From: Tetrahymena thermophila SB210
Lineage: Eukaryota; Ciliophora; Oligohymenophorea; Hymenostomatida; Tetrahymenidae
NCBI RefSeq assembly: GCF_000189635.1
Contig: NW_002476507.1
Coordinates: 1 to 64,000, forward strand
Reading direction: 5' to 3'
DNA length: 64,000 nucleotides
Part shown: piece after piece, positions 1-64,000 of the stretch
Layout of the letters: every line of letters starts with the position of its first letter
Position numbering within the stretch: the stretch's first letter is position 1
Notes under the pieces: model-generated
What the model was told of the DNA's origin: nothing
Database searches by the model: none
What the model saw: the letters and a program-made list of their open reading frames with translations, nothing else
Program-made: the position numbers and the translations under genes

Positions 1-452
1 CCAACCCCAACCCCAACCCCAACCCCAACCCCAACCCCAACCCCAACCCCAACCCCAACCCCAACCCCAACCCCAACCCCAACCCCAACCCCAACCCCAA
101 CCCCAACCCCAACCCCAACCCCAACCCCAACCCCAACCCCAACCCCAACCCCAACCCCAACCCCAACCCCAACCCCAACCCCAACCCCAACCCCAACCCC
201 AACCCCAACCCCAACCCCAACCCCAACCCCAACCCCAACCCCAACCCCAACCCCAACCCCAACCCCAACCCCAACCCCAACCCCAACCCCAACCCCAACC
301 CCAACCCCAACCCCAACCCCAACCCCAACCCCAACCCCAACCCCAACCCCAACCCCAACCCCAACCCCAACCCCAACCCCAACCCCAACCCCAACCCCAA
401 CCCCAACCCCAACCCCAACCCCAACCCCAACCCCAACCCCAACCCCAACCCC
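1..452. repeat. Macronuclear telomere, C-strand (CCCCAA)n
   Basis: About 75 uninterrupted copies of the hexamer CCCCAA run from the first base to 452, with no degenerate units, and then change abruptly into AT-rich DNA. This is the C-rich strand of a G4T2 telomere, the type known from Tetrahymena and other oligohymenophorean and hymenostome ciliates. Its position fixes the window as the left end of a linear macronuclear chromosome. The perfect repetition argues for telomerase addition rather than an internal telomere-like tract. Confidence 0.98.
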
Positions 453-2598
453 TGTATTTATTTTTTAGAATATTTTATAATTTAGAATCTTTAAATAAAT
501 ATATATTTTTAGATATCTAAAAGTCAAAAAATTTAGTAAAGATTTATGTAATATTTATTTTAAGACTAGGAAATTTATTTTTACGGTTTGATTTTTTTAA
601 TTTCATTGTTATAAAAATTTTATCAGTGTTTTTTATTGTCCAAATATAATATCTTTAGAATAAAATATTTTAAAAATAATAATTCCATGAAATAGATTAT
701 ATTTTATGAAATTTAAACAAAATAATTTGACTTAGAAGGTCTAAAAAATAAATAAAATAAATTATTTTTTAAAGTTTTAAATGCTTTAAAAATTTTTTGA
801 AAATAAATTTCAGACTATTTTATGAGGAATTTCTTTTTTAGATTCTCCTAAATTTAAAATATCACTAATTATAATAATATAGCTGCTGATATTTCAAATT
901 ATATTTAATTATCTATTGAATTTTTTATATTCAACAGTTTTTATATTTTTAAACATTATTTTTAAAAGAATTTATTCAATTTCTAATTTCTGAAAATTCA
1001 TATTTTTTTTAGCTAAATTTGTTTTTTAAAAGGGTTTTTATTTTATTTGTAACTAATGAACAATATATATAAAGCATTTTAATCAAATTATCAAATAAAA
1101 AATTGGCTATTCAAAAGTAGAAACTATTCAAACAAAACTATTTGTAAGTTTAATAATCTTAAATGAGAATAGATAAAAATAAGTCAGTGATGACAATAAA
1201 TTTTAACTGTACTGAACATAAATTTAAAAAGTGTAATTTAAATAAAAATGATGAAAAATTTAATATTGGGATTAAAATAAAAAAAATGCTGATGATAATG
1301 ATTATAATAAATTTAAATTAGTTAAAGAATTTGTTATTAATTTAAGATAGTCACTAATAAGTATAAACGAATATGTAATGATGACAAATAAAATCAGGTT
1401 TATAATATAATCAATATTATGGTTGATTATTTGATGGGTTAATAGTTAGATAAATACATATAGAATAAACTTAAAAATAATTGAGCAATTTTAGTAATAA
1501 ATGATAAACACAAAAATGAATTTTGTTTAGTAATAAATAATATCAAGTAAGCTTTCTCTAATTATAAAATATTTAGATTAAGTGCAAAAGCATTATAGTT
1601 TTGCTGACCTAATAACTAATAAAGTTAAATAAAATAAATAATTGTCTATTTGTTTGTTTTTTTTAGTAACACGCATATTAGAAAATTTTATGTATCTTTT
1701 TCTTAGTTATGCGAAGCAAATCAAGAAATTAATTGGTTTTTTAGTTTACATTTAAATCAATCTATGTAAAATTAAATTATGGATTTCGTTATCAATAATT
1801 GAGCTTTACTTTATGAATTTGTTTTAATTAATTTACGTTTAATGTTCTTTTCAAATTTCGTTTGTGTAAATTTTGTGGTAAATTATTGATTTCTAAATTA
1901 ATCTAATTATTTCAAGCTTTCATCTCTATCTTTATTTTTATTTCTAAAATAAACTAGAAAAAACCAAAGTTGATTGATTGATTGATTTCTTTTTCTCTCA
2001 ATTTATTTAAATTTGGATTACTAGAACAATCTCTTATCTGCTATTTTTGCCTCAGCTAGCAAACATTTTAAACAATTCGAGTAAAAAATTCAACATTCAA
2101 ATTTTCATATAACTATCACAAGCTATTTTAAAAAGAACAATAAAATTTGTAAGCTAAATTACAGGAAAAACATCAACTAGTTTTTTTTGATAATATTTAC
2201 AAGGACTGAAAGAAATTGATTGATAATTTTACTGAATATTAAGATATTCTTTATATAAAGCCAAAATAAAATGAGTTGATTTGCATTACTTTCTTTAATT
2301 ATTTTACTTGAAAAGCTGATTTTAATTATTATTTTTAACAAAACCTATTTATTTATGTCTATCGATTAAGAACTAAAAGAACAAAACTAACAATTTCTTT
2401 GTTTTCTATACATGCGCATAAGAGGTCTCCAAATAAAGAAATCTTAAATTGAGTTTGGTAGAGATGATAATATATAAGTAATATTATGTATGATTGATTA
2501 ATAGAAAGGAAATATATCAATATTTTTCTTATTTTTATTATAGATTAATATAGGAGTGAGTATTTTATCTACTTAGCAACTAGCATTCAATTTAGAAA
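453..2598. other. Subtelomeric non-coding region
   Basis: This is AT-rich DNA between the telomere and the first gene. It holds homopolymer A/T runs, a short TGAT-type repeat near 1971-1986 and one possible gene relic (1190-1434, listed separately). I see no other supported gene, RNA gene or mobile element. The 3' end of the minus-strand gene lies at 2599. Confidence 0.6.
1190..1434 (+). pseudogene. Possible relic of a Cys/His-motif protein
   Basis: From an ATG at 1190 the ciliate-code reading contains N-C-T-E-H-K-F-K-K-C-N-L-N-K-N-D-E-K-F, which resembles the start of a B-box-like C..H...C finger. After about 1285 that frame degenerates into a run of Met/Ile codons. Another frame, starting with the Asp/Asn-rich triplets at 1291, then reads D-D-N-D-Y-N-K-F-K-L-V-K-E-F and runs to a TGA at 1432. 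The switch of coding-like sense between frames suggests a decayed gene. The stretch is short, and in DNA this AT-rich it could arise by chance. Confidence 0.25.
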
Positions 2599-3564
2599 TC
2601 ATCTAGAGAGAAGATAAATAAGCTCTTTAAACATAATAACTATATCTATGTAGATATCTAATGCGGCAATTATATAATCATCCATTGTATATGTAATTGA
2701 TTTCTTTCCACTTAATCTTTATAGATCGAATACAAGGTATAGTGAAAATAACCCAATAATAGCCAAACTAACTATTACTTAGCTCATATAAGATTGATAG
2801 CTGCCAGCGACTATCAATATAACTATGACAGCTAGAGGGAAATAAATTAAGAGGGAGGTCTTCATTGTTACGTCAGTTTTTGAAAAACAGGCATAAATTG
2901 AAAGAGCAAAGACAATTATTGTGGTTAAAGCTCCTGCTAATAAGACAACTGTTGGGTTAGTGACTCCGCAAAGATAACTTATTAAAAAGCTCTCAGAAAA
3001 AGTATAAAGAAATAGCAAAATATAATTTTTAGGAACTTGGCGACAGAAGTCACGGAAACAGTAGAGCGCAAAGAGGAGTGCTATGTTCAAAAGTAGACAA
3101 AATATGGTTAACCATTTATTGTTTTATTAGAAGTTTTGGTAGGTAGGAGAAAATACTCCAACCAAAATAAAAAGTGTGGTGATTATAAGCTGCGCACAAA
3201 TGATTCCAAGAACCTTACGGATAAAAGCTCTTCTTGTGTCATCGCTGGAAAAAAGCGAGGTCATTTCAGGCTGACATTGCTCAATATTAGCTTATTCTAA
3301 TTAAGGATCTTCATTCATCTTCTTATTCTAGTTAATTTTTTTCTCCAACTCATACATATCTATTCTGACATCTTGATTGTTTAGAGGAAGTGGAGAGTTA
3401 TTTGAAGGAGAAGGGTTATTATTTGCTGTTATTTAACTAAGATTATTTTCTTTTAGTCGGAGTTTTTCCTAACCACCTGTATTTTAGCTCTTTAATGTTC
3501 TTTTATCTAGAGAATCTCCAGTATTTAGTTTCATTAGCTATTTCATTGGTTATTTTTCAGACAT
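2599..3564 (-). CDS. TMBIM / Bax inhibitor-1 (Lifeguard-like) membrane protein
   Basis: This is a single-exon gene of 321 residues read from ATG at 3564 to TGA at 2599-2601, with many TAA/TAG glutamine codons. Residues 1 to about 110 are polar and Gln/Asn-rich. The motif R-R-A-F-I-R-K-V-L-G-I-I-C-A-Q-L then starts a seven-helix hydrophobic region, as in TMBIM proteins (R..FI+KVY.....QL). The centre has E-S-F-L-I-S-Y-L-C, and the C-terminus has the family signature A-L-D-I-Y-I-D-I followed by a last hydrophobic segment. Family members sit in ER, Golgi or plasma membrane and affect calcium leak and cell-death signalling; that role here is inferred. It is the gene nearest the telomere and transcribes toward it. 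The family call is strong; the subfamily (TMBIM4/LFG-type) is less certain. Confidence 0.9.
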
Positions 3565-6282
3565 TTCAATTGTATTTTTGCTTTAATTTGCTGATTTAAT
3601 GCAAGTGATGATTAATTTTTTAACTTTTGTTTGTTTGTTTGTTTTTTATTTTTAATTAACTTTTTTAGTTGGATTATATTTTTTATAATCAATTTTTATT
3701 CCTTAATGTACTTATCCACAGATTTTTCTTTTAACATTATAATATGCTGATTCAATAATGTTTTTTTTTACGGATAGCTAGGCTGGCTTTCATAATTTTT
3801 TTTTTCAAATTCTGTTTTTATCTCTAATGATGTTTAACTCTTTTAGATATAAATGTATTTTTTATGGATAAAACTTTTACTAACTTAAGCTTTTATGCAT
3901 TTTTTATTGTAATCTCTTGTTTTAATTATATTTCATAAGGACTTTTAACAGGATATTTCACTTGTGTTTCATAGATAGTATTTTAAAATACATAAAATAT
4001 ATTTATGTCTCTGTAAACAACACTTTTAAATTAGAAGTGATCCTATTAAGTTGTTTTACATTGATTGTATATAATTTTATTATTTATATTTTTATCAAAT
4101 TAAAAACTCAGTTTCTTTTACTTGTTTTTTTTAAATTATACTGTTTTTTATAAATCAACCTATTATTATTCTACCCAAAAATCGTTTAATATAATATAAT
4201 GTAATACACGAATTTCCTTTTTGAAAAATAAATTACCTTTACGTAATTTAGTTATTTATCTCAAAATTAATGTATTCAGATTTTTATTCTAGAAATATAT
4301 ATGTTTTTATTTGACATCGCCAAAAAATGCAATAACTTGTTGCTAAAAAAATAGAGTTGATTAAAATCTATAAAACCTATAAATAAATAGCAAAACTAAG
4401 CAAATAATTAAATGTATTTTCTATTTTTTGACCATAGATCAATTTTAAGTGATATCTAAAAGATTTTGATTTTTGTTTTGGGTATTATTTCAATAGTTTT
4501 ACATTTTAAAATTAGTTTTATAATAAAAGGGTTAAAAAAACGTTGCTTAAATGGAGTGATTATTTTTTTGCTTATAGAAAAAAAGGAATATACATTTTAA
4601 GGTAAAATTATTATTTCAATTTTAAAAAAATCTAAATCTGATGAATTATTTATAAAAAATTTAAATTTTGTTACATGAAAAAAAAATGTATTATATTTAT
4701 TCTCGATTAGAAAAAACTTAAATTTTCTTATTTGAAGTGATTTTAATAATAACTCTGATTGAGTAGGAAATTCAGCTATTCTAACCATACAGAATATAAG
4801 AATTACAATTACAAACTCATAAATTTGAAAATTAAACAAACACATTCAGTATATTTTTTAAATCACTGTTCACATTTTAAAGAATTAAAATTTACCACTC
4901 AATGTTGAAATAGCTATTATTGAATAAAATAGCAGTAGTTGGCTTAAAATTATTTTAAAATATTATCTAATTTAATGAATGCGTTTTATTTTACAATTCA
5001 AACTGGTTTATATTTTTTTTGTGTATTGTAACTTAAAAAATTGAGATTTATTTAAACTTAAAATTTGTGAAGAATTAATGTTAATATAGATATTTACAGA
5101 ATACTTTACAGTTTAAATAAAGATTTGGTAAATAATTAACATATTTTTAATTAAATTTCATAATATTTTTTATCAAAAGCATAAAAGCAATCATTGCATA
5201 ATATTTTGTATCTATTTCAAAACCTATTTAATTCTTCTATTTGTTAAAATATATTTACTGGCAAAAATAAATATCCTCAAAATATTTTGAATTGCTAAAT
5301 CACTAATTTTTTCTAGATATTGTCAATGCATTTATATAAATCATTATAAAAATAAAGAAAATATTATTAAAATAAATAAATATCAATATAAAAATGAGAA
5401 AAAGAAAAGAATTTAAATAAATTATATTAATTTTAATTTATCTTCCAAAAAAGCTAAACAGCTCTTTATTTTAAAAATATAATTAAATCAAATAATCATG
5501 TAAATAAAGTTATCTACAAAAAAGTAAGTATCAGTAGGTATAACACATTTTATTTTATATATTATTTGTTTGTTTATTATTAAGAAACAGATTAATTAAT
5601 AAATTTTGTAATAAAAAATTTAAGAATAAATTTTTTTTCTTTAGTTTGATAAGGTAATATGATTTTATTCAAAATAATATTTATATTTCTTAAATTTAAT
5701 ATTAAAAATATTTAAATAAAATTAAATTTTTAAAATATAAAAAAAAATTTATTGTTTAAATTAAATTCATTAGAAAATTATTATTTTAAATAAAAATAAA
5801 TTTCAAAAAAATAAATACAATAATAAACTTAAATAAAATTATAATTTTAGATACTTTGCAAAAAACTTAATCAAAGTAAAAAAAATAAATTAATTTTAAA
5901 AATAAATTTGTTTTGGTAGAGTAAATTTTAATGAGAATATATTATAAATGAGTATTTTAAGATTAGAAATATGGATAGATTGATTGATAGATAGATAAAT
6001 TTTTGTAATATTTTTAACAATTTGAAAATTATTTAAATATCAAGAATTATTTATTAATTTATTTCTTTTCTATTTTCAAATTGATTGTATTTTTGTGTAT
6101 GTATGAATGCATTTAGTAGCATATGAATATTTATAAAATTACAAACAACTTTTGAAAAAAATACATAATTTAATTTAATTGCAAAATACATTCAATTTTT
6201 TATTAATTAAATATAAAATATATTAACTAATTGTATATTTTACACTTATTCTATTTATATTTATATTGTCAACTCAAAAATT
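3565..6282. other. Long intergenic region between divergent genes
   Basis: About 2.7 kb separates the start of the TMBIM-like gene (minus) and the Q/N-rich WD40 gene (plus), so it must contain both promoters. It is extremely AT-rich, with poly-T/poly-A runs and a short GATA-type repeat near 5975-5998. Short standard-code ORFs at 3962-4153 and 4597-4845 have AT-driven composition and are not supported as genes. I see no RNA gene. Confidence 0.6.
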
Positions 6283-9200
6283 ATGGTAAGAGAAAGACAA
6301 TATTTGAGCAAATAAGCAAATGTCAATTCTTAGACGGGCAACGTATCAGGAAGTATGAACTAGTAGTCAATTAGCAATACAAATACAAGTAATATTTAGA
6401 ATTAATTAGCGAATGCAGGAAACCATTCTAAGAAGAATTCATAAAGTAATATCTTTTCATATAGAAAGAGTCCTTAATCTCAATTGAACGATATCGTTCT
6501 TTAAAGCAGAGTATAGCAAAATCTTGGATAAAAAGGGATAGAAACTCGTTATTAGAAAGATAATTAGTAGTAATTCGGTTAAAGTCAGCAGCATTTTTAA
6601 TAAGAAGGGTATTAACAAATTTATAATCATGATAAAAATAATTCAAAAGGTGATGTTGTAGGCAAATTCTAAAATGGTTTTAAGCATATCAATTAAATGA
6701 TTTAAAATGTTGATAGGGAAAGCAACCTATAAAAAGAATAGCAATAACTTTAGTTTCATCAACAATAATTGCAGTCTTAGTAGTAGCAGTTGAATTAATT
6801 TACTATAAATACTTCTAATAGCAGCAATAATTATAACAATAACAACAACAATAAAAGATTAAATTCTCCTGCTTCCTCTACTCTTCAATTACAAGGACAA
6901 AATATTTCTCATAGATAATCTGTTGTAGGAAATAATATTGAAGAGTTAAAGCAATCATTAAAGCAGGGATTAATTAACTATCAATTTTAGAATTAGGATT
7001 CAGATAATTTATAAAATAACCCTTAAAATAGTAATTAGCAAATTAGCAATCCTATTTTAGCTAATAAAAATGGTTAGAATAATAGCAATAATCATGATCC
7101 AAATGAAAATCTTTCTATTTTAGCAAGTAAACTCTCTGAAATAGCATAGAATTTTTCATCTCCAGGGAAAAAATTAAATACAGCTTCTTCAACAATTTAT
7201 GCAAACAATTCAAACGTTCCACCCTCAGCTATGAAAAGTAGTAATACATTTATACAACCTAACAATATTAACTAACAATATAGTTAATCTATGCAATCCT
7301 CTCGTCATGCTTCTGGCAATCTTTACACTGCAGTATCATCTAACAATTAATTGCAAAATAATTAGTAAACTCATTAACAATAATAATAGTAAGTAAAATA
7401 ATAAAACGGAATTTCAAATTTGAGTAACTTAAAATATTCATAAAGCATTAATTAAAATTTAAACTATCAACCATAAAATAACAACAATTATAATAATTAG
7501 CAACTCTAGGATTATATTTAAGAATAAAATATTAAGCATTTTTCTCCTGGAAGGTATGTCGTTAACGAATATACTAAGTAACCTACTTCCTCATTAGCCA
7601 CATCTATTGCTAATACTCAAAAAAAATCTCAATAATAGACTTAATAGAAATAAAACCAGAATTTGAATGGTATTTATTAAGATATGTAAAGCAATCAAAC
7701 TACTTCTAATTAAGAGTTGAAGCCTTTTATCACAGACAGAGTGGTATACAATTAAAGTAATTTGAAATATAGATTATCAAAATATTAAATTTATCTTTTT
7801 CTTATATAGATTGATAGAGATATTTTTAAATTCTTAATATTTTTTTAAAAAATTATTATAAGAAGATAGCTCAAATTTTTCTAAGAATTAGCTAGAAAAC
7901 AATCTACAAATCTAAAATGTTGGGAATAAACAACAAAGAAAAGGTGCTTTTAACAATAATATAACCAAAAAAAAGAGATAAGAAATGAAAGAATACCGCC
8001 ATTTTTCAAGCATAGATTTTAAAAACTCTGAATAAAACTCTCTCATAAATAATACTCTTTAGCATAATCATAACATAAGTACCTAACACAATGTTAATAA
8101 TACAGTTAGTCATAATTTATCTCAAATAAGAAACATAAGCTAAATACCCATGAATTAAAACTCTAAAAATGTAACAAGTATCTCAGCTGCAAATACTTCC
8201 AGGTAATAAAAGACAACACAAAATTAAAATGTAATTTAAACTGTTAATTCTTTGATTTCTGTTGAATAAAAAATGCAATTAATGCAAGCAAATAAACTTA
8301 TTAACAGCTTGTAAACCAATACAAATGCTTCTTCAGTTATTAATACCAATGGAAGTTGTTAACAAGATAATAGTAAACTTATTTAGCAAGATACTCTTAA
8401 AATAAATCATATAGCTCCTAATCCTTCGGCTTAGTCAACAATGGCTAATCCTACATAACTAACAAACTAAATAGGATTTAATTAAAACAACCAATATAAC
8501 AATTTATAAAATTAAGGAAATAACAGCAAGAGCAATAATGTTTATATTCTTAATAAATAGCATTAACATAATTCCAGTTAATCTTAATTATAAAAGTAAG
8601 AAAATAGTCCTAATTCTAATGCACCTTCTAGATTAACAAACAGAAACAATACTTAAAGAACGCAGTCAAATGTAATAACAAACAAGAATTCAGGTTAAAA
8701 TTTATTAAGTTAAAGCATCTAATAAAATAATGGACTTAATAATGGGAATAATAATTACTCCTTAAACGCCAATTTAGGAAAATCTACAAATACAGTAAGT
8801 TAAAATTCTAAAAACAAATATTCATTATATCTACTTCAGCCATCTCATTCTCCTGGACACTAAAACTCTAGTAACTTGTTGTAAAATTAAGGTAGGGTGT
8901 AATCAGCAACAAATAATTCCTCAAGTAATTCAAATTAAAACAAATTAAACTCAAACATCCATAATGCTAACAGTACATTACAAAATAATTACTTGCTTAG
9001 TTAAAATTCTTCTAAGGTATTAAACCCTGCATATTAAGTAGCAAACAATAACTCAAATAGCGGTAACAGCAGCTTGGGAAAGCTAACATAGAACCTGTTT
9101 GGGAATCTAAGTATTCTATATAGTAATGTTAATTCAAGCAATGGAAATATAAATGGATTAAACAATAATCTTGGTACCACAAGTAGTCCGAATACTTATA

Positions 9201-12200
9201 ATGAGATTAATTAAAATTCTACAAATAATCTTAATTTAAAAATTTAGAAGCAATTATAGAACCGATAATACCCTCAATAAACATAATAGCAATAATTTAA
9301 TTTATTAAGCTCAAATATTGCTTAGTATAAAAAGTAAGGAGGTTCTACATCTATAGGAGTTGTTTAATAACCTTTGAGTGCAAAGAGTCCTGAATAAATG
9401 ATAAAAGAAAGAAGAAAACACTCTGAGTCAACTACTAACCATTCAAATAGTGCAAATAATACGAATGTAAAAATGTTTACTAATCTATCTTAAGGTAAGC
9501 AATTCGAAGAGGACCTTATTAAAGAGTAATAATCTGCTTCTTTTTACAAAAATATTTAAGTAGCGACAACTAAAAACTCTTTATAAAGTTCTATTTTACA
9601 GTAAGAACCCACTGTTTCTACTAAATCAGGTATCAATAAAACCAAGTTTAATTAATAACAATTCAATACCAATGAGCAAAATTAATTATTAAATTTAGAA
9701 AAAGATAAGATCATTTAAAAGAATTAGAAAGTTATGGTTTATAAAAATTCAAGCAAAACTCCTGAAAGAGAGCGTTATCCATTCAATACATCATCTTCAT
9801 CGTCTAGAAAAATAGAAATTCCTAAAAAAAGCAAAACTCCTAAAGATAGAGTACCTTCAAGTTAAAGTTCTGCTCCAAACTCAATTGCCTTAGACATAAG
9901 TTAAAATAAGGATCTCTTATAAAATAATTCTAGGCTTAAATTAGATGAGAGATAAATAATTAGTAATACTAATAATAATCAAATAGCCAAACATATGTAA
10001 AATAACATCATTAATTATCAAAATTTTATCTAGTCACACAAACAAGTAAACACATTAGATTTTAAGTATTAGTAGTAAACAAATAATTCAGATGACTAAA
10101 ATGAACTCTTAAAAGATTTTATCCTTGAAGATAATTAAAATAACTACAAATTCTCTTCAAAATACTAAAATGGTCATAATGATTTACTGTAACAATATAA
10201 TAATTTGCAGTTACCACTGAATCATGTAATTTTGCAATAAAATTTTTTAAATGAAGAAGACGATAAAACTAATTTAGAAAATGAGTAAAATTACTAATAA
10301 GAAGAATAGAAATTTGATTAAAATAGCTTAGCTTAAAATATCTATGATCACCAACAAAATATTTCAATCAATTCTTCTCATCTTTAAAAATTCAATTAAG
10401 ATTAATCATCGAATATTTAAAATACAAACCCTAATTAATAGCTATCAGACTCTAACAATATAGGTTCTTCTGAAGTTTCATCAAAAATTAATAATTCTCA
10501 TAACTCTTTTCTTAATCCTACAAGTAATAGCTCTTATAATCCAATAAAATTATAAACAATTGACTCCATGATTATACATCAACCATCTCAAGTATTGCAT
10601 ACTGGAATGACTGCTGACAAAGTTTCTTCATAGCCTTATCAAATCAATTAGCAATATGATGAGAGTAGAGATTATCATGAATATGCAGATTGTAGTAATG
10701 TTCTGAATAATTCACAGGGGATAGATTAGAATAACTTAAGAAGTATATCTAATTTAAAATAATAAAACAATGCTTACATAAATGATGAAGCAAATAACGA
10801 CAATAACATAAATGAAAAATACACAGGAATTATAAATATGTAAAATTTAGAACAAGCAATTCAGTAATAAAAAGGAAAGCAAGATAGATTTAATTAAAAT
10901 CAATAAGATTTATAGAATTTTCTTTCAGACAATTAAACTAATCCTGATCAATTGAGAGAAAAAATATATAAATAGCAAGAACAAGACCTAAAAAAGTATG
11001 AAAACTTAAATTAATTCTTAAAGACAAATTAAAAACAACTAATTAATAGTTCTGAAAAAGAAATTAACAATAAAAATTTACAAGATGATAGCAATAAACA
11101 AAGTACCAAAAATCTTAAATAATAGCTAGGAGATAAAAGGAAGTATATATTCTAAGAATCAAGTGATAAAAAAAGAAATTAAACTCCTGTAAATCAAACA
11201 AACAAAGGGATATCATCTTATCATACACAAAGCAGCACAAATAAAGCAGGAGGTCATCACAACCAATTAAAAATTAATTAGGATGAAATGCACAATTATT
11301 TAAATTCTTCAGCAAAAAAACCATAAAAACCTAACACATAATCAAGTCCAACGAGTAAAAACAACTTAATGCAAAACTTTTAGTCATATGAACCAAGTTT
11401 AATAAAAAATTATCCTTAAGTTCAACAAGCATAAGCTTAATAATATAAATTTTCTGAAATAGAGAAAAATAACCCAGTTTCAATTCTAAATACATAAAAC
11501 TCACAAGATTATTGTGAATAAAAAGAAGAGTCAAGCACAATTAGTGATAGACTTTAAAATATAAATAATGTTAAATAATAATATACAGATTAATAAATTG
11601 AGCTTAATTTAAATTAAAATGGATACTAAGATTAAGTAGTCAGTTATGAGAAAGCTCTACATGCAAATCTAATCCAAACTCTGTCAGACCATAAGCATAA
11701 GATAAATGCAATAGCTTATAATAGCTAAGATAACACAATTTTTACAGCCTCACATGACTATAATTTAAAAGCCTTTACTTCAGCTTCAGGTGAATAGTAA
11801 GATTATTATTGTTTCCAAACTATAAAGCATAAAAGATGGGTAACTTCATTAGAATACATACCTAATTTTAAAATTCTGCTTTCAGGTGGTGCAGATGGAC
11901 TAATTAAATTATTCAGGCCTTCATAAAATACTATTGTTGAAAGCAATAGATAATCTAATAATTAATAAAATGAATAACTTATGACTACAGTTTAATTAGA
12001 ACAGTTCAACAAAGGTCATTCAGGTACTGTAAGTGGACTTAAATATTTAAATGATACTAATTTGGTAAGCTCTGGTTCTGATGGATATGTAAATTTGTTT
12101 GATTTAGAAACACTTTAAGTTAAATAAAAGTTTAACTAAAATTCTGTCATTTAAAGTATTGAATGGATACCTTAAAGCAACCTTTTACTTAATTTAAATG

Positions 12201-12643
12201 AACACAATCTATCTTTTATTGACCTAAGAGATAATAAAATTGCTTTTTAGATTTAGAACTCAGATTTTTTATGTCTGAAATAATTAGATACAAATTGTTT
12301 TTTAGTTGGAACAGGGCAATATTATAATCAACAGACTAACCAAATTTGTGAAAATACCCCTTCAGCCTTGTTATTTGATTTACGTAATAACATGAATTAA
12401 CCTGCAAGTATTTTTAAACCATTTAATGGAAGTAGAATTAATTGCATTGAAAAATATGAAGATAAAAATATTTGTGTCATCGGCACTGATTAAAGCTTTG
12501 AAAGTATTAATTTAACAAACAACGAAGGAAACATACTTGATTCCTAAATTCCTTCTGTGAGATGCATTTCAATCGATAATGTTCACAATAGAATCTACTT
12601 AGGTTGTTAAAACCATGATCTTAGAATATACAAAACATTTTGA
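6283..12643 (+). CDS. Giant Gln/Asn-rich protein with C-terminal WD40 repeats
   Basis: The protein has about 2083 residues, from ATG at 6283 to TGA at 12641-12643. There is one intron near 7757-7865; an alternative acceptor at 7817 would also keep frame. Residues 1 to about 1750 are low-complexity Asn/Gln/Ser sequence with most Gln written TAA or TAG, plus a basic Ser/Pro patch near 9760-9860 (S-K-T-P-E-R-E-R and K-K-S-K-T-P-K-D-R). From about residue 1756 a WD40 propeller follows: S-D-H-K-H-K-I-N-A-I-A-Y, then F-T-A-S-H-D-Y, L-L-S-G-G-A-D-G-L-I-K-L-F, G-H-S-G-T-V-S-G-L and S-S-G-S-D-G-Y-V-N-L-F-D-L. WD40 domains are protein-docking platforms, so this is probably a scaffold; the partner is unknown. 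The long N/Q tract is prion-like in composition. The C-terminal domain is secure; the specific orthologue is not recognised. Confidence 0.88.
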
Positions 12644-14889
12644 ATAACAATCAACATAAACACAAAAATAATTTGATAAAAAGCAATAATTAAAAAAAAA
12701 AAATTAAATAGTAAAATAAGTTAAATAAAAGTTGTTGAAATATATACTAATTAATCTATTAAATATTTTCAAAATAGTTAAATATGTATAAAATTAATAA
12801 ATATTAATTAATTAATTTATTTATTATCCATTAAAGAAACAGGCTTATAAATTACACCTCTTTACAATTAAAAAAATAATTTCCTTATTTTTCAATTTAA
12901 AATAGCTTCTTTTTATTAATAAATTGATAAATAAACAAATAGTTATTTCTATATTTAATATTCATTTTATAATTCTTATTGTATGTATCTCATATTATAT
13001 TTTCAATATTTTAAAATTTTAACCCATAAAAACAACAATTAAATATTTCAACTTTAAAATCAATTCAAGTAATATAATTAAGGATTATTTCAAAAAAAAT
13101 CATTACAAGATTCTTAAAAGTTGTTTTATGGAACTTATTCAAATTTATTTTATAAAATTCCTTCAAAAGAAAAGTATAAGCAATCAGTTTATGAAGGAGA
13201 TATTGTTTCAATCTGAAATTAAAATGGACAATTGCTATTGCTTTCTAATCTAGTTATTGATTCAAGTACTTTATTCGCAATAGAATGCTCCCCAAAATCA
13301 TTTGAGCCTATGTATAATATGATATTTGAAAACTCTCGAATAGACCGTTAAACAAAATAATAATTATTGTTTCGCTCTTTTATTTATTTTAATTTATAGT
13401 CATAAGCTTCACTTAAATCTTAAATTGTCCTTGAAAGATAATTTTCAAATATTTATAAAGCTTTTTTATTAGTGTATGACACTCTAGTAAAATATATTTC
13501 TTATGTAATTTATGATAAGAAAGAAACAACAGCATCTCCACCAATATCATTTGAGTAAATAAAATAATTTTTATTTCTTGTAGATAATTGCTGATCTGGT
13601 TATACTTGATACCTATTTTAGTATTTCTCAAACATATTAGTTTGAGAATACCCTTTATTATTCATAAAACTATACTGATGAGAAATTTATATTTTAATTA
13701 AAATTTATAAAAATAGGTAACTAAATTAAATGGAAGATTAATAAATTTTGGTGGATATTTGAGGATTAAAATTTTTATTTTTAATTAATTTATTTCAGTA
13801 AAAATACATTTAGAAAAAAATTTAAAAAAAGTGGTAAATAAATTTTGATGAAATTTTACAGAATTAATAAACAAACAAAATAACTAAAAAGTAGATTTGG
13901 AATTAGCATAAATAGCTGTTAAAGAAATTATTTTAAAGTTTAATAATAAAAACATTTTAAGAGAAATATTTTTTGTTAATATAATTTTTATGAATTAATA
14001 AATTTATAATATTTCATTATAATTAATTAATTGTAATATTAAAAACCACAAAATATTTGATTAAGTTTAAATCATTTTTATAGTTAGACTAAAAACATGA
14101 TACAGAAAATAAGGTAAATCAACAGAATCTTTACCTTTTTTTGGTGGATTTAATTTCAGAATTTTATAGTTTAACTCATATCTCTATCTTCATCTAAGAC
14201 AATTCTAAGAGCAAAATAAATGGTATTTAAAAATTAGAGTTAACAGATATAAAAGTATTAGTTGATTTCTACAAATAACTTCTAAAATAGAATTAATTTT
14301 GCTTTTGATGATATTTGCTTTATTAAATATCTAATTTTATAATTTTTTAAATAATCTTATGATAATTATTATAATAAATTAATTGTAGAATTAAATGTCA
14401 AAATAATTTTTATAAAGTATTTATAAGTTAATAACTCTAAATATTGGTAGTTAAAAGGAAGAAATTAAATGTATTTTTAGAAATTTATTAAAATAAATTT
14501 AGAATTAAAGTATTTACAAAATTAATTTTGAGCATAAATAAGAGATTATATATAGCATTAATTTATTATTAAAAATATTTCTGTTATTATAAATTTGTAA
14601 TTTAATGTTTCGTTTGAAATGTAATTTCTTTGCTTTTTATAAAATAATATAGATATTTTTCTAAAATCTTAGATAATTATTTTGTTATTTCAAATTTAAT
14701 ATAAATTAATTAATTTCAATTTCTTAATATTATTCAACACTTTTTATAAACTATTTACAAAATTTTAAGATTTACAGCCAACTAACTATAAATTTTCTCT
14801 AAATTTTTAAAGGGATTTAAAGACTAAAAAAGTATAAAGCAGGCATTTAATATTTAATAAACTCAAACAAGTTTGCTGGTTAGGTTTAA
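12644..14889. other. Intergenic region containing a gene relic
   Basis: AT-rich DNA lies between the WD40 gene and the RCC1-kinase gene. A coding-like stretch at about 12983-13609 is listed separately. The remainder (13610-14889) is low in G and C, with no TGA-free frame of convincing composition, and no RNA gene was seen. Confidence 0.55.
12983..13609 (+). pseudogene. Coding-like relic with in-frame TGA codons
   Basis: One frame starting at ATG 12983 reads as a protein of normal, balanced composition (Pro, Glu, Asp, Gly and Cys present) well past a TGA at 13214-13216. It continues to TGAs at 13592-13594 and 13607-13609. Examples of its sense are L-F-Y-G-T-Y-S-N-L-F-Y-K-I-P-S, then after the first TGA N-Q-N-G-Q-L-L-L-L-S-N-L-V-I-D-S-S, and later D-K-K-E-T-T-A-S-P-P-I-S-F-E. 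Each TGA sits where a Trp (TGG) would be plausible, so G-to-A decay of a former gene is the simplest reading. Alternatives are an unrecognised intron or selenocysteine. The family is not recognised. Confidence 0.4.
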
Positions 14890-17800
14890 ATGAGTTCTCC
14901 CTCAAGATAATCTATATAAAATTTAGGAAAAGATTACAATGCATAGTAAAGCGATTTGATGTAGAAATACTTTAAGTATAAGTAATATTTAATAGATATA
15001 ATATATAAATGGCATTAAATTAATTTAAAAATTAGCTTAGAACAAATATAAACTAAATAAACTCCTTTTAATGAAGGATAAATGAAATAAATTTCATTAA
15101 GTAAGTTATACAACTAAAACTAGAAGTATCATTAACAATAATAGCATTAACAGTCCTATTAAAACTAAGAACTTGTAGAAAATGTATAGCCATCGTACTT
15201 GACTAGCTAGGGAAGCAAAAAAAGCAATGATATGCTTGAGGTTAATTTTATATCATAAATGTAATTCTCAACTTAAAATTCATTTTTATAAAAAATTTTG
15301 TTGAATTTCATTTGTTTGTTATTTCATAAAAATAATTGATGTTATTTATTAAGATAGATTTCCCTTAGTATAGTATAAATTAGTGCTGGTGATAATCATG
15401 TGATCATCTTAGATGGTAATATTATTCTTCGATTTATTTATTTTGAACTGATTTATAATTTTAGATTAATTTAGAGTATTTTCATAGGGAAGCAATAATT
15501 ATGGATAACTAGGAATAGTGGGCCAAAGTTTTCTTGAAAAATTTTCTTGCGTTGAAGTAATACTAAATGAAATAATATTTTATAAAATGCACCTAATAAC
15601 AAGTTTTAAAAACAAAATATTTAAATTAAAGGTATTGCTAAATCATTAAATTCAGTAAATATCTTGTGGATCTGATTTTTCATTTGCTCTTTCAAGTAGA
15701 ATTAAATTTTTTGTTTTCTTTTAAAAAATATTTTTATATAATTAAGCTAAAGGAGAAGTATTTTCATGGGGATAGAATTGTAAAGGTTAATTGGGATTAG
15801 GGATGAATCAAAATGTTTAAATACCAACATTAGTAGAATCACTTGTCAACAAAGGTAAACATTTATTTGCTTTGATGATTAATTTAATAAAATGTGAACT
15901 ATTTTATCTTAGAAACATAGTTGAAGAATGCTGGCAAAACTTAAATAAGAACTCAAAGTTGTGAAAAAATATCATCACAATAATCTCATCTATTTAAAAG
16001 AACAGAGTCTTTAGATAAATTGCTAAAAAGGTTTGATAAATTTGTAGCAGAAAATAATTTTATAATAAGTTAAAGTTATGAAATATAATCGGTGCTGGAG
16101 GCTGGAGAAATAGTTTCAAAAATTTCTTGTGGGTCTCTACACACTTTAGCACTAACAAGTAAATTAATTTTAAATTAACAATTTTAAGTAATATAATTCT
16201 TAATTTTTTACTCTTAAAAGCTCATGGAAAAATCTATTCTTCTGGTTATGGTGAGTCATTTGCTTTAGGGCACGGAGATGAATAATCAACTAATTTATTT
16301 AATGAAATCAAATTTTTTTCCTCAACAAAAAAAAATGAAAAAAATAAGAGCAATATTTAAAGTACATCAATAATGTGTGAAGGTGAGTATGTAGAAGACA
16401 TCTCATGTGGCTTAGTTCATTCTGTATGCTAAACTAATAAAAGAATGTTTTTTTGGGGAATAACTAGTGAATAACCTTTGAATATTTTTCAACTTCCTCA
16501 AGAAATCTTCTTAGAAGATCTTGTTTAACCATAAGATAATTATCAGTAAAAAGTAATAGAAATCTAATGTGGGCAAGCAATCACTTTGCTATTAACTAGA
16601 GGAGTAAATTTAATAATATTTTTTACAAATAGTTAAATATCAATAAAAATAGGGAAATGTTTACACTTTAGGTAAATTTTAAGGTGAAATTTCTTAAAAA
16701 GATAGAAATATAGTTCATATAGCAAAGAGACTTAAATCTCTTTCATCTATTTCAAAAGTAAATAAAATATAATTTAATACATTTTTTTATAAAAAAATTA
16801 ATGAATGAATAAATAAATAGATTTGTGTTAATGGTAATCACTGCTTAGCATATTCAAAGGATTAAAAGAAGGTATATGGATGGGGGAGTAATTAATATGG
16901 GTAGCTAGATTAAGGTTCATCTCTACAAATGGTAGTGACACCTATTGAAGTGGCAAATTTAAACGCTGAAAATTAAACAGTCTTACTTTCTTGTGGAGGT
17001 AATGTATCCTATGTTGTAACTGATCAACCTTATTAGATAAAAAAAAAGATAAATAAAACAAATAACGCATAAGTATAACAAGTACCTTCATCTCCTAAAA
17101 GAAGCAATGAAAGAGAAATAGAAATCTTTAAAACTTAATTTGAGAATACCAAAAAGCAATTAATATTAACAAACAATGAACTATAAAAATAGATAGAGTA
17201 GATAACGCATGATAACTACTTAATGGTATAAAAGGAAGAAGAGAGCTAAAATGAAGCTAAAAAAATTAAGGGCTTGCTTCAATAATATGAAAAAGAATTA
17301 AATTTTTATAATAAACAAATTCAATAAACAACGAATTAAAATATCAAATTTAAAATATAAAACTCAGAAAAATTTAAAGATGTAAAATCAAGAACATTTT
17401 AGTCGAATCTAGAAATAAAATTTTCAGATTTGGAAATTTAAAATAAAATAACTGAAGGAGGTTATGGAATAATTTATAAAGCAAAATGGAGAGAAATAGT
17501 TGTCGCAGTTAAAAAATTTAAAATTGATTACAATAACTAATAATAAATTGTAGAATTTGTTAATGAGTGCAATGCTATGGAAGCTCTAAGGCACCCAAAT
17601 ATAGTATTATTTTTAGGTAAATTATTTCACTCTGCATCAATTAAAATTCAAAAATATTTGCTATTAATTTTTAAATAATAAAATTAAATTAGGCGCCTGC
17701 ACTGAAATACCTAATTTTAGCATAGTTATGGAATATTGCTAAAGAGGAAGTTTATGGAGTCTTTTGCAGAACCAATCAGTACCTTTGACTTGGGAAGACA

Positions 17801-18730
17801 GAAGGAAGATAGCCCTAGATATTGCTAAAGGAGTTTTCTTTCTTCACTCTTCAAAACCACCAATCATACATAGAGATTTAAAAAGGTATATTATTTTATA
17901 ATTTGCATATATTGCATCAAATATGCAATAAGTATCAACCAGAAAATCAGATTTTATGCTACTGGTCATCTATTTCTTTTTATTAAATATTTAAATTTGT
18001 AATAAAAATGTTTATTTATTACAAATTTTAATTACTCTTCTTAACACATTCAAGTTAAAAAATATAAAAATTTAATTAAATAAAACCTCATGAATCTTCA
18101 ATAATATTCTAAAGCTTAAATGTTCTTGTTGACGATAACTTTAGATGCAAATTGACTGATTTCGGATGGACCAGAGTTAAGCCTTAAGATAATTATATGA
18201 CAAATAAAATAGGTAAATTTGTGATTTTGTGATGTATGAATTGTTGTAACTAAATATTTCCAATTAAATTAAATAAATGAACAATTTTAGGAACCTATTA
18301 GTGGATGGCACCAGAAGTAATTAAAGCTTTCTATTACACAGAAAAAGCGGATGTCTTTAGTTATTCTATTATTCTATGGGAAATAGCATCAAGAGAGCCT
18401 CCTTACAGAGGTAAATTCCAATAGCATTAATAAAAACATATTTTATTCTTTCATGTTTAAAATATTAAAATGATTTCAAAACATATCGTAGGTATTAAAG
18501 GTGATGTAGTTGCGGAAAAAGTGATGTGTGAAAACTTAAGACCTATAATACCCCCAAGTACTCCTAAATTTTTCTAGAGCTTAATATAAAAGTGCTGGGT
18601 AATTAATTATTACACTTACATTTTTTAAATTTATTAAAATTTTTGTTGAAATATAAAGGACGCAAATCCAGATAATAGACCTACGTTTAAATAAATAGTC
18701 AAAGATTTAGAAGTGATGATTATGGAATGA
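14890..18730 (+). CDS. RCC1-repeat protein fused to a TKL-type protein kinase
   Basis: Fourteen exons sum to 938 codons: 14890-15260, 15354-15415, 15465-15556, 15632-15695, 15747-15854, 15913-16158, 16221-16603, 16653-16757, 16821-17616, 17693-17885, 18115-18212, 18291-18410, 18492-18598, 18659-18730. After a Gln-rich start, RCC1 blades occupy about residues 125-547, with [27 protein letters not shown] and V-Y-G-W-G-S-N-Q-Y-G-Q-L. A coiled coil (about 560-660) leads to a kinase domain (about 680-938). Catalytic features are intact: [29 protein letters not shown] and Q-W-M-A-P-E. The sequence resembles MAPKKK/Raf-like TKL kinases, so Ser/Thr or dual specificity is likely. The RCC1 propeller may act as a docking or exchange-factor-like module; that is inference. 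The intron 17886-18114 (229 nt) is unusually long for this gene. Confidence 0.9.
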
Positions 18731-20636
18731 TTGACTGATCATTAAAGTTATCCAAAAATATTAAATGTATTTAAACTCGGATCTTATTTAAATAAAGATA
18801 TGATCATATTTAAATAAAATGAGTTATTATTTAGACAATTACAAGATAAACTATTGAGAGAGGTAAAAATAATGAATGAATGGTTAAGTATTGTATAATA
18901 ATTAGAATTAAAAAATAAATAAAATATATTTAATGTAAATAGCCAATTAATTAATTGAATTATTTAATTTAATTTATAAGTTGTTGTTAATCTCTATTAA
19001 TAAATAAGTAAGTAAATATATAGTTGAACTAATAAAAAATTATTTATCTTTTTTTGAGGTTACAAACATAAAATAATTATTATTTAATTTACAAGTTAAA
19101 GTTCACACTATTACATTTAATTAAAATCTTTTGGATTGCTTAAAAAAATATTTGGCATCTAATTTTAGCTTTTGCTTTGGTATTAAGTTAATTTCAGTAC
19201 TAATAAACGAAAATAGTTAAAATTAAAATATATCTTTAAACAAATTATTTTGCTTAAAAATAAAAAAAAAATTTTATTTATTTAATATAATACCGTAATT
19301 AATAGATACTTAAAGTAGCAAATTTCAAAAATTTGTTAGAGTTTTATGAGTTATAATTTCAAAATAATCTATACCTCACAAATCAAGAAACGAACCTTAT
19401 GGAGGAATTATGGTATAATTAAACTAGATAATCAATCAATTATATCTATTTTACAAAGTGATAAATTATGCCTTTTCATTTTTCAAAATAAGCTAACTCA
19501 TTCAGTGAATTTCCAAAAATATTTTTATAATGAAATTGATTACACATTTTTTGTCAACTTCAGCTTAAATAATACGCTTAACAAAATAAAGGTTAATTAA
19601 ATTTCAAGCTAATGTTTTGAGGCAAAATTATTATTATCCATCTATATAATATTATTTGCATCAATATGATATATATGACGCGATTTATTAATTAAGGGAA
19701 GCTATGTAAATTTTAATAAAGATTATTATGCTAACAGAGCAAATGACGTAATCCTTTTAGTATGCAAACAAAGTTTAATTTAAATATATTGAAAATTAAT
19801 TTTTAATATCATTTAAGTATGCAAGAAGGCTCTGGTTTGCATTATAGTGAAAGCTTTTAATTTCATCACTTCTTTCTTTTTTAATTTACTATTCGTAAGG
19901 CTTATTTTTATATAAACAATATTCTATACTCAAAAAATATTAATTATTTTTTTGCATTTTAAAATACATATAAAAATTTGAAGATTACAAAGTCTGCCTA
20001 CAGAAGTGAGTGGGGTCAAAGTAACATAATCACATTTATTTAATTAAAATAACAAAATAATTTTCATAAAAAAGTTAAATCTCCTTTGTTTCTAAAATAT
20101 AGATATTTATTTGAACCTGCATCGTCATATATATAATTTAATAACCAATTTACAAATAATACATTAAAGAAAGAAATAATAAATTTAATACAAACATTGT
20201 AAAAATAGTTAAAAAAAGTTCCTTTTTAATAAGAAAATTGGCAAATTTACTTCAAAATTTTGTAAATAATTTGACATATTTTTGTAGAAAGAAAGATTTT
20301 TAACTTTTTACCATAACCATTATTATTATAAAAAAATTAAAGCTTTCACGCACTATTTTTTAGTGCCAAATTAATTTAAAGTTGTAATTTTATAATTTTA
20401 AAGAAAATTTTTCTACTTTTTTATTAAATACAAACAATTATTAATTTTTTATACAAATTAGATTCACAATAACAATTAAAAATTGAATGATTTTTAAAAA
20501 TTTAATTAGGTAGGAGCAGGATTGATATATAGTAATAAAATATATACAACAAAGTATTTAGTGATTAATTGGTCTAACATTTTCATCAAAACAGAATTTA
20601 AGCATATCTTTCTTTAAAATCAAAAGAAATCGCTTG
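18731..20636. other. Intergenic region
   Basis: AT-rich DNA lies between the two kinase genes. The only item of note is a small ORF at 19346-19669, listed separately with low confidence. I see no repeat array or RNA gene. Confidence 0.55.
19346..19669 (+). CDS. Small hypothetical ORF, 107 aa
   Basis: With the ciliate code an ORF runs from ATG 19346 to TGA 19667-19669 (107 residues). It contains a fairly balanced start (R-T-L-W-R-N-Y-G-I-I-K-L-D-N-Q) and a hydrophobic C-terminus (L-L-L-S-I-Y-I-I-L-F). There is no recognisable domain and no flanking exon I can join. In DNA this AT-rich a TGA-free run of this length is not rare, so it may be spurious. Confidence 0.25.
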
Positions 20637-23600
20637 ATGAATAATAATAACAGCATGATTTTTTACTAAGATGATGGTATTTATTTACACACTTAAAATT
20701 AATTATTTAGCTATTAAATAGGTTTAATATGGCTAGAAAGCAGCATAATTATAAACTTAGCTTAATAGAAAATTATTAAAAATCATACATCTAATTTCTG
20801 TTTTATAAATAGGTTAGCAATCTAAAGAAAGAGCAGATTAAGTTTTAATTTTGTAAAATGCGTATAATCCATATCAAATCAATGGAATAGAGTAGTAACA
20901 AATGAATTTTTATTCTGGATACGAGCAAAACCAACAAATATTCAAGGACAATAGCTTATTTTTGTTAAATTAAAATAATTTATTACACTAATACTATCTC
21001 TCAGGAAGCGGTTAAGTTGGGAATATTGTTTAAAATGAAATAGAATAAAATCAACCATCATAATGCAATTTATACTCTGCTAATTTTTGTTAAGCTTTTG
21101 AAGAAGAATAGTATTCAATTTAATAATTACGTAAATCTGAAAAAGAAATATATTTGGATAAAAAATTGAGCTCAAAATGCTATTACTAGGAATAAAAGCT
21201 GATAAAAAAAAGGAAAATAGAAACAAACGAAGAATAATTTTAATTAGTCTAAAATAAAACACAGCGTGAATTGCTAGAAGAAAAAGGTAAATAAATATAT
21301 TTAAAATTTTAGACATTTTAATTTTTATATTTTAAAATAATTGAGGTACATTCTTAATATATCTTTAATGTTTCTTTATGGTAAAAAAATCATTTTATTT
21401 TGAGATTAAATTAGTAATAATTTATGAAATTATCAAAACCAGCGAACTGATTAAAAAATCAATTTGGAAAATTATAATTTTTACAAAAAATAAATTTTAA
21501 TTATTTATATTTTAGATTAACTTTTTTATAAATTAAAATAAAATCTTTGAATAATAGCTGTGTATAATGGAAACAAGATAAACTCAGGAGAAGTCAGCTA
21601 TAACTCTTATATTGATGGTATTGGTATAAATAATTAAAGAGCTTCAATCTCACAATATTGTTAAGCTCGTTTTATTGACGAAAAAAATCAGTTCAGAAAA
21701 AAATAGGGATAGGGTAATATTACTGATCTTATTAGAATGAATGAGTATAACAGCTAAAATTCATGGGGATTTCAACGTTTAGATGAAGATAAAAAGTATG
21801 ATTGGGTTATCGAAGACATATTTATTTAAAATAGTTGGTCTGCAAACATGGGGAGCGGAAAATCTTAAATGCTTGGAAAAGGTGCATTTGGAAATGTCAT
21901 AAAAGTAAAAGATAACAACACATAAGTACAATATGCTTTGAAATTCATTAAAAAAATCTTCTTTAGTAAAGCCATCACTGAAACAGAAATCATGAAATAA
22001 TTAAGTGATGATAAAAATATTATAAAATATTATGATATATATTTATATGATTAACAAATGGAGAGAAACTAAGTTATAGAAATTCAGCAATATCTAGTCA
22101 TTGTTATGGAATTGGCTTAAGCAAGTCTTGAAGATATTCTTAAATAACGTATAATTTGTCAAGCTCATTGGACTACTGTTGAACTATTGACAATAATGAA
22201 ACAGATTTCTTTGGCTTTGCAGAGCTTAGCTAAAAAAAATATAGTTCATCGAGATATAAAACCTTCTAATATTTTATATTGTCTCAAATCATAATCATAC
22301 AAATTAGCCGATTTTGGTGAAGCTAAAGTCGTTGAAGAAATTAACTTTGATTATCTTCATTCTCCTAGAGGAACCAAGAGGTATATGAGTCCTGAATTAT
22401 TGAATGGACTTAACAGTATTAAGCAAGCGAATTAGTTAGCAAATTAATTATTGAACGATTCTCCAAATAACTTATCCAACGAGTAAATAAATGAGAACAA
22501 CAAAAATAAAGAATTAAATATGGTTTTTGATAAAGTGATTGAATTATAAAGTTAAGAGCAAAACTATTAAAATGATTGCATTAAATCTGAAAATAATTAA
22601 AAAATAGAAAACTCTGAAAATCCTAATAAAAACAATTAAATAATTCAACATAATAACTTTGATATGAAAAAGGATGAGGAGGAAAAAAATTTAGATGCCA
22701 ATTAGGCATAATCTTCTTAAAAAAATAAAAGCAACTCTGAATTTAAACAATTGAATATTAAAACTAATGAGACTAGAGAAGTTATGTATGAACCTTATTC
22801 AAATGATATCTATTCTTTGGGCTTGTGCTTTTATTAAATGAAATACCTTGATGATCTTTCATATTATAATGGGCATAAAAGCAAAACTTCTACAACTGAA
22901 GATTACCTATAATCTAAATTATAAGAAGATGATTAAATAGATAAGCTCATTTCCAAGATGATTAGCTACAATCCAAAGTATAGACCTAATATCAATCAAG
23001 TATTGAATTTTATTGAGGAATAACTTAGTAAAATTTCTTAGGAATTAGAAGGAATGACTTTTAATTATGAATCATCATCTTCTTCTAATACAATTGATTA
23101 AAACAAAGTTACTAAATCTATTAATTAAACTTAACTAATTGATACCTTCGCATAATAAGGTAGAAATATTCCATAGTCTTAAAGTGAGCTATTTTAAGAA
23201 GAAAAGGTGCGCCAACCTTCTCGCTAAATATTATTTAATTTAAATAATACATACGAAAATATTTTAAATGATAAGATCGTAGTTGGGAGTTCTAAATATT
23301 CAAACTAAAACAATAAAAATAATAGTAAATAGCATTCATTTTCCGACTATGAGGAAGATGAAAGTATTGATGATGAAGATGAATAAAATGAAGATTATGA
23401 AGAAGAAGATGAGGATGAAGAAGAATAGTAAAAAAAATAAATAGAATAATATTAACAGACAAATTCAAACTAAGAAAATAATATTGAGGTAGGGATAATA
23501 ACTAAAATTAATAAATAAGCAAGTGATTAATAAAACTAATAAAAAAATCTTCAGCAATAAAAGAAGTTAGCAAAATAAAACAAAAAAGAAAATATAACTC

Positions 23601-24832
23601 AGAATTTATTTGAAGAATGTAAAGCTAACGAACCTGCAGAACATCATAAGAGTGATTTTATAGAAAACAAAGTTAATGAACTGCAATTTTTAAAGCTTAT
23701 TGAAACTAAAAACTAGAGCAATCTTTCAATTACATAAAAAATTTAATATATGATTGCAAGAGCACAGGCTTATGAGAGTTTATTGAAATTCTAAAAGGCG
23801 AGAGATACTTACTAAGAATTATACGAAAAGCACTTTCAGTGCTTATCTCCATTTGATTAAATTAATTTACTTAAAAATCTTGGAAGATTAGATCATAAAA
23901 TGTCGAAATTCAATTCATCAATAAAGTTTTATTAGCAGCTTCTTGAACTGCTTAAACAAAGTAAAGATTTAAATGATTTGTAAATTAGTGAAGTTTACCA
24001 AATGTTGGGCTCTGCTCACTGTTTTTAAGGAGATTACTAAGCTGCTCTCTTATACTATGATGAGAGTCTGAAAAAAAAGGAAATGCTTAAAGACTCTATA
24101 GAAAAAGAAGAAATTGCCGATTTACTTGTTTATATTGGCCTAGTTAAAAAACACTTATAGCAATATCAGTCTTCTCTAGAAAATTATTAAAAGGCACTTG
24201 AAATAGTCAACGAAAACCCAGAAAAAAATTTAAAAAGAATTAGCTGTATAAAAAAAAATATGGGTACTGTCTATGATCACCTTCAGAACAATTCCTAGTC
24301 AATCCAGTATTTAGAAAGTGCTTTGCAAGACACAATATAAGCATATGGAACAGAGAACGAGAGAGTAGTTAATTGCCTAAACAAACTAGGTATAGTATTA
24401 GTTCATAGTGGTATTCATAATCACGAACAAGCAATAAGGCATTTTGAAAGGGCTATTAAAATTATGAAAAAGCTCTATAAGATGGACACTATAAATGAAT
24501 CTCTGAGAAAATAGTTCAGATTTAAAGACAATCCCCTTGATGAAGCTATAAATCCTTTATACACAAGAGCTCTATAAGTAAACGAAGAAGCCTATATTTT
24601 ATATAGATAGGTTTACGATTATTATCATGTTGGTGTAGGAATCATTCTCGAAATTAGAGGAATGATCTATCACTATCTTTAAAAATTTTCTTTTGCAGTG
24701 AAATACTACACAGAAGCTCTCAACATTTATACCATTATATTAAAACCAGAACATGAATTTGTTAAGCGCTCGTAAGCATTTGTAAATATGGCTAAAACTG
24801 AAAATAAATTTTAAAACTTTCCAAAAATTTGA
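20637..24832 (+). CDS. Protein kinase with split catalytic domain and C-terminal TPR repeats
   Basis: Three exons (20637-20721, 20813-21286, 21558-24832) total 1278 codons, giving 1277 residues. The first 280 residues are Gln/Asn-rich. The kinase starts with M-L-G-K-G-A-F-G-N-V (about 291) and Y-A-L-K-F-I-K-K, then has H-R-D-I-K-P-S-N-I-L (about 418), L-A-D-F-G-E-A-K (about 436) and Y-M-S-P-E-L-L (about 464). About 130 Asn/Gln/Lys-rich residues then separate the SPE motif from N-D-I-Y-S-L-G-L-C-F (about 602). An acidic Asp/Glu run lies at about 783-812. Residues 914 to about 1270 are TPR helices, such as G-D-Y-Q-A-A-L-L-Y-Y-D-E-S-L and F-A-V-K-Y-Y-T-E-A-L-N-I-Y, which normally bind partner peptides. 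Catalytic Lys, HRD and DFG are all present, so activity is expected. The first intron begins GTTTAA, an atypical donor. Confidence 0.88.
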
Positions 24833-25537
24833 ATTTTAATTAAAAAAAATGAATAAATAACTTTTAATAATAATTACAACTATATCCAAATTATTAAGAG
24901 AAAAATGCAGTACTTTAAACAAAAATAAACAATTAATTATAAAAAAAGTTTAAATTTAAATAAACTAAATACTAAATAAAACAAATAAAATATTCGATTT
25001 TAATTTATTAAGCTTATCAATTAACAAATTAAAATATAAATTTTAAATTATAAATAACCAAACAAATAAAAAATAAAAAATTTTTACTTTGTAAATAGAT
25101 ACTCTCTCGTATTTTATTTAATTGCTATTTATAAATATAATATAATACAATAAATAAATAAATATTTATGTTACTTTTAAGTATGCAATTTCTAATAACA
25201 CTTTTTAAAATCTTTCTTTACATTATTTAAAAATTTATTATTCAGTCTTTCTTAATTTTACATAAAAAATTTAATTTAAATTTAAAATTAACTATTATTA
25301 AATATTAAATTTATGATATTATGGTAAGAGTGTATAAACAAATCCGTTTTTAATATTATTATTTAAAAACATACTCAAAAACCTACATTATACTAAGTGA
25401 AAAGATTTGATGATTGTATATTTGTTAGTTAGTGTTAGCTTTGATATTAGTAAAATAATAAGTCAATCTTATAAGATTTAATCAATTTTGTAATAATAAG
25501 AGCTATTAATAAAAGTAAGTTATACCTATATCTACTA
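24833..25537. other. Intergenic region
   Basis: AT-rich spacer between the TPR kinase and the MFS transporter, both on the plus strand. It should hold the terminator of the first and the promoter of the second. Nothing else is visible. Confidence 0.6.
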
Positions 25538-27711
25538 ATGAAAAACCCTAGTTTGTAAGGGAGCACAGCCAAACAGCATATAAGATTCCTAATCTTAATA
25601 TTAAGTTGCATGGCTATAGTAAGAATACATCAAAATATTTTAATAATATTAGAAAAAGTTGTTAACAAATCATTTTTAATGAAAAAAGTTCTCTGACTAT
25701 TATATCATTGATATTCCTGCAGTAATATAGATGCAACTTGTTGATTATTTTGCTCCAATTTATGGCAAAGAAAATACTGAAATTTTATATAGTTTTTTAT
25801 ATACTATATACTCACTTCCTAACGTTATTCTTCCTCTTTTTGGAGGAGTTCTCACTGATAAAATTGGTAAACAATTTATTTTTTATAAAAGTAAATATAA
25901 TTTAATTAATCAATCAAATCTTTAAAAATGTTTAGGCTACAGAAAAATGACAATAGTGTTTGTCTTTTTTATTACTTTAGGATAAGTCATCATATCAATG
26001 GGAATGAAATTCCGTAGTCTTGAGCTCATGATTTTTGGTCGTTTCGTATTTGGAATTGGAGGTGAATCTGTTAATATTTGTATTAATACATTGATAGTCA
26101 ATTGGTTTTAAGGAAGTGAATTATCTTTTGCCTAAGTAATTATTTTATCAAAAACAAATTTGAGTTTTATATAAATAAAGAAATGACATTTTTTTTTATA
26201 CTAATTTATAGTCAATAAATCTTAGCATGATCCGTGTAGCTAGTATTTTAAATACCTTCTTAACTCCTAGAATCGCTGAAGTAAGGACTATTGATTTCAA
26301 ACATATTTTTTTATTTCATAAAAATTAGCATATGTTAAAATGAAATTATAATTTTAATTATTATTTTTAATTAAATATTTAGTATAGATCAATGAACACT
26401 TGCTTTACATTTGGAGTGTTTGTCTGTCTATTTAGCATGTTTAGTTCTATTTTACTAGTTTATCTTGATTATAAATTAAATAACTAAGGACTAGTTGATC
26501 AAATAATGGCTTCCTAACCATAATAACAAGTTTCTAATTGGGAATACATCAAAAATATTTTCAAGAAAATACAAAAAAATACTTCTAAATTTACTTAGGT
26601 AATAACATATTTACAACTTCTTTATTTTAAAATTATTATTTGAAATAAATAGTTTTTTAAAATTTCAAATTTTATAACTTTTTATTTTATAATTAATTAA
26701 ACTTAATATTTATTATATATAAATTTTAAATTTAATAGATTTTTTGGGTGTTAACATGCTTGATGGTTTCCCTATATATTACAGTCATTTCATTTAATAC
26801 TTTCTCAAGTTCTATTTTAACTGATTTGTGGTAATGTTTTATCCTAAGAATTTAGTTTAAGTAATTATTTTGAATTAAAAGGCTGCCAAAGGAAAATTCA
26901 GTTTAGAGAAACTAAGAAATTGCTGGTGAAATGATGAGTGTACCTTATATAATGGCATGTCTTTTATTCCCAGTTTTTGGTTTAATTTGTGATAAATATG
27001 GATAAAGAGTAAGATTACTCATTTTCTCTAGCTTTTTAACTTTGATTTCATTTATACTACTTCCTTTTGTATATCCTATTACTTCATTGGCAATTTTAGG
27101 ATTCAGCTATGCTATTTTTGGGGCTGTTATTTGGCCAACTGTTTCTTATGTTGTTCCTTCAAAAAGATTGGTAAAATAAAACATTTAAAATTTATTATAA
27201 TAACATTTGATTATTATTTAGGGTATTGGCTATGGTTTGATGAGTTCTATTTAAAATTTAGGCACTGGACTTATGCCTTTAATAATTGCTTTTATCAAAG
27301 TCTAAGGTAATTCAATAACCGTTGTGATAACATTCTTGGTTATTTCTCTGGTTTCAATATATTTGTCATTTGTTCTTCAAAGAATTGACTCCTAATAAAA
27401 AAGTAATCAAATACATTTATTTACTATTTGAAATTAATTTTATTTGAAATTTAAAAATGTTAGTAAGTCTAAATGAGGCAGACTAGAACTTAATCATGCT
27501 CAATTTAGAAGAAAATAATAAAAGTAGCTACAGAAGTTCAGCTACTAGTTCATAATAAGAAAATGAATTCAAGAAAAGCAGTACAAACGATGAAGAAGAT
27601 GGATTAATTTCAAGCAACAATCATGCAGAAATATTTAGAGAAACTTAAGAAGGAATTGAAAATTAAAATGCAGAATTTTAAGATGATGAAAAATAAACTC
27701 TGTATATTTGA
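25538..27711 (+). CDS. Major facilitator superfamily transporter, MFSD1-like
   Basis: Nine exons (25538-25618, 25689-25866, 25936-26135, 26212-26280, 26383-26598, 26739-26830, 26882-27170, 27222-27402, 27464-27711) sum to 518 codons, 517 residues. The N-terminal helix leads into F-S-D-Y-Y-I-I-D-I-P-A-V-I-Q, the equivalent of the S/DYYCYDNPAALQ region of MFSD1. Y-S-L-P-N-V-I-L-P-L-F-G-G-V-L-T-D-K follows, with the MFS loop motif, and then G-R-F-V-F-G-I-G-G-E-S (about residue 121), which is characteristic of MFSD1. A second DKYGQR-type loop (C-D-K-Y-G-Q-R) marks the second six-helix half. The C-terminal 80 residues are polar and acidic. Animal MFSD1 is a lysosomal dipeptide exporter; endolysosomal location here is inferred from the family. 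It is convergent with the receptor-like gene on the minus strand. Confidence 0.88.
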
Positions 27712-28303
27712 AAATGTTTTTTTCAACAACAATTAATAAAAAAATATATACCTTACTAAAAAGTATAATTTTTATTGTTACTAGATAAAAACATTCAAAC
27801 ATATTTACATATTATAAAATTTATTTTGAATATTTATGGTATTTATTTGTTGATTTATACAAATATTTTTGTTTAATAAAATTTTTCCTAAATTGACTAA
27901 AAATATAATTAAAAAGAAAAATGTGAACTTTAATGAAAAAATAAAATTAGAAAAATATTTTACTTATTTTCTTTCCTGTTTTTTAATAAAAAGTAAATTC
28001 TCAAATAATTAATATATCAAATTCAATTTTGTAGAAATTTTTATCAATAAGGAAATGTTTTTTGTTAAATTGCTTCACTTATTTTATGTTTAAAAATAAA
28101 AAATGAATAAATATTACATTAATTATTTCTAAAATTTATTTTATGCAAGTAAACCTCAATCAATCAATAATTTAAATTAATAAAGTATTTTTAAATATAA
28201 AAAATACATTTATATAATAAAAAAGTTTTTATATAATATACATCATAAACAAACATAATTTTAGTGATATTAATAAATTCTTTAAACTTTTCAATAAAAA
28301 TTA
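27712..28303. other. Convergent intergenic region
   Basis: About 590 bp of AT-rich DNA lies between two genes that point toward each other. It should contain both 3' untranslated regions. No canonical terminator or RNA gene is visible. Confidence 0.55.
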
Positions 28304-31300
28304 TCAAAAGTTTTAATCAAAATTTACATTTTCAGGTCCAACATCTTCTTCATCATCAAAATCAATAACTTCTTCTCCATTATGGTCTAACATTGTAGGG
28401 TCAAATTTCTAACCTCTTTCTCCAAAATAAATTTCAGACATGTCTCCAGGAGATTTCATTCCTTAAGTTGGATTTACTTAAAGATTAGACGTGTGTGATA
28501 ATTCTCTCTAGATTTTCTTTTTTTTCTTTTTCAAGGCATTCTTTCTAGAGCTTTATGAGGAATTAACATTAGCTTCTATTCTTTGAAGATATATCTTTTC
28601 TAAATTCTTTAATTTGTTTACGTCAACAGCAGGAACTTTGTAAGCTATATTCTAACTTGAAGGTGAATTACCTTTAGACCTACTACTTAGATTGCCTCTA
28701 TTCATTTAAGTGTAGCTCATTCGAGGATCTTAATTGTTAAAACTTGAATTAAATTGATTTTGGTAAAAACCTTAAGGTATAGCAGTTTAAGAAGAAGTGT
28801 TATTATTAAAATCATCGAAGTTTTCTATTAAGAGTTAGTCTGTTGTATTGCCATTTGCATTAGGATTAGCTAATATAGGATTAATATTTCCATTATTATT
28901 TGAGTTGATTGTACTTAGATTATTGCTCTATCCTTAAATGTTAGGCTAAGTATTTTGCTTTATGTCTACTGAGAGAGCATTAACATTTTAAGAGCGTGAG
29001 TTATTAAGTCCAACCTGCTTTTACCTTTTCACTGGACTATTTGATTTGTTCATACCATTTTATGGATTTTAACTGTTCATAGATAAATTCGAGTTACTTG
29101 GCTGTAAAGTCTTTTACTTTTATTAATTTTGTTATAATTTGCTTGAGCCATCAATATTGTTCTAACCAAATTAATTCACCATCTTTTTATCAAATCCTTA
29201 GCTATTTCCAACTCCAGTTGTGAACTATCCTGCCTATGGTTATGATTACCTTGTATTATTTCCATCGAACCCAGTATTATTCATAAAGGCTTAACTTTGG
29301 CTGCTAGAAATATTTCTATTTAGTTAACTCAAGCTTTATTAGAGAAGTTACATTTAAAGTGCACTTTAAGGTGGTTAAACAAAATAGTCTTCTTCATATC
29401 TTTAGTTAAGTATATTGAAGTCTGTTGGACTAATTTCATTGAAATTCATTTCCGCCTCACTAGCTGTGTGCAAACTTTCATCAGAATCATAAATCTATGT
29501 TAAATCAATAAATTAGTTAACATAAATATAATTTAAACAATATCTATTACATTGTTCTTTTTTTCAGATTGTCCTTTTTTCTTTTTTGAATTTTGATTAG
29601 CTCCTTCATCATCTGAAGTACCAAACAAATTGTTCTTTTATGGACCTTTCTGATTCTTATTGTTTCCTTTTACAATATCATTAGGAGTTATCATTTTCTT
29701 ATTTTTACCCATTTCATTTTAGTTTTTATCTTTTTTAGATAAATCCTCATCCAAATCTTCGACTTCTGGCATAATTTTCTCTACCTTATTTTCATCTAAA
29801 TTTTAAGCCTATTCAATTCAAATAAATAATAAAATAATTTATCATAATTTTTAATGTAATTTTTTAAAATTCATACTTTTTTTGTCTTATCCTATTATCC
29901 TTCCTTTTGGTTGTTTTTATTTTATTCATTTTAGTCGTTAAGAGGATTATTAAAATAAAACAACATGTCATCTTCAGCCTTGTATTAATATTTATTTATT
30001 ATTTAAAATTAAAAAATCATTTTTATAAAAATAGTTCTTATTCTTTACCTTTTTGTTTTTATCATCTAAAACCTTTCCATTTTTATCTAATTTATTTCCA
30101 TTTTTATCAATTCTGTTACCATCTTTATCAATCCTATTACCGTCTTTGTCAATTCTATTACCATCTTTATCAATTCTGTTACCATCTTTGTCAATTCTAT
30201 TTCCATCTTTATCAATTCTATGTCCATCTTTATCAATCCTATTGCCGTCTTTGTCAATTCTATTGCCATCTTTGTCAATTCTATTTCCATCTTTATCTAT
30301 CCTATTGCCGTCTTTGTCAATTCTATTACCATCTTTATCAATTCTGTTACCATCTTTGTCAATTTTATTTCCATCTTTATCAATTCTGTTACCATCTTTG
30401 TCAATTCTATTTCCATCTTTATCGATTCTGTTACCATCTTTATCAATTCTATTACCATCTTTATCAATTCTATTCCCATCTTTGTCAATTCTATTACCAT
30501 TTTTATCAATCCTATTACCGTCTTTGTCAATTCTATTACCATCTTTATCAATTCTGTTACCATTTTTGTCAATTCTATTACCATCTTTATCAATCCTATT
30601 TCCATCTTTATCAATTCTATTACCATCTTTATCAATTCTATTCCCGTCTTTGTCAATTCTATTTCCATCTTTATCAATCCTATTGCCGTCTTTGTCAATT
30701 CTATTACCATCTTTATCAATTTTATTTCCATCTTTATCAATTCTATGTCCATCTTTATCAATCCTATTGCCGTCTTTGTCAATTCTATTTCCATCTTTGT
30801 CAATTCTATTTCCATCTTTGTCAATTCTATTTCCATCTTTGTCAATTCTATTTCCATCTTTATCGATTCTGTTACCATCTTTATCAATTATATTACCATC
30901 TTTATCAATTCTATTCCCATCTTTGTCAATTCTATTACCATTTTTATCAATCTTATTTCCATCTTTATCAATTCTATTCCCGTCTTTGTCAATTCTATTT
31001 CCATCTTTATCGATTCTATGTCCGTCTTTATCAATCCTATTACCATCTTTATCAATTCTATTACCGTCTTTATCAATTCTGTTACCATCTTTATCGATCC
31101 TATTACCATCTTTGTCTATTTTATTTCCATCTTTATCAATTCTATTTCCATCTTTATCAATCTTATTTCCATCTTTATCAATCTTATTTCCATCTTTATC
31201 AATCTTATTTCCATCTTTATCAATCTTATTCCCCTCTTTATCAATTATATAACCATCTTTATCAATCATATTTCCATCTTTATCAATCTTATTACCGTTT

Positions 31301-34300
31301 TTGTCAATTCTATTGCCTTCTTTATCAATTTTATTACCATCTTTGTCTATAAGATTGCCATCTTTATCTATCCTATTTCCATTTTAGTCAACTAATTACT
31401 ATTATTCATTCTTATTATTTGCACTTTAGGCAGCTGCAGCACCTACTACTGCTCCTCCAATTAAAGAAGTACCTGCAATCAAAGCTGCTTTTTCTTTCAT
31501 ATTTTCATCACCAGACTATTTAGAAAATAATCGTTAGCGTACCTCTTCTCCTTCTCCATCATTTTCATCTTCTTGCAATCCTACTCCCATACTTACATTG
31601 TTCATCATTTATCCTGAAGGATCTTAAGGATCATAGTAAACTGTGTGACTTTAATTTAACTATGAGGGGACTTAATCACTACCATTATTTTTGTTGAAGC
31701 CGTTACTGTTTTAAAATTAGTTTGAATTATTTAAATTTTTGTTTCTTTAATTTTCTAAATCTTCTTAATCATCCAGAGATATCATTTTATTTTTATCAAA
31801 GCCTTTTGAATTTGCTAAACCTGCCATATTAGAGGCCCCAACCATTTTTTTCATAGTTTGATTCTAATAATCTTCATCATAATAATCTTCATCCTCATCT
31901 TCTAATGAGTTTTCTTCTATAGGTGGGAAATCTTTAAAAAAAAATAAATCTTAAAACAGTATTTTTTAAATAAAATTTACTTTTATGGTCAAATACAGGA
32001 GCAACATGCTTTTTCTCAAATTATCTCTTTTTTCCAGGTTTAGAGGACTCTGATAACTCATCCTGAATAAGATAAGGTGCTCCATTATTAGAGTTATTTA
32101 ATACATTTCTATCTATAGCGGCATTTGTTGAAATATCATTTGGGTCCATTACTTAACTGTAAGGTTACTGTAATTGTTCTACTTTAGTCACTTTGTTATC
32201 CTTGCCAAATTCGGTAAGACTAGAATTTGACTCTGATTTTTTAAGATGTCCATAAACTGATCTTTACCTTGCCCTCTCCATGTAAGATTAGTCGAAGGGG
32301 AAGAATCGTTGAGTAAATTAGCTCATTTGTTCAAAATTCATATTGTAGTTTTCTTCAAAGAAGGTTTCATTCTTCAATGCCTCCCAAATCATGAAAATAA
32401 TCATAAAAATGGTCACAAGCAATGTATCTAGACTTAAAATATAAATCTAAGTGGAATTTTGATATTTATAGCTAAATATGGCTGCACTTAAAATAATTAA
32501 GAAGCTATTAAATATAACACTTAGCACAGAAACTTTATTGAAAGGAGATAATAAGTCAATATCTTTAAGTTTTGCCTTAATTTAAAAAGCAATTTGAATA
32601 TTTATTTTTACAAAATAAAATTTACCTTAAAAAAGTTTTAGTTAAAATACTTGCAGAAGATAATTTTTTAAATTTTGAAGGAAATGAGGCATGAAAAAAA
32701 TATTGATACATTTTTACACATCCTATTTTTATGAGATAATTCCCACTCCATAAATGAGGTATCTTTAGATATTGTTTTTCTGTATAATATGTAATAAACT
32801 AAATTAAATAGGTAAATAAGGACGAATCCTACGGCAGCAGCAATTGTAGTTATTGACATAATTCCATCATTTAAATAGCATATCGCTATCAATATTATCC
32901 AAGATATCCATTCAAAGAGAGCACAAAAACCCACAATGCAACCAGGAACAAATGTTTGAGGTTTTTCATATTTAGAGAAGTATACAGATATGCAGAATGC
33001 TATGCATGACAAAAGCATAGGGAAGGGTACTACTTTAGAGCTATTATCTGATACTGCTGCCGGCACAATTGCCTATTTACAACCACCAGCTCCGTCTGGT
33101 ACAGGAGCACTACTAGGACAAGTAGTGTAACAGACACCCTAAATTTAAACAAATAAATTATTTTTTTTAGTTTTTAAAAATTAGTAAATTTACTTAATAA
33201 ACAACTGCTGATTAAGAGCATGTAGTACACAGTGATTTATAAGAACATGCAACACAATAATTCATGCAAGGTTAGACTGTCCATGTTGCATTGTCTCCAA
33301 AGTTACCAGCAGGTATTTAAGATTATGTAATACATTTTTAGTTATACAAATATGTGTTAGGGTAACAAGAAGTACAAGTAGTGCTTATGGTATCACAAGC
33401 TTAGCAATTTGGATCACATAGACCACAAACATATACTCCGCCTTGCATAAGCCTTGAATATCCTGAAGGGCAGCTTGAAACACATGTTGTTTAATATTTA
33501 ATATATCCAACAGAGCAAGCGGTACAGTTTGTATCAGAAGTACAAGTATTGCATCCTGTGGGGCAAGGTTTACATTCTGTTCCTCCATTAGCTAGGTAAT
33601 ATCTAATTATTAAAAATAATTTTTAATATACTTCTGTAAATAAATTTTTTAAAGAGTTACGAGCTATCACATTAGGTTACACATTATGTATTTTATTTTT
33701 TATAAAAGTTGGGATCGCATGAAGTGCATACACCAGCAGAAGAACAAGTTAAACAATTTCCTACAGTTGAGCAAAGTTAACATTTATTGTTAGATCCCTC
33801 TAAAAATTAAATAAATAAAAAAAATATTTTAAAAAACATTTCAAAAATGCCCTTTTTATTGAATATCTTTTATTTTTTTATCTTATTTTATTTTATAGTA
33901 AATTTTTTAAATATTTTTTGAAAAAATGATCAATGAAAGCAAAAATATTTATATTTTATTCAATTATTGTTGTTATTTATCAGTTTTAAAAACTTTTATC
34001 TGTGTTATTCAATTAATATTTAAAAAAATATTTTTTTTTTATTACAGAAATATAGATTAGGACAATTTGCGCTGCAAGTGTTTATTGTTGGATCTAAGTA
34101 AAGATTGCCTGAGCAGGAAGTGCAAAAAGTAGATGAATTCATACAAGCTGTGCATGGCCTAATTAATTGTTAAAAATATTAAATATTTAATTTATTTTTT
34201 AAATATCGAATACGGGCTGCATGATGCGCATATACTTTATCCACTTTGAGTAGTTTAGTAAGACTATGCTGGACAGCTAGCCACACAATTTGGAACAGCA

Positions 34301-37300
34301 GGTACACTATTTAAAATTATTTCTTAAACATATACATTTTAAGATTAATAATAAATAGTATTTTGAGGATAGCAAGTTAAGCAGCTTGAAGGATTGGCAT
34401 CTTAGCAAGTTTTACAAAATGATGATACATTACATTTATTCTTGTATACGAGATTAGGAGAAGTGTATTATTTAATTGGATAAAGCGTTCCGCCAACTAT
34501 TTCATTGAGAGTTATAGTGAATGGAGTATTTGAGTTCTGAATTAATTAGTTAGGATTATTAACAGACATTGTAATCAAGGATGGGTCTTAATTTGGATAG
34601 CAAGAAGATAAAGTTAATTTAGATGTAGTATCACCCGCTGACCCTGTACAAGTAGATAAATTTACAGTTACACTAGAAGGCAGTACAAATTATACTAGAT
34701 CAGTTGCTGTTACAACTATATTACCATTTTATGGGAAAGGAGATACTGTTTAGATATTAAATTAATATTAACTTGCAATTCCTAGTTAGCTGTTTGTAAT
34801 CACCAATTATACTGTAGATAAGCTCTAAAATTATGTATTTTAAATAGTCTAAGATGATTCATTTCCAACCTAATTTTATGAGTACCCAAGATCTCCTGTT
34901 ATTTGGTATGGAGATGTACTCAAATAATTTAAAACATTTTAAATATTAAATTGATAGTTTGTAGATGGCTATATATCGGTATTGAAAGTAACTGTCTATT
35001 ATATTTATAAAAATATTTTGTTAATTTATTTTTGAAATCATTCTATTTAGAGATACCAACTAATTAGTTGAAGGTGTATTAATAGTGCAGCTTAGAGTAA
35101 GCCCTGGTGTGATAGGTGAGCAAGTTGTTTATGCAGTTATTAGAAAATTATGAGTATTAGTTGGTGCTGTAAAAGTTAAAATCATTATAGACGGTTTGGC
35201 AAGTAGTACAGTAGGATTGAAAGATACTGTAAACACAGCTGTTGCTAAATTTTAAGGACTACTTGAAATTACCCCAAAAGATGAAAAACCTACTAATTTA
35301 ATATTATCTGTACTACCATAGTTAATAGTGCTTTATAAAAAAGTTTTATCTGGTGTAACATCATATGCAACAATCTAAATGTAATATATTAATTATTAAA
35401 GAATATTATCATAAAAATGAAATAATAATGATACTTAAAATTAGTAGTCTAAATTTGAAACTGGTGGATTTCTTATAGTAAACTGCACATTAATTGGAGT
35501 ATTAGCAGTAATTTATTGAGTAAATGTCAATGTTAATGGAAATTAATTATTTGATGAAGTAGTGATACCAGTTGAAGGACTAGTAACAGATATATTATTT
35601 ATTTCTAAAACATAATTTGGAAAATTAACAATAATTTAGTTAGTGGTTAGCAAATCAACTGGTGAGATAAGTGTAAGTTTGTAAGGAGAAAGCGTGTAAA
35701 CATTCTTTACTCCTGGAGCATTATTTACTAGCTAGGCTGTAGTAAAAGGAGCAGGTAGAGTGGTAAACCCAAAAGTATTTGAATTATCATTAGACTCAGA
35801 AAGACCACCATTTCTCAAGAATGTTTAAACTGAAAACTTTGAAAATTATATTATTGTTGGGTTTTTCACTTGATTTATAGTAAAAACAAATCCAATAGCC
35901 TTTTAAGTTCCAGAATATGTATATGACAAGGTAACAACAGTAGGTGTACCAGCTTTTGTGCATGTAGTGGGATTAGAAAGCAGTGAATTATCAGTAAGAA
36001 TAAATTTTAAAGTACAAGAAAAGGCTATTAAATTAAAAATTAAATTATGTTTACTAATTAAAAAAAAATTATTAATATACTTCCACCAGCATTTATTGAT
36101 AAAGATGAGGGAAGAGTAAGTTAAATTTTTCCGGATGTAGAAAGAAATGAAAATTAGCTTTTAATTGTAAATTCGTGAGTTGCTGAAGTTGCACCTACCT
36201 GTAAGTCATTTTAATTAGAAGTTGTTACTTAAGCAGCTTTAAGAGTATTTTAATTTATTTATATTTTAGTGTTACTGCATTAAGTATTCAAGATTTTGTC
36301 AGACTAAAAATTGATATAAAAAATATTTTAATTTGAGCTTTAAAAATTAAAAATAAATAAATTACAACGAGATCCCTTTTATACTAACTATAGCCTGCTA
36401 ATGGTAAAAAGGGTTAAACAAAGAATTATGCAGATATGTTAAGTCCATCTATATCATAAGGAAGTTAAAATGATGGTATAATAATAGATAACCATTGTAT
36501 GTATATGCCAGCCATGCAAATAAATGGATAGGATTAATAATTTACATTACCATTTAAATATTGATTAAAAAATATCACTTAATTGTTGGTACTAACAGAA
36601 TTCGATGGTACCCCAGCATCTGCTTGTGACCCAGCATTTTAAATTTGCATCGTAATACCAGTTATAGCTTGCTAATTGGGTGGAAGATTAGATAAAGTAA
36701 ATTACACAGAGGAGTATATATCTTAAAAAAAAATAGGATACATCAATATTTTTACAAATACAGTCTAACCTGACATGCATGCTTAATTAGTATAGCTTCC
36801 ATTACTTGTAGGAGAGCATAGTATTTATACATTTCCGTTTTAATTACAATCTGGAAATGTCTTAGATGATGCTTACACGTTAGTATTTGAAAATTATGTT
36901 TAAAAGGCAGTATACACAGTTGAACTAGGACTCTACTAATAATTAAAAGCTGCTATAATTATCAATTAGGTTCCTTCTAATACTATATTAGCGGATGTAA
37001 ATGGATTTGTCATTTAAAAAGTTAAATCAACTATTTAACCATTTAGATTTATTTATGTGAAACTTAATGCAACTTTGTACAAACCATTTGGATTATCAGT
37101 AGTAACAGTTGCTGATAATGAACTTAGTAATGTAGATTTGAAGCTTGCTTATTATGGTACTGATGTTTGCTAGCAGCCACTATCAGGTAAAAGAGTATCA
37201 GGATACCAATACATTGGAAGAGTTAAAGCAATTTAATTTATTGCTGTAGTGAGAGTCGGAGTTGTCACTTTTAAACTGTATTCACCTATATCAGATATAA

Positions 37301-38010
37301 TTTTCGATGGAGTAGTTGATGAGAAACCAAACTATATATTTGCATCTTTTAATAAAATAAAAAATTATTTTTAAGTGTTAAGCCTTGAAGCTTCATTCAA
37401 AAAAGAAGAATTTTTATGTTGTGTTGTTATTTATATTAATTAAATTATATAAAAAGAGTTTGCATATAATAATATTTAATTTATTTTTACCTAAAATATT
37501 ATCTGGTTATACTTATAATGGTGTAGAAAGGCCAATAGAATTAGTTGTGCCATATTATACAGAGTCATAAAACGTTTAAATATTTATTGTTCCTCCATAT
37601 TAAAAGGTACTTACTATTTGTATAGTTAACCAATTTGGAGGTACATTTTATCCACTACATGGCATTTAAGAATTAGTATCTAATATTGTGAAAGGATTTG
37701 GAATTGAAATTTTTTTTTGGGTGGAATCAAATACAGCATTTATTGAAGTGGTTTTGTCAAGTTTACAAAATTAATCGTTATTTACAGCTTAGTATGAAAT
37801 TTTTGTGATACTACTAAAATTTATACCCAACAAATCACTTAGTTGTAGTGTTAAGAATTTAGCATTTTATGGAGGATTAAATGTCACAAATGTAATTTTT
37901 AAACTAAATCCTGAAGCTCCTGGATTTCTTTAAATTGGCTAACACTAAAATAATCTTATCATTAAAAGGATGACTTGTAATAATAAGATTTTATTCTTTA
38001 TCAAGTTCAT
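28304..38010 (-). CDS. Giant receptor-like membrane protein: signal peptide, beta-rich ectodomain, Cys-rich repeats, about five TM helices, heptad-repeat tail
   Basis: Fifteen exons from 38010 down to TGA 28304-28306 sum to 2872 codons (2871 residues). Introns lie at 37346-37490, 36304-36365, 36025-36080, 35375-35434, 34996-35056, 34159-34213, 33800-34045, 33603-33660, 33139-33193, 32576-32625, 31932-31980, 29979-30048, 29809-29876 and 29495-29550. A signal peptide (about 1-23) precedes a Thr/Ser/Asn-rich, probably beta-sandwich ectodomain to about 1060. Furin/growth-factor-receptor-type Cys-rich repeats follow (about 1060-1385; C-N-T-C-T-S-D-T-N-C-T-A-C). About five hydrophobic helices lie at 1390-1580, then a long tail with an acidic patch, a Gly-zipper-like segment (A-G-T-S-L-I-G-G-A-V-V-G) and about 63 heptads at 1908-2349. 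The last 500 residues are Gln/Asn-rich and end in an acidic patch. A surface receptor or adhesin is likely; the ligand is unknown. The C-terminus is cytoplasmic if the helix count is odd. Confidence 0.85.
30070..31390 (-). repeat. 21-bp tandem repeat encoding about 63 DKDGN(R/K)I heptads
   Basis: Every 21 bp the minus strand encodes seven residues with the consensus D-K-D-G-N-R-I, inside exon 12 of the receptor-like gene. Position 6 alternates Arg or Lys, Asn is sometimes His or Tyr, and the second Asp is sometimes Asn or Glu. Third codon positions vary (GAC/GAT, GGA/GGC/GGG) while the peptide stays constant. The unit contains an Asp-x-Asp-Gly-Asn core like part of an EF-hand or thrombospondin type-3 calcium loop, but there is no EF-hand helix and no 12-residue loop. 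Because 21 is a multiple of three, other frames on both strands also stay open here; those ORFs are shadows. Confidence 0.95.
30421..30951 (-). repeat. Higher-order duplication inside the heptad array, period 441 bp
   Basis: A block of about 85 bp starting at 30421 (atcgattctg...) recurs almost base for base from 30862. The displacement is 441 bp, exactly 21 repeat units, and the shared block includes the same synonymous variants and the same Asp-to-Asn change. This indicates segmental duplication or unequal exchange within the array rather than independent drift of single units. Confidence 0.75.
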
Positions 38011-39458
38011 TTTCCGCTTTTTTCTAAAAATATCAGATACGAAATACAACAATCTTTCTTATTTATTTTATCAAGCTATTCTTTTAATTAAGTAAAACAT
38101 AACAAATAAATAGAAGAATTCTAATGAAGCTTGTTTGATTTATTTTAAATATTACTTATTGATACATTTGTTTATGAATTATTTTTTACCTTCTTTTTTC
38201 TTCTGTTAAAGTAAATTTCATTTTAACCACTCAATAAATAAATGAATAGTTGAAATATGTGAATAATAAATATTAATTCAATTTAAGTATTTTCATCCAT
38301 TAGAATTTGTTTTTATAAATTAAAATCTAATCTTTATAAAAATTTGTAACTAAAATATTGTTAACATCAATTAATCAACAGAAAAAATTCAACTAAAATG
38401 ATTTTGCTCCATTTTTAAAAAATGATTAATAGTTAAAATAAGTGTGTGTTTTCTTTAAATTAATTTTATTAATTACTAGTTAAATTTATTTTTAATTATT
38501 TTTTTGCAGAGATAAAATAAAAAATGTAATATTTATTACTCTCTATTTTATAAATTTATTTAAAAATTATCTTTCTTAATTTTGTGACTAAAAATTGTCA
38601 AATGTAAAAAACACAATTTTTAAATTCAATTTTTTATTTTATAATAAATTCTGGATATTTTTATAAATTATTAATTATTAAAGAAAGCAGCATAAATATA
38701 ATAAGCTGCCTAGCACCCAACGCATTTATTTCTTTAATAATTTATCAAATTTTTTTTTTTACTAATTTTAATTTGATTAACCTACAATCCTACAATAACT
38801 TTTTTTTAGATAAATATACAAGATACTTTATATATTATTTTATTTATGAAATTAGTGTAGATATAAACTATTGTATTCTTTATATTTTGAAAGATCATCT
38901 TTTCTCTATTTAGCTCATTATAAATAATTATTGATTATTCGGTTTCCACAAATTGCTAATAAGATATTAAATGAATTTTTTATAAAAATACATTTCCATA
39001 AAATTAGATTGATAGTTTGTTTGATCTATATTTTTCAACGAAGATTTAGAAAAATAGAAAAGGTTATTAAGTATTTACAACTCTTAATCTTTTTACTTTT
39101 AACTATAAAGCTTATATTCTTTACTATTTATATTTTTAGGAAATAAAAATATCATTTTATTAAAATAATTCAAGTAAAAAATTAAAAAAAACTTTATATC
39201 AAAATTATAAAGTAGTATTTTAATTATATATACATATTTATTTTATTTTCAAAAATCCATATACTCCTTGCTATATTTTATAAATATTCTTTAGTATTAT
39301 CACTTAATAGATACAAGCTATTTCAAATTTAATGTACACTTAAAATAAAGAGAAAATTTAATAGTAAAAAATAATTGAAATTATTATCTTCGAAAAGCAA
39401 CATAAGAATATTTAAATATTAAGTTAAGATTAAATTTATAAATAAAATATTATTGAAA
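38011..39458. other. Divergent intergenic region
   Basis: About 1.4 kb separates the start of the receptor-like gene (minus) and DPM2 (plus), so both promoters lie here. It is AT-rich with T and A runs. A standard-code ORF at 38931-39146 has no family resemblance and looks like background. Confidence 0.55.
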
Positions 39459-39686
39459 ATGTCTATCATAGGTTTAGGATTTATAGGAGCAGCTGCTCTA
39501 ATTTTTGTTTATTGCTCTGTCTGGATATTTGCTACTCCTTTCTTGCCTGCGTAAAATCCAATTCAAAAATTCTTTTTACCAATTTCAGTCTTAACAATTG
39601 GCCCACATATTTTGCTTTTAGTAGCCCTACTTGGAGTAGCAGCATTTTTAGTGAAATCAAATGCTGATAAAAAGAAAAAGAATTGA
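39459..39686 (+). CDS. DPM2: Dolichol-phosphate mannosyltransferase regulatory subunit DPM2
   Basis: This is an intronless gene of 75 residues, ATG 39459 to TGA 39684-39686, about the usual DPM2 length. It has two membrane helices: a first with G-L-G-F-I-G-A-A-A-L-I-F-V-Y-C, then a loop with F-L-P-A-Q-N-P-I-Q-K-F-F-L-P (matching the conserved K/YFLP of DPM2), then a second helix ending in a lysine-rich tail (K-S-N-A-D-K-K-K-K-N). DPM2 is a small ER membrane subunit that stabilises dolichol-phosphate-mannose synthase, which supplies mannose for N-glycans, GPI anchors and O-mannosylation. The lysine tail is consistent with ER retention. The family match is clear despite the small size. Confidence 0.88.
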
Positions 39687-41467
39687 TTGCATGATATTAA
39701 ATTGCCAAACTCTATATTTCCAAGCTACTTAGTGTTATATTTGTATATCTTAAAGTATTAAATGTTAATATAAATTTACTTGAGCTTTAAATGGTGTGAT
39801 AATCGATAAATGATAATTTATTATTTAAGATCGTCTAAAAATTGATATTCATAATTAAAATATTTATCAATTCAGCTTAATTAATAATAATTTTTATTAA
39901 TGTAATTTATTTTATTTCTTTTTTATATTTAGAACATTTTAAAATATTTTTAAACATTTTTTTATATAAATCTTCAAGCAAAAATATTTGTAAATGCTAT
40001 TGATATAATAAAAATTTTGTTCTATTTTTCCCTAAAAAAGATATTAGCATCAACATTTAAATTTTAAGTATTTAATTTGAATAATTTTAAAGTTTAGCTA
40101 TATAAGTAAGTATTTTTTATGGAAATATAAATGATTTTATAATTTAAAATATAAATTAATTTAATATTTTTGTAATTATCTCATTTATAAATATACTTTT
40201 TTAGCTATAAATTTAAATATATTTTATTTAAAAACAATTAAATAGTTTATTAATTTATTATAAATGCAAAGAAAGGGCTTGTTGTTTTTTTTTTTTACAT
40301 AAATTTTTTAGTTAAAAAACATAAATTTGTTCACCTCCTTAAAATAATTTATTAAGTAACTATTCACCATTAGGAACTCTTAAAATTTGGAGAAGGGATT
40401 GGTGATAATTAATTAGAATAAATTTTATTTAATATTAAAGCTTTGTAAAAATATTTTTACAATAGAATGATTAAAATTTATAGCTTAAATAAACTTTTTT
40501 TTAAAAAAAGTAAGTATTCATATTTTAATAATTAAATATAAAAATTAAAGTTAAGTACAGATAAATAAAATATAGAGAGTAGCTATAGTTTTTTATTGAT
40601 AATAGCATATTTTCTTTTAATTAATTTTAAACCTATTAAATATAATTGAAAAAAAAAAAATAATTTCTGAAAAATAATAAAAAATTACATTGAAAGATAA
40701 TAACGGTTTTTATATTTTAAATAAATTTAAACTTAAATAATTCGACAAAAATTAAAATTACTTACTAGAATAAAATATATATTTAACTCAATATTATAAA
40801 TGAGACTTTTATTATAACAAAATGCTATTTACAAATTATGTTTTTTTTTTATTTTATATTTTTTGAATATTTTTTATTAATTTAATGTTTGTTTGTTATT
40901 GAGTGATGAGTGATGCTATTTTAAAAAATAAAAGTATCTATTTTAAAAAAAATATAACATCTCAAAATATTTCCTATCATCAGCTAATGAAAAATATCAA
41001 TGCATTTTTAATAGAAAAGGTAAGCAGTTATCATAAGCATCAATATAATTTGATGGATTTATTTTATTGGTGGATATAAAAATTATTATTATGTTTACGA
41101 AATTGATTAACTTTTATTGATTTACTTAAAATTAAATATTTGAATAGATTTATTTATCTCAATTCTATTGAAAGACATTTTTTATATCATAATTACTGTC
41201 TTAATTATTTAATAACTTCTGATTAGATTGTATCTTTTTACTCTGGTTTATTTAAAGAAAAAAATTATTTTAAAATACTTATTTTTAGAATCATTTAAAT
41301 TTACATTAAATTCATTAGAAATGTTATTTGATGGACTCTTGTTCGTGTTAAAATCTAAATTTAAAAATAAAATTTATTAGCTATTTTTAATTAATCATTA
41401 ATAAATATTAATAAATGTAATTAATTTTTATGTAAATCTGTTTAAATATTAAATTAATGTTAAATAT
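39687..41467. other. Convergent intergenic region, extremely AT-rich
   Basis: About 1.8 kb lies between DPM2 (plus) and the minus-strand gene ending at 41468. It is among the most AT-rich parts of the window, with many homopolymer runs. I see no gene, RNA or repeat array. Confidence 0.55.
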
Positions 41468-43268
41468 TCAAATAAGATTTATTTATTTACTTCTTAACAA
41501 TTTTTTTTAAGGTTAAAGAAAGTATTTAATGTTAAAGTCGCCTTTTTAATGCTTGATTTAATTTATATTTTTAGGTGCCTCTTAGCAGATATTCTGACTT
41601 ATTTTATCTATTTATTTCAAGGGTTTGTTGATTTAATTTTAAATATCAGCAGCTGCATTATGTTAATAGGTTTATGGATTAATTTTATTATTTATGGATT
41701 TTACAGATTTTTTCTCTGGTGATATATTATATAGATTTTTAATTGGACTGGAACCTGCTCTATTTTGCACTATATTTTTAAGAGAGCAAAGAGAAGAAGC
41801 AGAAGATGAAGAAGAAGATGAAGTAGTATAATCTTTAAAGTCAACACTTTTATAGTCTTATAATATAGATAATCTTTTCTCTCTTAGTGCATTTCCTTGA
41901 ATCCTACATATTTTTAAATGACTTCTGAGCGAATCGGTTGATTCATTTGTACTTTTTTAAATATTATTGGTTTGATGATCTTGATTGATATCGTTTTTTT
42001 CGAGCACTGATCCTTAAGATTATTAAACAATTGACTATGATTAAAGAATTTTTTAAGGTTCTTTATTGTCTTATTTCATTATTTGGTTTTGAAATTTTTC
42101 AATTTATTAAAGAATTTTTCCTTCTCTAAAAAACACATAATCTTAAATACTTGCCTCATTTTCGTTTGGCCTCTAAGGACTTAATCTATTAATTTCTAGT
42201 GTGTTTAGATCATTTTAATCCTTGAGTATATGTGACTCAGAAAATGCTGCTCTCTGTTTGCTAAGTATTTTATTTATACAGCTTTTTTTTAATTTTTTAA
42301 ATAAATAATGCTTTTAGTGTGAGCTATTTATATCTTAAGATTAATTTCTCTCTAAAGCTTTTGTTTCTATTTTTTGCTATAGGATAGAATAGCTACTTAG
42401 TGATTTTTATGGTGAAAAACCTTAATCGTTTTCTGAAACTATATCCTCTAATCCTCTATATAAAGGGATTATTTTATTATTTAGGCTTCTGAGAGATAAT
42501 ATTTTTTAGTTCGGTTCTCTTTTTTTTTGAGAAGAAGCATAATTAGATTCATCTGTAGATGGCAGCAAATATTATTCTTTAGAATGACTTCCTCTTGCCT
42601 TTAAGTTAGTTTAATTTTTATATTCACAATTCAAAGAAAATTATTCAGCTACACTATTGTCAGTTTTACTAGTTTTTCTGACTTTTCTTTTGAAGATTTT
42701 CTTGATTTTAATTAGTTAAAAATTAATTAGTCTTTCATATTTATTTTATGCTTTGATATATTAATATTATTTAATTCTAGTAATCAATTATAAATCATAT
42801 ATACTTATAATGAGAATTCCTTATACATAGAAAATAATAAATTAGGAAAGTAAAAAATACTTACAATATTTTTTTCTTTGTCAAAATCGCATTTTTAGTA
42901 GGATTAGTCTTATTTTTAAATTAATTTATTTGATTCAACATTATCAAAGTCTTCAACTGCTTCTGTAAGCAATTTATTTTGTGGCAAAACATAGCGAGCC
43001 TTTTTCTATAGATAAAAAATTAAGTAAATCAAACTTATTTTTGAAATTATATCATAAATCTATCAATCTGTCTGTAAGAAATAAATCTAATTAGTAAAGA
43101 GGTAAAAATGAAGAAGAAAATTACCTGGGTAATGTTAACTGGGATATTAAATATTAGTTTTACAGAATCTTTTTAAACTTGATTATTTTGTAGAGAATTT
43201 GAATTACCAAGCTACTATGATAATTTCACTCTAAGCACTTTCTCAACTTTTCGTTCTACTTAAGTCAT
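41468..43268 (-). CDS. Hypothetical basic Ser/Gln-rich protein, 505 aa
   Basis: Three exons on the minus strand (43268-43125, 43005-42865, 42700-41468) sum to 506 codons with all junctions in phase 0. The protein starts M-T-Q-V-E-R-K-V-E-K and is rich in Lys, Gln and Ser. There is a basic patch K-I-F-K-R-K-V-R-K near the start of exon 3 and a serine cluster encoded near 41800 (T-T-S-S-S-S-S-S-S-A-S-S). I see no transmembrane helix, signal peptide or known domain. Codon composition and clean splice phases support a real gene; function is unknown. It is divergent from the PhoD-like gene across an 850-bp spacer. Confidence 0.75.
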
Positions 43269-44120
43269 TGAAATAAATTTTGTTAATAATTAATTTGAGT
43301 AAGATGTTATTCTTCTTATTATTATAATTATTAATCTTTGAATATAATTATTATTTTTCAGATATTTGTGGAATTATCTAGCTCTAAGGTGCATTTCAAA
43401 TCTATCAATCAATCAATTGATCAATCAAACAAAAATACAAATTAAATTCCTATCAAAAATATTTAAATTGTTCATTCTTGTATGCATTGATGAATGAGAA
43501 AAGCATAATTAGTAAAGTAAATGATGATAGTACCCATCAAAATCCCTAAAGCAAAGTAAATTTTTTTCTTCTGGTAAATAGATCAATTTTAAAACAATCT
43601 TACTTATTTGTTAAATAACAATTCTCATCAAAGTAAACATAAGTATAGTATGAAGTTTGAAAAACTAAATAAAATTTTTGTATTTAATTTACAATTAAAA
43701 AAATAAAATAAAAGAACTATTTGAGTTTATATTTTATTTCCATTTCAATTCTAACAATAAGAATTCTTAATTCATAAAATAAATCAAACCATTTGAGAAA
43801 ACAAAAAATTTAGTAATTAAAATTTTTTTCAACTAAATAAATTTATTGATTATCTCCTATTCTTATTTTTGCTTTATATATCTTTTTCTTTTTCATATCA
43901 GCACGTTCATTATTTGCTTATCTGTTCATTTTTGTAGGTTTTATTGATATATTTTATTATTTGTTTAAATAACTTAAATAATTATTAAAATTTTATTAAA
44001 AATTCTTAAAAGTTTAATAATATTTACATTTTAAATTCAAAAAATTAATAGTTTTAGATATTGTTTAAATTAATAATATTGAATACTAATATTTCTACTT
44101 TTAAAAAATTAAAAAATTAA
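43269..44120. other. Divergent intergenic region
   Basis: AT-rich spacer between the starts of a minus-strand and a plus-strand gene; both promoters must lie here. It contains a TCAA-type short repeat near 43407-43430. Nothing else was recognised. Confidence 0.55.
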
Positions 44121-45670
44121 ATGATTAAAGGCTTTAGATTTTAATAGGCTATTAGCCAGTTATTCTAGTCTCTAGCATTACTTTAAATATTTTTCATCCT
44201 CTAAGCTTTTGGATAAGAGGTAATACCTACGAAGAACAAAGGCTAAATAAAGTTTGCATTTGGGTCTTGCAACAAATTTACACCGGACTAGCAAAGTGAA
44301 ATATTTGATAAAATTGCACTTTAAAATCCAGATTCTTTTGCATGGTTAGGAGATGCTGCTTATATTGATATAAGAAAATTTATTCATTATTGGGAACCAG
44401 ATCCTAGTGAGGAATCCATAAAAAGAAAATTTGATAATGTTGTAGAAGATTAGCATTATAAAAAGCTTCTGAAAACAAATGCTAAAATAATTGGAGTTTG
44501 GGATGATCACGACTACAATATAAATGATGGAGGAAAAGATTTTCAAGGCAAATATATAATATAACGACTTTATTTAGATTTTTTAAATGAACCATCTGAT
44601 AGCCCTCGCAGAAGTAATTAGAATGGCATCTATGTTTCATACTATCTTGGAGAAGAAAAAAGGGTAAAAGTAATTTTGCTAGGTGAGTTAATTAATATTT
44701 TATTAAAAGAGATTATTAATGTTTTAATTTTTTTTGATTAATCTATAATATTTATCAGATGTAAGATTCAACAGAGATCATAGGAGAGATCTCAATCCAA
44801 CAGATATGCTAGGAGAAGCATAATGGAAATGGCTTGAAGAAGAGTTAAGTGACAAATCTGTTCTTTTGTATTTGGTTGCAAGTGGCACTTAAGTTATCCC
44901 AGATGATAGATTTTTTTAAGAATAATGGTATAATCCAAGTAGATAAAGGCTTCTTTAGCTCTTTAGAGATAAGAAAGCTCCAGTAGTTTTGCTAAGTGGT
45001 GATATACACTAAGCAGAGTTGATGGAAATGCCATGCTCAGATTAATATTTGGGATATAGCTTAAGGGAAATTACTTCAAGCGGTCTCTCTTTTACTAATA
45101 CAGAAATGACTAGCATATTTCCACTTTTTAAGTACATAATTTAACTCGGTGTTCCTCCTACTTTTTCTAACCATCAATTGGATAGATACCTTGAAAGGTC
45201 AATAAGATTTGAAATTTTATTTTTGTTTTTATAAAGACTTAAAAAATAAAATATAAAGTCTTTAAGTTTATTTTGTTGAAATTTATATTTATTTTAAATT
45301 TAGGAATTATGGTATGGTGAATATTGAATGGAATAATACTGATATCATGAGTTCTACTGTTTAATTGCACATTTATGGTAATATGACTTTAGCTCCTGTC
45401 TTAGCATAAGAATTTAAACTTTATGATTTTCATCCAAATCCTGAAAAAATCAAAGAAAATATAGATTGCCCTACTTATATGTTAACTCCAGCCTAAAGAA
45501 AGGCTTAGAATTTTTTGGTTTTGCTACTAAAATATGACCCAGCAGCTATAATAGTTGCTTTGTTAGGAGGATTACTGTTTATGAATATCTTTAAATTTAT
45601 GAAAGCTATCTTTTCAGCTTGTTGCAGAGGAAATTAGTATAATGTCAATAGAAAAATGAAAAATGATTGA
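44121..45670 (+). CDS. PhoD-like metallophosphatase with C-terminal membrane anchor
   Basis: Three exons (44121-44682, 44759-45197, 45304-45670) sum to 456 codons, 455 residues. A hydrophobic N-terminus (about 10-32) looks like a signal peptide. Metal-site motifs of the PhoD/calcineurin-like family are present in order: F-G-S-C-N-K (about 46), W-L-G-D-A-A-Y-I-D (about 74), G-V-W-D-D-H-D-Y-N (about 126) and L-S-G-D-I-H-Q-A-E (about 266). The C-terminus has one hydrophobic helix (A-I-I-V-A-L-L-G-G-L-L-F, about 410) followed by a short Cys/Lys-rich tail. Family members hydrolyse phosphomonoesters or phosphodiesters. The layout suggests a type I membrane enzyme facing the lumen or outside. The second intron begins GTCAAT, an unusual donor. 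Confidence 0.9.
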
Positions 45671-46137
45671 TGTTCTTGAATATTTAAACAATTCCTTTAC
45701 CTAAATATAATTATAAAAACTTGTTTGTTTAAATTATTTTGCTTATTAGTAAACATCTACTTTCAAAAATTAAATAAATTTTAATATATTTAAAATAATT
45801 TTTTATGAAAATGAATTCATATAAAATAAAAACAATTAAATTCACTTTTTAATAAAAATAATATTTTTTATTTTCAAAAATTATATTTTTTTTTACTATT
45901 TTATGTGTTGAGTGAATAATATAATAGGCTAATCATAAATGGATATTTTTACAAAAAAAAACAAAACTTATTCAATAATTTTAAAAATAAAAATTAAAAA
46001 TTTTAAATTTTACAAAGATTAATAAAAATTATTTTTAAAAAACTATATTTTTTACAAATTATTAGTGAGTTAGTTATGTTAGATTTAAATTTTGTGCATT
46101 TATTTTTATATTTGGCTTATAATAAATATATTTGTAA
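45671..46137. other. Convergent intergenic region
   Basis: About 470 bp of AT-rich DNA lies between two genes ending toward each other. Only presumed 3' untranslated sequence is seen here. Confidence 0.55.
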
Positions 46138-47712
46138 TCAGAAATTTAAGGCTATCAATTCTGCTTCGTTTACAATCAGCTCGATTTCGTCCCCGCTAGA
46201 GCAAAGGTTAACACAGGGGACAATTTCATCAGTAGGTAAAAAATCTACTTCAAGAGTGTATTTTTCATTTGATTTACCTTTTAGGAATTTAAGCTTTTTT
46301 TCTTGTGGATCAAATTCTAAGTAAATTGTATCTCCTGTTATAAAGTGGAAGGATTTATTTTAAGAGTTTTATTCTGATTTAGAATGTGACCAAGTATAGC
46401 CATTGCCTGATAACAAATAAGAGCCGTGACCAATTTTAGAATATTTAAAGTGGTAATTAAATCCTTTAATAATGCTTGACAAACATATTCCTATCCCGAT
46501 CCATCCTATAAGACTCTTAATCTTAAAACCCCACCTGAGACGGCCATTTTGAGGTAAGTTTGGCTCTAACAAACAAAACCTCTATCCACTAGATTCATTT
46601 TATGTTTAGTGAGCTAAATTAGGAGATTTTATTTATATTGAAGTTCCTTTTAACTTATCTGAAAAGCGTAATTATTTCAGAAAGCCTGATAGGCCAACGC
46701 TCTGTGAAGATGAAATCTAAATGGAAAGTGGTGGGATTTCTCCATATAAAAAATCGCATTTTGATACTAGTGCTTTGAGCTAAACTAATAATCCGTCTGA
46801 CTCTTTACCTGCCATCAATTTTTGCTATCTTGATTCGCATATTTATACAACATGGTTTAGGTCAAACTTATAATAGCTTTTAAAGCTATCATTCTAATCA
46901 AATCCAATAATCTTTAGTACTTCTTTTATATCTTGGGAGCCTTGAGTTATATAGTTATTGTTTCTTTTATTTCTTCTATTATTTTTCGGTTCTTATTGAT
47001 CTTTATTTAATATATTCAAAACGTTTTCTTCATTGAAGGGATTTGATAGCTACACAGTTGTATCCTAAATTGTTGAGGAATAGTTTGACAAAGATTTTAA
47101 AAGCTTCTAAAAGCAAGTTTCTTCTAAATATTGCTTTCTTTAAAGTTCAGATTTAACAGCTTTATAAAACTAATTTATCTTATTCATGCACTCATTAAAC
47201 CCTTCTAAAACTTTTGTTTAGTAATCGTGAAAGTATTTAATCGTTATTTGATGCTATCTATCTATTTCATCAAGATAAAAACCAAATTAGTCTCTATCCA
47301 TGTTCTTATTAGCTTTTAAAGGATCTAATTTTGGGTTTGTCTTTTGCTAAATATGTTAGTAATTCTCTAAATTTGATTTATACTCCTCATTCATGTGGTT
47401 GCTGCTTTAAGAGTTGTCTGTTTACATGCTTTGTAAAGATTCTAAAAAAACTTTAAATGGGATTACTAAATGACCCTAGTGCTTTTCCTATTCACAAAAG
47501 GAGCAAATTAATTCATTTTGATTGCATTTTTCATCAATACATACACAATTTAATAACTCACCAGTGTGATAGCCTCCTTTACTGCAAAACTAGTAAGAAA
47601 TAATTTAAGAAGTTGCTGCTTCATTAATTTTATGGAGTTACAGCTATTATTAAAACTAATCTTATTTTGCGTTTATCTGATTCACCTCCTACAAGTGCTA
47701 AAAACCATTCAT
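46138..47712 (-). CDS. TRIM-like protein: B-box zinc finger, coiled coil, SPRY-like domain
   Basis: The main exon runs from ATG 47712 to TGA 46138-46140 (524 residues) without an intron. Residues about 38-80 form a Cys/His cluster: F-C-S-K-G-G-Y-H, then N-C-V-C-I-D-E-K-C, then L-I-C-S-F-C-E and K-H-Q-G-H, which matches the B-box spacing. A Gln/Lys-rich helical stretch (about 85-330) follows. Residues about 380-524 resemble a SPRY/B30.2 fold, with I-G-I-G-I-C, G-N-G-Y-T-W, T-G-D-T-I-Y-L-E-F-D and a terminal V-N-L-C-S-S-G-D-E-I-E-L. There is no RING in the visible part, so E3 ligase activity cannot be claimed. The frame is open upstream of this ATG to about 47850, so the true start may lie in a 5' exon. 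Confidence 0.8.
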
Positions 47713-47980
47713 TTCTGATAATTATTTATGCTATAACTACTCTGAATTCTTAATCTTAAATTTATTAGGTACTAATTATCTTCTTTGAATACTTTGCCTT
47801 ATTTAGATATGTAAATTTTTAGCTATTCTATATCCGATTTTTCAAAGGATTTTATTCTCAAAAATTTCTTGTAAAATAAAATCTAATTTCTTAATATCTA
47901 TCACTTTTGATAATAAAATCTTGCCTCTCAATATTTTTGATCAAAGAAGTTTTTAAACAAGCTTATTTGAAGGGATACAT
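47713..47980 (-). other. Probable 5' exons of the B-box/SPRY gene, unresolved
   Basis: Upstream of the 47712 ATG, coding-like peptide sense continues but moves between frames. From ATG 47980 one frame reads M-Y-P-F-K-Q-A-C-L-K-T-S and later R-Q-D-F-I-I-K-S-D-R-Y-Q-E. A second frame then reads S-F-E-K-S-D-I-E-Q-L-K-I-Y-I-S-K-Q-G-K. Finally the frame of the main exon reads N-S-E-Q-L-Q-H-K-Q-L-S-E. One short intron of 38 or 44 nt starting at GTATTC would join the last two in phase; the first join is unclear. A decayed 5' end or an assembly indel would look the same. Confidence 0.4.
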
Positions 47981-49643
47981 GAGGATTAACTATAAAAAAA
48001 GAATAAATAACAAGTATCCACTTTATGCTTCTTTAAAATTCTGATGTTTTTAACATATGTAAAGTACATCAATTTTTTCTATTGTTTTTTAAAAATATTT
48101 AATGCTTCAGCATGGAAGCAGCAATCATTTAATCAAAAACTGAAGGACTTAATATTATTCTATTTATAGTGATAGAGGGGATATTTAGCACTTTGAACAT
48201 ATATATATGAGCTTAAATTTTTTGTAAATTGCTTTTTAGCAGTTATCTTAAATATAAAGCAATAAGAATATTAATTATTTTAAATTTTTAATTAAATTTA
48301 TTTTTTAATATGATTCTTTGGGTTTTATGAATTTTATTATTGTTTATTTTTATTGTTTGTTAAGTTGCTTATTTATTTTTTTAAAACAATATTAATTTTT
48401 TAATTTTATAAAAGACTTCCTTAAATATAAAACAATTAGAAACTAATAATCTTAGATGTTTTAAAATTTATTTATTTATTATATTTTAAATTCCTTATTA
48501 ATAATTTATCTTTGTATTTGATTCAAATATTTTACTTTTTATTATTGATACTATTTTTTTAAAATTCTAAGCTATTCTAAAGTATATTAATTAAATATAA
48601 AATATTTAATGAAATAGATCCAAATTTTCTAGTTAAACGCTGGTTGGTTGTTAAGCAATATTTTTACTTAAAATTAATTGATAAAAATTTAAAATATTAA
48701 TGTTTGATATGAATATTGCCATAAAAAATATAGTTTGGGATTAAAAACTTTGTAAAAATAAATAAGATATTTGTTAATTTATTTGTTAATGCATTTATTA
48801 AATGTGGAAACAGATTTCCTATTAAAGAATGCAATTTTTTATTTCATTTTATTGAAATTAGATTAATAAGTTATGACTTTCAGTAAGTTAATAAATTTAT
48901 ATCAAAGAAGTTTTTAAGAATTATTAGTCGTTTGAATAAAATCCACCCATTTAATCTAAATTTAATTAGCTTATCACTGATAATCTTGCTTTCTGCTAAC
49001 ATGAAGGTTTGTAGGAGTTTTATATTAGTCTTCTTTTGCTATAAAACTAATTCAGAATTAAAAAAAATTCATTTCCAAACTTTTTGAAACAAAATATTAA
49101 AATGTGTATAAAATATGAGTTGTAACTTCTCTTTTTTTAATTTTGTGTTGTACTATTATTTGATTTTAACAGCGTTAGAGTTTGTTAATAGATTAAAAAT
49201 TATGAATAAAAAATTTTATTCAAGAAAGCTCTTTAATAAATCAAAAAAAAATATTAAATTTGTATGTTAAATATATTGCAATATTTTTGAAAACTCTAAA
49301 TTTAGAAATAGAAGGTTGATTTAACTTAAGCTGATATTTTTGGTTTATTTTTGTCTACGCTTTTCAATTCTTTTGAGATAAAAATTATTATAGCTACTGC
49401 TAGCATTAAGCGTTTCACCAGTATATAAAAATAACTTAAATAAGATTGCGATAGATTATCTAATTACTGGCAGCTATTTACTTGATCAAATATTGATATT
49501 ATCATAATCTAAAATTTTCTTTTTTTATAAAGAATAAGATAAATTAATAAATTAAATAAACAAAAAAAAGATTAATTTATCTATAGTTATATATCTTCTA
49601 TCTCACTCAACTTAAGATAGCATTAAGCACATTACATTATACC
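47981..49643. other. Divergent intergenic region
   Basis: About 1.7 kb of AT-rich DNA lies between the B-box gene (minus) and the next plus-strand gene. It must contain both promoters. No RNA gene, repeat array or convincing ORF was seen. Confidence 0.55.
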
Positions 49644-51531
49644 ATGTTATTTAATTCAGAAGTCTCTATTTTTCCAAATAGAAGGAAACTAAGAAAGACC
49701 ATTTTTGTATCTGAATATAGCACTGAAATTGATTCTGATAATTCGCAAAACATAGAGTTAAATAAAACTAATTATTAAGATGGCAGAGTTTAAAGTAAGC
49801 AGAGAGGATCTTTACTCTAAAACACAAAATCAGAAACTGAACTACACTCCGTTGGATTGTAAAAGTAGAGTTATAGCTTCTAACCATCTGCAAACTAACA
49901 AGAAGACCAATAAAATGTAATAGATTTCATATAAAATTTTAAGAATTAGAGAAAAAGCTTTAAATAAATATATATTTTTTGTTTTTGCGTAGTTATAAAT
50001 TGTTATTTATACTTTAGCCCAGCTCTTTAAATTAAAGATATATTATTACTAGTAAATTTTCATTTACATGTATTTTTTTTTAATTAATTTAGGTCATAAC
50101 TCAACTTATTCCTGCTCCCTAAAAATTTCATAATCACAGATATTCTTTGAGTTCTTTTGATAAAATGGAAAATGGATTTTAATCTAGCAGCTCTCGCTAA
50201 TCAGTTTAAGTAAATTTTAAAGAATTATTTATCATCAGAAATATAAAATATATTTTAACTAAAAAAATATCAGTTGTAACAAGCAGGAAGGAGAATATCA
50301 TATAACGATTTTGAAAATAACGCTTAGTATAGCTAGTAAATGCCTCAGTTGAAAAATAAATATATAAATTTTCATCCTTAAGAAGATCTGAACAATAATA
50401 ACAATTTTCCTAATCAATCCCAATTTAACAAAAATTATTTTTATCCTGCTTAATACCCTTAGTAAGACATTCGTTAAACAAATACATAAAGTTCTTCTTT
50501 AAACTACAACTTTTCAAACTAATATAGCTTAAGAGGAACTCAAAGTGGATTTTTACTAAAAAATTAGGCTAATATATTTTAAGAAGATTAAACCAAAAAC
50601 TTTCAAGTGAATCCAACTAAAAATGCTTAAAACACTCTACATAATATTTTAAGTGGCAATAACCTAAAAAACAATAATTATAATAATAAGTATATTTAAA
50701 CTAGGATTAAGAGCTTAAATAACTTATCAAGTACTCTAAAGAGGATAGAAGAATTGGAAACTAATACATCTATAAAAAATGATTCCAATATCTCAATAAT
50801 GCAAAAGAGTGATAGAATGATTTAATTTGCAAAAAAGCATGATACTCCTATCCCAAATTTGTAATTTATTGAATTAATTTCATTATTTTTTACAAATAAA
50901 ATATTTTTCTAAATTTCTTTCTTAAATTTAATTCAGGGTTGTTTCACCAATAGATTTGTTAAAAAAGTAACCTTCAAAAGGAGTTCTTAAAAATTCCTCA
51001 AAGATTCTTATCAAGTAATAATTACCTAATTTAACAAGTTAGTTTTTAAAATAAGTTTATTTAATATAAAAATATAGTTCGCAATCTAATATTGAAAATT
51101 ACGATGAAGATGAAACTATTCAATCTATGAAAGATAACCTCAGCAGTAATAATAAATCTCTTGGAAATCTACGCAATCTAAAGAGAACTCCTTCCTCTTT
51201 AGAAGAAATACCTGAAGTAGAAATAAACAATTATAATGATATAAATTAGAACTAAGATTTTCTTCCTATCCTACAAAGTGTGTAACCTAGAGTAAGGAAA
51301 ATAATCCGAAATGGTACAGTTATTAAAAAAGTATAAAATGACATTTATGAGCAAAAAGATGATTAATCTATATAATCCGAAGGAGTTTCACCAAAAAAAA
51401 AATAAATGGGGTAGTCTAATATATTTGGTAATGCATAAAGTGATGGCCGCTTGTTCGAAGATGTCCTATCAAGCAGTTCTTCTCCTAAAAAAAGAATATC
51501 AAAAATATCAATGATCTAGCCTATCATTTGA
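49644..51531 (+). CDS. Hypothetical Ser/Asn/Gln-rich protein, 502 aa
   Basis: Five exons (49644-49916, 50093-50209, 50274-50860, 50937-51014, 51078-51531) sum to 503 codons. It starts M-L-F-N-S-E-V-S-I-F-P-N-R-R-K-L-R-K. The body is low-complexity Ser/Asn/Gln with scattered basic residues and short helical patches (S-S-T-L-K-R-I-E-E-L-E), and near the end R-K-I-I-R-N-G-T-V-I-K-K-V. There is no membrane segment, signal peptide or recognised domain, so it is probably a largely disordered intracellular protein. Consistent splice phases support the model. Function unknown. Confidence 0.72.
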
Positions 51532-52594
51532 TCTAAATTTTGCAAAAATCAAGAAAAACTTTTAAAGTGGAAGAAAAGAGGATTTAAATATTACAGAAAG
51601 CAAATTGAAATATCAAAAAAAATCTGGTTTTAAATTAAAGATTAAAAGAAAATTATATTGAAAAATCAGTAGTACTTCCAAATTATTAAATTGCTTTGGT
51701 GATATTCTGTGATTGAATGAATCTAGTAGTTGAATTTGGTTTTTTCTTCTTTTTAAATGCTCATCAATTCTAATAAATACAATAACAATTTTTAAATTAA
51801 ATAAAATTTTGTCTATTTCCTAATACTAATCTTAACCTCGATAAATTACTAATCCTATTTACTACATTACCTTATACTTAATTACTAAAAATACTACAAT
51901 AAAAATACAGTTTATAAAAATAAAATATATTTAAAAACTATTAATATTATTTTATATATCTATCTATTAGTATATTTATATAAAAGAGTGATTATTTACT
52001 CGGACTTTTTTAAATTACTTAACTATTTTAAAAATAAATGCTGATTATCAAATTTCATTATTAAAAAATTATTGTGATTTTTTAATTAGTAAGGATATTA
52101 TTTATCTTTCTAATTTTTCTAGAAAAAATAAAAATTTAACATTAATTTATATTTCTTCCTTTCAAATTAAAATAAACTAAAAAATATTAAGTTTTCTATA
52201 TGTTAACATAAAATCTCCATAAATTAATTAAAATGAAGAAATATTATCTTTCTCAAAAATGCTTTTGTTTAGATAGTTTTTTTTGCCATCAATTTATTTA
52301 AATATATTCTGATCATAATGCAATTAAATAAAAGAAAATTTAAATTCTTTTAGAAGTGAGGAAAAACTTTTCTTATCTGATTTAAGATATAGAAAAGAAA
52401 AGCAATTTCAATAAAAAATCGAAGTGTTATTTATAATTATATGACTGTCAAAAATTGATTATTTTTAAAAGTTAAAGAGGAAAAAGAAAGTCCATCGTTA
52501 GAATTAATTAAAAAGTCTTTTGGTTAAAAAAGAAAACAAAGTGGAAGAAAAAGCAAATTACATAATTAATTAAAAAAAGCCTTTTATTTTTGTA
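51532..52594. other. Intergenic region
   Basis: AT-rich spacer between two plus-strand genes. A TGA-free run from ATG 52233 to 52598 (121 codons, Lys-rich) overlaps the start of the next gene, but I do not support it as a gene. Nothing else was recognised. Confidence 0.5.
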
Positions 52595-55102
52595 ATGAAT
52601 ATTTAAGATAATATAGACTAAGCAAATAATTTTTAAGAAGAAGAGAGTCACAGCAGCTAAAAGAGAGAGTAAACATCAATATTTAAAATTTTATAAAATA
52701 GATTTTATTTTTAGATTTAGTTTTTGGATATTTTGTAAATTTATAAATAATAAAAAAAAGATCAATAAACAATCATAATGAAGAACCAAATAATTCAATT
52801 ATGATAAAGCAATCAATTAAATAAGGATAAAAAGCAAAAGATGCATAAGTTAGTTTTTAAAGCAACACAAAAACAGAAGATGAATCAGAATAGCAAAGCT
52901 AGTCATAATCAGAAGAGAAAAGAAGAGTAATTAGAAAAAAAAAGATAAAAGCGCAAAATCATGATTCAGAATAAAATAATTAGAGTTAAAATAGCAGTTA
53001 TCATGATGGAATTGTTAGATTTAAAGATAGCAGTGAAGATATAGTATAAGATTAATAAAAAAAAAGAAAAATTAATGATAACATGAAGGATTAAATTAAT
53101 AAATAAGATGGTAACACTGACAATAATCATGATGATAATGACAACGACGACGACGACGATGATGATGAAAATGAATAAAATGAAAATTATATAGTAGAAA
53201 AGATTATTAAAAAAAGAATAAAAAATAAAAAGTGCGAATATTATGTTAAATGGTAAGGTATGAAGAAGTATTTATTTATTAATTTATAATTTAATTTAAT
53301 TTCTGAAGTATTTTATTTTTATTTATTTATTTAAATTAAACAAATTAATTTTATAATTTAATAATAAACTAGGATACCCTTCAAATAAAAATACTTGGGA
53401 ACCTCTTTCAAACTTAGAGAATGTAAAGGATATGATCTATTAGTATGAGTATGATTTACCTTAAACTGGTAAACAACCAAAAGTAAACAAACAAATTCTT
53501 AAAAAGTAAATTTAACTAAAATATTTAGAGTAGAATAATTAATTAAAATTTTTAATTAAAAATAGCTTAGATCATACAAAAATAGAAAGAATTTTTGGTC
53601 ATGATAGGATTGGCAAAAAGTCTGAATATTTAGTGTCTTATACAGGTAAAAAAATTATTTTTAATGGCTTAGGAGCACGCAAATTAACACTTAAATGCAT
53701 AATTTAGCTAACTTTAAGCTATCTCATTTTTATTTTTGAATTTTTTGGAATTTATTCTTTATTTTAGACTCTATTTTTAAAAAAATTCATATTTTCCTCC
53801 ATTTTTTCATCTTTAATAAATTTTTAAATTAAAGGCATTCCAAAACCTTTATGGGTATTAAAGCATGACCTTCCAATTAGCTATTATAAATAGTATGAAA
53901 GTAAGCTTTCAGCAAGCGATCCAGTATGCATTATTTAATAGATTAAATAAACTAGCAATGAAAAAGAGTCAATTTAAAAGAGAGGAAGAAAACCCTCTGT
54001 AAATAGCAGTGAAATAGAAAACTCATTTAGTAAAAAAAATAATAATTAATTATTTTCAAGTAGAAGCATGGAAGAACAGGAGGATGAAGTTGATGATCTA
54101 AATGATGAAGAAAATTAAGAAAAATCTAAATAAATTAGTGATAAGGCAAAAAGAGGGAAGAAAGCAATAGTTTCAGATGTAGAAAGCAATTCAATTCCAT
54201 AATCAATAGCAGCTAATAAAATAAAGAGAGGCAGACCTAAAAAGAAACCTACTCCAAATTCTTAAAATAGCAGCATAGTAAATAATTCTTAGATTGAGGA
54301 CGAAAGTATTTTAAATAGCAAACCTAAAAAAAAAGTTAAAATATAATAATAAGAAAAGTAAAGCATTTCAAGTAAAAGTTAATAAGATACTTCCTCTATT
54401 AACGAAAATAATTTAGATAATACCGCTAATTTAAATAATACTACATTATTATAGTAAATAAATGTTTAAGCTATAAAAAATGATTAGTAAATTTTAGTAA
54501 AGAGAGAAAGCTACTAGGATTCTTCAGATGCTACTTAAATGCAAAATAAAAATTTTAATGAAAATTATCCTAAAGAAGGAAGTTTCGAAGCAAAAGATAA
54601 AGTTTAAAGAGTTATTATAAGAAGTTCTGAAAAAGAATTAGAAGCTATGATTTTTGAAGTTTTCTGGAAACCAAGACCTGATGGTCAACAGCCTAGATCA
54701 AAATTAGTTAGATATGAAGAACTTAAAAAAAATTCTCCAGAATCTTTAATTTATTGGTTAGAAGTTATGGTAAAAAATTCTGTTAAAGAATTAGAAAGCG
54801 ATGATGTAATAATAAAAGAATTAAAAGAAAAAGTCTAATAACTTGAGTAACAAATATAAAATATAACTATAACAACTCCAACTAGATAAAATATTTAGCA
54901 ACCTCACAACATTTTACCTTTTCATCATATGGGTATTCCTTAAAACCTATAATTTACACATCAATAACTCTAGGACATGCCAATTCATTTTTAAAATAAT
55001 TAAGAATAGAAATTTGTATAATTTTCAAACAACGAATTGTTAAAAGCAAAATTTAATAATTAAAATCAAGGGTAATAATTATTATAAAATAAAAATCGTT
55101 GA
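52595..55102 (+). CDS. HP1/Pdd1-like chromodomain protein with two chromodomains, AT-hook-like motifs and a chromo shadow domain
   Basis: Four exons (52595-52668, 52761-53257, 53373-53645, 53835-55102) sum to 704 codons, 703 residues. An acidic Asp run directly precedes chromodomain 1 (about 168-225): N-Y-I-V-E-K-I-I, Y-Y-V-K-W-Q-G-Y-P, N-T-W-E-P-L-S-N-L. Its Tyr/Trp/Tyr cage for methyl-lysine is complete. A second, divergent chromodomain (about 257-300; E-Y-L-V-S-Y-T-G, P-L-W-V-L-K-H-D-L-P) lacks the cage tryptophan. AT-hook-like K-R-G-R-K-P-S (about 328) and K-R-G-R-P-K-K-K (about 411) follow. Near 538-600 is a chromo shadow domain (I-F-E-V-F-W-K-P, P-E-S-L-I-Y-W-L-E). HP1-type proteins bind H3K9me or H3K27me and dimerise through the shadow domain. 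Two chromodomains plus a shadow domain recall Tetrahymena Pdd1; orthology is not established. Confidence 0.88.
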
Positions 55103-55935
55103 TATTATTTGTAATATTTTTTTAAATATCAGCAGTAATTAAAAAAAAATTTATTTTCTTTTTTATATTTTTTATTTAAAGTGCAAAAAAACTTAGAAAG
55201 TTTTATTTCAAAAGATTACTAATAAGTTTTTGTTTATCTTTGCAGACTAAAGAGGGGGGTCATTTATTTAAAAATATTAAGTATGTTATACAAATTAGTT
55301 TTAAAAAAATAAAATTTAATTTTTTATTTTTATTTTGTATTAAATATTGATTTTTAAAAATAAATTAAAAAAATAATGAATCTAATTTTTTTATGTCGTT
55401 GATATTTATAAATTCTCATTTTAATTAATAACAATTATTATTTATTTAAAAAATGAAATTAAATTAAATTAAATTAAATTAGGTATTTTATTTTTTAGAA
55501 TGATCTAAAATATCAATAAAATAATTTAAAAATTAAAATAAAATCTTAATTTTTCAAAAGAATTTATTTTTTTAATAAAGTTTACACTTTTTAATACTAA
55601 TACTATGGAAGAAGGGTGAATGCAAATTTTTAAGAGAATTATTGTTTAGATTACAAATAAATAAAATTGATAATGCATAACTATCTATCTACTTGCAAGT
55701 ATTTAAAATCACCATTATTTTTTTAATAAACTATTATGCCTTTTTATAATGAAATTATGAAAGAGAGGTGAATGAAAATTAAAAAATATTGTTTAGATAA
55801 TAAATTAAGAAAAATTGATAAATGCATATCTATCTATTTATTTATATATATATTTATAGGTATACAAAATCATAATTATTTTTAAAGATCAGGTAATATT
55901 TTTAATTTAATTGTCAAATAAATAGTGTTAGCAAA
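55103..55935. other. Intergenic region with AAATT repeat and a degenerate duplication
   Basis: AT-rich spacer holding five tandem AAATT units at 55456-55480 and a diverged direct duplication at about 55565-55890 (separate entry). No gene is seen. Confidence 0.6.
55565..55890. repeat. Degenerate tandem duplication of about 150 bp
   Basis: Two adjacent blocks share an ordered series of landmarks: tttttaataaa, then a purine-rich gaagggtgaatg (first) versus gagaggtgaatg (second), then attgtttaga, aaattgata, gcat plus ctatctat, and finally aaaatca with attatttttt or attattttta. Copy 1 spans about 55565-55717 and copy 2 about 55718-55890. They are diverged, so the duplication is old. They lie directly upstream of the secreted Cys-rich gene. 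Confidence 0.6.
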
Positions 55936-56736
55936 ATGAATAAATTGTAATTAGGGACTATTTAAATACTTTTTTTAGCCTTTTTAGGAGCACATTATGT
56001 TTAATGCCAATACAGTTAAGTGCAAATTTCACCAAACGGAGTAGGTTATTTGACTTTATACAATTCACTTGTATAAGATTGTCTAATTATTCCTTCTTTA
56101 TGCAACTAATATGATGCAAATGATGTTGTTTGTATGACAGGAGTAGGCTATTTCTAAAATTGTTTAGCAACAAGATGTTATCCAACTCAATAATATAAGA
56201 ATTCTCCTCTTTATTAAGACTCCTATTTAAATTTTTCACTTTTCATGAGTAACTGTGCTTAGATTTGCTATGGAAATACTTTTAGTGAGTCTTTAGATCA
56301 AAATTCTCCTTCTCTCATGAAGAGTTTAAAAATTTTAATAGACTGCTATTTAGAAAACGAAAAAGATGATTATACTCCAGATTATTATAAGTATTACTTT
56401 TTATAACCTTGGTAAAAATGTTCAATCAAAAATGTTAAATGCTTGTCTGATTAAACTTTTTTGAAATATAATGATTAAATTGAGTAATATGTTTAAAAGT
56501 GCGTTTAAGAAACACCTATTTATATAACTAATACGGCTTATGTTGAAGACTTTGCTCTTAATTAGACCTCTACATGTTTAATAAATGCTTTCTAAAGCTA
56601 TTAAATAGATTATCAAAATAATGCTTGCTTTAAATAGCTCTAATAATGTGGCAATTTTGAGATTCTTTAAAAAGTATCTTCTGCCTTAATTTAAGCCTGC
56701 TTATATGGTATTTTGATAAGCCTTCTAATCATTTGA
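55936..56736 (+). CDS. Secreted or surface-anchored Cys-rich protein, 266 aa
   Basis: This is a single-exon gene of 267 codons, ATG 55936 to TGA 56734-56736. An N-terminal hydrophobic stretch (I-L-F-L-A-F-L-G-A, about 10-20) ending near Y-V-Q-C-Q looks like a signal peptide. The mature part has many spaced cysteines (V-C-M-T-G-V-G-Y-F-Q-N-C, S-N-C-A-Q-I-C-Y-G-N, K-C-S-I-K-N-V-K-C). The protein ends in a short hydrophobic tail (G-I-L-I-S-L-L-I-I), which could be a GPI signal or a terminal anchor. I do not recognise the family. Disulfide-rich extracellular function is inferred. Confidence 0.75.
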
Positions 56737-57540
56737 AAATAATATACAATACTTAAATAAATAAATAATTAAATAATAAATTTAATAAATAAATAAATAA
56801 GGTTGATGTAAATTTTAAATTTATCATTTTAAAAGTATTAAAATTGGAATGGAATAAGTTTATTAATTGGTTGAAAAAATATTTTATAAATAGAAATTAT
56901 TTATTTTATTCGATTTTATCTGTTTTTTTCTTATAATTTGAAATTAATCATATTAATTAAATGTAAGTCGTTATTTTACATTTACATTAAATGATCAATT
57001 TAAAAAAAAATATTACAAAGTTTTAAATTTTGATTCGTTTAAAATCAAATCATTTTATTTCAAAACTTAATCAAGAAGTGTAAACTTAATTGCTTTTATT
57101 TTCATAAGCTTTAATTTCAAAGTATTTTTTAATTTTAAGTATTTAAAGATTATATTCACTTGATCATATGTGTGTGTGTGTATGTATGATTGTAAGTAAA
57201 TATAATTTATTAAAAGTCTAACTTTTTGTAAGAAATAAAAATAAGTTTTTTAATTTTTGCATTTGATGTTATTAGTCTAATTTAAGCTGACTTTAATATT
57301 TTAATGGTCAAACTATTAGTTAAAAACTATCTTTACTAAAGTAATTTTTATTAAGTATTTTAATTGATACTGATTTATTTTTTAATTTGATAATTTAGAA
57401 ATTATTATTAGTGCAATTAACGTTATTAAGTATAAGTTTTAAATTATTCAGCATAGCAAGCTCAAATCAGCTTTTATATAATTAACTAGAGCTATCTCCT
57501 ATTTTTTATATAAAATTGACTGAATTTTAAGCTTAGAACT
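56737..57540. other. Intergenic region
   Basis: About 800 bp of AT-rich spacer between two plus-strand genes, with a short TG/TATG microsatellite at about 57169-57188. Nothing else was recognised. Confidence 0.55.
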
Positions 57541-58755
57541 ATGAGTTACATAGAAATCTTTGAATTAAATTAGCATTCTACAGAAGGAGATCTTAAGCAC
57601 TGTATTGAATGGATATAAGAAAACTTTAAAGAATCTAAATTTATAAATATATCTATAGTAATCAAGCGCTCTGAGAGTTAGCACATTTAGATAGAAGAAT
57701 TAATTAAAGATGAAAAAATATAGAGTGATGGTAAGAAAAAAGGAAATAGCATTTCTCTCAAAAAAGTTACTTTGTAGGATATGGAGAAATAAATGGAGTA
57801 GAAGAAACAATAAAAACAAATAGATACATAATTATAAATTAGTCAATCAAGCGATTTAGCAAAGATGTAAAAGAGGATGTCAAAATATTAAAATAATCAG
57901 ATTAATGAAGAAAATAAAGAATATGAGTAATTAGATGAGCTAAAGCATATGATAAAAAAATCTGAGGAGTTACTTAGTTTATAGTAATATGAAGAGGCAG
58001 CAGAGTAATAAGCCAAAATATAAACAACTTGTCAGTAATTATTAGATAGGATTGAAGAAAATCACTCAACTGCTTAGTAAAATAACCTCTAAAGATAAAA
58101 TTAAGATGTAAAAGAAGTGGAAAAAGATTAAGAAATGGATTCTGTATATCTTTAGCTTATAACTTTATTTATTAATAATTACATATAATAAGGAAAGTGT
58201 TAATTTCTTTAGAAAAAAAACGAAGAAGCTATTTTATTTTTTGAGAAGGGGATAGAATATTATAATCAAGTCAAAAACAAAAAGTTGATTGTAAAAAAAT
58301 ATAACTTAGACGTCATGGTTGATTATGTAATAAATCCTCATGTTTTAGAAGATCTTTATTCCTCTTTAGGAGATACCTACCATAGTTAAAATAAATATGA
58401 TAAGTCAATAGAAAATTTTCAATTTGCAATATAAATCATAGATAGATATTCAAGCGAGTAGTAGAAATAATATTAAGGTCAAAAAAAAAAAGGAGATCTT
58501 TTCAACTTAATAGGATACGCTTATTATTGTATAGGCGATATATAGAAGGCAATTGAATCCTTTACTTAAAGTCTATAAATTTGCATGGACTTGAATGGAG
58601 AAAAAGATGTATAAGTGGCTAATCGAATGAATAACGTAAAAATATATTAAAAATAATACTAAAAGCAAAATTTTTAAGTTAAATATTTTAAAAAACAACA
58701 AAAAGCATTCAATTTAAAATCCAAATAAAATAAAAAAGTTGGTAAAATAAAATGA
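57541..58755 (+). CDS. TPR protein with central coiled coil, 404 aa
   Basis: This is an intronless ORF of 405 codons, ATG 57541 to TGA 58753-58755. Residues 1 to about 85 form a compact mixed-charge N-terminal region (M-S-Y-I-E-I-F-E-L-N). A Gln/Lys/Glu-rich coiled coil follows (about 85-195). TPR-like helices then follow (about 205-385): E-A-I-L-F-F-E-K-G-I-E-Y-Y, S-L-G-D-T-Y-H-S-Q-N-K-Y and Y-Y-C-I-G-D-I-Q-K-A-I-E-S-F. The C-terminus is lysine-rich. TPRs usually mediate protein-protein contacts; no catalytic domain is visible. A second TPR gene starts 191 bp downstream on the same strand. Confidence 0.78.
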
Positions 58756-58946
58756 GAAATGAAGTTAATAATACATTTTTTTAAAGCTAATAAACCAAAT
58801 CATTTGATAAAAGTTTATCAATCATAAAATTTCTTTCAAAAAAAGAAGCAATTTCTAATCGAAATTAAAATTTTGCACTTAAATAGCATTTTGCAAAAAA
58901 TTAAATGCTATAAATATACAAATAACAAAGTTTAAATTTTAAATAG

Positions 58947-59833
58947 ATGTCAAATAATATTTTAAATTGTAATTATATAAAACATAAGCTAGCAGAGGCA
59001 TACAGATATGTGAAGCAGTATGAAAAAGCTTTGAAGTATTTTATTAAGAGTTTAGATATAAAAAAGCAGGAAGAAATGACATAAAAGAATATTTAAAGTC
59101 TAGGAATGACTTGTAAAAATATAGGTATTACGTACTAAGAAACTAATTAATATGAAAAAGCTATCGAATACTATTTACAATCAATAGAATATTTTAAAAA
59201 TTTCTATAGTGATCATTACAAAGACGAAGGAGGTAGCATTCTGAATGCACTTTATACATAAACTGCATAGTGCTATAAAGAGTTAAATAATTTTCAAGAA
59301 GCTACAAAATTATATGAAAAAGTATATGAGATTAATAAATCTATGTATGGACTTAAAAACATTTAAACAATAAATTGTGCAAATAATTTAGCATCTTTGC
59401 TTTTCAAACTTTAGCACTTTGAAAAGAGTGTAGAATTATTCGAATAAATTTTAGGTTTTTAGAAACAATATTATGGCGAGTAGTCCATTTAAGTTGTTTA
59501 AACTTTGGTCAATATGGGGTAAAAAAATTTTAAAATTTACTAATATTTAATATTGCATTTGAATTACTATTATAATATTTTATTTAAAATATAAAATTAA
59601 TTTTTTAATTAAAAATAAATAGCACAATATTTTGTAAAATGAAAAAATATGAGCTAGGAATAGAAAAAATAGATATAGCTTTGAAAATATTTGAATAAAA
59701 TCCAAATTCAGACTAATAGACTATTGAAAGCACAAAGCAAGCAAAATAATATTACCAAAAAAAATTTCAACAATTTAAGTAGTAAGCATCCTTACAATTA
59801 AGTAAAAAAGATCTAAAAATAGAAGAACTTTGA
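58947..59833 (+). CDS. TPR repeat protein, 260 aa
   Basis: Two exons (58947-59518, 59623-59833) sum to 261 codons. TPR motifs start almost immediately (Y-V-K-Q-Y-E-K-A-L-K-Y-F-I-K-S-L) and continue with Y-E-K-A-I-E-Y-Y-L-Q-S-I, F-Q-E-A-T-K-L-Y-E-K-V-Y and K-Y-E-L-G-I-E-K-I-D-I-A-L, ending in a Gln/Lys helix. Because the protein begins inside a TPR, a 5' exon may be missing, or this may once have been joined to the TPR gene just upstream; no splice that joins them was found. Function unknown beyond protein binding. Confidence 0.75.
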
Positions 59834-60835
59834 AAAAATATTAGTAATAATTAAACAGAATAATAATAACAATAACAAAAATATATAAATTAAAAACAAT
59901 TTTTATAAAATTAATAATTTTATAAAGTATTTCATGCATTTTTATTTATAAATATTTAGAAATTAATTTATCGAATTTATAATTTGTTAGATTCAAAAAT
60001 TCAGGTTGTTAAAATAAGTAATTAAATAAATAAATTTATAAATTTGTATAAAAAATTAATTAATTTTATCAAAAATAGTGAGTGCATAGGTCACATTAAA
60101 TTTCAATAAAATTCAAAGTTTAAAGTAAACAAAATTAGCATTCAACAGATATTAAGCCAAAATTATTAATATTTTAATTTAAAAAATAATAAATCCACCA
60201 CACACACATTTATATCTTACAGAGAAAATCAAGAAATTATTAATTATTTCAGGTATTGTAAAATTTACTTTTGTGCTGTCCTAAACATAAATTTAATTTA
60301 ATTTAAATAGATTGATTTGAAACGATAGAAATTTACTTTGGATCATATATTCATTATAAAAGAAAATATCTTTTTAGATAAATATTACAAAAATCATTAT
60401 TGATCATTTGTTTATTTATTTATTTGCTTGACTGATTGATTTTTTAAGAATTTTATCAAAAAAAATATTCATACAAAATCTATGTAAAAGATAGTTAATT
60501 TATTAATGTTTGAAAACAAAGTAAAGAGCCTGATAATATATAGATTTTACCGATTTTGATAATTCAAAATGAAAAATTTAATTATAAACTCATCCATTTC
60601 ATAATATTATGTGTAAAATTACATGGCTGAAAAAGAATTTTTCAAGAAAGAAAATCAATGTATTTTTCGAATATATTTATGAATAAGAAGGAGAAAATTA
60701 GTAATAGTTATTGCAAAAGATAAATAATTTATCAAAATAAAAAAAATAACAAATAGATTGATAGAATCACTGTTTAAGCAATCAAGCAAAAAAAAAAAAC
60801 AATTAATTATTTAATTAGATCACCAAAAATTAGGA
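59834..60835. other. Intergenic region
   Basis: About 1 kb of AT-rich DNA between two plus-strand genes. I see no ORF, RNA gene or repeat array. Confidence 0.6.
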
Positions 60836-63077
60836 ATGGCTTTTATCAACAAATTCAAAAATAAAAAAGCTGAAGACTAAGTTCCAGAAGGGGTAAAGGT
60901 TGAGTATAGCTCTTTTGGTTAACCCTAATCTAGCTACAACCCTAACTTGGTTCAATAAAATATGAATAGTAGTAATAAATTAAATTACATACACATCAGT
61001 ATTCTCAAATAAATTTATATATTATTAAATAGACCAGTCCTCATCATAGAATGGAAATCACAATAGTAGCAGCAGCAACAATAAATAATAAACAAGCTCT
61101 TTAGCTTAAACTTCAGGTAAAATTCTAAGATATTCATTCAATTTATTTAGTTTATTTTAAAATACAAAAGTTTGGAATGATGATCAGCCAGCAAAGTTAA
61201 ATAATACTGCAGCTAAATAAGTAAAGGGAAAGCCTAATTTTATGTAAAAAAACATACCCTAATAACCTGCTCCTGTATAGTAACCAGTAGAAAGCACTTA
61301 GAGTTAAAAGCCAGCAACTAATACTCCTGCTCCAGCACAAAGACAAGAAATAAATTTGAAAATTGAAAATTAACCAGTTGCAAAAAAAATAAAGTTTGAA
61401 ATTAAAAATGAATTCGATTTGTTAGATGACAACGATTTGAACTTTCCTGAATTGTAAATTATTACTTAATATTTGTTAAAAATTGAATTTATTTTCATTA
61501 AAATTCAAAGAGAGTTCCAAAAAAAGCTTGTAAATGATATTGTTGCACCTGGAGGTATTAGAATTAAGTAATAAGAAGATGTGTTAAATACATTTGCAGA
61601 TGATTGTCAAGCTTTCTATCCATGCGTTATAGGTTCATTATTGATAAATAAGTTTTTCTCAAATGAACAAAATGTGGTGAAGCAAGTAATTTTGAAAAAT
61701 AAATTTTTAGCAATATTAATAAGTTTTAATTTAAAAATTTTAGAGAGCTATTTATGCTTCTGAAATACTAGTTAAAAAGCATCAGAAATTTTAAGAGTAT
61801 TTCAAAAGATAGTAATTTATGGTATAAAAATCCTAGCAATTCAATATTGGTGATAGCAAATTTGTTTAATTATCTAACTAGCTTTTAGCTGTTGTCAGCA
61901 ATCCTTCTCTTGAAATTAAAGAGGTAATTAACTAATTTCTTTTGTGTTTGTATATCATTTCATTAAGAACAAAAATTTTAGTTTAGATTTAAATTTTATT
62001 AAATTAATAAATTTAACTTTTATAAAATTTCTATATTAATTTTCTTTAAATCTATTAAAATAGCAAGCTGATATAAACTTTAACTTCTCATAAGGAAATG
62101 ACTTAAGCAAATTTAGCAAAAAAAATGAACAACAATAACCACAATTAGGTTCTTAAGTAATATAAAAAAATAATTAGCAATAAGCGAGTAATGTTAACTT
62201 GATAGATGAGATAGATGTTTCAAATGGAATAGATTTACTTGGTGATTAATCAGTCTCTGCATCATAATCTAAACCTAAGTCTCTTTTCAATAATTTGAAC
62301 AAAAAGAAAACTAATGAAAACCAAGCTCCAGTTTAATAAAATCAAACCTAAAATTCTCAAATATAGTAACCTTAATAGCAGTCATAGCCTTCTTAAAATA
62401 CAAATGGTGAATCTAAAATAAAATAATTCATGAAGTTCAAAGGAAAATAAAACAACGAGAACAATTAAAATAATTTAAATAAAGATGGTGATCTTTTAAA
62501 TTTAATAGATGAATAAACAAACAATAATGGTAAAACTAATACTGCTAATAATCATCAAGGATTATAGGATCAATTCTCTCTCTTAAATTTATACACTCAT
62601 GAAAATAAAGAAAGTTAAAACTATAATTAAAATTATAACAACTTCTAATATCAAAATTCAAATAATAATAATAGTGCAACTTAATTTAATTAGTTTAATC
62701 CTCCTCATATTTAATAAACTGGATTATATCAACCATAATTCCCTCAACCTGGTTTTAATGGATAGCACGTTCCTGGATATCCTTACTAAAATAATGGATA
62801 TCCTCAATATCCCTAACAAGGATACTAACCTTATGGTTAATAAATGCAACCAAATATTTATGGTTACAATAACCCTGGTACATAAAATGCTCAAGCTTTT
62901 AAAACAATTCACATGGACTTTAGCGGATAAAATAATCACCTTTAAGAAAAATAAATATTAGACCTCAATAATTTCAAAATTGATGAAAACACTCCTAATC
63001 AAAAAAATAGCCAATAGCAAGCATAGAAAAGTAGATAGTAAATAAATGAAGGAGCCTTCGATTTTATTTCTCTCTGA
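60836..63077 (+). CDS. Possible ENTH/VHS-like adaptor with Pro/Tyr/Gln-rich tail, 623 aa
   Basis: Six exons (60836-60971, 61033-61116, 61171-61453, 61511-61685, 61744-61923, 62064-63077) sum to 624 codons. An N-terminal disordered Gln/Pro segment leads to F-D-L-L-D-D-N-D-L. Helical residues at about 163-290 follow (N-D-I-V-A-P-G-G-I-R-I, C-V-I-G-S-L-L-I-N-K-F, Q-R-A-I-Y-A-S-E-I-L-V-K-K-H), which resemble an ENTH/VHS-type solenoid. The long C-terminus carries repeated acidic-leucine motifs (N-L-I-D-E-I-D, I-D-L-L-G-D, D-L-L-N-L-I-D-E), then a Pro/Tyr/Gly/Gln-rich stretch (about 498-560), and ends F-D-F-I-S-L. Such motifs are typical of clathrin- and AP-binding adaptors, so a vesicle-coat role is plausible. 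The domain match is by eye and weak; the gene model itself is solid. Confidence 0.68.
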
Positions 63078-63652
63078 TCGAATGAGTGAATAATTTTAAA
63101 TCATCCAAAATAATTAATTTATTTATAGTTAGTTAGTTATATTTCTTTGTATTTATAATAAAAGTTTATTTTAGTTAAAGAATGAATTAAATCTATCCCT
63201 TTTTATGATTATTAAAATATAAACATATAAATATTTCAAGTTAAATTTGCAACAATTTAATAAAATATTAATAAATAAATGCTTTTTATTTACTTTGAAA
63301 CACAAATTATTATCATAAAAAATTAATCTTAAAAAGCATTATTATATTTATATTTTTGTAAAAAGCTATTTTGCTATTTTCTTTTGTTTGTAAATAAATA
63401 TTCCTCTTTTTTTTACTATCATAAATATTTCACAACTCTATTTTTTCTAATCAAAATTATTCTATTCAAATTAGTTTATTTTACTAAATTAATATTGTCA
63501 TTCATTAATTTAAAAAAATAAATAAAATTTAACAAATATATTTTTCAAATATTTTATTTATTAATTAAGATGAAAAAAGTAAAAAATTATTAACAAATTT
63601 TATTTGTTTATATTTTGAATTATTTATTTATCTTACTAATAAAGGGGTTTGA
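63078..63652. other. Intergenic region
   Basis: AT-rich DNA downstream of the adaptor-like gene; nothing recognised up to 63652. Confidence 0.55.
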
Positions 63653-64000
63653 GAAATATAGATTATATTTAAACCAACTAATACAAATATTAAAAATAAT
63701 TTCAATATTTATTACTTATTCTAGAACTAATGTGGTAACTCCGTTAAAAATAAATTATTTTAATAGCACTAAATTTTTCATTAAAATAACTTAGTAGAAT
63801 CAAAGAACAGTAAGATCTTCATTAGTTATTTTGGTGTGATATCATCAATTCTTTCTTTTCAACAATCAATCATTACTTAGGATCGAAATCTTATTTCTTT
63901 CTATTTAAATATAAAGGTTGTTTAATAATAGAGAGGAAAAATTGAAATAAATGTTTTCAAGAGGGGGGTGTTAGTTTATGATCAGAAATTTTGTGATAAA
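63653..64000 (+). other. Open frame running off the window edge, possible exon
   Basis: After a TGA at 63650-63652, one plus frame has no TGA for the remaining 116 codons. It has some coding-like sense (F-I-S-Y-F-G-V-I-S-S-I-L, R-G-K-I-E-I-N-V-F-K-R-G-V) and higher G content than its surroundings. No in-frame start codon or clear splice site was found, and the end is cut by the window. A TGA-free run of this length is not rare here, so support is weak. Confidence 0.2.

Follow-up and report, generated by a model that had tools for sequence, protein, structure and literature searches.

A 21-bp coding minisatellite of Tetrahymena thermophila encodes 63 gap-free copies of the heptad D-K-D-G-N-(R/K)-I in the predicted cytoplasmic tail of a giant receptor-like surface protein. 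The array is real and in frame, and its peptide looks to be under selection. Our best reading is that it serves as a neutral polyampholyte spacer or scaffold, structured or disordered, placed between the membrane and conserved C-terminal motifs. Whether it is indeed a long spacer or scaffold that arose by minisatellite expansion in one paralog of a receptor-like family is, in our estimate, an even call.

In the window (the whole 64,000-nucleotide stretch that was analysed), TRF reports a 21-bp tandem array at 30077-31391 with 62.6 copies, 85% matches, 0% indels and a score of 1695. Translated from the minus strand under ciliate code 6, in which TAA and TAG encode Gln, this array gives 63 heptads without a gap, as had been proposed in the first-pass annotation, which described a near-perfect in-frame repeat of about 63 seven-residue units. 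Over 1323 bp there is neither a stop nor a frameshift, and the heptad frame is that of the exon in our gene model. Open reading frames of at least 200 aa in the window number 4 under table 11, all of them at the array, and 89 under code 6.

The heptad is strongly conserved along the array. Asp at position 1 and Gly at position 4 are invariant (63/63 each); position 2 is K in 62 units and Q in one; position 3 is D in 54, N in 7 and E in 2; position 5 is N in 58, H in 3, and Y and K in one each; position 6 is R or K in 58, the rest being I (2), L, M and V (1 each); and position 7 is I in 61 and L in 2. The exact peptide DKDGNRI makes up 39 of the 63 heptads and DKDGNKI another 8, with 14 distinct peptides and 34 distinct DNA units altogether. 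Two points of the first-pass annotation need correcting: the gene lies on the minus strand, and the acidic/basic array is balanced as a whole, with 119 D/E against 121 K/R in 441 aa and a net charge near zero. An exact search of the assembly with a degenerate heptad pattern found 39 places, all within the array, and the reversed control pattern found none. Literature searches for DKDGNRI and for meander repeats found no paper, and among the matches listed for DKDGN no title concerns a ciliate repeat protein. The best match in a PDB sequence search with the array was SNAP-25 (E 0.2), and plasmid records gave no match for it.

Table 1. Features of the array gene (positions in the window).
Feature	Coordinates	Strand	Basis or remark
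Gene model, 15 exons, 2871 aa, 318 kDa, TGA stop	28304..38010	minus	hand-built
Exon 1: ATG, hydrophobic N-terminus (putative signal peptide), ectodomain start	37491..38010	minus	gene model
Exons 6-9: ectodomain end and Cys-rich region (Furin-like_2 above Pfam cut-off)	33194..34995	minus	gene model, Pfam
Exon 10: end of Cys region; predicted TM at about aa 1394-1412, 1426-1444, 1451-1469; weak segment 1502-1520	32626..33138	minus	hydropathy
Exon 11: predicted TM at about aa 1544-1562, 1575-1593; start of polar tail	31981..32575	minus	hydropathy
Inferred single exon containing the entire array; flanking GT-AG introns 31980-31932 and 30048-29979	30049..31931	minus	gene model
Gly/Ala hydrophobic segment, aa 1876-1894, AALIAGTSLIGGAVVGAAA, immediately upstream of array; possible extra TM helix	31432..31488	minus	hydropathy
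Tandem heptad array, D-K-D-G-N-(R/K)-I, aa 1909-2349	30067..31389	minus	63 gap-free in-frame units
Last exon: C-terminal tail, stretches common to paralogs, e.g. IYDSDES, YKVPxxDxxKLKxLE	28304..29494	minus	gene model, alignment

The modelled gene (Table 1) has 14 GT-AG introns of 49-246 bases, and its codons, joined across all exons, contain no internal stop; we infer its splicing and expression, and further short in-frame introns may be present. GTAAT and TAG words occur within the repeat units, which makes cryptic splicing conceivable. The signal peptide, Cys-rich ectodomain and membrane helices recognized at first reading are borne out, the signal peptide and helices being called from hydropathy and the Cys-rich region from Pfam (Furin-like_2, 41.9 bits, cut-off 28); no Pfam match was found for the ectodomain itself. 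Five segments are strongly hydrophobic; segment 1502-1520, the sixth, is less so and contains two lysines. Successive membrane loops contain 2, 0, 13 and 1 K/R, which fits an N-out, C-in topology if segment 1502-1520 is not a helix. The Gly/Ala segment at 1876-1894 has a Kyte-Doolittle value of 1.82, compared with 0.85 and 0.13 at the same place in two paralogs, and a crude insertion scale rates it at least as well as TM1 (2.17 vs 2.38). If it crossed the membrane, the array would lie outside the cell. The earlier placement of the tail inside the cell therefore has five strong segments and most of the K/R in inner loops in its favour, but is less certain at segments 1502-1520 and 1876-1894; we consider the cytosolic side the more likely one.

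In its predicted architecture the array protein can be likened to MTA, MTB and MRC1 of T. thermophila, which are reported to be large and to combine five TM helices with a Cys-rich region of GFR/furin-like type (PMC10901506, PMC3608545). The array protein likewise has Furin-like_2 above the cut-off and, by hydropathy only, five strong hydrophobic segments. It is larger than the 161, 194 and 212 kDa reported for these three, and an intron splits its TM region, which in MTA and MTB is a single terminal exon. This likeness is one of architecture. Furin-like_2 has at least 58 matches in the genome, with 150 of 207 candidates scored, and such an architecture is therefore by itself no pointer to mating.

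A search with the membrane region returned 9 matches, two of them in the gene itself, and led to five further loci (C179, C209, C250, C114 and C214). The alignment of the C179 paralog runs from the N-terminus as far as the C-terminal tail, with both tail flanks preserved, and the C209 paralog has the Cys, TM and tail regions in common with the array gene. Heptads were found by alignment in neither of these two closest paralogs. The array thus has the look of an expansion that, within the set examined, is confined to one paralog, and not of a family domain. Between the same landmarks, the C179 paralog has 188 aa of K/N-rich low-complexity sequence against 486 aa in the array gene. With the filter off, the array is 21-22% identical to low-complexity stretches of two retrieved loci, L026 and L032, which we read as composition; the match of the C179 gene runs about 112 bases past the end of L026.

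Searching the assembly with the array and its flanks gave 8 matches, of which 6 are the array itself; the others are C314 (E 7e-7) and, marginally, C413 (E 0.7). The C314 gene (L029:4000-6160), the assembly's single clear match beyond the array itself, has many DxxGN-K/R-I units with longer strands and, by eye, a period of about 15 residues. At C413 (L030:4640-4830) a seven-residue period is seen by eye in one frame, apparently in an intron of a protein-kinase gene.

We propose that a 21-bp coding minisatellite expanded in a single gene of a family of surface proteins with a furin-like region and five TM helices, and that its product, a charge-neutral, gap-free module of 63 units in a presumably cytoplasmic tail, would hold the conserved C-terminal stretches away from the membrane and would present one surface 63 times. 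In each heptad, one short strand may form around R-I, with K-D-G as the turn that joins strands, and such a meander would, by arithmetic alone, extend over about 30 nm (63 x 0.48 nm). The best structure matches of an AlphaFold2 model of the array are open single-layer antiparallel sheets, for example the TCP domain of CPAP. The modelling check suggested at the outset points to such sheets, but the antisense control was confident too, as helix. An open single-layer antiparallel beta-meander is the structure that we prefer for the array, at a likelihood slightly short of even.

Other regular folds fit less well. The regular solenoid that had been offered as one option is not favoured by the structure matches, which are mostly open antiparallel sheets; a beta-solenoid is set aside on the strength of these matches. 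The docking track offered alongside it is a possible reading. Heptad coiled coils have two hydrophobic positions per heptad and no fixed Gly, whereas here 58 of 63 units have one hydrophobic position and all 63 have the Gly.

The CPAP/Sas-4 TCP (G-box) domain, which binds a proline-rich peptide of STIL, has about 20 strands compared with the 63 units of the array, whose period is a bare seven residues and whose fold is only predicted. The exon's Pfam matches, taken to E 1 in a search whose HMMER filters drop weak matches, include no CPAP TCP model. The authors of the CPAP structure call the single-layer beta-sheet fold unique, to their knowledge, among natural proteins (PMC3776556). It is possible, but on balance unlikely, that the cytoplasmic tail carries a freestanding 63-strand single-layer beta ribbon of about 30 nm, acting either as a rod or as a docking surface repeated along its length; such a ribbon would exceed the CPAP TCP domain in length and, by far, in regularity. 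If the meander is true, the array would be a natural single-layer beta-sheet repeat of minimal unit and great regularity, on which the prediction and design of repeat proteins could be tested.

The strongest competing explanation, to which we assign a tentative, minority weight, sees in the array a well-mixed polyampholyte linker that is intrinsically disordered and matters by its length, not its shape, with a uniformity that reflects slippage and mild selection. Its charge-hydropathy composition does predict disorder (fraction of charged residues 0.54), the N/Q/S-rich flanks of the array in the tail (31% and 37%) fall likewise on the disordered side, and the low-complexity stretch of the C179 paralog sits in the same place. 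However, the two invariant positions and the I or L found at position 7 in all 63 units are kept despite the 34 different DNA units, and a pure linker should tolerate more change than the synonymous excess described below indicates. The AlphaFold2 model and a PDG-turn precedent also favour structure, with the confident antisense control weighing on the other side. Were the array disordered, it would be a coding minisatellite apparently selected at the peptide level, and it would still distinguish one paralog in a surface-protein family with a mating-recognition architecture.

The differences between units bear on selection. A minimum spanning tree over the 34 distinct units contains 50 changes, of which 27 are synonymous, whereas four mutation models predict a synonymous share of 17-25%. 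By codon position, 11 changes fall on the first, 8 on the second and 31 on the third, and the dN/dS-like ratio between units is 0.18-0.28. The synonymous excess has a binomial P of 1e-5 to 4e-9 across the four models, values that are indicative because the units are not independent. Since between-unit changes favour synonymous sites, the heptad peptide looks selected. The substitution pattern taken alone gives 27/50 synonymous changes in the gene frame and 28/50 in one antisense frame; it cannot separate the two, and the frame is therefore decided by the exons. A search for higher-order duplication found no block of at least three unit types that recurs (0, against a shuffle mean of 0.084), and by eye variation is greatest among the units at the edges and least among those at the centre. 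Our reading is of an expansion probably old enough to have lost its block structure and maintained at the peptide level. A neutral minisatellite, carried along with no function of its own, would also be consistent with this gradient, as slippage gives, and with the two closest paralogs lacking the array; but the synonymous bias and an open frame free of shifts across its whole length make it improbable.

A calcium-binding array, in which D-K-D-G-N would chelate an ion and turn the tail into a buffer or a calcium-switched rod, is the least probable of these explanations: Asp 1 and 3, Asn 5 and the hydrophobic residue give a partial EF-loop look, and Pfam RtxA scored 27.0 against 20.8 on a 210-aa piece (10/18 positions), but RtxA falls to 12.2 on the 627-aa exon piece, position 5 is H, Y or K in 5/63 units and position 3 is E in 2/63, the net charge is about zero, and the calcium motifs are missing. 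The RTX beta-roll motif is the nonapeptide GGxGxD, for which 0 matches were found. The pattern Dx[DN]xDG has 0 matches in the array and 0 in the whole protein, and Gly stands at position 6 in 0/63 heptads; in this loop, Asp-x-(Asp/Asn)-x-Asp-Gly, Gly 6 is conserved and position 8 is hydrophobic, according to PMC3123361. The array resembles EF-hand and thrombospondin type 3 repeats in its Asp-x-Asp spacing and nearby hydrophobic residue, and differs from them in having no Gly-6, a shorter unit and no Cys. The calcium-ligand interpretation of the first-pass annotation is thus not borne out, the EF-hand loop and RTX families are rejected on sequence pattern, and calcium binding by the array appears unlikely.

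The view that the array is matched by no named family largely holds, except that three Pfam models exceed their cut-offs on the exon: DUF16 (88.1 bits vs 40 on the 627-aa exon piece, and 55.2 on the 210-aa piece), DUF6944 (32.7 vs 32) and DUF6799 (29 vs 26.8, below cut-off on the 210-aa piece). The LA_3659 profile scored 44.6 against 36, and DUF3659 stayed below its cut-off on the array (18.7 vs 24.8). As a control, one of two permuted heptads passed the unrelated LbR_Ice_bind model (39.4 vs 30), so that such scores arise easily on repeats. Neither permuted heptad scored DUF16 or RtxA, and the DUF16 match therefore depends on residue order. With one hydrophobic position and a fixed Gly per unit, we judge the DUF16, DUF6944, DUF6799, LA_3659 and RtxA scores to be matches of repeat period and not of kinship, a judgement that falls short of proof; PHROG matches to tape-measure and virion proteins, given without a cut-off, are judged in the same way.

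Related units occur in bacteria and viruses. In the genomes of bacteria and archaea the heptad query gave at least 593 pattern stretches with at least 7 confirmed loci, so the bacterial relatives are a lower bound, and in viral contigs it gave 165 pattern stretches with 4 confirmed loci. Three Alphaproteobacteria MAG proteins (L034, L035 and L037) have 57, 60 and 73 relaxed DxxGN matches in long arrays of mixed units; their open frames are 1638, 2053 and 1680 aa, and they are perhaps large surface or secreted beta-repeat proteins. The L034 array, the one scanned, is above cut-off for Bflower_2, Bflower, DUF3659 and RHS_repeat, and it also matches Rhs and teneurin chains by sequence. Rhs/YD, teneurin, Bflower and DUF3659 repeats have the turn motif D-x-(D/N)-G-N-x-(I/V) in common with the ciliate array, but their units are longer and mixed; RHS_repeat and Bflower were not listed for the ciliate array at E up to 1.

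Bare heptad runs of DxxGN were found in four viral-contig proteins (L041-L044) and in one further Alphaproteobacteria MAG protein (L040). The earlier statement that neither calcium family has a bare seven-residue period stands for EF-hands and thrombospondin repeats, with the addition that short bare runs of this kind do exist elsewhere. These five proteins resemble the ciliate array in having consecutive units in heptad register, for example IDKDGNRIDREGNKVDEEGYILNKDGKRV (by eye), but their runs are short (4-6 units when judged by eye and 1-5 under the relaxed pattern) and their open frames are 283-483 aa. No PHROG was found for L043 and L044, phage records gave no match for the L044 protein, and Pfam gave nothing above cut-off for L040 and L044. 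The DxxGN unit recurs as a turn motif that probably arose convergently, judging from these sequences; what is unusual in the ciliate array is the number and regularity of its units.

The surroundings of the gene show several other features. The window starts at a chromosome end, with 75 perfect CCAACC copies at 1-452, a telomere of the CCCCAA type (TRF). Elsewhere in the assembly, the telomerase reverse transcriptase gene has two exon stretches, set between retained-intron and edge stretches, that agree fully with PDB 6d6v, a T. thermophila entry, in line with that species. A 1610-aa open frame on the plus strand at 7811-12643 matches WD40 repeats in its last part, and another at 21560-24832 (plus) combines a protein kinase domain with TPR repeats, each at about 121 bits in Pfam. 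At 55564-55837, TRF reports about 1.8 diverged tandem copies of a 152-bp unit with 78% matches.
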